DNA of 32,645 nucleotides, from NCBI GenBank assembly GCA_017440925.1, contig JAFSAP010000028.1, positions 1-32,645 on the forward strand. The letters are read 5' to 3'. The translations under genes and the position numbers were made by a program. A model generated the notes under the pieces. That model saw only the letters and a list, made by a program, of their open reading frames with translations, had not been told where the DNA came from and did not search any database. Source of the stretch: Oscillospiraceae bacterium (GTDB taxonomy: Bacteria; Bacillota; Clostridia; Oscillospirales; Oscillospiraceae). Each line of letters begins with the position of its first letter. Position 1 is the first letter of the stretch. Of this stretch, positions 1-32,645 are shown in pieces.

Positions 1-396
1 AACATCGTTCCCAACTCCACCGGCGCTGCCAAGGCTATCGGCCTGGTCATCCCCGAGCTGGACGGCAAGCTGATCGGCGCTGCACAGCGTGTTCCCACCC
101 CCACCGGCTCCAGCACCATGCTGAACGCTGTTGTTGAAGGCACCGTCACTGTTGCTGAGATCAACGCTGCTATGAAGGCTGCTGCCAACGAGTCCTTCGG
201 CTACAACGAGGACGAGATCGTCTCCTCCGACGTTATCGGCATGCGCTTCGGCTCCCTGTTCGATGCTACTCAGACCATGGTCATGGATCTGGGCAACGGC
301 ACCACTCAGGTTCAGGTCGTTTCCTGGTACGACAACGAGAACTCCTACACCAGCCAGATGGTCCGCACCATCAAGCACTTCGCTACCCTGCTGTAA
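1..396 (+). CDS. gap: Type I glyceraldehyde-3-phosphate dehydrogenase, C-terminal part (5' end outside window)
   Basis: This is the last 131 codons of a phosphorylating NAD-dependent GAPDH, the cytosolic glycolytic enzyme that makes 1,3-bisphosphoglycerate. The reading frame is open from base 1 and ends with TAA at 394-396. The visible part is the catalytic domain: the [14 protein letters not shown] stretch, then the [12 protein letters not shown]-like segment (here [12 protein letters not shown]), and the terminal [16 protein letters not shown] signature, in which Tyr and Asn close the NAD site. The active-site Cys lies upstream of the window. Codon use is strongly biased to C-ending codons, as expected of a highly expressed gene. 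A UUCG-loop terminator follows directly. Confidence 0.97.
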
Positions 397-415
397 TTTT
401 TCCGTTGCATATTTG

Positions 416-447
416 AAAACTGCTGTCCTTCGGGACAGCAGTTTTTT
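416..447 (+). terminator. Rho-independent terminator of gap
   Basis: A 13-bp perfect stem (416-428 with 433-445) is closed by a TTCG tetraloop and runs into a T tract. It lies 20 bases after the gap stop codon and should separate gap from the lipoprotein gene. Confidence 0.92.
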
Positions 448-456
448 GCTATGGTA

Positions 457-485
457 TTGTTTTTTTCGACAGGATATTCTATAAT
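457..485 (+). promoter_or_regulatory. Promoter of the Cys-repeat lipoprotein
   Basis: TTGTTT at 457-462 and a perfect TATAAT at 480-485 are separated by 17 bases, about 30 bases ahead of the lipoprotein start. The -35 matches consensus only in TTG. Confidence 0.6.
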
Positions 486-516
486 AAAGTTAATAACAAA
501 AGAGAGGAGCATTTCC

Positions 517-1449
517 ATGAAAAAGAAACTGACCGTTCTGATCCTTGCCCTGGTATGCATGCTGATGCTGACCGGATGCTTCTGCAAGCACGAACAGTGG
601 AAGGATGCCACCTGCACCGATCCCAAAACCTGTGCAGAGTGCGGTGAAACTGAGGGTGGGGCACTGGGCCATGTCTGGCTGGCAGCTACCTGCGAAGCAC
701 CCAAAACCTGTGAGGTCTGCGGTGTTACCGAGGGTGAAGCAAAGGGCCACGACATTGTGGAAGCAAGCTGCACCGAAGCCAAGCACTGCACCCGCTGCAC
801 CATGACCGAAGGGGAAGCACTGGGCCACCAGTGGCTGGATGCCACCACCGAAGCACCCCAGACCTGCTCTGTCTGCGCTGCCACTGAGGGTGAGCGGATC
901 ATTACCGATCCCCGGTTTACCACGAATTCTGTAAAGACGCTGCTGGGTAAATGGAAGGCTTCCGTGGAAATGTCCGGCGAGGAAATGGGTCTTGATGTAA
1001 GCGTCACCGGTATCACCCTGGATGTGTTCATGCATTTCGGCAATGCCGGCGATCTCTCCTTCTCTGCTCTGCTGAGCGATGAGGATGCATTCTGGGACAG
1101 CATCATCAGTGTCTATGTAGAGAGTATGTATGATGAATTTGCTGCACAGGGTCTGAACCGTGAGGAAGCCGATGCCGCCATGAAGCAGGTATACGGCATG
1201 GATGTTGAGGAATATCTCAGATCTTCCATGGAAGGTGTCAACATGAATGATATTCTGGCCTCCGTTTATGACCAGGCCGCCATCAGCGGTGTGTACTACA
1301 TGAAGGACGGCAAGCTTTACTCCGGCAGCAACTGGGAAGGCGCCATGACCGAAGAGCCCTATACTCTGGATGGCGACAAGCTGGTTCTGGACAGCATCAA
1401 CGAAAGCCTGGGCAAAGATTTGACATTCATCCGGGTAACCGAAGAATAA
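517..1449 (+). CDS. Lipoprotein with four 26-residue Cys-rich repeats
   Basis: A 310-aa exported lipoprotein of unknown function. The start at 517 is chosen because AGGAG (505-509) lies 7 bases upstream and the protein then begins with a signal peptide (KKK, hydrophobic core) ending in the lipobox L18-T-G-C21. After the lipid-anchored Cys come four tandem units with an exact 26-residue period: C33/C39/C42, C59/C65/C68, C85/C91/C94, and T111/C117/C120 (first Cys lost). Each contains a TEG-x-ALGH-type tail. The CxxC and nearby His pattern suggests small metal knuckles or disulfides; this is inference. Residues about 130-310 form a separate acidic domain, possibly alpha/beta. Similar repeats occur in gut Clostridia surface proteins. 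It has its own promoter and terminator, so it is monocistronic. Confidence 0.88.
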   Translation: MKKKLTVLILALVCMLMLTGCFCKHEQWKDATCTDPKTCAECGETEGGALGHVWLAATCEAPKTCEVCGVTEGEAKGHDIVEASCTEAKHCTRCTMTEGEALGHQWLDATTEAPQTCSVCAATEGERIITDPRFTTNSVKTLLGKWKASVEMSGEEMGLDVSVTGITLDVFMHFGNAGDLSFSALLSDEDAFWDSIISVYVESMYDEFAAQGLNREEADAAMKQVYGMDVEEYLRSSMEGVNMNDILASVYDQAAISGVYYMKDGKLYSGSNWEGAMTEEPYTLDGDKLVLDSINESLGKDLTFIRVTEE

Positions 1450-1459
1450 CGCTTTCATT

Positions 1460-1488
1460 CCCCCGCTGTATCTGCAGCGGGGGTTTTT
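1460..1488 (+). terminator. Terminator of the lipoprotein gene
   Basis: A 9-bp GC-rich stem (1460-1468 with 1475-1483) is followed by TTTTT, 10 bases after the stop codon. Confidence 0.9.
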
Positions 1489-1499
1489 GTATAAAGTAA

Positions 1500-1527
1500 G
1501 GGCACCCCGGTTGGGGTGCCCAGTTTT
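1500..1527. terminator. Second hairpin, shared end of convergent genes
   Basis: A perfect 9-bp stem GGGCACCCC/GGGGTGCCC (1500-1508, 1513-1521) with a 4-base loop. It has a T tract on the + side (1524-1529) and only a weak one on the - side. It lies just after the stop of the leftward 54-aa gene and may act in both directions. Confidence 0.7.
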
Positions 1528-1531
1528 TTAT

Positions 1532-1696
1532 TTAGCAGCAGCCGTTGTTGTCATAGCAGCCGTTGCCGCAGCCGCCCCAGTTGCCGCCGTTGTTGCCGCA
1601 GCCACCGCCGCAGTTGCAGAACAGAAGCACCAGAATGACGATCCACCACCAGTTGTTGTTCAGGCAGCCGCAAATACCATTGTTATTACCGCACAT
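1532..1696 (-). CDS. 54-aa Cys/Gly/Asn-rich single-pass mini-protein
   Basis: A short gene not of a family I can name. The start at 1696 has a perfect AGGAGGT (1703-1709) 6 bases upstream. The product has ten cysteines (2, 9, 11, 27, 29, 33, 43, 47, 53, 54), a WWW motif at 16-18 starting a hydrophobic segment (19-26), and a C-terminal half built from GGCGNN-like Gly/Asn/Cys units. It has no signal peptidase site. The composition is reminiscent of YjcZ-like Gly-rich mini-proteins of spore-forming Firmicutes, but that is only resemblance. The conflicting + strand ORF here is Ala/Val-rich low complexity and lacks a ribosome site. Role unknown; a membrane-anchored structural or metal-binding peptide is possible. 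Confidence 0.8.
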   Translation of the reverse strand: MCGNNNGICGCLNNNWWWIVILVLLFCNCGGGCGNNGGNWGGCGNGCYDNNGCC

Positions 1697-1783
1697 AAGA
1701 GTACCTCCTGGAATTTTCTTGGGGTTTTTCTCCCCTGTTCCATGGTATTCCTCTTGTGGTTTTTTGTGCAGACAGAATGCAGC

Positions 1784-1813
1784 AATATAAGGATACCGTT
1801 ACGAATCGGGCAA
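1784..1813 (-). promoter_or_regulatory. Possible promoter of the 54-aa gene
   Basis: On the minus strand TTGCCC (1808-1813) and TATATT (1784-1789) are separated by 18 bases, giving a leader of about 80 bases. Both boxes are imperfect. Confidence 0.35.
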
Positions 1814-1852
1814 TGGATGCAAGAAGCTATCCGCACCTAAGGCTCGAAATGA

Positions 1853-1869
1853 CAGCCGGGGCACCCGGC
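1853..1869 (-). terminator. Weak hairpin after dapH
   Basis: A 7-bp stem AGCCGGG/CCCGGCT directly abuts the dapH stop codon on the minus strand. It is followed by GTCATTT rather than a T run, so termination would be weak. Confidence 0.4.
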
Positions 1870-2562
1870 TTAGAGTTCCCGGAGGGCATCCACCAGAGCG
1901 GTCTTACCGGCGGTCTTTTCGTCCTTGACCTTGATGACCTTGGCCGGGCAACCTGCCACAACAGTGTTGGGGGCAACATCGCCCACCACGATAGCACCGG
2001 CAGCCACCACCGCATCGTGACCGATACGGCAGCCCTCAATAACCACGGCATTGGCGCCGATGAGAACATTGTCCTCCACGATGACAGGCGTTGCAGAGGC
2101 AGGTTCAATGACACCGGCCAGCACCGCACCGGCGCCCACATGGCAATTTTTGCCCACAGTGGCCCGGCCGCCCAGCACTGCGCCCATATCGATCATGGTG
2201 CCCTCACCGACCACAGCGCCGATGTTTAAGATCGCGCCCATCATGATGACCGCATTCTTCCCGATCTCCACCTGTTCCCGGATAATGGCGCCGGGCTCAA
2301 TCCGGGCAGGAACATTCTTCATATCCAGCATGGGAATGGCGGAATTGCGGCAGTTGTTCTCGATTTCAATGTGCCGGAAGGCATTGGCCTCCAGAACCGG
2401 TGCCACATCCTTCCAGTCACCAAAGACGATCTTGCAGCCCTCACCTGCAGGGAATTCCCGGCAGTTGGGGAAGGCAACAGGTGCCTCTTCCCAGACATAG
2501 ACCTTGACGGGGGTCTTTTTCTCAGAAGTGCGGATGTATTCAATGATTTCCTGTGCGTTCAT
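1870..2562 (-). CDS. dapH: Tetrahydrodipicolinate N-acetyltransferase
   Basis: A 230-aa enzyme that acetylates tetrahydrodipicolinate with acetyl-CoA, the entry to the acetylated branch of diaminopimelate/lysine synthesis in the cytosol. The N-terminal ~85 residues form the DapH alpha/beta cap. Residues about 90-195 are a left-handed beta-helix of hexapeptide repeats ([21 protein letters not shown]...), ending in the [11 protein letters not shown] loop typical of the family. Length matches DapH rather than the succinyltransferase DapD. AAGGAGA sits 7-8 bases before the ATG. It diverges from the deacetylase/aminotransferase pair that completes the same branch, which firmly supports the call. 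Confidence 0.96.
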
Positions 2563-2639
2563 AGTGTATTCTCCTTTTCCTGCTGTAAATGATTGTTTAT
2601 CTTGGCATCAAAAGTCTTGCAACCATTCGCCGACTACCA

Positions 2640-2808
2640 TGTCATTCCGAGGAGGGGCAAAGCCCCGACGTGGGAATCTCCTGTTACAATAGAACGATCT
2701 GAAAAGCAGATCAACAGACAGCACCAAAACAAGCCATTCATCGAAGGTCTTCCAATTTGTTACTGCATTCCGGGAGATTGCCACGGCCCTTTGGGCCTCG
2801 CAATGACA
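2640..2808. repeat. Palindromic intergenic repeat, copy A
   Basis: The element begins TGTCATTCCGAGG and ends CCTCGCAATGACA, with imperfect inverted arms of about 40 bases (2640-2682 and 2769-2808). Each arm carries its own small GC hairpin (GGGGCAAAGCCCC; GGCCCTTTGGGCC) and the GTGGnAATCTCC box. The same arms recur at 22381-22512 and, as a single arm, at 27090-27162. It fills most of the dapH/dapL divergent spacer and carries no gene. Confidence 0.85.
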
Positions 2809-2920
2809 GTAATTATCGATACCCAGCAGCGTATATCCTTCTACTCATATAAACAACCATTTATCTTTATCGTATGTTCCCCATCTTATCATCTTTTCCC
2901 ATCCATGGCAAGGGAGGAAA

Positions 2921-2949
2921 TTGACACAGGAAAAGAATTGGAGTATAAT
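2921..2949 (+). promoter_or_regulatory. Consensus promoter of the acetyl-DAP operon
   Basis: A perfect TTGACA (2921-2926), 17-base spacer and perfect TATAAT (2944-2949) lie 33 bases before the deacetylase start. It is the strongest sigma-A-type promoter in the window. Confidence 0.9.
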
Positions 2950-2982
2950 CACACGAAGACAAATGCTTTGGAGGCGTGGACT

Positions 2983-4071
2983 ATGCAGATTATACAAGAC
3001 CGCCGGGCACTGCACCGGATCCCCGAACTGGACAAACTCCTGCCGGAGACACTATCCTATCTGAAAACAGCACTTTCGGGGCTGAACTGCCGGGTCTTTT
3101 CCCCTATGGATGGGGCGCTCTGCGCTTTCTTTGACTTTGGCGCGAAACGGTCACTGGCCTTCCGGGCAGATATGGATGCCCTGCCCATGGCAGAGCAGAA
3201 CGAAACCGAATATACCTCCCGGCATCCCGGCATCATGCATGCCTGCGGACATGACGGCCACATGGCCATTTTGCTGGAGCTGGCACGGCGGCTGGATAAA
3301 AAACGCAGCCTGCCTCACAACATCCTGCTGGTATTTCAGCCTGCGGAGGAAACCACCGGCGGTGCAAAGGATCTGTGCGAAACCGGAATCTTCCGGGAAT
3401 ACAACGTCCGGGCCATCTTCGGCCTGCACCTGTGGCCGGGACTGCCGAAAGGCTCCGTTGCCAGCCGGAAACTGGAACTGATGGCCCGCTCCTGCGAGGT
3501 CAATGTGGATATCTACGGCAAGTCCGCCCACATCGCCAAAGCTGCCGAGGGCATCGACGCTCTGGCTGCCGGAGCTGAATTCTACCGGCGGGCCATGGAC
3601 ATGGAAGCTGCCCTGCCCGGCCATATTTTCCGGCTGCTGAAGTTCGGAAAATTTGAAAGCGGCACCGTCCGCAATGCCTTATCCGCCCACACCCACATGG
3701 AGGGCAGTCTCCGGGCTTTCCAGGATGGGGTTTTTGATGGCCTGTGCCAGGGGTTGACCGGTATCGCCCGGGATGTGGAGCAGCTTTTTGGCTGCACCGT
3801 GGCCGTTTCCCTGAATGCTGGATATCCTGCTGTCATGAATCCGGAGGAGCTCTATGACCAGGTGAAGCACTGCGCAGACTTTCTGGAGCTGGAATCCCCC
3901 TTCATGACCGCCGAGGATTTTGCTTTCTATCAGAGGGCGCTTCCCGGCATGTTCTTCTTCCTGGGCACCGGGGACAGCCCGGCCCTGCACACCAGCAATT
4001 TTGACTTCGATGAAACTATTCTGGAGAAAGGCGCTGACTTCTTCGAAACGTTGGCAACTGATTTTGTATGA
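2983..4071 (+). CDS. dapL: M20-family N-acetyldiaminopimelate deacetylase
   Basis: A 362-aa metallo-aminoacylase of the M20D group, expected to release acetate from N-acetyl-LL-diaminopimelate. Start at 2983 is set by GGAGG (2970-2974) 8 bases upstream; longer in-frame extensions run through the palindromic repeat and promoter and are not real. Metal and catalytic motifs: RADMDALPM (61-69), HACGHDGH with C88 and H90, the Glu pair E122/E123 in QPAEE, H149 in GLHLWP, the lid-domain SAH near 180, and a C-terminal HTSNFDFDE carrying the last His ligand. The family also includes other N-acyl-amino-acid hydrolases, so substrate rests on context: dapH diverges and an aminotransferase follows with an ATGA overlap. 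Confidence 0.9.
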   Translation: MQIIQDRRALHRIPELDKLLPETLSYLKTALSGLNCRVFSPMDGALCAFFDFGAKRSLAFRADMDALPMAEQNETEYTSRHPGIMHACGHDGHMAILLELARRLDKKRSLPHNILLVFQPAEETTGGAKDLCETGIFREYNVRAIFGLHLWPGLPKGSVASRKLELMARSCEVNVDIYGKSAHIAKAAEGIDALAAGAEFYRRAMDMEAALPGHIFRLLKFGKFESGTVRNALSAHTHMEGSLRAFQDGVFDGLCQGLTGIARDVEQLFGCTVAVSLNAGYPAVMNPEELYDQVKHCADFLELESPFMTAEDFAFYQRALPGMFFFLGTGDSPALHTSNFDFDETILEKGADFFETLATDFV

Positions 4072-5195
4072 TCCCTCTGAATCATAATTTAAATGCACTG
4101 AAGCGGAGCCAGATCCGCACCTTCACCAATCTGGCAAAGGCAACTCCCGGCTGTGTCAGCCTTACCATCGGGGAGCCGGATCTCGACACCCCGGAAGGCA
4201 TCAAAGCTGCCGCCATAGCCGCCCTGCAGAACAATCAGACCCACTATGCCCCCAATCAGGGAACCCTCGCCCTGCGCAGGAAAATTGCAGAATTTGAAAC
4301 AAACCGGGGCAATGGGGTAACACCGGAACAGGTGCTTGTCACCATCGGTGCCTGCCAGGCATTGTTCACCGCCCTGTTCGGGGTGCTGAATCCCGGGGAA
4401 GAGGTCATTGTCCCCACACCCGGATTTGGCCTGTATGAGAGCATTGCCACCATTGCCGGCGCAAAAACAGTACCGCTGGACATTGCAAAAACCGGATTTC
4501 AGATCACAAAAGAAGCTCTGGCTGCCGTGATAACAGAAAAAACCAAGGCTATCGTCATCAACTCTCCCTGCAATCCCACCGGCGTGATCTTCCACGAAGA
4601 AAGCCTTGCCGCCGTGAAAGAAGCAGTACTGGGAAAACCCATTTTTATCATCTGCGACAATGTCTACCACGATCTGCGCTATGGGCCCTGCCCCGATCTG
4701 AGCCTGGATCCGGCACTGAAGGACCAGCTGATCCTGTGCCAGAGCTTTTCAAAGCCCTGGGCCATGACCGGCTGGCGCATCGGCTATCTTACCTGTCCGG
4801 ACTATGTCATGGAGCGGCTGCTGCTGCTCAGCGCTGCCACCATCACTGCCGTACCCACATTTTTACAGGAAGCCGCCATTACCGCTCTGGACACCGATCC
4901 CGCCCCCATGCGGCAGGAATATGCCTGCCGCCGGAATTACATCACCCAGCGGCTGCGCAGTATGGGCCTCAGCTTCCCGGAGCCGGAGGGCGCTTTCTAC
5001 GTTTTTGTCAATATTGCAAAATTCGGCATGGATTCCGCAGAGTTCTGCACCCGGATGATCCGGGAAGGCGGCGTGGCTGCCGTTCCCGGCAGCTGTTTTG
5101 GTGCCGAGGGCTATATCCGCCTGTCCTACTGTTACAGCATGGAAGAACTGGAAACCGGCCTTGACCGGATGGAAGCCTTTCTTGCCGCACTGTAA
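4068..5195 (+). CDS. patA: PLP aminotransferase, probable N-acetyl-LL-diaminopimelate aminotransferase
   Basis: A 375-aa class I/II fold type I aminotransferase. Visible PLP residues: the SPCNPTG loop with N169, D197 and Y200 in ICDNVYHDL, the Schiff-base lysine K229 in SFSKPWAMTGWRIGY, and the substrate carboxylate Arg R351 in YIRLSY. Its ATG overlaps the deacetylase stop (ATGA), implying translational coupling. Together dapH, this gene and the deacetylase supply the three acetyl-branch steps (acetylation, amino transfer, deacetylation) that lead to LL-DAP. The fold alone would also fit an aspartate or aromatic aminotransferase, so specificity is inferred from context. MalY-like alternatives are less likely. 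Confidence 0.88.
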   Translation: MIPLNHNLNALKRSQIRTFTNLAKATPGCVSLTIGEPDLDTPEGIKAAAIAALQNNQTHYAPNQGTLALRRKIAEFETNRGNGVTPEQVLVTIGACQALFTALFGVLNPGEEVIVPTPGFGLYESIATIAGAKTVPLDIAKTGFQITKEALAAVITEKTKAIVINSPCNPTGVIFHEESLAAVKEAVLGKPIFIICDNVYHDLRYGPCPDLSLDPALKDQLILCQSFSKPWAMTGWRIGYLTCPDYVMERLLLLSAATITAVPTFLQEAAITALDTDPAPMRQEYACRRNYITQRLRSMGLSFPEPEGAFYVFVNIAKFGMDSAEFCTRMIREGGVAAVPGSCFGAEGYIRLSYCYSMEELETGLDRMEAFLAAL

Positions 5196-5204
5196 GGAGC
5201 CGCT

Positions 5205-6551
5205 ATGAAAACACTGATTTTTGGAGGCCGGGTCATTGATCCGGCCAACGGTCTGGACGGACAATATAACCTGCTGCTGGAAGATAGCAAAGTCATCTGG
5301 ACAGGCACAGACACTCCTGCTGCAGACGAAACCATCGATGCCACCGGAAAGATCGTAACCCCCGGCTTTATCGACATTCACATGCATGAAGACCCGGTAA
5401 AAGACGGCAGGATACAGCAGTGTATCTTTCCCATGATGCTGCACCAGGGTGTCACCACTGCGGTGGGCGGAAACTGCGGCGGCAATGTCCATGACCCTGT
5501 TGATTATCTGAACATCGTTGACCGGGACGGCGCTGCTGTGAATGTGGCGCTGTACGCAGGCCATGAATATTTCCGCATTGCCGCCGGAGCGGAGGATATC
5601 TACGGCGGCTCCACGGAAGTCCAGCGGCAGAAGATGGCAAAAAACATTACCGCTGCGTTGGATGCCGGCTGTGTGGGTATTTCCTTCGGCCTGCGCTATG
5701 TTCCCGGTGCGGACAAAGCTGAATTCTTCCGTGCTGCTGCCTGCTGCAAGGAAAGCGGAAAGCCCATCGCTGCCCATGTCCGGGACGACGCAGATGCCGT
5801 ATTTGCCTCCATTGACGAGGTTTGCGAGGCCGCAAAAACCTACAACCTACCGGTGCAGATCTCCCACATCGGCTCCATGGCCGGCTTCGGCCAGATGGAA
5901 GCGGTGCTGGCGCAGATGGATGCTTACCGGGCAAGGGGGTTGGATATGGCCATGGACTGTTATCCCTATTTTGCTTTCTGCACCCGGCTGGGCACTCCCA
6001 CTTATGATCCCGGCTGGCTGGACAGATATCACTGTGATTACAGTGTGCTGGAATTCTGCGACGGCAAATACCGGGGCCAGCGGGCAACCAGGGAAACTTT
6101 CGACGAAATGCGCCGCGACTTTCCCCAGTGTCTGACGGTCTGCTATGTGATGAAGGAGGAAGAGATTCGCCTGGCTTTCCGGCACCCTCACGTGATGCTG
6201 GGCAGCGACGGAATCACCGACCTGGGCCGGGGCCATCCCCGGTGCGCCGGTACCTTCCCCCGTCTGATTTCAGAATTCGTGAAACACGGCGACCTGTCCC
6301 TTCCGGAGGCCATTGCAAAAATGACTTCCCTGCCTGCCCGGCGGCTTGGCCTGACCAACAAAGGCCATCTGGGTGATGGTGCGGATGCGGACATCACCAT
6401 TTTCGACTTTAACACCATCCGGGATACCGCGACTTTCGAAGAACCCGCCCTTCCCCCGGAGGGCATTGCCTATGTGCTCATCGGCGGAGAAGTGGTTCTG
6501 AAAAATGGCGAAATTTTAAGAACTGACTGTGGAAAAGCGGTCAGAACCTAA
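5205..6551 (+). CDS. N-acyl-D-amino-acid deacylase family amidohydrolase
   Basis: A 448-aa metal-dependent amidohydrolase. It opens with the small beta domain (KTLIFGGRVIDP), then PGFIDIHMHED (metal His pair near 58-60), HQGVTTAVGGNCGGN typical of D-aminoacylases, AAHVRDD, the QISH metal ligand, the MLGSDG catalytic Asp, and HPRCAGTFPR, a signature of the N-acyl-D-amino acid deacylase group. AAGGAG lies 5 bases before the start, 9 bases after the aminotransferase, so it belongs to the same operon. Likely role: deacylation of an N-acyl-D-amino acid, perhaps from wall turnover; substrate not determinable. Its stop codon overlaps the first bases of the inverted-repeat element that follows, so the C-terminus may have been trimmed by that insertion. 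Confidence 0.82.
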   Translation: MKTLIFGGRVIDPANGLDGQYNLLLEDSKVIWTGTDTPAADETIDATGKIVTPGFIDIHMHEDPVKDGRIQQCIFPMMLHQGVTTAVGGNCGGNVHDPVDYLNIVDRDGAAVNVALYAGHEYFRIAAGAEDIYGGSTEVQRQKMAKNITAALDAGCVGISFGLRYVPGADKAEFFRAAACCKESGKPIAAHVRDDADAVFASIDEVCEAAKTYNLPVQISHIGSMAGFGQMEAVLAQMDAYRARGLDMAMDCYPYFAFCTRLGTPTYDPGWLDRYHCDYSVLEFCDGKYRGQRATRETFDEMRRDFPQCLTVCYVMKEEEIRLAFRHPHVMLGSDGITDLGRGHPRCAGTFPRLISEFVKHGDLSLPEAIAKMTSLPARRLGLTNKGHLGDGADADITIFDFNTIRDTATFEEPALPPEGIAYVLIGGEVVLKNGEILRTDCGKAVRT

Positions 6552-6979
6552 GATAACGTTACGTACTTTTCTTACTTCTGTAAGAAAAGTACCAAAAGAA
6601 CAGTCCAAAGGGGCGCTGAGTTGTCGCGCTCCCGCGCGCCAAAGACGCCCCCTTTGGAAACCCCCGTCCAGCATCGCCGGTAGCGCACAGCATCTTAACC
6701 TAAATCCTGTTCCAGCAGAAAATGTTCCGATTTTCTGCTGGAAGTATAGCGCATTCCATATCGGCAGGGCGGGGAGTGCGGAGCCCCCGCCATAAGTAAG
6801 ATCATACGTCTGAAACTTTCGGTCGTTAAGGTGCTGGGAAGGCACGGCGTTGCGCGCCGGGTGGGGTTTCAAAGGGGCGGGTGGCTTCGATTGCGGGAGC
6901 AATCGACTCAACACCGCCCCTTTGCCAGCTTCTTTGGTTACTTTCTTGTCTGGCACAAGAAAGTAACACCGTTATCTTT
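6550..6979. repeat. 430-bp MITE-like element with long imperfect inverted repeats
   Basis: The ends are AAGATAACG (6550-6558) and CGTTATCTT (6971-6979). Each arm of about 120 bases shares, in inverted order, a 13-bp hairpin near the tip (left: GTACTTTTCTTAC/GTAAGAAAAGTAC at 6563-6592), a CAAAGGGGCG box, a CTCCCG hairpin and a CCCCTTTGrAAmCCCC box. A 14-bp perfect hairpin sits in the middle (6710-6723 with 6730-6743). Short ORFs inside are by-products of the repeat. No transposase is encoded, so it would depend on an enzyme elsewhere. It accounts for the whole 500-base gap between the amidohydrolase and queH. Confidence 0.8.
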
Positions 6980-6992
6980 ACCCCTTCTTTCT

Positions 6993-7021
6993 TGCCAAGC
7001 GAAGGAAAGTATGATAATATA
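6993..7021 (+). promoter_or_regulatory. Possible queH promoter
   Basis: TTGCCA (6993-6998), 17 bases, then TAATAT (7016-7021) preceded by TGA as an extended -10. It lies just outside the MITE-like element, 31 bases from the start codon. Confidence 0.4.
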
Positions 7022-7052
7022 AAAGATACGAAATCTTTCCCCGGAGGGCACT

Positions 7053-7598
7053 ATGAAAACTCTGCTCCATATCTGCTGCGCTCCCTGCGCAAACCAACCC
7101 ATTGAAGTGCTGAGAACCGACGGCATTGAAGTTACCGGCTTCTGGTACAATCCTAACATCCACCCCGTCACGGAATACCGGGCCCGGCGGAACTGCCTGG
7201 AAGAATATGCCAAAACCATCGACCTGCCGGTTCTTATGAAAAATGACTATGCCCTGCGGCCCTTTGTCCGTGCTGTTGCAGAAGATATCGGCCACCGCTG
7301 CATCAAGTGCTACGAAATGCGGCTGTTCGAGACGGCAAAATCGGCAGCAGAGGGCGGCTTCGACAGCTTCACATCGTCCCTTTTCATCAGTCCCTACCAG
7401 AATCACGAGATGATGCGGGAAGTTGCAGAACGGGCAGCCCATGAATACGGGGTGCAGTTCCTGTACCGGGATTTCCGCCCCTACTTTAAGGACGGTCAGA
7501 ACTTCGCCCGGGAGCATGGCTTCTACATGCAGAAGTACTGCGGCTGTGTCTTTTCTGAGGAAGAACGGTATATCAAGCCGAAAAAGCTGATACCGTAA
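7053..7598 (+). CDS. queH: Epoxyqueuosine reductase QueH
   Basis: A 181-aa iron-sulfur enzyme that reduces epoxyqueuosine to queuosine in tRNA, the non-orthologous replacement of QueG. Diagnostic cysteines: C8, C9 and C12 in HICCAPC, C83 and C86 in HRCIKCYEMR, and C163/C165 in QKYCGC. Length and all three Cys clusters fit the family. CGGAGGG precedes the ATG by 7 bases. The rRNA methyltransferase gene follows 63 bases later in the same direction, making a small RNA-modification group. Confidence 0.95.
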   Translation: MKTLLHICCAPCANQPIEVLRTDGIEVTGFWYNPNIHPVTEYRARRNCLEEYAKTIDLPVLMKNDYALRPFVRAVAEDIGHRCIKCYEMRLFETAKSAAEGGFDSFTSSLFISPYQNHEMMREVAERAAHEYGVQFLYRDFRPYFKDGQNFAREHGFYMQKYCGCVFSEEERYIKPKKLIP

Positions 7599-7661
7599 AG
7601 AATACACGGAAAGGTGAATCCCTTTCCCAACCATGGAGTTACCATATTTTCAGGAGGATCT

Positions 7662-8792
7662 ATGTCTAATTTTGAATTTTCCGTACCCTGCCTGTTTGGC
7701 CTGGAAGGCCTGGCTGGTGACGAACTGCGCCGTCTGGATATCGAAAACGTCCGGGTGGAAAATGGCCGGGTGCTGTTCTCTGGTGATGCCGCCGCCATGG
7801 CAAAGGCAAATGTATGCCTTCGCACCGGCGAACGGGTACTGCTGACCCTGGCCGATTTCAAAGCCACCACCTTCGAAGAACTGTTCCAGGGTGTTTACAA
7901 AGCCAACCTGGAGGATTTTATCCCCAAGGACGGCAATTTCCCCGTAAAGGGACACTGCCTGAATTCCCAGCTCATGTCCGAGCCCGACTGCCAGGCCATC
8001 ATCAAGAAAGCCGCCTCCAAGCGGCTGGGTGAAAAATACGGTGTCAGCTGGCTTCCCGAAACCGGCGCCAAGTACCAGCTCCAGTTTTCCATTATGAATG
8101 ACCGGGTGCAGCTGTACCTGGATACCTCCGGCCCGGGCCTGCACAAGCGTGGCTACCGGGCAGTGGGTAACGATGCCCCCCTGCGGGAGACTTTGGCCGC
8201 CGCCATGGTGCAGCTGACAAAGTACCGGGGCCGGGACTTCATCTGGGATCCTTTCTGCGGCAGCGGTACTATCCCCATTGAGGCCGCTCTCATCGCCAAA
8301 AACAAAGCCCCCGGCATGTACCGCAGATTCTCCGGCGAAGCCTTCGCCTGGTGTGATCCTGCTGTTTGGGGCAGGGTTCGGGAAGAGGCCAAGGACAAGG
8401 AGTTCCACGGCAACTACCGCATCTTAGGCTCTGACAACGATCCCAAGTGCGTTTCTCTTTCCATGGCCAATGCCCGGAAAGCCGGTGTGGGCGACATTAT
8501 TGAATTCCGGGATGGCGATGCCACCAAAATGAGTCTGCCTGCAGACACCGGCGTGATCATCTGCAATCCCCCTTACGGCCAGCGGATGGGCGAGCAGAAG
8601 GATGCTCAGCGGCTCTATGCCGCTCTGGGCCGTCACCTGAAATTTGCCGACGGCTGGAAGAAATATATCATCACCTCCGAGCCGGAGTTTGAGCATTACT
8701 TTGGCCGCCGGGCTGATAAAAAGCGCAAGCTCTATAACGGCATGATCAAGTGCGACTACTATATGTACACTGAAAATAAGAGAAAGAAGTAA
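7662..8792 (+). CDS. THUMP-domain 23S rRNA guanine-N2 methyltransferase (RlmL N-terminal type, YpsC-like)
   Basis: A 376-aa class I SAM methyltransferase. Start at 7662 is set by AGGAGG (7652-7657). Residues ~1-160 carry a ferredoxin-like plus THUMP RNA-binding region. The methyltransferase domain starts with the DPFCGSGTIPIEAALIA SAM motif and contains NPPYGQRMG, the NPPY motif of N-methylating enzymes that place the guanine base. Members of this group methylate G2445 of 23S rRNA in E. coli (RlmL) and are short, single-module proteins in Firmicutes, as here. The lipid kinase gene begins 18 bases downstream. Confidence 0.92.
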   Translation: MSNFEFSVPCLFGLEGLAGDELRRLDIENVRVENGRVLFSGDAAAMAKANVCLRTGERVLLTLADFKATTFEELFQGVYKANLEDFIPKDGNFPVKGHCLNSQLMSEPDCQAIIKKAASKRLGEKYGVSWLPETGAKYQLQFSIMNDRVQLYLDTSGPGLHKRGYRAVGNDAPLRETLAAAMVQLTKYRGRDFIWDPFCGSGTIPIEAALIAKNKAPGMYRRFSGEAFAWCDPAVWGRVREEAKDKEFHGNYRILGSDNDPKCVSLSMANARKAGVGDIIEFRDGDATKMSLPADTGVIICNPPYGQRMGEQKDAQRLYAALGRHLKFADGWKKYIITSEPEFEHYFGRRADKKRKLYNGMIKCDYYMYTENKRKK

Positions 8793-8810
8793 AAGGGAAG
8801 CGATCATTTC

Positions 8811-9737
8811 ATGAAGCATCTGTTTATCATCAACCCTGCCGCCGGAAGCAAAGACCGCACCGGAGAGTATGCCCCCATGATCCGCAAAGCCTGCAAGCAG
8901 CGGAACCTGGATTTCCGGATCGAAATCTCCCGGTATCCCGGCCACTGCCGGGAACTGGCCCGGGCTGCAGCGGAAATCGGAGAGGAAGTCCGGATCTACG
9001 CCTGCGGCGGCGACGGCACGCTGAACGAAGTTATGGCCGGTGCAGCAGGCTTCGATAACGCCGCCATTACGGTGCTCTCCACCGGCAGCGGCAACGATTT
9101 TGTGAAGCTCTTTGATGATCCCAAAGCCTTCTTTGATCTGGAGCGGCTGCTGGATGCGGAGGAGGTCACCTTTGACCTGATCCGCTGCAATGACGATCTT
9201 TCCTTAAACATCTGCTCTGTGGGTCTGGATGCCCGGATCGGCACCGACGTTTCCAATTACAAACGGCTGCCTCTGCTTCACGGCTTCCGGGCCTATGCCG
9301 CCTCTACGGTGGTCAATGTCATCCGCGGGATCTCTGAGCATTATGTGGTGGAAGTAAACGGCGAGACCATCGACGATAAGTTTACCTTCATCTGCGTCTG
9401 CAACGGCCGGTTCTACGGCGGCGGCTTCAACCCCGTTCCCGAGGCTGACCCCACCGATGGCAAGCTGGATATCCTGCTGGTCAAGCACATCTCCCGTGCC
9501 CAGGTGCCGCTGATCATCGGCAAGTACAAAAACGGCCGCTACCGGGAACTGGCGAAAATCGCCCGGTACATAAAGGCAGATTCTATCAAAATCACCTGTG
9601 ACAAGGAGACTCCCATCAATCTGGATGGTGAACTGCGCACGGCCACCACTGCGGAAATGAAAGTGGCTGAAGAAAAGATCCGCTTCTTCTACCCCAAGGG
9701 CCTTACCTGGCAGGCAAAGGAAAAGATATCCATTTAA
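8811..9737 (+). CDS. YegS/BmrU-family diacylglycerol/lipid kinase
   Basis: A 308-aa lipid kinase of the DagK catalytic-domain family. NPAAGS at the N-terminus, GGDGTLNEV (near 65-73) as the nucleotide loop, and STGSGNDF (near 92-99) are the hallmark motifs. The C-terminal beta-sandwich contains CNGRFYGGGF and the DGxL element (DGELRT). In Firmicutes the family includes DgkB, which recycles diacylglycerol released when glycerol phosphate is taken for teichoic acids. The lipid substrate cannot be read here. A weak GGGAAGCGA Shine-Dalgarno precedes the ATG. The AT-rich O-acetyltransferase pair begins 21 bases later. Confidence 0.92.
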   Translation: MKHLFIINPAAGSKDRTGEYAPMIRKACKQRNLDFRIEISRYPGHCRELARAAAEIGEEVRIYACGGDGTLNEVMAGAAGFDNAAITVLSTGSGNDFVKLFDDPKAFFDLERLLDAEEVTFDLIRCNDDLSLNICSVGLDARIGTDVSNYKRLPLLHGFRAYAASTVVNVIRGISEHYVVEVNGETIDDKFTFICVCNGRFYGGGFNPVPEADPTDGKLDILLVKHISRAQVPLIIGKYKNGRYRELAKIARYIKADSIKITCDKETPINLDGELRTATTAEMKVAEEKIRFFYPKGLTWQAKEKISI

Positions 9738-9758
9738 ACTATAGAAAAGAGATTAAAT

Positions 9759-11225
9759 ATGCTGTTTAATTCCTATATTTTTGTCCTTCTGTTTTTTCCT
9801 CTTTGCCTAACTGGATATTTCCTTTTGAATCATTATAAAAGATACACTTTGGCACAACTGTTTCTCTTTGGCATGTCATTGTGGTTTTATGGATTCTTTA
9901 ACCCCAGCTATCTGCTGATTATCCTGTTCTCCATTGTAATCAACTATGGATTTACCTGGATTATGGGTAAAACGAAGCAACTCGGATTCAAGCGAGTGAT
10001 ATTAATCACCGCCTTATTGCTGAATATTGGCATTTTATTTTATTACAAATACTACGACTTTTTCCTTTACAATCTAAACATTGTATTTCATACCGACTAT
10101 ACACTGAGAAACATTCTGCTTCCACTGGGTATCAGCTTTTTTACTTTTCAGCAGATTTCCTATATCATCGACGCATATCGCGGGGAGGTACAGCAATACA
10201 ACTTTCTGCAATATGCTTCCTTTGTTGCGTATTTCCCCCAGCTGATTGCCGGTCCCATTGTAACACATGATGAGCTGATTCCCCAATTTGCTGATCTCAG
10301 CAAAAAGGTTTTTCGGTGGGATAATTTCTCTTCCGGTTTGTTCCTGTTTGTTCTGGGTCTGTCCAAAAAAGTATTGATTGCAGACGTTTTCGGTAATGCT
10401 GTCAACTGGGGTTTCTCCAACATTGAGGTTCTGGATACGCTTAATGCCGGCTTTGTTATGCTGGCCTATACCATTCAGATTTATTTTGATTTCAGCGGTT
10501 ACTGTGATATGGCCATTGGTATCGGTAGAATGATGAATATTGACTTGCCTGTCAATTTTGACTCTCCCTACAAAGCACTGACCATCACAGAATTTTGGAG
10601 CCGTTGGCACAAAACGCTCACAAGATTTTTCACAAAATATATCTATATCCCTCTGGGTGGAAACCGCAAAGGAAAGCTTCGCACATATCTGCATGTCTTT
10701 ATTGTGTTTGCCATCAGCGGGCTCTGGCACGGTGCCAACTGGACTTTTATTGTCTGGGGCATATTACACGGTTTGTTCATGGTTATTACCCGTCACTGGA
10801 AATCCGGGTTTGATAAGATGAATCCAGTATTGTCCTGGATTATTACATTTTCATTCGTCAATCTAACATGGGTAATTTTCCGGGCTGATGGTATCTCCGA
10901 GGCACTGCATTTTTTCCAGAGATTATTCTCCATGGAGTTTTTCGGAACTGTTCACACATCACTGGCAGATTGTTTTAATCTCGCCGATGTTCGGTTCTGG
11001 CTTGAGCTGATGCTTCCTGCACACATTATGGGCTATTATCCTAAAGTAATGACTGTTCTCTCCGCTGCAATCGTCATGCCTATTATCCTTTTCTCCAGAA
11101 ATGCATATCAGTATGCAGAATCATTCCAGCCAACCCGAAAAACCATGCTCATCACAGTTGTTCTTCTGACACTATGTATCATGTCCTTTTCCGGTGTCAG
11201 CACATTCCTTTATTTCAACTTCTAG
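9759..11225 (+). CDS. MBOAT-family polysaccharide O-acyltransferase (AlgI/DltB-like)
   Basis: A 488-aa polytopic membrane protein with about a dozen hydrophobic segments. It moves acyl, usually acetyl, groups across the membrane for transfer to a surface glycan. Family marks are PLGISFFTFQQISYIID (near 125-140), SPYKALTITEFWSRWHKTL, and the catalytic-type His H324 in ISGLWHGANWTF. It is clearly more AT-rich than the flanking genes, with codons such as TTT/ATT, which suggests acquisition by transfer. The next gene starts 10 bases later and encodes the SGNH partner, the usual two-gene arrangement for alginate, cellulose or teichoic acid O-acetylation. The target glycan is unknown. Confidence 0.92.
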   Translation: MLFNSYIFVLLFFPLCLTGYFLLNHYKRYTLAQLFLFGMSLWFYGFFNPSYLLIILFSIVINYGFTWIMGKTKQLGFKRVILITALLLNIGILFYYKYYDFFLYNLNIVFHTDYTLRNILLPLGISFFTFQQISYIIDAYRGEVQQYNFLQYASFVAYFPQLIAGPIVTHDELIPQFADLSKKVFRWDNFSSGLFLFVLGLSKKVLIADVFGNAVNWGFSNIEVLDTLNAGFVMLAYTIQIYFDFSGYCDMAIGIGRMMNIDLPVNFDSPYKALTITEFWSRWHKTLTRFFTKYIYIPLGGNRKGKLRTYLHVFIVFAISGLWHGANWTFIVWGILHGLFMVITRHWKSGFDKMNPVLSWIITFSFVNLTWVIFRADGISEALHFFQRLFSMEFFGTVHTSLADCFNLADVRFWLELMLPAHIMGYYPKVMTVLSAAIVMPIILFSRNAYQYAESFQPTRKTMLITVVLLTLCIMSFSGVSTFLYFNF

Positions 11226-11235
11226 GGGGGCTACA

Positions 11236-12294
11236 ATGGAATATAAAAAATGGGGTATGTCTGTAGTCGCAATCACTTTAATCGTACTTTGTATTTTAGG
11301 CAGCATTACAGCGATTATTGACCCCTACTTTCATTATCACAAGCCGCTGGAATCGCTGGAATATCCCATTTATGATGAACGTCATCAAAGTGATGGTATT
11401 TTGCGTAATTTTGATTATGATACAATTATAATCGGTTCTTCTATGACTCTAAACTTCAAAACCTCAGAGTTGGATTCTTTCTTTGGAACCAACGCTGTCA
11501 AAGTACCTTTGTCTGCCGCCACTTACAATGAAGTAAATAGTAATCTGCAGCGGGCATTTGCCGCAAATCCAAATATTAAAAAGGTTTTTATTGGCCTTGA
11601 TGGTTTTGCAATAACACGGGATAAAAATGCATTTGCATTTGCTGCAGAGCAATATCCCACTTATTTAACAGACAATTATTTGCTAAATGATGTAAATTAT
11701 CTTTTTAATAAGCAGGCTTTTGTAACTGGCAGCCTGCGGGTGCTTATGCATACATTACAGAAAAACAAAACTACCAGTTTCGATGAATATGGAAATTATA
11801 TGGATTTATACCCATTTGGAAAAGAGGCTGTTCTTCTCCATACCGGTGGTAGACAGCCCGCAAACGAAGAGCAACTACTTTCTGAAGAAACAAAACAGAT
11901 TGTTACTGAAAGTATTCAGAAAAACGTCATCTCTCTGGTTGAACAACATCCTGATGTGCAATTCTACTATTTTTTCCCGCCTGTCAGCATGTACTATTTT
12001 TATATGTTAAAACAAAATGGCACATTAAAAGGCGAACTCGAAACTTATAAAATCGCTTCCAATCTTATGCTGCAATGTGATAACATTCATCTCTTCTCTT
12101 TTTTCGAAGAACTCGATATGATATCTAACCCTGACAATTACATGGATGCATACCATTATTGTGAGGACATAAACTCCCAAATGCTGGTCTGGATGAGCGA
12201 AGGAAGTCACTTGTTGACAAAGGAGAATTATGTGGACTATTGGGATTCTATCTATGAGACGTTTAATAGTTACAACTACGATCCTCTCTTTTAA
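11236..12294 (+). CDS. Membrane-anchored SGNH-like partner of the MBOAT acyltransferase (AlgJ/AlgX/DltD-like)
   Basis: A 352-aa protein with one N-terminal membrane anchor (9-28) and an extracellular alpha/beta domain. Start 11236 follows a GGGGGG Shine-Dalgarno directly after the MBOAT stop; longer in-frame starts lie inside the MBOAT gene. The nucleophile block is IIIGSSMTLNF (S68/S69). The matching Asp/His dyad is D304-x-x-H307 in MDAYHY, so the Ser-Asp-His set of SGNH acetyltransferases looks complete. It likely takes the acetyl group delivered by MBOAT and places it on the surface polymer. Base composition is AT-rich like its partner. A strong terminator follows. Confidence 0.85.
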   Translation: MEYKKWGMSVVAITLIVLCILGSITAIIDPYFHYHKPLESLEYPIYDERHQSDGILRNFDYDTIIIGSSMTLNFKTSELDSFFGTNAVKVPLSAATYNEVNSNLQRAFAANPNIKKVFIGLDGFAITRDKNAFAFAAEQYPTYLTDNYLLNDVNYLFNKQAFVTGSLRVLMHTLQKNKTTSFDEYGNYMDLYPFGKEAVLLHTGGRQPANEEQLLSEETKQIVTESIQKNVISLVEQHPDVQFYYFFPPVSMYYFYMLKQNGTLKGELETYKIASNLMLQCDNIHLFSFFEELDMISNPDNYMDAYHYCEDINSQMLVWMSEGSHLLTKENYVDYWDSIYETFNSYNYDPLF

Positions 12295-12307
12295 TCCTTA
12301 GTATAAT

Positions 12308-12338
12308 ACCCCGAATGGAAAACCATTCGGGGTTCTTT
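12308..12338. terminator. Bidirectional terminator between SGNH and GH25 genes
   Basis: An 11-bp perfect stem ACCCCGAATGG/CCATTCGGGGT (12308-12318, 12323-12333) with an AAAA loop, T-rich on the + side. The convergent GH25 gene ends 9 bases to the right, so it likely serves both genes. Confidence 0.9.
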
Positions 12339-12341
12339 TTA

Positions 12342-13379
12342 CTATTGTTTGGGCATATACACATTGATATCCACATCGCCGGGGATGCCGGGAACACGGC
12401 CGGAGGCCGTATACTGCCACATCTCCACATGGTAGGGATAGGTCATCCGGTTGGTATACAGGGCCAGCCAGAAGGGGTAGGCTTCCAGCTCATTTAAGTA
12501 CAGCAAGGTATTGCTCTGGTGCCAGTTGAAGTACACCATAGGGGTAAAGCCCTTTTCCACCATGGTCTTGCAGAAATACTCCTGCAGGGCTGTCAGCGTC
12601 CGTGCATCCATCTGTGCGGTGCGGGCATCGGCTGTGGGGATCTCCCAGTCCAGCACGATGGGCATATGCAGCTCATAATCACCCAGCACCTTCAGCATAA
12701 AGTCGATCTCTTCGTCCACTTCCTTGATGGTCAGCGCCTGAGAGAAGAAATAGGCGCCGATGGGCATGCCCACTTCCTTTGTTCTTTCCAGATTCTGCTG
12801 GATATATTCATCCTCCACCAGCTTGCCGCTTTCATAGCCCCGGTAGCCCAGGCGCAGCATGGCAAAGCGGATCCCGGAATCCTTCACCTGCTGCCAGTCG
12901 ATATCCCGCTGAAAAGCTGAAACATCCACACCGGGGTAGCTGTCCTGCCGCAGGCAGTAGAGGTAATTGTTCCTGTCATACTGAAAATCCAGGCGGCCAT
13001 AGGGATTGGCCTCCGGCTCGATGATAGGCTCTATGCTGGGCAGCGTCTCCTCCTGGGCAGCTTCCGCAGACTTCAGCGCCTGGGGATCTTCCGGATCCTC
13101 TGCCGGGGCCGTGGGAAGGGTAACGACCTCTGCCTGCTTTTCCACCTGCGCCGCTTCTTCTTTTTCTGCTTTCATATAGGGCAGGCATACCACAATGGTC
13201 AACGCCAGGATCACTGCTGACAGCAGGGCGATCACCGCCATGATGGCTTCAGGCCGCACCTTTCGGGGCGGGGCAAGGGGAATTTCCGGCGCTGCCGGCA
13301 GCGGCCTGCCTGTTTCCATGGGCATTCCTGCTTCCTGCCAGGCCTGATCCCGCTCCAGGATCTCGTCTGTCATCTCCAT
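12342..13379 (-). CDS. Membrane-anchored GH25 lysozyme-family muramidase
   Basis: A 345-aa type II membrane protein. The start at 13379 is chosen because AGGAG (13388-13392) lies 8 bases upstream and a promoter sits just before it; a second ATG at 13373 is possible. Residues 1-45 are cytosolic and Pro-rich, 46-67 form the single membrane span, and 70-125 make an acidic Pro/Glu/Ala spacer. The GH25 barrel begins at YPGVDVSAFQRDIDW (D152) and carries the DWE catalytic pair (D244/E246) and the closing MWQYTASGRVPGIPGDVDIN block. It would cut the MurNAc-GlcNAc bond of peptidoglycan from the outer face of the membrane. No wall-binding repeats are present. Confidence 0.93.
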   Translation of the reverse strand: MEMTDEILERDQAWQEAGMPMETGRPLPAAPEIPLAPPRKVRPEAIMAVIALLSAVILALTIVVCLPYMKAEKEEAAQVEKQAEVVTLPTAPAEDPEDPQALKSAEAAQEETLPSIEPIIEPEANPYGRLDFQYDRNNYLYCLRQDSYPGVDVSAFQRDIDWQQVKDSGIRFAMLRLGYRGYESGKLVEDEYIQQNLERTKEVGMPIGAYFFSQALTIKEVDEEIDFMLKVLGDYELHMPIVLDWEIPTADARTAQMDARTLTALQEYFCKTMVEKGFTPMVYFNWHQSNTLLYLNELEAYPFWLALYTNRMTYPYHVEMWQYTASGRVPGIPGDVDINVYMPKQ

Positions 13380-13415
13380 CGCCTCAGCTCCTTTCCAAAA
13401 AACATCTTTCGACAC

Positions 13416-13444
13416 AGTATACCATACTTTTTCCCTTTGAACAA
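13416..13444 (-). promoter_or_regulatory. Promoter of the GH25 gene
   Basis: On the minus strand TTGTTC (13439-13444), 17 bases, then TATACT (13416-13421) preceded by TGG, an extended -10. The leader is about 30 bases. Confidence 0.65.
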
Positions 13445-13511
13445 GGGGAATTCCTGGGAATCCGTGCATTAAGCAAATCTTAAACAATCCGTTAACTTTC
13501 TCTATAAGCGG

Positions 13512-13539
13512 TTGCAATCCCTCTTTTTTGCAATATAAT
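13512..13539 (+). promoter_or_regulatory. Promoter of the zinc-ribbon membrane protein
   Basis: TTGCAA (13512-13517), 16 bases, perfect TATAAT (13534-13539), 34 bases before the start codon and divergent from the GH25 promoter. Confidence 0.75.
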
Positions 13540-13573
13540 AGAAGCACAGCAAAATTTGCAAAGGTGATTCTCT

Positions 13574-13987
13574 ATGAATGGAATGAGCGGCTGGTTCCGG
13601 CAGTTTTCCGCAAAACTGTCTGCCGGACTTCGGGCCTTTATGGCAGGGCGGTACGGCACCGACAGACTGAATATGGTGATCCTGTGCACAGGTCTGGTGG
13701 CCAGCATCCTGTCCATGCTGATCCAGGTGCAGCCCATGAATCTGGTTTTCTGGGCGCTGAGCTACGGCCTTATGATCTGGGCCATTTTCCGCAGCCTCTC
13801 CCGGAATACCTATAAGCGTTACCAGGAAAACCGGAAGTTCCTGCAGATCTATAATCGCTTTACTGACCGTCAGCACCGCTACTTTGACTGTCCAAAATGC
13901 CATCAGACAGTGCGGGTGCCCCGTGGGAAAGGAAAGATCTCCATTACCTGTCCGAAATGCCGGGAAAAGTTTGTAAAAAAGACATAA
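13574..13987 (+). CDS. Two-span membrane protein with C-terminal zinc ribbon
   Basis: A 137-aa hypothetical protein. An AAAGGTGA Shine-Dalgarno lies 7 bases before the ATG. Residues ~1-30 are basic and amphipathic, 33-52 and 56-74 are membrane spans, and 75-100 are a charged linker. The C-terminus is a compact zinc ribbon with C106-x2-C109 and C126-x2-C129 (both CPKC), placed on the cytosolic side if both spans are crossed. Such proteins are common, uncharacterised neighbours of wall genes in Clostridia. It is divergent from the GH25 gene. Role unknown. Confidence 0.85.
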   Translation: MNGMSGWFRQFSAKLSAGLRAFMAGRYGTDRLNMVILCTGLVASILSMLIQVQPMNLVFWALSYGLMIWAIFRSLSRNTYKRYQENRKFLQIYNRFTDRQHRYFDCPKCHQTVRVPRGKGKISITCPKCREKFVKKT

Positions 13988-13990
13988 AAG

Positions 13991-14020
13991 AATCCTCCGC
14001 AGAACCTTCTGCGGAGGATT
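13991..14020. terminator. Hairpin after the zinc-ribbon gene, duplicated at 14227
   Basis: A 14-bp perfect stem (aatcctccgcagaa with its complement, 13991-14004 and 14007-14020) starts 3 bases after the stop codon. The tail TTTCTAG is short. The 32-base block 13991-14022 recurs exactly at 14227-14258. Confidence 0.8.
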
Positions 14021-14225
14021 TCTAGACTGTCAAAAAAGCCTCGCAGAGTTTTCTGCGTAAGCAGAAAATAGAGTTCAAAATATTTTGTGCCAGGGCGTGT
14101 ACCTGGCACAAAATACATCTCAGGCTGCAAGTGTGGAATTTGTTCGCCTTTGGCGAACAAATTATGCGCGCAGCAGACTGCAAAGAAACTGGTGAAAAAG
14201 CCCGAAGGGGTTTTTCACCAAGCTA

Positions 14226-14257
14226 AAATCCTCCGCAGAACCTTCTGCGGAGGATTT
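14226..14257 (-). terminator. Terminator of the 74-aa gene
   Basis: A 15-bp perfect stem (14226-14240 with 14243-14257) lies 4 bases after the stop codon of the leftward gene; on that strand the stem ends in TTTT. It is the second copy of the hairpin at 13991. Confidence 0.85.
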
Positions 14258-14261
14258 CCAT

Positions 14262-14486
14262 TTACTTCTTGAACAGACCGCCGAGGCCGCCCAGCAGGCT
14301 GCCCACCTTGTCCAGGTCGATCTTGGCCTTGATCAGCTCTGCCAGCTGCTTGATCTGGTCATCGGGCAGATCCATGCCTACCAGTTCCTCCACCACAGGG
14401 ATGGGGTTTTCCTTGAATTGGGACAGCAGTCTGGGATTCTTCTGCAGCTTTTCCAGCAGTTCTTCCACCATATTTTTGATATCCAT
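14262..14486 (-). CDS. 74-aa helical protein with Gly-Gly C-terminus
   Basis: A small hypothetical protein with a clear AAGGAGG Shine-Dalgarno 9 bases before the ATG. Residues 1-58 are predicted amphipathic helices rich in Glu, Lys and Leu (KNPRLLSQFKENP; DLPDDQIKQLAELIKAKIDLDK), followed by a glycine-rich LLGGLGGLFKK end. Close relatives of this pattern occur widely in Clostridia as unnamed proteins. The helix plus Gly-Gly layout resembles Nif11/NHLP-type leader peptides, but no core peptide, maturation enzyme or transporter is nearby, so that reading is not supported. Monocistronic, with its own terminator. Confidence 0.8.
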   Translation of the reverse strand: MDIKNMVEELLEKLQKNPRLLSQFKENPIPVVEELVGMDLPDDQIKQLAELIKAKIDLDKVGSLLGGLGGLFKK

Positions 14487-14754
14487 TTTCCGTTTCCTCC
14501 TTGGTCACTTCTGCCTAAAGTGTATCATAGGAGATATTTTTTGTCAATCGATGAACGACTCTCTGGCTTTCCGGCACCCGTCAAGATTTTTTGCAATAAA
14601 ATCCAAATATTCAGAAAGGATCTGTAGGACTGCATTTCTCAGCAGTTCCTTTTACCTCTTCTTCTATCGTGTTGATGTTGTAAGACACAAACATATTATG
14701 TACGGCTTTCTCCAAAAAAACACACCGTTCTATAACAACACTTGTGATTTTATT

Positions 14755-15381
14755 TTAAACTGAATTACTCATTTTTATAAACTTTGCTGGAACACCACCA
14801 ACGATTGTATTTTCGGGTACATCTTTAACTACAACCGCACCAGCAGCTGCTTCGCTATTCCTCCCCATAGTGATGCCACCCAAAACCTTAGCCCCACAGT
14901 GAACAACCACATTATCTTCCAGAACAGGATTCTCCCTACCATTGTATCCAATAGTCACCTGCTGTTTGATTATGCAATTTTCACCTATTCTTTTAGCGCT
15001 GATAATTGTGGAAAACCCGTGCTGAATAAACAGACCGCCTCCAATCTCTTCTGTGTTAATGTATAAACTCTCCATCGGCTTCCACAGAATTCTTGTCACT
15101 ACATAGTGGATAACGGAACGGATAGCTTTCGGAGGTCTACGGAACCTATGAAGCAGCAAATTCCGGTACTCTGGCTTATAAAGTAATATCCAGTTTAAAG
15201 CTGTAAAATTATGTTTTACACTCATAGGATCCATGGCTTTAGAGCAAAACTCTTTCCATCGGCAAAAATCTTTTTCAATGATTTCTCGGTTTGGAGATGT
15301 GAGAATAGACAGAAACACCGGTAAAGTTCGGACAAAATTAACAGTTGTAAAAAGAATCCGAAGCTTAGAAACTTCCTGCAT
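14755..15381 (-). CDS. Hexapeptide-repeat O-acetyltransferase (serine acetyltransferase/colanic acid type)
   Basis: A 208-aa left-handed beta-helix acetyltransferase. The N-terminal ~95 residues are helical and include a hydrophobic patch. The repeat region starts near INTEEIGGGLFIQHGFSTIIS, where the His is the usual catalytic base, runs through IGENCIIKQQVTIGYNG and VLEDNVVVHCGAKVLGGITMG, and closes with VPENTIVGGVPAKFIK. The architecture resembles CysE, but the long N-terminus and AT-rich coding fit polysaccharide or lipid-linked sugar acetyltransferases better. GGAGAG lies 8 bases before the ATG. It follows the arsM-like gene in the same direction after 82 bases. Confidence 0.82.
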   Translation of the reverse strand: MQEVSKLRILFTTVNFVRTLPVFLSILTSPNREIIEKDFCRWKEFCSKAMDPMSVKHNFTALNWILLYKPEYRNLLLHRFRRPPKAIRSVIHYVVTRILWKPMESLYINTEEIGGGLFIQHGFSTIISAKRIGENCIIKQQVTIGYNGRENPVLEDNVVVHCGAKVLGGITMGRNSEAAAGAVVVKDVPENTIVGGVPAKFIKMSNSV

Positions 15382-15463
15382 AAGTGATCTCTCCTCTTAG
15401 TTAAATATATTTTATAATTTAAAATCTATATGTTTATTTTTTATAGCATACATCTCATTATGA

Positions 15464-16237
15464 TTAAATACTTGGTTTTCTTGCTGTGATGGTGGAGGAC
15501 ATGATGAATTCTCCTACCGACAGGCCGCTGCCCCACTTTTCCTCGTATTCCTTTGAGACAGGCTTCTCCTTTATGCAGACTTCCGCAAAGCCTGCTGCCC
15601 GGATGAGCCGTTCCAGATCTTCGACCGAAGACGCACCGCTCACTCAGCAGGAATGCATGTTGGGATCATTTTTCATTTCCTCCGGGATCTGCTTCATAAT
15701 GACGATATCGCAGATGGAGATCCGTCCGCCGGGCTTCAGCACCCGGAAAATCTCCCGGTAGACCCGGCTCTTGTTGGGGGACAGGTTGATGACGCAGTTG
15801 GAAATACACACATCAAAGGAATTGTCTGCCGCAGGCAGATTTTCAATTTCTCCCAACCGGAATTCCACGTTCCGGATCCGGTTTTCTTTGGCGATCCGGC
15901 GGGAAGTGGAAAGCATTTCCGGTGTCATATCCACACCCACAGCCCTGCCCCGGCGGCCTACCGCAACACCTGCCAGAAAGGTATCCAGCCCTGCGCCGCT
16001 GCCCAGGTCGATCACCATTTCCCCGGGTTTCAGGTCAGCCGCCCGAAGGGGATTGCCGCAGCCGAGGCCCAGATTGGCCTCCCCCGGAACAGAGGACAGC
16101 TCCTCCGGCGTATAGCCCACAGAGGCAGACATATCCACCGATCCGGTATCGCCGGTGAGGATGGAATCCTCCGGGTGCAGCAGGATCTGGCGGTAATCTG
16201 ACCGCACCTGGTCATGAATATCCTGGTGTTGGTTCAT
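15464..16237 (-). CDS. arsM: ArsM-type arsenite methyltransferase with in-frame UGA, candidate selenoprotein
   Basis: A SAM-dependent methyltransferase of the As(III) family. The conserved frame is 257 codons if UGA at 15644-15646 is read as selenocysteine (residue 198); read as a stop it gives 197 aa. Marks: GYTPEELSSVPGEANLGLGC-GNP (41-62, C60), SAM loop DLGSGAGLD (77-85), C144/C148, and NMHSC197-U198-VSGA, where ArsM proteins carry their catalytic arsenic-binding Cys (GCVxGA/ECISGA). After the UGA the same frame continues VEDLERLIRAAGF...KEKPVSKEYEEKWG to TAA at 15464, matching the expected ArsM C-terminal helix and beta hairpin. AAGGAA precedes the ATG. The seen facts are the open frame and motif; Sec decoding is inferred. 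A nonsense mutation is the alternative. Confidence 0.8.
15605..15646 (-). promoter_or_regulatory. Candidate bacterial SECIS element after the arsM UGA
   Basis: Reading leftward from the UGA, 12 bases are followed by the perfect stem TCTTC/GAAGA (15627-15631 with 15618-15622) with tetraloop GGTC (15623-15626). An outer GAGC/GCTC helix (15638-15641 with 15605-15608) encloses it. The first loop G is 17 bases after the UGA. Bacterial SECIS elements, such as E. coli fdhF with 18 bases, need a GGU-type loop at about this distance. Confidence 0.65.
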
Positions 16238-16276
16238 GGTGTTTCCTTTCCAGGGCTCTGGGCCCCATTAAAATTT

Positions 16277-17239
16277 TTATTCTTCCGACACTTCTCTGTG
16301 GGTTCTTTCACTGATGATATATCTGGGGCGGCCCTTGACTTCCAGATAGATCTTGCCGATATATTCTCCCAGCACGCCGATGCCCACCAGCTGTACCCCC
16401 GCCACAAAGCAGATGATGCAGGTCATACTGGCCCAGCCTGCCACCGTCATGCCTCGGATATGCTGAACGATAGACCAGAGCACGCCCAAAAAGCTGATGG
16501 CTGCCACAAAAAAGCCCAGCATGGTGATCATCCGCAGAGGCTTGACGCTGAGGCTCGTGATACCGTCGATGGCAAGGTTCAGCATTTTGGACAGGGGATA
16601 CTTGCTTTCCCCTGCCAACCGTTCCTGCCGGTCATAGTAGACGCTGGTGCTTTTGAAGCCCACCAGCGGAAACATCCCCCGCAGAAACAGGTTGACCTCT
16701 CTAAATTCCGAAAAGGCCTGCAGGGCCTGGCTGGAAACCAGACGGTAGTCCGCATGGTTGTAAACACTTTCCACACCAAAGAAACGCAGCAGCTTATAAA
16801 AACCCTGGGCCGTTGTACGCTTGAAAAAGGTATCCGTTTCCCGGTTTCTTCGGACGCCGTAGACAATATGACAGCCATCGTGCCAGCAGTCCACCATCTC
16901 GTCCATGGCGTTTACATCATCCTGCCCATCGCAGTCAATGGAAATGGTGATGTCGCAGACATCCTTTGCCTCCATGAGGCCGGCCAGCACTGCATTCTGG
17001 TGGCCCCGGTTCCGGCTCTGGCGGATACCCAGAAAATGGGTGTCCTCCGCTGCCAGCCGGGAAATGATCTCCCAGGTTTTGTCCCTGGAGCCGTCGTCCA
17101 CAAACAGAATCCGGCTCTTTTCTGCGATCTTCCCCTCCGCGGCCAACTGCTGCAGCTTGGCAAGAAACTGAGGTGCCGTAATGGGCAGCACTTCTTCCTC
17201 ATTGTAGCAGGGAATGACAATATATAAAACAGGCAGCAT
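16277..17239 (-). CDS. GtrB/DPM1-like family 2 glycosyltransferase with two membrane spans
   Basis: A 320-aa membrane glycosyltransferase, likely moving a sugar from UDP-sugar to undecaprenyl phosphate on the cytosolic face. The GT2 domain has IVIPCYNEEEVLP, LFVDDGSRDKTW, a QSRNRGHQNAV acceptor loop, and the metal motif ISIDCDGQDD (DxD-like), then ADYRLVS. Two C-terminal spans lie near 235-260 and 270-295, followed by GVLGEYIGKIYLEVKGRP, the GtrB tail. Such enzymes feed sugars to flipped lipid carriers for decorating wall polymers. The arsM start is 39 bases downstream, so cotranscription is possible, though the functions are unrelated. Confidence 0.92.
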   Translation of the reverse strand: MLPVLYIVIPCYNEEEVLPITAPQFLAKLQQLAAEGKIAEKSRILFVDDGSRDKTWEIISRLAAEDTHFLGIRQSRNRGHQNAVLAGLMEAKDVCDITISIDCDGQDDVNAMDEMVDCWHDGCHIVYGVRRNRETDTFFKRTTAQGFYKLLRFFGVESVYNHADYRLVSSQALQAFSEFREVNLFLRGMFPLVGFKSTSVYYDRQERLAGESKYPLSKMLNLAIDGITSLSVKPLRMITMLGFFVAAISFLGVLWSIVQHIRGMTVAGWASMTCIICFVAGVQLVGIGVLGEYIGKIYLEVKGRPRYIISERTHREVSEE

Positions 17240-17274
17240 GAATGCCGACCCCTTTCTCTTATGCTTTCGCCTGT

Positions 17275-17303
17275 ATTATACCACAATCTGCCGTCCATTG
17301 TAC
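17275..17303 (-). promoter_or_regulatory. Extended -10 promoter of the glycosyltransferase
   Basis: A perfect TATAAT (17275-17280 on the minus strand) is preceded by TGG. The -35 region (17298-17303) does not match consensus. Confidence 0.5.
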
Positions 17304-17311
17304 ATACCTGG

Positions 17312-17346
17312 CAGAAAAAACAGGAGCGGCAAAACCGCTCCTGTTT
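17312..17346 (-). terminator. Terminator of the ferritin gene
   Basis: A 12-bp perfect stem AAACAGGAGCGG/CCGCTCCTGTTT (17318-17329, 17335-17346) with a TTTTG loop and a T6 tract on the minus strand, 12 bases after the ferritin stop codon. Confidence 0.93.
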
Positions 17347-17358
17347 CATTTTAAACTA

Positions 17359-17868
17359 TTACAGCACCAGAGAGGGGGCCGTATACACCCGGGCAGCGTA
17401 CTCCTGATCCAGCAGGTACAGGCCTCTGGGATCACCGCCGAAGAGCTTGTAGCGGCTGACCATGCTGTCGGCATTTTCCTCTTCTTCCATCTGCTCATCC
17501 ACAAACCAATCCAGGAACTTCATGGTGCGGTAGTCCCGGGCCTGGTGGGCCTCGTGATAGATGTTGTTGATGAGGGCGGTAACGTAGCGCTCATGCTCTG
17601 CAGCAATTTCCAGAGGATCCAGAACGCTGTGGAATTCCTTGTCGGGCTTGCCGATGGCTTCCAGAGTCACCTTCAGACTGTTGATCTGCATGTACTTCAT
17701 AAAGAGCAGGGCGTGGTCCCGCTCCTCCTGGGCCTGGATCATGTAGTAGTTGTAATAGCCGTCCAGATCCAGCTCCTTGTAATAGTTTGCCATATCCAGA
17801 TACAGATAGGCGCTGTAGAATTCCTTGTTGATCTGATCATTTAAGAGCGCTGTAACTTTTTCATTCAT
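17359..17868 (-). CDS. ftnA: Ferritin (bacterial non-heme iron storage)
   Basis: A 169-aa four-helix-bundle ferritin that oxidises and stores iron in the cytosol. The start at 17868 (MNEKVTALLNDQ) is preceded by AAAGGGG; the longer frame would add 22 Pro/Gly residues encoded by an intergenic hairpin. Ferroxidase ligands are visible: INKEFYSAYLYLDMA (helix A Glu), QAQEERDHALLF (ExxH on helix B), HERYVTALINNI, and the DEQMEEEENADSM helix. Length fits prokaryotic Ftn, not the longer bacterioferritin. It is the last gene of the leftward perR-rubrerythrin-flavin reductase cluster and is expected to follow PerR control or its own attenuated readthrough. Confidence 0.95.
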   Translation of the reverse strand: MNEKVTALLNDQINKEFYSAYLYLDMANYYKELDLDGYYNYYMIQAQEERDHALLFMKYMQINSLKVTLEAIGKPDKEFHSVLDPLEIAAEHERYVTALINNIYHEAHQARDYRTMKFLDWFVDEQMEEEENADSMVSRYKLFGGDPRGLYLLDQEYAARVYTAPSLVL

Positions 17869-17893
17869 AACGATACCCCTTTCTTTGGACAAA

Positions 17894-17922
17894 CCGCCGA
17901 TCCCCGGCATGGGGACCGGCGG
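17894..17922 (-). terminator. Hairpin between flavin reductase and ferritin
   Basis: A 12-bp stem with one mismatch (17894-17905 with 17911-17922) and a 5-base loop, followed only by TTTG. It may attenuate or stabilise rather than fully terminate, lowering or separating ferritin expression. Confidence 0.5.
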
Positions 17923-17940
17923 CTGCGCGATCACGATGAT

Positions 17941-18375
17941 TTAGAATTTGGGCTTGATAGCCTTATGATAATGGGCGTAGGTACAGGAGGCATTTCTGCT
18001 GAGCACCTTGCTCTCTGTGACCTCGCCAATAAACATCATGTGGCTGCCCAGGTCTTTCTTATCCACTACCTTGCAGGAGAACATGGCATTGGCGTTTTCC
18101 GTCAGGTAGTAGAGACCGTTGTGGCTGCGCTTGACCGCAGAGAAATTCTCAAACTTATTGACTTCCCGGCCGGTCTGCATGCCGAAATGCTTGATGGTGT
18201 CAAAGGGCACATCTTCCGTCAGCACGCTGACGTTGAACACACCGGTGCGCTCAATCATCTCTTTGGTCAGATTCTCGCTCTGGCAGGAGATGGCGAGGCG
18301 GGTGGGATTGTTCGCCACCTGTACGGCAGTGTTGATGATGCAGCCGTTGTCCTGATCTTCCTTCGCGGTCAGCAC
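17941..18375 (-). CDS. Flavin reductase-like domain protein, missing its start codon (probable +1 frameshift fusion to rubrerythrin)
   Basis: An FMN-binding split-barrel domain of the flavin reductase family, as in high-molecular-weight rubredoxins. The nominal start at 18375 is a GTG without a ribosome site, and it removes the conserved RNLSYGLFVLT opening, whose codons continue upstream to about 18408. That frame stays open to 18462 but has no ATG, GTG or TTG. It contains the linker [20 protein letters not shown] immediately after the rubrerythrin stop. Core motifs: NGCIINTAVQVANNP, NVSVLTEDVP, FGMQTGRE, NAMFSCKVV. It probably passes electrons from NAD(P)H via FMN to rubrerythrin's rubredoxin. 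Either a +1 shift or a 1-base insertion separates it from the upstream gene. Confidence 0.78.
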   Translation of the reverse strand: MLTAKEDQDNGCIINTAVQVANNPTRLAISCQSENLTKEMIERTGVFNVSVLTEDVPFDTIKHFGMQTGREVNKFENFSAVKRSHNGLYYLTENANAMFSCKVVDKKDLGSHMMFIGEVTESKVLSRNASCTYAHYHKAIKPKF

Positions 18376-18433
18376 GAATAAGCCATAGCTTAAGTTCCGT
18401 GTGGCCGCGGGGTCAACCGCAGGTTCTTCCTGC

Positions 18434-19027
18434 TTAGCGAAAGTAGCGCTCCAGCAGACCCTTCAGAGCCTTGCCGTGACGGGCCTCGTCGCGGGCCATC
18501 TCATGGACGGTGTCGTGGATGGCATCCAGGCCGTTCTTCTTGGCGCAGATGGCCAGATCGGTCTTGCCCTGGGTAGCGCCGAATTCGCAGTCAACACGCC
18601 ATGCCAGGTTCTCCTTGGTGGTAGCCTTCATGTTGGGCTCCAGATCCTCGCCCAGCAGTTCTGCAAACTTTGCAGCGTGCTCAGCCTCTTCGTAAGCTGC
18701 CTTCTCCCAGTACAGGCCGATCTCGGGGTAGCCTTCGCGGTGAGCGATGCGGGCCATGCACAGGTACATACCGACTTCGGAGCACTCGCCCTGGAAGTTA
18801 GCCATCAGCTGCTCGAAGATGTACTTCTTGTCAGCCTCGGAGATGTCAGGGTTGTTCTTGACGGTCTTGGCATAGATGCCGTACTCGTGCTCGGCAGCCA
18901 GCTTCATCTCGCCCTTCTGCTCCTCGAACTTGGAAGCAGGAACCTTGCAGACGGGGCAGCGGAAATCAGCAGCCAGCTCTTCGGCGGTATGGACATAACC
19001 ACAAACACTGCAAACAAACTTCTTCAT
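18434..19027 (-). CDS. rbr: Reverse rubrerythrin (N-terminal rubredoxin, C-terminal diiron domain)
   Basis: A 197-aa cytosolic peroxide reductase typical of anaerobes. The start at 19027 is set by GGAGGA 7 bases upstream. The rubredoxin iron site is C6-x2-C9 and C24-x2-C27 in the first 35 residues. The diiron bundle follows with [43 protein letters not shown] (ExxH) and [14 protein letters not shown] (second ExxRH). Having rubredoxin at the N-terminus makes it the reverse type, as in clostridial revRbr/Hsp21-like proteins. Codon use suggests high expression. Its last codons, TAC TTT CGC TAA, would read TAC TTC GCT AAG into the flavin reductase if shifted by +1. perR ends 45 bases upstream. 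Confidence 0.95.
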
Positions 19028-19072
19028 AATAAAATCCTCCAAATAATTTTAATTTCTTTTCTGAATGGGTAT

Positions 19073-19477
19073 TTACGCGGATTGATGCTTTGCCAGGCAT
19101 TCCCGGCAGGTTCCGAAGAACATGAGCTGACAGAAGTCAACCTGTCCTCCGATGTGCTGTGCCGCTTCGCTGCACAGCCGCTGGGGGGCGTCCATCTGGT
19201 GCAGATCCCTGACTGCCGTGCAGCAGTTACAGACAAAATGCACATGGGGCTCGGTGTTGGCGTCAAACCGTTCGATCCCGTGGACAGTTCCAAGGCTTTG
19301 GATCACGCCCTGGTCCTTGAACCGGGAGAGGTTGCGGTACACCGTTGCCAGTGAGATGTCCGGATGCTGGGGCTTCAGCATTTCATGCACCATCTCAGCC
19401 GAGGGGTGCAAATCCGTTTCGCGCAGGCAGGTAAGGATCGCATTGCGCTTGCGGAACTGTTTGTTGCTGTTTTCCAT
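19073..19477 (-). CDS. perR: Fur-family peroxide regulator PerR
   Basis: A 134-aa Fur-superfamily repressor, probably PerR. Start 19477 has AGGAGGT (19482-19488) 4 bases away. The winged helix covers ~10-75 with HPSAEMVHEMLKPQHPDISLATVYRNLSRFKDQGVI (recognition helix near 42-53). The structural zinc site is C83-x2-C86 with C124-x2-C127, and regulatory metal ligands are likely H38, H78, H80 and nearby Asp. Fur proper is not excluded by sequence, but the downstream rubrerythrin, flavin reductase and ferritin are classic PerR targets. A consensus promoter with two palindromes lies upstream, implying autoregulation of the whole leftward cluster. Confidence 0.92.
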   Translation of the reverse strand: MENSNKQFRKRNAILTCLRETDLHPSAEMVHEMLKPQHPDISLATVYRNLSRFKDQGVIQSLGTVHGIERFDANTEPHVHFVCNCCTAVRDLHQMDAPQRLCSEAAQHIGGQVDFCQLMFFGTCRECLAKHQSA

Positions 19478-19511
19478 GGGCACCTCCTGTTCTTATATTT
19501 GCGAATCACTC

Positions 19512-19532
19512 TTATTTACAAATTGAGTATAA
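19512..19532. promoter_or_regulatory. Palindrome over the perR -10 box, candidate operator
   Basis: The pattern TTATnnnCAAnTTGnnnATAA covers 19512-19532 and overlaps the perR -10 (19526-19531). A repressor bound here would block the promoter. Confidence 0.45.
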
Positions 19533-19554
19533 CATAGCATACTTTCTTTGTCAA
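19526..19554 (-). promoter_or_regulatory. Promoter of the perR-rbr-ftn cluster
   Basis: On the minus strand a perfect TTGACA (19549-19554), 17 bases, then TATACT (19526-19531), 49 bases before the perR start. Confidence 0.88.
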
Positions 19555-19560
19555 TAAGAA

Positions 19561-19579
19561 AATGAGAATTATTTGCATT
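19561..19579. promoter_or_regulatory. Fur/PerR-type box upstream of the perR promoter
   Basis: AATGAGAATTATTTGCATT is a 19-base interrupted palindrome (AATG..AATnATT..CATT). Its core differs from the 7-1-7 Fur box TGATAATnATTATCA at three positions. It lies 6 bases upstream of the -35. Confidence 0.55.
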
Positions 19580-19628
19580 CCTTTTAAATTATCTATATTA
19601 CTGAGATCTCTCTGATTTATTTACATAA

Positions 19629-19658
19629 AAAACAGGGGGCCAGCTGCCCCCTGTTTTC
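19629..19658 (-). terminator. Terminator of the 119-aa membrane protein gene
   Basis: A 12-bp perfect stem AAAACAGGGGGC/GCCCCCTGTTTT (19629-19640, 19646-19657) with a T run on the minus strand, immediately after the stop codon. Confidence 0.92.
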
Positions 19659-20018
19659 TTATTTTACACCGCGCAGTTCCATAAGGATCTGGTAATATTT
19701 CTGTGGATCGGTATCCTGCAGTGCCTGAATCTCCTTAATATATTGCTCATCCAGTTTCCGGAATGCGTTCTCCCGGATTTTTTTCAAGATCCGGTGCAGC
19801 GGATACAGAGACGCAAAACCCACAATGATCGCAGGGCTGTCTGGAATGCCAATGGATGTCAGAATCGCAAACAGAATGCAATACCAGAACAGCGCATACA
19901 CCAGGAAGGTCGGTCCGCCGATAAAATATCCTACCGCCTTGCTGCGCTGTGTCAGCTTCGGAGAATATTTATAAACCTTATACTGGTAACGGATAGGAAC
20001 AGGAATAGGGATACGCAT
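19659..20018 (-). CDS. Two-span membrane protein of unknown function
   Basis: A 119-aa hypothetical protein. AAGGAGG precedes the ATG by 9 bases. Residues 1-28 are basic with a Pro/Tyr-rich start (MRIPIPVPIRYQYKVYKYSP). Two spans cover ~29-56 and ~60-75, and the C-terminal 40 residues are a charged helix (LKKIRENAFRKLDEQYIKEIQAL...). No catalytic motif is visible. It has its own strong promoter and terminator, so it is a single-gene unit between the perR cluster and the U32 gene. Confidence 0.8.
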   Translation of the reverse strand: MRIPIPVPIRYQYKVYKYSPKLTQRSKAVGYFIGGPTFLVYALFWYCILFAILTSIGIPDSPAIIVGFASLYPLHRILKKIRENAFRKLDEQYIKEIQALQDTDPQKYYQILMELRGVK

Positions 20019-20074
20019 GAATAGGCCCTCCTTTGGTCGCTGTCACGAAAATCCCGCCGAAGCAGTTCACTTTC

Positions 20075-20102
20075 AGTATATCACCGGGATGTTTTTTGTC
20101 AA
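20075..20102 (-). promoter_or_regulatory. Promoter of the 119-aa membrane protein gene
   Basis: On the minus strand a perfect TTGACA (20097-20102), 16 bases, then TATACT (20075-20080), 56 bases from the start codon. Confidence 0.8.
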
Positions 20103-20221
20103 GTCTTCATAGGAATCTGCGGAAAGTCCCCGGATTTGGGTAGAATAGCCATTTTTATTCCTGTTTCAGTATCTTAATTTTTCTTGAATTCTTTTTGAAG
20201 GGGTGGAACTTTTTTTCTTTA

Positions 20222-20250
20222 TATGGTATAATGTGCTCAAGTATACCATA
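20222..20250 (+). promoter_or_regulatory. Extended -10 promoter with 9-bp inverted repeat, U32 gene
   Basis: TGG followed by a perfect TATAAT (20227-20232); the -35 (TGGAAC, 20204-20209) is weak. The -10 lies inside the left arm of a perfect inverted repeat TATGGTATA/TATACCATA (20222-20230, 20242-20250), which would suit an operator at the start site. Confidence 0.6.
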
Positions 20251-20263
20251 ATGGAGAGACTAT

Positions 20264-22345
20264 ATGATCGAATTACTTGCTCCGGCTGGTTCCATGGATG
20301 CCCTGCGTGCAGCGGTGCAGAATGGTGCCAATGCCGTTTATCTGGGCTGCGGCCCCTTTAACGCCCGGCAGAGTGCAAAAAACTTCACGCCCCAGACCCT
20401 GAAGGATGCAGTGAAATACTGCCACATCCGGGGTGTGGATGTGCATCTGACCCTGAACACCCTGGTTTCCGATAAGGAGATCCCCCAAATCTGCGAGCTG
20501 ATCCGCCACGCTGCCGCCTGCTGCGTGGACGCCTTCATCGTCCAGGATCTGGGCGTGGTGCAGCTGTGCCGCCAGATCGCTCCCCACATCGCCATCCACG
20601 CTTCCACCCAGATGACTGTCCATTCCCTTTCCGGCGTTCAGATGTGCGCCGCCATGGGCATCAAGCGGGTGGTCTTAAGCCGGGAGCTGAGCCGGGAGGA
20701 GATTCGCTACATCTGCAGCCATTCCCCCATTGAAATCGAAATCTTTGCCCACGGTGCCCTGTGCATGTGCTACTCCGGCCAGTGTTATATGTCCGCCATG
20801 ATCGGCGGCAGAAGCGGCAACCGGGGCCGCTGCGCCCAGCCCTGCCGCCAGAGCTACGGCTACACCCACTGGGAAAGCAAATATCCTCTCAGTCTCAAGG
20901 ATAACTGCCTGGTACACTACCTGCAGGAACTGGAGGAGATGGGCGTCGCCTCCATCAAGCTGGAGGGCCGCATGAAGCGGGCGGAATATGTAGCCACCGT
21001 TACCGCCGTCTACCGCAAGGCGCTGGACGAGGGCCAGGCCACAAAGCCCATGATCGAAGCGCTGATGACCGCCTTCAACCGCCAGGGCTTCACCGACGGC
21101 TATTATACCCACCGCATTAACCGGAAGATGTTCGGCATCCGGGAAGAAACCAAGGAAGATCCCGAGTGGCTCCAGGCTGCCCGGAATTCCTATGAAGCCG
21201 GCGAGACCCAGCTGGTGGATATCTCTTTCCGGGGTGTTGTATCTGTGGACGGCAGTTCTCTCTCCGCCACCGATCCGGAGGGCCGCACCTGCCAGGTGGC
21301 CGGCCCCATGCCGGAACTGGCCCGGAATGTACCCCTCACCGGCCAGGCCCTTGCCCAGCGCATTGCCAAGACCGGCGGCACGCCCTACCGCTGCGTGGAA
21401 GTCCGCACCCATGTGGATCCCGGCCTCACCATCTCCGCCGCTGCCATCAACGCCATGCGCCGGGATGTGCTGAATCAGCTGACTGCCCTCCGGGCCCGCC
21501 GGGAGGATCATCCCATCCGTAAGGCAGCTCCCATTCCCAACCACAAGGGACAGCGGGGGATCCCCGGCCTCACCATTCAGATCACCAGCCGTGACCAGCT
21601 GACACCCAAGCTGGTGAACACGGAAACCACCATGCTCTATGTGCCCATCCACATTCTGATGGAGGATGTCAACCTGCTGCAGACCCTGGTGCGCCGGGGC
21701 CGTGTGGCTGCCGTGCTGCCCAGAATCGTCCATGACGGAGAACTGCCCAAGATCCAGCACGATCTGGCTGTCCTCAGCGATATGGGCATCCGGGATGTGC
21801 TGGTGGGAAATCTGGGCCTGCTGATCCCCGCCCGGGACGCCAAAATGCGGATCCACGGCGATTTTGGTCTGAATATTTTCAATTCTGCATCCATGAATGT
21901 GCTGCGGGATCTGCAGCTGGCCTCCGCCACACTGAGCTTTGAAATGACCCTGCCCCAGATCCGGGACGTCAGCAAGGGTGTGAATGCAGAGCTCATCGCC
22001 TACGGCCGCCTGCCGCTGATGATAACGGAACACTGCCTGATGAAAAACCGCACCGGCGAATGCTCCTGCCAGACCGGCCCCGCCAAGCTGACGGACAAGA
22101 CCGGCGCAGAATTTCCCATCATCAAGGATGGCAATACCTGCCGCAGTGTGCTGCTCAACGGCAAGAAGCTGAGCTGGCTGGACCGGCAGCACGACCTGGC
22201 AAAGCTGGGCCTGTGGGCCGTGCGTCTGTACTTCACCACAGAAAATCCCCGGGAGGTAGACCGGGTGCTCAATGACTACCTGAACCCCGAAAGCTTTGAC
22301 CCCGGCGCCTGCACCAGAGGACTGTATTTACGCGGTGTTGAATAA
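20264..22345 (+). CDS. U32-family peptidase-like protein (RlhA-type, DUF3656)
   Basis: A 693-aa protein of the U32/collagenase-like family. Residues 1-~290 form the U32 TIM-like domain beginning IELLAPAGSMDALRAAVQNGA. The cluster C167, C169, C174, C190 and C194 in HGALCMCYSGQCYMS...RCAQPCR supplies the iron-sulfur ligands; the middle carries KLEGRMKRAEYV. The C-terminal half (~330-690) is a DUF3656-like region with a second TIM-like module. Characterised members RlhA and TrhP hydroxylate 23S rRNA C2501 or tRNA U34 using prephenate; older annotations call them proteases. RNA hydroxylation is the better guess, without proof here. It is transcribed alone; a palindromic repeat separates it from maf. 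Confidence 0.9.
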   Translation: MIELLAPAGSMDALRAAVQNGANAVYLGCGPFNARQSAKNFTPQTLKDAVKYCHIRGVDVHLTLNTLVSDKEIPQICELIRHAAACCVDAFIVQDLGVVQLCRQIAPHIAIHASTQMTVHSLSGVQMCAAMGIKRVVLSRELSREEIRYICSHSPIEIEIFAHGALCMCYSGQCYMSAMIGGRSGNRGRCAQPCRQSYGYTHWESKYPLSLKDNCLVHYLQELEEMGVASIKLEGRMKRAEYVATVTAVYRKALDEGQATKPMIEALMTAFNRQGFTDGYYTHRINRKMFGIREETKEDPEWLQAARNSYEAGETQLVDISFRGVVSVDGSSLSATDPEGRTCQVAGPMPELARNVPLTGQALAQRIAKTGGTPYRCVEVRTHVDPGLTISAAAINAMRRDVLNQLTALRARREDHPIRKAAPIPNHKGQRGIPGLTIQITSRDQLTPKLVNTETTMLYVPIHILMEDVNLLQTLVRRGRVAAVLPRIVHDGELPKIQHDLAVLSDMGIRDVLVGNLGLLIPARDAKMRIHGDFGLNIFNSASMNVLRDLQLASATLSFEMTLPQIRDVSKGVNAELIAYGRLPLMITEHCLMKNRTGECSCQTGPAKLTDKTGAEFPIIKDGNTCRSVLLNGKKLSWLDRQHDLAKLGLWAVRLYFTTENPREVDRVLNDYLNPESFDPGACTRGLYLRGVE

Positions 22346-22380
22346 CATTCCGGGATGATTGCTGAATGTAACGACAGTAA

Positions 22381-22512
22381 TGTCATTGCGAGAAGGCCTC
22401 AACGGCCGACGTGGCAATCTCCTGGCACCATGTTCCCAACTTTTTCGCAGCATCAACGATGATACCGGGAGATTGCCACGTCGCGTGGTACACCACGCTC
22501 CTCGCAATGACA
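22381..22512. repeat. Palindromic intergenic repeat, copy B
   Basis: Perfect ends TGTCATTGCGAG (22381-22392) and CTCGCAATGACA (22501-22512). The arms share GTGGCAATCTCC and its inverse GGGAGATTGCCAC. The middle ~45 bases differ from copy A. It occupies the U32-maf spacer. Confidence 0.88.
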
Positions 22513-22572
22513 CGGTTATTCAAGATTCTGCGACTGTTTACAAACGTTCTGTATACGAAAGGATTTATTCCG

Positions 22573-23142
22573 ATGCAACTGATATTGGCATCCGCTTCTC
22601 CCCGGCGGCAGGAACTGCTGAAACTCTTCGGCATTCCCTTCTGTGTCCGGGTAGCGGATATTGACGAAACCATGGATGCCCGCAAGGCACCCTTTGAGGA
22701 AGTGGCCCGGGTCAGCCGCCGGAAGGCAGAGGCTGTGGCCCATGCCCCGGAAGATGTGGTCATTGCGGCCGACACCATCGTGGTCTGCCAGGGCAGGGTG
22801 CTGGGCAAGCCCCATTCGGAAGCCGAAGCCGCCGAAATGCTCCGGCTGCTGTCCGGACGGGATCACCAGGTCATGACCGGCTGTACTGTACTCCGGGGAA
22901 CACGGTGTGAAAGCTTTACCGAAGTCACCGACCTGCACTTCCGTGTCTTAAGTGAAAAAGAGATCGCCCGGTATATTGCCACCGGCGAGCCCATGGACAA
23001 GGCGGGAAGCTACGGTATCCAGGGCGGCGCGGCGCTGTTCTGCGAAAAAATGGCCGGCGACTATTACAACGTTATGGGCCTTCCCGTCTGCCGGCTGGGA
23101 CAGGTGCTCCGGAAAATCGCACCGGAAATCATGGAGGAATAA
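22573..23142 (+). CDS. maf: Maf-like nucleoside triphosphate pyrophosphatase
   Basis: A 189-aa Maf/YhdE pyrophosphatase that hydrolyses dTTP/UTP or modified nucleotides to the monophosphate. Start at 22573 gives the family N-terminus MQLILASASPRRQELL; longer in-frame starts run into the repeat. The catalytic marks are SxxR (ASASPRR), VIAADTIV (catalytic Asp), GRVLGKP, and DKAGSYGIQG. AAAGGA lies about 9 bases upstream. It heads a run of four genes with short gaps (maf, mreC 3 bases later, mreD, mrdA), the usual Firmicutes order in which Maf accompanies the rod-shape genes. Confidence 0.95.
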   Translation: MQLILASASPRRQELLKLFGIPFCVRVADIDETMDARKAPFEEVARVSRRKAEAVAHAPEDVVIAADTIVVCQGRVLGKPHSEAEAAEMLRLLSGRDHQVMTGCTVLRGTRCESFTEVTDLHFRVLSEKEIARYIATGEPMDKAGSYGIQGGAALFCEKMAGDYYNVMGLPVCRLGQVLRKIAPEIMEE

Positions 23143-23145
23143 GCA

Positions 23146-24039
23146 ATGAGAAAACTTTTCAGCACCAAGGTGCGTATCATTCTGGTGGTGGCGCTGCTGC
23201 TGACGGCCGGCCTTGCCATCATGAGCAGTACCGGCACCCAAAGTCTGCCCGGCACCATCGTTCAGGTCATCATGTCTCCCGTCCGGGCCATCGGCAACGC
23301 ACTGACGGACACTGCCGAACAGTACTACAGCTACATGTTCCAGTATGAAGCCCTGGCTGCGGAAAACGCCGAGCTGAAGGCGGATATTGCCCAGATGGAG
23401 GACGTTGCCCGACAGGCTGACTCCGTCAACCGTGAAAACGCCCGTCTGAGGGGCCTTTTGAATCTGAAGGCCACCAACGAGGACTATGAGATGGTGGATG
23501 CTTATATCATCGGCTGGAACTCCACCGACTGGAACTCCACCCTCACCATCAACCGGGGCACCACCTCCGGCATTGGCGAGAACATGTGCGCCGTTACCGA
23601 AAACGGCCAGGTGGTAGGCCTGGTCACGGAAGCCGGCCCCAACTACGCCATTATCAAGACCATTCTGGACTCCACGCTGGAAATTTCCGGCACCATTTCC
23701 GTATCCGGCTACAACGGCATGGTCAGCGGCGGTTACATCGACGGCCACAAGACCTTGCTGAAAATGGAGTACCTGCCCTCTTCCTCTATCCTGCGTAACA
23801 ACGACCAGGTGGTTACCTCCGGTTCTACCGTGTATCCCCGGGGTCTGATCATCGGCTCCATCGTGGACGCAGGCTTTGAAGAGACTGGCGTTGCCAAGTA
23901 CGCCCTGCTGCAGCCCGCAACGGAAGTCAACACCCTGGAGCAGGTCTTTATCATCACCAAATACACGACGGATGCTTCTGCCACCGCAGAAACCACCCCC
24001 ACCGAAACCACTGCCGGGGAAACCACCCCCAACCCATAA
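23146..24039 (+). CDS. mreC: Rod shape-determining protein MreC
   Basis: A 297-aa bitopic scaffold of the elongasome, outside the cell apart from a short N-terminus. One membrane span (~10-28), a coiled coil (~62-108, EALAAENAELKADIAQMED...), then the two beta-barrel domains with INRGTTSGIGENM, VTENGQVVGLV, and the VVTSGSTVYPRGLIIGSI motif. The last ~20 residues are Thr/Glu/Pro-rich (TTPTETTAGETTPNP), a flexible tail. It begins 3 bases after the maf stop. It links MreB inside to PBP2 outside. Confidence 0.95.
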   Translation: MRKLFSTKVRIILVVALLLTAGLAIMSSTGTQSLPGTIVQVIMSPVRAIGNALTDTAEQYYSYMFQYEALAAENAELKADIAQMEDVARQADSVNRENARLRGLLNLKATNEDYEMVDAYIIGWNSTDWNSTLTINRGTTSGIGENMCAVTENGQVVGLVTEAGPNYAIIKTILDSTLEISGTISVSGYNGMVSGGYIDGHKTLLKMEYLPSSSILRNNDQVVTSGSTVYPRGLIIGSIVDAGFEETGVAKYALLQPATEVNTLEQVFIITKYTTDASATAETTPTETTAGETTPNP

Positions 24040-24047
24040 GGAGCGCC

Positions 24048-24782
24048 ATGGCAAATCAAAGGAACGCTAACCAAAGACGGCCCTCCGGAGCTTCCGGCTC
24101 CCGGAACACCCGCCGGCCGCCGGACCGCCGCCATCAGAATACCCGTCGGCGCAGGAAGCAGGAAAGCAGCTTCCTGTCCGATCTGATCGGGGCCATTCAG
24201 AAGCTGCGGCCAAAGCCGGACTTCAAACCGGATTCCGAGGAATTCAATGCTGCGAAATTCCTGTATCTGACCCAGGTGCAGCGGGACCGGTTTCTCAAAT
24301 GGGGCCTGTATATTGCTTTGATCCTGGGACTGACCATGATCCAGGACGTAATTATGAGCCAGATCACCCTTTTTGAAGGCACCACCGATCTGGCTGTGTG
24401 CATCATTCTGCTGATCACCGTCATCGAAGGTGTTGAGATAGGCAGTGTTTTTGTCCTGGCTGCCTCCTGCTTTTTCTATTTCTCGGGCTCTTCTCCCGGC
24501 CCCTGGGCTGTGGGCCTGCTGACCTTCCTGGGCATTGGCGCCTGCCTTTTCCGGCAGCTGTTCTGGCACCGGAACCAGGGTTCCATCGTCCTGTGTGCAG
24601 GCACTGCACTGATGCTCTATGAGCTTGCCAACTTCGGCATCGGCATCTTCCTGGAACTGACCCGCTGGGACCGGCTTAGCAGCTTCCTGGTCACCGGCCT
24701 TATCAGTGTGGCCGTTATGATCCCCCTGTACACCCTTATCAACGCAATCGGTCAAATCGGAGGAAACACATGGAAAGAATAA
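24048..24782 (+). CDS. mreD: MreD-like rod shape protein with long basic N-terminal extension
   Basis: A 244-aa membrane protein placed between mreC and mrdA. The C-terminal ~160 residues hold about five spans starting near 84 (LKWGLYIALILGLTMIQDV), the size of ordinary MreD. The first ~80 residues are an extra cytosolic segment rich in Arg, Asn and Pro, with RRRRK near 34-38. Start at 24048 fits GGAGC 5-6 bases upstream. MreD sequence is poorly conserved, so the call rests mainly on position and topology. The 3' end overlaps mrdA by 13 bases, suggesting coupled translation. Confidence 0.85.
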   Translation: MANQRNANQRRPSGASGSRNTRRPPDRRHQNTRRRRKQESSFLSDLIGAIQKLRPKPDFKPDSEEFNAAKFLYLTQVQRDRFLKWGLYIALILGLTMIQDVIMSQITLFEGTTDLAVCIILLITVIEGVEIGSVFVLAASCFFYFSGSSPGPWAVGLLTFLGIGACLFRQLFWHRNQGSIVLCAGTALMLYELANFGIGIFLELTRWDRLSSFLVTGLISVAVMIPLYTLINAIGQIGGNTWKE

Positions 24783-26977
24783 GCCGGCTCCGCTCTATGA
24801 TCCTGCTGCTGCTGTTCAGCCTGGTGCTGGTGCTGTATGCCGGAAGACTGTTCTTCCTGCAGATCATCGACACCGACGGCAACACGGATAATACCGCAAC
24901 CTACACCACTCTGACCACCGTTCGTGCCGCCCGGGGCGATATTCTGGACCGCAACGGCAACGTTCTGGTGGGCAACCGGGCCAGTTACGACCTGGTTTTT
25001 AACCACTACGTTATTAAATCCGCCGACAACCGAAACGAATACCTGTACCGCCTGGTGCAGAAATGCAAGGAACTGGGTGTTGAATACCTGGACCACTTCC
25101 CCATCACCCGTACCCGTCCCTTTGTCTACACCCTGGATGAATACAACACCGCCTGGCGCGGCTATTTCCAGAACTTTATGCTGGACCGGGATCTTGACTC
25201 GGATATTTCCGCCCCCCTGCTGATTGAAAAGCTCCGGGACCGCTATGATATCCCCGAGGAATGGGACGAAGAAATGGCCCGGGCCGTTGTCGGTATTCGC
25301 TACGAATTCGACCTTCGCGGCGTTACCTACCTGCCCACCTATACCTTCATCGAGGACGTTTCGGACGAACACCTCAGCGCCATTCTGGAGCTGAATACCC
25401 CCGGCCTGATGGTGGAATCCTCCACCGTCCGGGAATACCATACCAAGTACGCCGCCCACATCCTGGGCTATGTGGGTGGTATGGACGACGAGGACTGGAA
25501 GAAATACAAAGATCAGGGCTACTCCATGGACGCCTACATCGGTCAGTCCGGCTTTGAGGAAGCCTTCGAGCAGTATCTGCACGGCATCGACGGAACCCGT
25601 GTTGACGTGGTTTCCAGAGACGGTACCATCATGAGCCAGTACTACGCCAACAAATATGACGAAGACGGCAATATCGTCGGTAAGCTGTCCCCCGTGGCCG
25701 GCAACAACGTGGAAACCACCATCGACCTGGATATCCAGATCGCTGCGGAAAATGCACTGGAAAAGGCAGTCCTGGACATCCGCAACCCGGAAGTCAACAA
25801 GACCGTCGGTGAAAAGCAGGGTCATGATGCCCAGGGCGGCGCCGTCATCGTTATGAACTGCAAGACCGGTGAAGTGCTGGCCTGCGCCAGCTATCCCACC
25901 TATAACCTGGCCACCATGAACCAGGACTGGGCAGCGATTGAAGCCGATGAATACAAGCCTTTCTTCAACCGTGCCTTCGGCGCGACCTACGCCCCCGGCT
26001 CCACCTTCAAGATGGTCACCCTCACCGCCGCCATGAACAACACCAATAAGGATGGCGAGCTGCTGTTCAAGCCGGATGAGACCATCGTGGCCAAGGGTAT
26101 CTTCACCGAGTACGCGGGCTTCTCTCCCACCTGCATGATCTGGTCTCCCCAGACACCCTATACTCACGGCGAGCTGACCGCTCCCAATGCACTGAAGGTG
26201 TCCTGTAACTACTTCTTCTATGAGCTGTCCTCCCGTATGACCATCGAAATGCTGGACGAAACCTCCAAAGGCTATGGCCTGGGCGAGCCCACCGGCATCG
26301 AACTTCTGGAAAAGGTAGGCTGGCGAGCCAACCCGGAATCCAAGAAAGCATCCTATACCTCTGCTGTCAACCAGACCTTTACCGCAGGTGACCGTGTTCT
26401 GGCCGGCATCGGCCAGTCCGAGAACCGTTTTACCCCCATGCAGCTGGCTGTCTATGCCTCCACCCTTGCCAACAAGGGCACCCGCATGAAGGCCACTTTC
26501 CTGAACCGGGTGGTTTCCTCGGACTACCGTACCCTGATCCTGGACAACGAACCGCAAGTGGCCAGCACCATGGACAATGTCTCCTGGCTCACTTGGGAAT
26601 ACATCTTCCAGGGTATGCGGAAAGTTGTCATTGAAAACGGCGGCACCGCCGACGATTTCCTGGGCGGTTTCAATGATGCCAACAACAAAAAGCTGGATTG
26701 GCCCTCTGACGGCATCCGCTGGCCCCTGGCAAACGAAGTTACCGTCTATGCCAAGACCGGCACCTCGGAGCACTCCTCCGGCGGCTCTGACCATGGCGCA
26801 TTCATCTGCTTTGCCCGGCGCAACGAAGTCACCGAACCAGAGGTTGCCATTGCCGTCTTTGGCGAAAAGTGCGCCCACGGTAACTGGCTGGCTCCTGTGG
26901 CAGAAGACATTCTGGAAGTCTACTTCGAGCAGGTTTCTGCCAGCGAAGTCTACACCTACGAAAACCAGATCGGTTAA
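24770..26977 (+). CDS. mrdA: Penicillin-binding protein 2, elongasome transpeptidase
   Basis: A 735-aa class B PBP. A short cytosolic tail and one span (~9-30) are followed by the pedestal with RAARGDILDRNGNVL, and the transpeptidase domain with all three motifs: S411-x-x-K414 (GSTFK), S478-C-N480, and K662-T-G (KTGTSEH). The insert DWKKYKDQGYSMDAYIGQSGFEEAFEQYL is the usual PBP2 dimerisation/anchor region. Length is above the ~630 aa of E. coli PBP2, with extra loops in the pedestal. It cross-links lateral wall peptidoglycan with RodA, which is not in this window. Confidence 0.95.
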   Translation: MERISRLRSMILLLLFSLVLVLYAGRLFFLQIIDTDGNTDNTATYTTLTTVRAARGDILDRNGNVLVGNRASYDLVFNHYVIKSADNRNEYLYRLVQKCKELGVEYLDHFPITRTRPFVYTLDEYNTAWRGYFQNFMLDRDLDSDISAPLLIEKLRDRYDIPEEWDEEMARAVVGIRYEFDLRGVTYLPTYTFIEDVSDEHLSAILELNTPGLMVESSTVREYHTKYAAHILGYVGGMDDEDWKKYKDQGYSMDAYIGQSGFEEAFEQYLHGIDGTRVDVVSRDGTIMSQYYANKYDEDGNIVGKLSPVAGNNVETTIDLDIQIAAENALEKAVLDIRNPEVNKTVGEKQGHDAQGGAVIVMNCKTGEVLACASYPTYNLATMNQDWAAIEADEYKPFFNRAFGATYAPGSTFKMVTLTAAMNNTNKDGELLFKPDETIVAKGIFTEYAGFSPTCMIWSPQTPYTHGELTAPNALKVSCNYFFYELSSRMTIEMLDETSKGYGLGEPTGIELLEKVGWRANPESKKASYTSAVNQTFTAGDRVLAGIGQSENRFTPMQLAVYASTLANKGTRMKATFLNRVVSSDYRTLILDNEPQVASTMDNVSWLTWEYIFQGMRKVVIENGGTADDFLGGFNDANNKKLDWPSDGIRWPLANEVTVYAKTGTSEHSSGGSDHGAFICFARRNEVTEPEVAIAVFGEKCAHGNWLAPVAEDILEVYFEQVSASEVYTYENQIG

Positions 26978-27011
26978 TATCAATCGTTCCAGAGAATTTA
27001 TTGGCAGTCTG

Positions 27012-27039
27012 AAGCGGACACTTCTGTGTCCGCTTTTTT
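27012..27039 (+). terminator. Terminator of the maf-mreCD-mrdA operon
   Basis: A 10-bp perfect stem AAGCGGACAC/GTGTCCGCTT (27012-27021, 27026-27035), TTCT loop and T6 tract, 35 bases after the stop codon. Confidence 0.93.
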
Positions 27040-27089
27040 CTGTTCAAGTCCAGCCCTCACGCCAGATACGCATATTCCTGCCATTATAC

Positions 27090-27162
27090 CGGGAGATTGC
27101 ACCTAAAGGTATTTCCTTCGGTCACCACGTCACATGGCTGCGCCATGTTCCTCGCAATGACA
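27090..27162. repeat. Palindromic intergenic repeat, single arm (copy C)
   Basis: GGGAGATTGC at 27091 through CTCGCAATGACA (27151-27162) matches the right arm of copies A and B, with an extra CATGGCTGCGCCATG hairpin. No left arm is found upstream. The remaining spacer to 27300 holds no gene I can support. Confidence 0.75.
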
Positions 27163-27299
27163 ACGAACTATCGCAGCACACCTAACTTCATATGCGGAAT
27201 CCTGTCGTGCAGTTTGCCCCTTCCCGGGGGCTGTTTCGTGGGGTTTCCCTCCCGGAAAGCCCTTACAATGGTACCACCATTTACGAGGGAGGAAGGGCA

Positions 27300-28082
27300 A
27301 TGCAATGCCAGAAGCTGAAAACCTATATGGAAACGGGAAGGGTGGTTTTTCTGCCGGCCCGGGCCATCCGCCCCAATCCGGCCCAGCCCCGGAAGGTGTT
27401 CCGGGAAGAAGCCCTGGAGGAATTGTCAGACTCCATCCGGCGGCACGGGATCCTGCAGCCCCTGTCCGTGCGCCGCAGCGGCACCGGCTATGAGCTCATT
27501 GCCGGAGAACGGCGGCTCCGGGCGGCCCAGATGGCAGGACTTTCCGAGATCCCCTGCATCATCATGCAGATGGACAGCCGGGAATCCGGCATGGCTGCCA
27601 TGATCGAAAACCTGCAGCGGCAGGATCTGGATTTTATCGAGGAAGCCGCAGGAATCGCCAATCTGATGCAGCTGTATGACATGAGCCAGGAGCAGACCGC
27701 CCGGATGCTGGGGAAAAGCCAGAGCGCCATTGCCAATAAACTGCGGATCCTGCGCCACAGCGATGCCGTGCTCTCCGCGCTCCGGGAAAGCGGGCTGACG
27801 GAACGCCATGCCCGGGCCCTGCTGCGCCTGAACAGCGAAGAAAGGAAGCTTTCTGCCATTTCTGAGATCGTGAAACAGGGCATGAGCGTGGCCCGAACGG
27901 AAAAATATGTGGAGGCCCTCCTGTCCCAGCGGTCGGAAAAGCCCCAGAAAGCCAACGTCAGTGCATTTTTAAACAGTCTGACCCAATCCCTGCAGAAGAT
28001 CCAGCTATCCGGTGTGCAGGCTGTTTCGGAACGCCGGGAAACGGACAGCCAGATCGTTCTGACCATCACCATTCCAAAATAA
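27300..28082 (+). CDS. ParB/Spo0J/Noc-family DNA-binding protein
   Basis: A 260-aa ParB-type CTPase. Start at 27300 is set by AGGGAGG about 6 bases upstream; longer frames lack a ribosome site. N-terminal domain: LPARAIRPNPAQPRK (box I), GYELIAGERRLRAAQMAG with GERR at 69-72 (CTP/clamp motif), and ENLQRQDLDFIEEA. The helix-turn-helix is near 128-150 (MSQEQTARMLGKSQSAIANKLRIL). The C-terminal ~60 residues are the dimerisation tail. No ParA accompanies it here. A standalone chromosomal copy suits a Noc or Spo0J paralogue; the two cannot be told apart without the parS/NBS site. Confidence 0.9.
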   Translation: MQCQKLKTYMETGRVVFLPARAIRPNPAQPRKVFREEALEELSDSIRRHGILQPLSVRRSGTGYELIAGERRLRAAQMAGLSEIPCIIMQMDSRESGMAAMIENLQRQDLDFIEEAAGIANLMQLYDMSQEQTARMLGKSQSAIANKLRILRHSDAVLSALRESGLTERHARALLRLNSEERKLSAISEIVKQGMSVARTEKYVEALLSQRSEKPQKANVSAFLNSLTQSLQKIQLSGVQAVSERRETDSQIVLTITIPK

Positions 28083-28110
28083 GAGGACGCACTTGCGTGC
28101 GTCCTCTTTT
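28081..28110. terminator. Bidirectional terminator, parB-like gene and phosphatase
   Basis: A 12-bp perfect stem AAGAGGACGCAC/GTGCGTCCTCTT (28081-28092, 28097-28108) with a TTGC loop and T run. It overlaps both stop codons of the convergent genes. Confidence 0.92.
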
Positions 28111-28541
28111 TAAGCGAATTCCTCTAAGATAGCCTCGCAGCCGGCCACGATATCGTCCCAGGTTTCGGAGAAATTACCGGTATACCAGGGATCCGCCACA
28201 TCGTGGGGAAGCAGGGGCCGGATCTTCTCCGGGTCAGCAGGCAGCATCCGGGCCAGGAACCGGGCATTGCTCCGGTCCATATAGTAGATCCGGTCAAAAT
28301 GGCGGTAATCCGCCATTGTCACCTGCCGGGCGGCATGACCGCCGCAGGCAACACCATGTTTAGCCATTTCCCGCCGGGCAGGGGGATAGACGGGATTTCC
28401 GATCTCCTCCCGGCTGACCGCGGCAGAATCTATCTCAAACCGGTCTGCAAGACCTCTTTTGCGCACCATATCCTTCAGCACATATTCCCCCATGGGACTG
28501 CGGCAGATATTGCCGTGGCAAACGAATAGTATCTTTATCAT
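28110..28541 (-). CDS. Low-molecular-weight protein-tyrosine phosphatase
   Basis: A 143-aa cytosolic phosphatase. Start at 28541 is preferred because AGGAG (28552-28556) is 10 bases away; the ATG at 28550 would be only 1 base from it. The P-loop C8-x5-R14-S (VCHGNICRSP) and the general acid D117 in DPWYTG are intact. In Firmicutes these enzymes counter tyrosine kinases that control capsule and wall synthesis; ArsC-type reductases share the fold but lack this DPW layout. The integrative element ends close to its 5' side, so its original promoter has probably been displaced or replaced. Confidence 0.93.
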   Translation of the reverse strand: MIKILFVCHGNICRSPMGEYVLKDMVRKRGLADRFEIDSAAVSREEIGNPVYPPARREMAKHGVACGGHAARQVTMADYRHFDRIYYMDRSNARFLARMLPADPEKIRPLLPHDVADPWYTGNFSETWDDIVAGCEAILEEFA

Positions 28542-28561
28542 TGCAATCATACTCCTCGATA

Positions 28562-28730
28562 AACCACGATTTGCTTAGAGCTGCAATCACTTTTCGACTT
28601 TTCGGCTTTCGCCGTCATCGTCTTTTATCGTGGCTCTTCGTGGCATATTGTGTTACGCAAAAGTAGTAAATCTGGTAGTACACGGACACAGTTTACTACC
28701 GGTCTTACTACTTTTGGCAGACAAACATTT
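28562..28730. mobile_element. Left end region of the integrative element (attachment side)
   Basis: The span holds four copies of an AGTAGTA-type motif as nested inverted repeats: CAAAAGTAGTAA/TTACTACTTTTG (28658-28669, 28705-28716) and GGTAGTA/TACTACC (28674-28680, 28694-28700). The same TTACTACTTT recurs at 29995-30004 beyond int. Tn916-type integrases bind short direct repeats at both element ends with their N-terminal domain, which fits. The exact crossover cannot be placed because the other end is outside the window. No gene is seen here. Confidence 0.6.
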
Positions 28731-29927
28731 TTAAGCTTCCATAACGCGATCAAATTCGACCTTCGCATCATCGAAATTCAGATGCGTATAGGTATTCAGT
28801 GTGACACTGATATCCGAATGCCCCATGATATATTGCAGGGTCTTCGGGCTCATGCCGCTCTTTGCCATATTGGAGCAGAAGGTATGGCGGCATACATGGG
28901 GTGTGATCTTCGGAAGCTGAACTTTATAAATGCTGTTATACTTGTTCAGGATATGCTTGAAATAATGCTCCCAGTGGAGGGCGACCATAGGCATCCCGTT
29001 CTTATCCAGAAAGAGGAACCCGGTATAGCCGTCAATGATTGGCTCCTGCTTCGGCGCGTTTCGATTATCCATGATCCTCCGGAAACAATCCATAACCTGC
29101 TGGCTCATGGGAACATATCGCTCACCGCTCTTGGTTTTTGTATCCTCGATGATATATTCCATGTCCCGCTTTCGCTGTAGCTGGTGATCCACCCGAATCC
29201 GCTTTTTCTTGAAATCAATATCCGCAATGGTCAAGCCACAGAATTCCGAAATCCGCAGCCCCGTATTAAACAGAATATAAATTCCATCGTAATACTTGCG
29301 GTAGCAGTTGTCTTCTTGGATAAATTTCAGGAATGCCCGTTCCTGTGCACGCGTGATGGCTTCTCTGGTCACGCTATCGTTGACAACCACCGTTGCCAGT
29401 TCAAACCCAAAGGGATTTTTGCGGATCAGGTCATCATTGACAGCCATCTCAAAAGCAGGCCGTACAACACCACGGACAGAATGGATCGTGCTGTATCCCC
29501 GGCCATCCTTTTGCAGCTTGATCAGCCATGCTTTGGCATCGGACAATTTAACCTTGTCGATACGCATACTGCCGAAGGCTTCTTTTTTCAGAATGCCCTT
29601 TACAAAATTATAATTGGCTTGGGTGTTGTGTCGGACATTCACCTTAAGCGACAGGTACTTCTCCACCAGCTCCAACACCGTCATGTTGCCGCCGTTAGGG
29701 ACGATTTGATTGAACAGATCCTGCTGGATCTGTTTTTCTTTTTCCCGGAGCGACAGTTCCCGTGCTTTGCCAGCCGGTGCCCTGTCGTTCTTATCCAGTC
29801 TCCAGCTATAAACGAATTTGATTTCGCCGTTCAGGTCTTTGTATTTATAAGCATATCTTCCGTCTTGACGCTGGCTCTCTCCGTTACGTAAAATGCGGTT
29901 TCGGTTATCCCGCCGCTTTTCACTCAT
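28731..29927 (-). CDS. int: Tn916-type tyrosine recombinase (integrase)
   Basis: A 398-aa site-specific recombinase. Start at 29927 has AGGAG (29935-29939) 7 bases upstream. Residues 1-60 are the Tn916 Int arm-binding domain (RRDNRNRILRNGESQRQDGRYAYKY...). Residues ~80-180 are the SAM-like core-binding domain. The catalytic domain has R225 (NTGLRISEF), K266 region, H344-x-x-R347 (HVCRHTF), H370 (MGHSDIS) and the nucleophile Y380, nearly the same position as in Tn916 Int. It cuts and joins the element's ends. It lies at the end of the element, as in Tn916. Confidence 0.96.
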   Translation of the reverse strand: MSEKRRDNRNRILRNGESQRQDGRYAYKYKDLNGEIKFVYSWRLDKNDRAPAGKARELSLREKEKQIQQDLFNQIVPNGGNMTVLELVEKYLSLKVNVRHNTQANYNFVKGILKKEAFGSMRIDKVKLSDAKAWLIKLQKDGRGYSTIHSVRGVVRPAFEMAVNDDLIRKNPFGFELATVVVNDSVTREAITRAQERAFLKFIQEDNCYRKYYDGIYILFNTGLRISEFCGLTIADIDFKKKRIRVDHQLQRKRDMEYIIEDTKTKSGERYVPMSQQVMDCFRRIMDNRNAPKQEPIIDGYTGFLFLDKNGMPMVALHWEHYFKHILNKYNSIYKVQLPKITPHVCRHTFCSNMAKSGMSPKTLQYIMGHSDISVTLNTYTHLNFDDAKVEFDRVMEA

Positions 29928-29953
29928 AATAACGCTCCTTTCAGTGAAGAGAG

Positions 29954-29988
29954 CTCCGATATGACAAAAAAAGTATATCATATCGGAG
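29954..29988 (-). promoter_or_regulatory. int promoter inside an inverted repeat
   Basis: A perfect 11-bp inverted repeat CTCCGATATGA/TCATATCGGAG (29954-29964, 29978-29988) encloses an extended -10 (TGA TATACT on the minus strand, 29972-29977). Repressor binding here would control int separately from xis. Confidence 0.6.
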
Positions 29989-30038
29989 TTCAATTTACTA
30001 CTTTAACTTTCGGAAATTACCGTTTTCCTATGGCAGAA

Positions 30039-30236
30039 TTACACAGCCGTAGCCAGATCGATGTACTCTTCAAACAGCTTCCGTTTGATCATGGCACGGT
30101 TACCGACCATCAGGATGAAGTCTGCGTCTCCATTTTCATCCACAATCTGCCGCATCTTCTTTTCACCAATGTGGAAGTATTCTGCTGCTTCTCGAATGGT
30201 TAATGTATATTTCTCCCAAATGGGGATTTCTTTCAT
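30039..30236 (-). CDS. xis: Tn916-type excisionase, winged-helix DNA-binding protein
   Basis: A 65-aa protein with a MerR/excisionase-like winged helix: IWEKYTLTIREAAEYFHIGEKKMRQIV (helix-turn-helix at ~11-32) followed by the wing FILMVGNRAMIKRKLFEEYID. The size and pairing with a Tn916-type integrase identify it as Xis, which bends the element ends and drives excision. AGGAGG (30247-30252) is 10 bases from this ATG; a GTG two codons earlier is 4 bases from it and could be used instead. It is read toward int. Confidence 0.9.
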   Translation of the reverse strand: MKEIPIWEKYTLTIREAAEYFHIGEKKMRQIVDENGDADFILMVGNRAMIKRKLFEEYIDLATAV

Positions 30237-30311
30237 AGGCACATATCCTCCTGATATAACATCATCGAAATAATTCGCCGAAAATTTCGGCTAATTTGAC
30301 ATTCATACGTT

Positions 30312-31289
30312 TTAAGCACGGTTTACGGTATCCTTTCGTTCTTTTTGCGACTGGTCATATGTAGCCAGAACATCTGGCGGAATCGTATCCAGGGTCTTCT
30401 GCAAAGCATCCACTATATTTTGCAGGTCATCCAGCTTCTGTACCTTCCGCTCCAATTCCAGCTGACGCAGGACACTGGCTTTACTGCCATCCAGCTCTTT
30501 CTTTACCTTGGAAAGCTCACCGCGCAGCTCCTTAGCGACGCGATTCGCCTTCTTCATTTTTGTCATCAATTCCTCAACACCGGGGATATACTCTTCCAGA
30601 ATGGCTGCGATTTCCGCAGCCTTCTTTTTTGCGTTCAGGGGTGTGAGTTCGGACAACAACTGCACCAATTTTTCTTTCTGACGGGTCAAGTGGGCAGCCT
30701 GCTTAAAGAGCCGGGGCGGGATATGGGTACGCCCAGTTTCACTGGCAGATTCCCCGCGCTCGAAGTCCGGATATTTCTTGACCATGTGCTTCCAGAACTC
30801 GTCCTGCCACTGGGTCAGCTTTTTCTTGTTGCCTATGACCTCCTTGGCACTGAGCCTGTTATCCTCTGTCAGTGGAACGAAGCACAGGTGCATATGGGGT
30901 GTCTTTTCATCCATATGTACCACAGCGGAAAGAAAGGTTTCCGGGTTCTGCTTGTTTGACATGAATTCCATAGCGTAGTCAAAGAAGGCTTTGACTTCAT
31001 CGGGCTTCTTACCCGCGAAAAACTCCGGGCTGGCGGTGATCAGGGCTTCCACCACGGTTACGCTGTCCTTCCGGACACGGCAGCCAGCTTCCTGGATCAT
31101 CCGGTCAGACATCGCCCGGTATCTGCCCTTGGGTGTTACCATGTGGAAGTTATATTTGCTGAGATCGGTATGGATATCCGGATTGCTGGCGTACACCTCC
31201 TTGGTGCGCTCATTGTGGGCCTCGATACGGCTCACTGTGAGGCCTTTGTATTTCTGAAAGCGAAGGATCGCATACTGAGCCTTACTCAT
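30312..31289 (-). CDS. mobV: MobV-family relaxase (Pre/Mob)
   Basis: A 325-aa mobilization protein that nicks its oriT and leads the strand into a recipient using a conjugation machine supplied by another element. GGAGGTGA lies about 7 bases before the ATG. Motif I is near 20-50 (RIEAHNERTK...NPDIHTDLSKYNFHM) and the metal triad motif is H125-x-D-E-x3-P-H132-x-H134 (VVHMDEKTPHMH). Residues ~195-310 form a Lys/Glu-rich coiled coil (KANRVAKELRGELSKVKKELDGS...), as usual after the catalytic part. No coupling protein or type IV secretion gene is seen, so the element is mobilizable rather than self-transmissible within this view. Confidence 0.94.
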   Translation of the reverse strand: MSKAQYAILRFQKYKGLTVSRIEAHNERTKEVYASNPDIHTDLSKYNFHMVTPKGRYRAMSDRMIQEAGCRVRKDSVTVVEALITASPEFFAGKKPDEVKAFFDYAMEFMSNKQNPETFLSAVVHMDEKTPHMHLCFVPLTEDNRLSAKEVIGNKKKLTQWQDEFWKHMVKKYPDFERGESASETGRTHIPPRLFKQAAHLTRQKEKLVQLLSELTPLNAKKKAAEIAAILEEYIPGVEELMTKMKKANRVAKELRGELSKVKKELDGSKASVLRQLELERKVQKLDDLQNIVDALQKTLDTIPPDVLATYDQSQKERKDTVNRA

Positions 31290-31467
31290 TTTGCTTCACC
31301 TCCACAGCTCGTTTGGATAGATATCGACTGCATTCCACAACGACGGCCCGGAAGCTCTGCTTGCAGCTTCGGACACATCTGCGGCACAGGACGTTATGAT
31401 TGACCCGTCCCATGTCGTTGAGGAAGAAATTAAGTTCCTGCTTGCGCTTTTTTGCCATGCGCGGCAT
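31282..31467 (-). CDS. 61-aa Cys-containing protein preceding the relaxase
   Basis: A small protein of unknown role found ahead of mob genes in Clostridia mobile elements. AAAGGAG lies 7 bases before the ATG. It is basic, with KKRKQELNFFLNDMGRVNHN, then C28-x2-C31-x3-C35 and C46 in LCRRCVRSCKQSF...VECSRYL, a possible zinc finger. The stop overlaps the relaxase start by 8 bases, so the two are coupled. DNA or oriT binding as an accessory factor would fit but is inference. Confidence 0.75.
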   Translation of the reverse strand: MPRMAKKRKQELNFFLNDMGRVNHNVLCRRCVRSCKQSFRAVVVECSRYLSKRAVEVKQNE

Positions 31468-31718
31468 ATAGGGTCTCCTTTCGTATAAGTGTTACTTTTC
31501 GGGGCGTTTTTGGCGGTTTCCTGCCCCTGTAAGGGGCGTAAATTGGGGGAAGGTATTGAGACAGCATCCCTTCAAAACCGTATAAACTGTTCGGTTTGAG
31601 GAAGGGACGAGAAAAAAGTTGCAGCTGGATGGAAAACCAGTGTCCCAAGTGTCCAAGTGTACCGCTCCCAGGACGTTTGGGACGGATGGGACACTTCTTT
31701 TTAACCAACTTTCATTTT
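31468..31718. other. Repeat-rich spacer, candidate oriT and/or replication origin
   Basis: This spacer contains GCCCC/GGGGC (31523-31537), AAACCG/CGGTTT (31575-31597), and a set of TGTCC/GGGAC words (31641, 31650, 31677, 31687) framed by AGTGTCCCA/TGGGACACT (31639-31647, 31687-31695). MobV origins of transfer usually lie just upstream of mob, and P4-type primases use nearby iterons. No gene is supported; a 92-codon frame through it is repeat-derived. Confidence 0.5.
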
Positions 31719-32645
31719 TTATAGGAAAGGCCGCTGCAACAGCTCAATACCCAGAAATCCCCGTGCCTGTCGCCCACCGGAGATGGTGATCTTGTTGGTG
31801 TATTCCAAATTGTAGGTACGCTCATTCTGCTTCAGAAAAGAGGTCATGGTTTTCTGTGCCAGAGGATGCAGGGCATTGTCTTTGCACCAGAGTTCGTATG
31901 TTTCATACAGATCTTTGGAGCTGGTCCCGGCATCCGCTTTGAATTGGAAGTAGCCCTGGGATTTCATGAAGTCTACCAGATTGTTTCCGTCTGCCACGGC
32001 ATTTTCCATGTTGGCCTTGGCCCGGTCGCTGAGGGTAAACTGGTAGTCGTTCCGGATCAGCCTATGCAAGCCTTCCAGCGCCCACAGAAGAATACCCTCT
32101 TTTTCGCGGCAGAGCTTTTCTGCAAGGTAAGGATCGTCTTTCCGGTGAGGGTCCCGTTCCTTTGCTTCCAAAATGATCTGCCTGCGGAAGAAGCCAAAGC
32201 TGCGGTCGTGAAGGGCTTGCAGCGTCCCATTGCCGAAGGCAAGGAACCGAACCCGGATATCCGCCTGATAGCTTTGCTGTCCCTTCTTCTCCAGATCCAT
32301 GGGAAGCTCGGCGGTAACGATTGCCTTGATGTTGTTGGTCTGGGTCAGCGCCTCCATCTTCATGTCATCGTCCACCATGACCAGCATATTTTGCAGGTCC
32401 GCTCTGGCGAAGGGGCTGTTCTCTACCTTGGCGATGGAGCCGGTTTTCATATTGCTGCCCAGCAAGGATTGCAGGACGATGCCGACTCTGGACTTTCCTT
32501 CGCCGCCCTTTCCGGTGAGAAGCAGCATCTTCTGTCCCTTGGTAGAGGGGATCAGACAGTAGCCGAAAAACTCCTGCACTGTGGGAATGTCCTCCGGATG
32601 AAGCAGCTGCGACAAGAAGCACAGCCAGTTTTCCGGTGCCGCAGC
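31719..32645 (-). CDS. P4/D5-type phage-plasmid primase-helicase, C-terminal part (5' end outside window)
   Basis: The frame is open to the right edge, so the gene is partial; an internal TTG at 32615 is not the true start. The visible 308 residues hold the superfamily 3 helicase core: Walker A LLTGKGGEGKSR, Walker B NMLVMVDDDM, a sensor segment VRFLAFGNG, then RRQIILEAKERDPHRKDD and a D5-type C-terminal winged helix (SSKDLYETYELWCKDNALHPLAQKTMTSFL). It unwinds the element's origin and, with the missing N-terminal primase domain, would let the excised element replicate. It is in the same leftward direction as mobV. Confidence 0.92.
   Translation of the reverse strand, partial: AAAPENWLCFLSQLLHPEDIPTVQEFFGYCLIPSTKGQKMLLLTGKGGEGKSRVGIVLQSLLGSNMKTGSIAKVENSPFARADLQNMLVMVDDDMKMEALTQTNNIKAIVTAELPMDLEKKGQQSYQADIRVRFLAFGNGTLQALHDRSFGFFRRQIILEAKERDPHRKDDPYLAEKLCREKEGILLWALEGLHRLIRNDYQFTLSDRAKANMENAVADGNNLVDFMKSQGYFQFKADAGTSSKDLYETYELWCKDNALHPLAQKTMTSFLKQNERTYNLEYTNKITISGGRQARGFLGIELLQRPFL

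Follow-up and report, generated by a model that had tools for sequence, protein, structure and literature searches.

The arsM gene and its in-frame UGA codon

The window, which is the whole 32,645-nucleotide stretch that was analysed, contains an arsM coding sequence on the minus strand (15464..16237). Its frame and profile score describe a product of 257 residues with selenocysteine (Sec) at position 198 and a TAA stop. From 16237 down to 15464, the frame has only two stops, the TGA of codon 198 (15646-15644) and the TAA of codon 258. The UGA at 15644..15646 (minus strand) is flanked by Cys197 (codon 15647..15649, minus strand) and by VSGA, and 59 sense codons follow it. A candidate Shine-Dalgarno-like stretch, AAAGGAA, was read from the sequence on the same strand 5' of the ATG (16242..16249).

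The read-through protein scored 295.1 bits against NF008823, the family model of the arsenite methyltransferase ArsM, above the curated cut-off of 263, whereas the product ending at the UGA scored 252.5 bits and fell below it. Thus, the 59 codons past the UGA are in keeping with the rest of the protein, as the preliminary description had stated. An open frame of 59 codons has a probability of about 9% at the local base composition. The openness of the frame is therefore weak evidence in itself, and the case for read-through leans on homology.

We aligned the protein with the 4kw7 ArsM chain, taking residue numbers from the chain coordinates. Sec198 fell on Cys224, Cys148 (codon 15794..15796, minus strand) on Cys174, and Cys60 (codon 16058..16060, minus strand) on Cys72; the two cysteine codons were located by computing their coordinates from the frame. 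Cys72, Cys174 and Cys224 are the arsenic-binding residues of CmArsM, the enzyme of Cyanidioschyzon merolae, and its C174A and C224A variants were inactive on both arsenite and methylarsenite (PMC3877260, in the part covered here). All three arsenic-ligand positions are thus kept in the window protein. The proposal that the UGA lies where ArsM proteins have an arsenic-binding Cys was borne out.

Codon 198 among homologues and selection past the UGA

The codon aligned with position 198 was examined in 119 homologues, made up of 80 loci from named genomes (the best 80 of 569 matches), 5 from the order, 29 from the class and 6 from the genus, less one duplicate (L136, identical with L019). The class search listed 36 matches outside the source genome; the codon count does not cover the seven of these that had no locus, for which the match table contained no internal stop. 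The codon was UGA in 31 homologues and TGC or TGT in 88, although the weakest of the 119 (for example L104 and L131-L133) are distant methyltransferases and may not all be ArsM. Neither another codon at this position nor another internal stop was found in the aligned parts of the 119 sequences; an additional TAA flagged in L113 and L138 proved to be their end stop. UGA was present in all ten top-scoring homologues among the best 80 of the 569 named-genome matches, and in all seven arsM copies of the genus, which came from six genomes including the source genome.

The codons following the UGA are under purifying selection, about as strong as that on the codons before it. In the nine closest of the 31 Sec homologues, which were the ones chosen for this calculation, dN/dS past the UGA was 0.05-0.15 in eight comparisons, the ninth being saturated in dS, and 0.09-0.17 ahead of it in all nine. 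Relatives thus carried only Cys or UGA at residue 198, and the frame did not decay beyond it. Two of the features by which bacterial selenoproteins are recognised were present here, namely homologous sequence on either side of the UGA and homologues with Cys at its position (88 of 119).

These results bear on whether the gene is a Cys-type arsM on its way to becoming a pseudogene, its UGA having arisen by nonsense mutation or through a sequencing error. A one-base change turns TGC or TGT (Cys) into TGA, and the assembly is fragmented (77 contigs) and 68% complete, both of which would suit such an origin. However, 31 of the 119 homologues have UGA at the same codon and no further internal stop where they align, dN/dS is low after the UGA, and the genome holds a full Sec decoding set (described below). 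We rejected this explanation as extremely improbable, since it is contradicted by the UGA common to the relatives and by the low dN/dS.

The Sec decoding system and the distribution of the trait

The preliminary description had made the Sec reading dependent on a decoding system in the same genome, and the set was found to be complete. The tRNA-Sec scored 74.6 bits and has the anticodon TCA, selA and selB are clustered on contig 25, and contig 40 carries selD. With the decoding set complete and the frame intact past the UGA, the reading as a Sec-containing ArsM was supported, and we regard the presence of an in-frame UGA within an intact arsM frame as confirmed.

In-frame UGA codons also occur in the SelD and GrdB genes of this genome, the latter a few kilobases 3' of the tRNA-Sec gene. 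The idea that ArsM is the sole client of the Sec system besides SelD was rejected on account of the UGA in GrdB. PF07355 was found in seven of the nine selB-positive genomes of the genus, and FdhA in one of them (G885), in two pieces with a TGA in each. In locus L140 (10657-19182), a Sulf_transp gene of the YeeE/YedE-like kind precedes selA and selB, after which come the tRNA-Sec gene and genes resembling those of glycine reductase components, GrdB with its UGA among them.

Another way to read codon 198 is that this organism has come to translate UGA as one of the standard amino acids, in which case the codon would be unremarkable. The 26 window open reading frames with printed ends stopped at TAA in 23 cases, TAG in two and TGA in one, and so rare a use of TGA might seem to favour reassignment. 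The deacetylase frame does terminate with TGA at 4071, as had been noted. Homologues have Cys at the site, the in-frame UGAs that were found sit at Sec positions (ArsM, SelD and GrdB), and a tRNA-Sec with anticodon TCA is present. Reassignment was rejected on these three grounds, and its probability is close to nil.

The Sec trait is rare in the genus. Among the 136 genomes sampled, selB was found in nine and arsM in six, and all six lay within the nine (hypergeometric p 1e-8, ignoring shared ancestry). Among genomes from the best 80 of the 569 matches, selB was found in 11 of 11 with the Sec form and 14 of 38 with the Cys form, one of these 14 matches lying below the family cut-off. This search covered 49 genomes of the 80 loci; L041 and 30 others were left out, and those 30 were all Cys forms. 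The distribution of arsM was patchy, with matches in 6 of 394 genomes of the order and 32 of 391 of the class, including the source genome. All counts for the order, class and genus come from sampled genomes, and related genomes within these counts are not independent.

The balance between termination and Sec insertion at a UGA depends on selenium as a general property of UGA decoding. The UGA might thus serve mainly as a selenium-dependent switch, with termination at residue 197 when selenium is scarce and a full-length Sec enzyme when it is plentiful. The rarity of the Sec trait in the genus would be in keeping with this. However, no sequence feature was found that favours regulation over plain Sec insertion, and the truncated product would lack the residue that CmArsM needs for activity. 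We therefore consider a primarily regulatory role unlikely, and plain insertion of Sec at codon 198 remains our preferred reading.

The SECIS-like hairpin

Past the UGA, a SECIS-like upper hairpin with a 6-bp stem was found at 15617..15632 (minus strand) and examined by folding, by the bSECIS rules and by synonymous draws. Together with its lower stem, the predicted stem-loop spans 15599..15647 (minus strand). The preliminary description had placed a hairpin with a GGUC loop 17 bases from the UGA. This held for the loop (15626-15623), which starts after 17 nt, but not for the stem, which starts after 11 nt.

The hairpin was the predicted fold of stretches of 53 and 52 nt, while a stretch of 29 nt folded otherwise. 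The suggested folding check thus recovered the structure in two of three stretches, but the energies were unremarkable against shuffled sequences (z 0.03, -1.17 and 0.46). The hairpin also fits the generic bSECIS rules given in section 5 of PMC13188914, the section used here. These rules were satisfied by 26 of 32 Sec forms and 34 of 88 Cys forms, by 2040 of 6513 control codons in Sec-form genes (31%), and by 99 of 214 other codons of the window arsM. Because the controls pass too often, neither the folding energy nor the generic rule was used as proof.

A synonymous-draw test was more discriminating. Codons were redrawn within each gene in 1000 draws, and the feature scored was a 4-nt loop at +17 closed by 4 bp or more. 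With the window counted in, 25 of the 32 Sec forms had this hairpin, whereas the draws averaged 6.2 and never exceeded 13. All 25 share a GASSV context, and the stem was missing in the seven Sec forms without GASSV (L095, L112, L113 and L120-L123). The window gene taken alone was not significant (p 0.176), and the Cys forms also exceeded their own draws (15 of 88, where the draws averaged 6.6). Among carriers of GASSV, the stem was present in 25 of 25 Sec forms and 4 of 8 Cys forms (Fisher p 0.0017, the sequences being related and so not independent). The SECIS-like hairpin is conserved across the clade beyond synonymous expectation, with an unremarkable folding energy.

Genomic neighbourhood

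On one side of the window arsM is a same-strand run (16277-19483, minus strand) with genes for a GT2 glycosyltransferase, a ferritin, a flavin reductase, a rubrerythrin and a Fur-family protein; on the other side is a hexapeptide-repeat protein gene. No ars gene adjoins arsM in the window. Ten neighbour genes, picked by eye, were compared with Pfam. Window neighbour genes had matches in 5 of 17 Sec-form loci, and in four of the 17 the arsM copy lies near a rubrerythrin (L019 and L100), ferritin (L134) or flavin reductase gene (L019 and L137). The company of rubrerythrin, ferritin and flavin reductase genes may reflect a shared stress regulon. At the right end of the window, the translations of minus-strand frames at 28731-31289 resemble an integrase and a relaxase or mobilisation protein, and this might be a mobile element.

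These surroundings raise the possibility that the enzyme, a Sec methyltransferase with an ArsM fold, acts in reality on another metalloid or a thiol compound instead of arsenite. The window gene sits among the genes listed above and not among ars genes, and the neighbours of L019 are rubrerythrins, a flavin reductase and a DUF819 protein. Against such a substrate stand the three conserved arsenic-ligand positions and the neighbours of other Sec-form relatives. An ArsR-family gene lies upstream of arsM in L024, L025, L028 and L139, in L021 genes for ArsR and an ArsP permease accompany a DUF2703-ArsM fusion, and L107 combines ArsR with a transporter of the SBF family, to which ACR3 belongs. Two arsM copies on Paraclostridium plasmids, annotated full-length, both contain the UGA and lie behind ArsR and a metallophosphoesterase, with ACR3 on one of the two. 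A substrate other than arsenite appears distinctly unlikely on this evidence, and arsenite methylation is the activity we assign to the family in what follows.

In Faecalicatena contorta (L021, 2502-4741), the DUF2703-ArsM fusion is itself a Sec form and stands behind the ArsP permease, with the ArsR-family gene further upstream. A congener (G892) has two UGA-containing arsM copies (L135 and L139), one directly behind an ArsR-family gene. The ars-linked and plasmid-borne copies fit horizontal spread of Sec-form arsM among Sec-competent anaerobes. Phage records gave nine distant matches, at 26-39% identity and each over less than 80% of the query.

An additional cysteine ahead of Sec

In a quick tree calculated with no bootstraps, the Sec forms consisted of a group of 31 from clostridial genomes, the window included, and the Pelotomaculum sequence L095, so that Cys and Sec were exchanged twice. 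The window protein and 25 of the 31 Sec homologues (CU in 13, CGU in 12) have a Cys in one of the two positions preceding the site, compared with 11 of 88 Cys homologues. With only two Cys/Sec changes on the tree, this association is not statistically established, and we present the additional Cys of most Sec forms as a lead from sequence comparison. It goes unmentioned in those parts of the Sec-ArsM literature covered here.

One speculative role is that, in clostridial Sec-ArsM, the Cys-Sec or Cys-Gly-Sec pair forms a selenenyl-sulfide, by which the enzyme would reduce its pentavalent methylarsenic intermediate and return to its starting state in a manner not open to Cys-type ArsM. We rate this as unlikely.

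Relation to known enzymes

Sec-containing arsenite methyltransferases are already in print. In the portions of these sources covered here, the 2026 review PMC13188914 places the enzyme in the 'Experimentally verified' block of its Table 1 with NF008823 and the motif UxxG, giving WP_011987699.1 as representative and NF008823/PRK11873 as model and citing Fomenko 2007; PMC9312934 lists it as well. Eight sequences were counted in PMC2398784, and a 2016 survey reported 41 Sec-ArsM proteins in 39 organisms, all within bacteria (PMC5029168, likewise in part). The window ArsM is therefore a member of a known family, and what is new is this member, its distribution, and the additional Cys that closely precedes Sec in most Sec forms.

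The window protein resembles the verified NF008823/PRK11873 enzyme in scoring above the cut-off and in having the UxxG motif (UVSG) at Sec, a likeness that refers to the family model and motif and not to the WP_011987699.1 sequence itself. It comes from a different organism than WP_011987699.1, and has CU where the other main clostridial Sec branch has CGU. With the Cys-type CmArsM (4kw7 and 4fr0) it shares the methyltransferase domain and counterparts of Cys72 and Cys174, but it has Sec for Cys224, an additional adjoining Cys, and 257 residues against 377-383 in the PDB chains. The fused double-Sec families NF041536 (ArsM-DUF2284), NF041537 (ArsM-AhpD) and NF047649, described as selenoproteins in the covered part of PMC13188914, have a homologous methyltransferase domain. 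However, the window protein matched these models in their N-terminal part only and far below their cut-offs (156.2 of 575, 166.8 of 510 and 156.9 of 460 bits, respectively).

Proposed function and significance

Taken together, the window gene almost certainly encodes a Sec-containing arsenite S-adenosylmethionine methyltransferase, its activity being predicted from sequence. SelB and tRNA-Sec would decode UGA-198 as Sec, aided by the SECIS hairpin just downstream. By alignment, Sec198 would replace the arsenic-binding Cys224 of CmArsM and act with Cys148 and Cys60, the counterparts of Cys174 and Cys72. Its selenolate could help bind As(III) or methylarsenite, with S-adenosylmethionine as the presumed methyl donor, and a selenenyl-sulfide between Cys197 and Sec may help to reset the site. 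It is plausible, as had been suggested, that Sec would surpass Cys as nucleophile or ligand towards As(III), a candidate advantage of the window ArsM.

Sec-ArsM as a general phenomenon has been described already. The window gene adds a predicted Sec-dependent ArsM in a genus where the Sec trait is rare and where no arsM was found outside the genomes that have it. The Cys-Sec pair as an internal reductant would be the more interesting point, if true. If the enzyme works as proposed, selenium supply would be linked to arsenic methylation in these bacteria.
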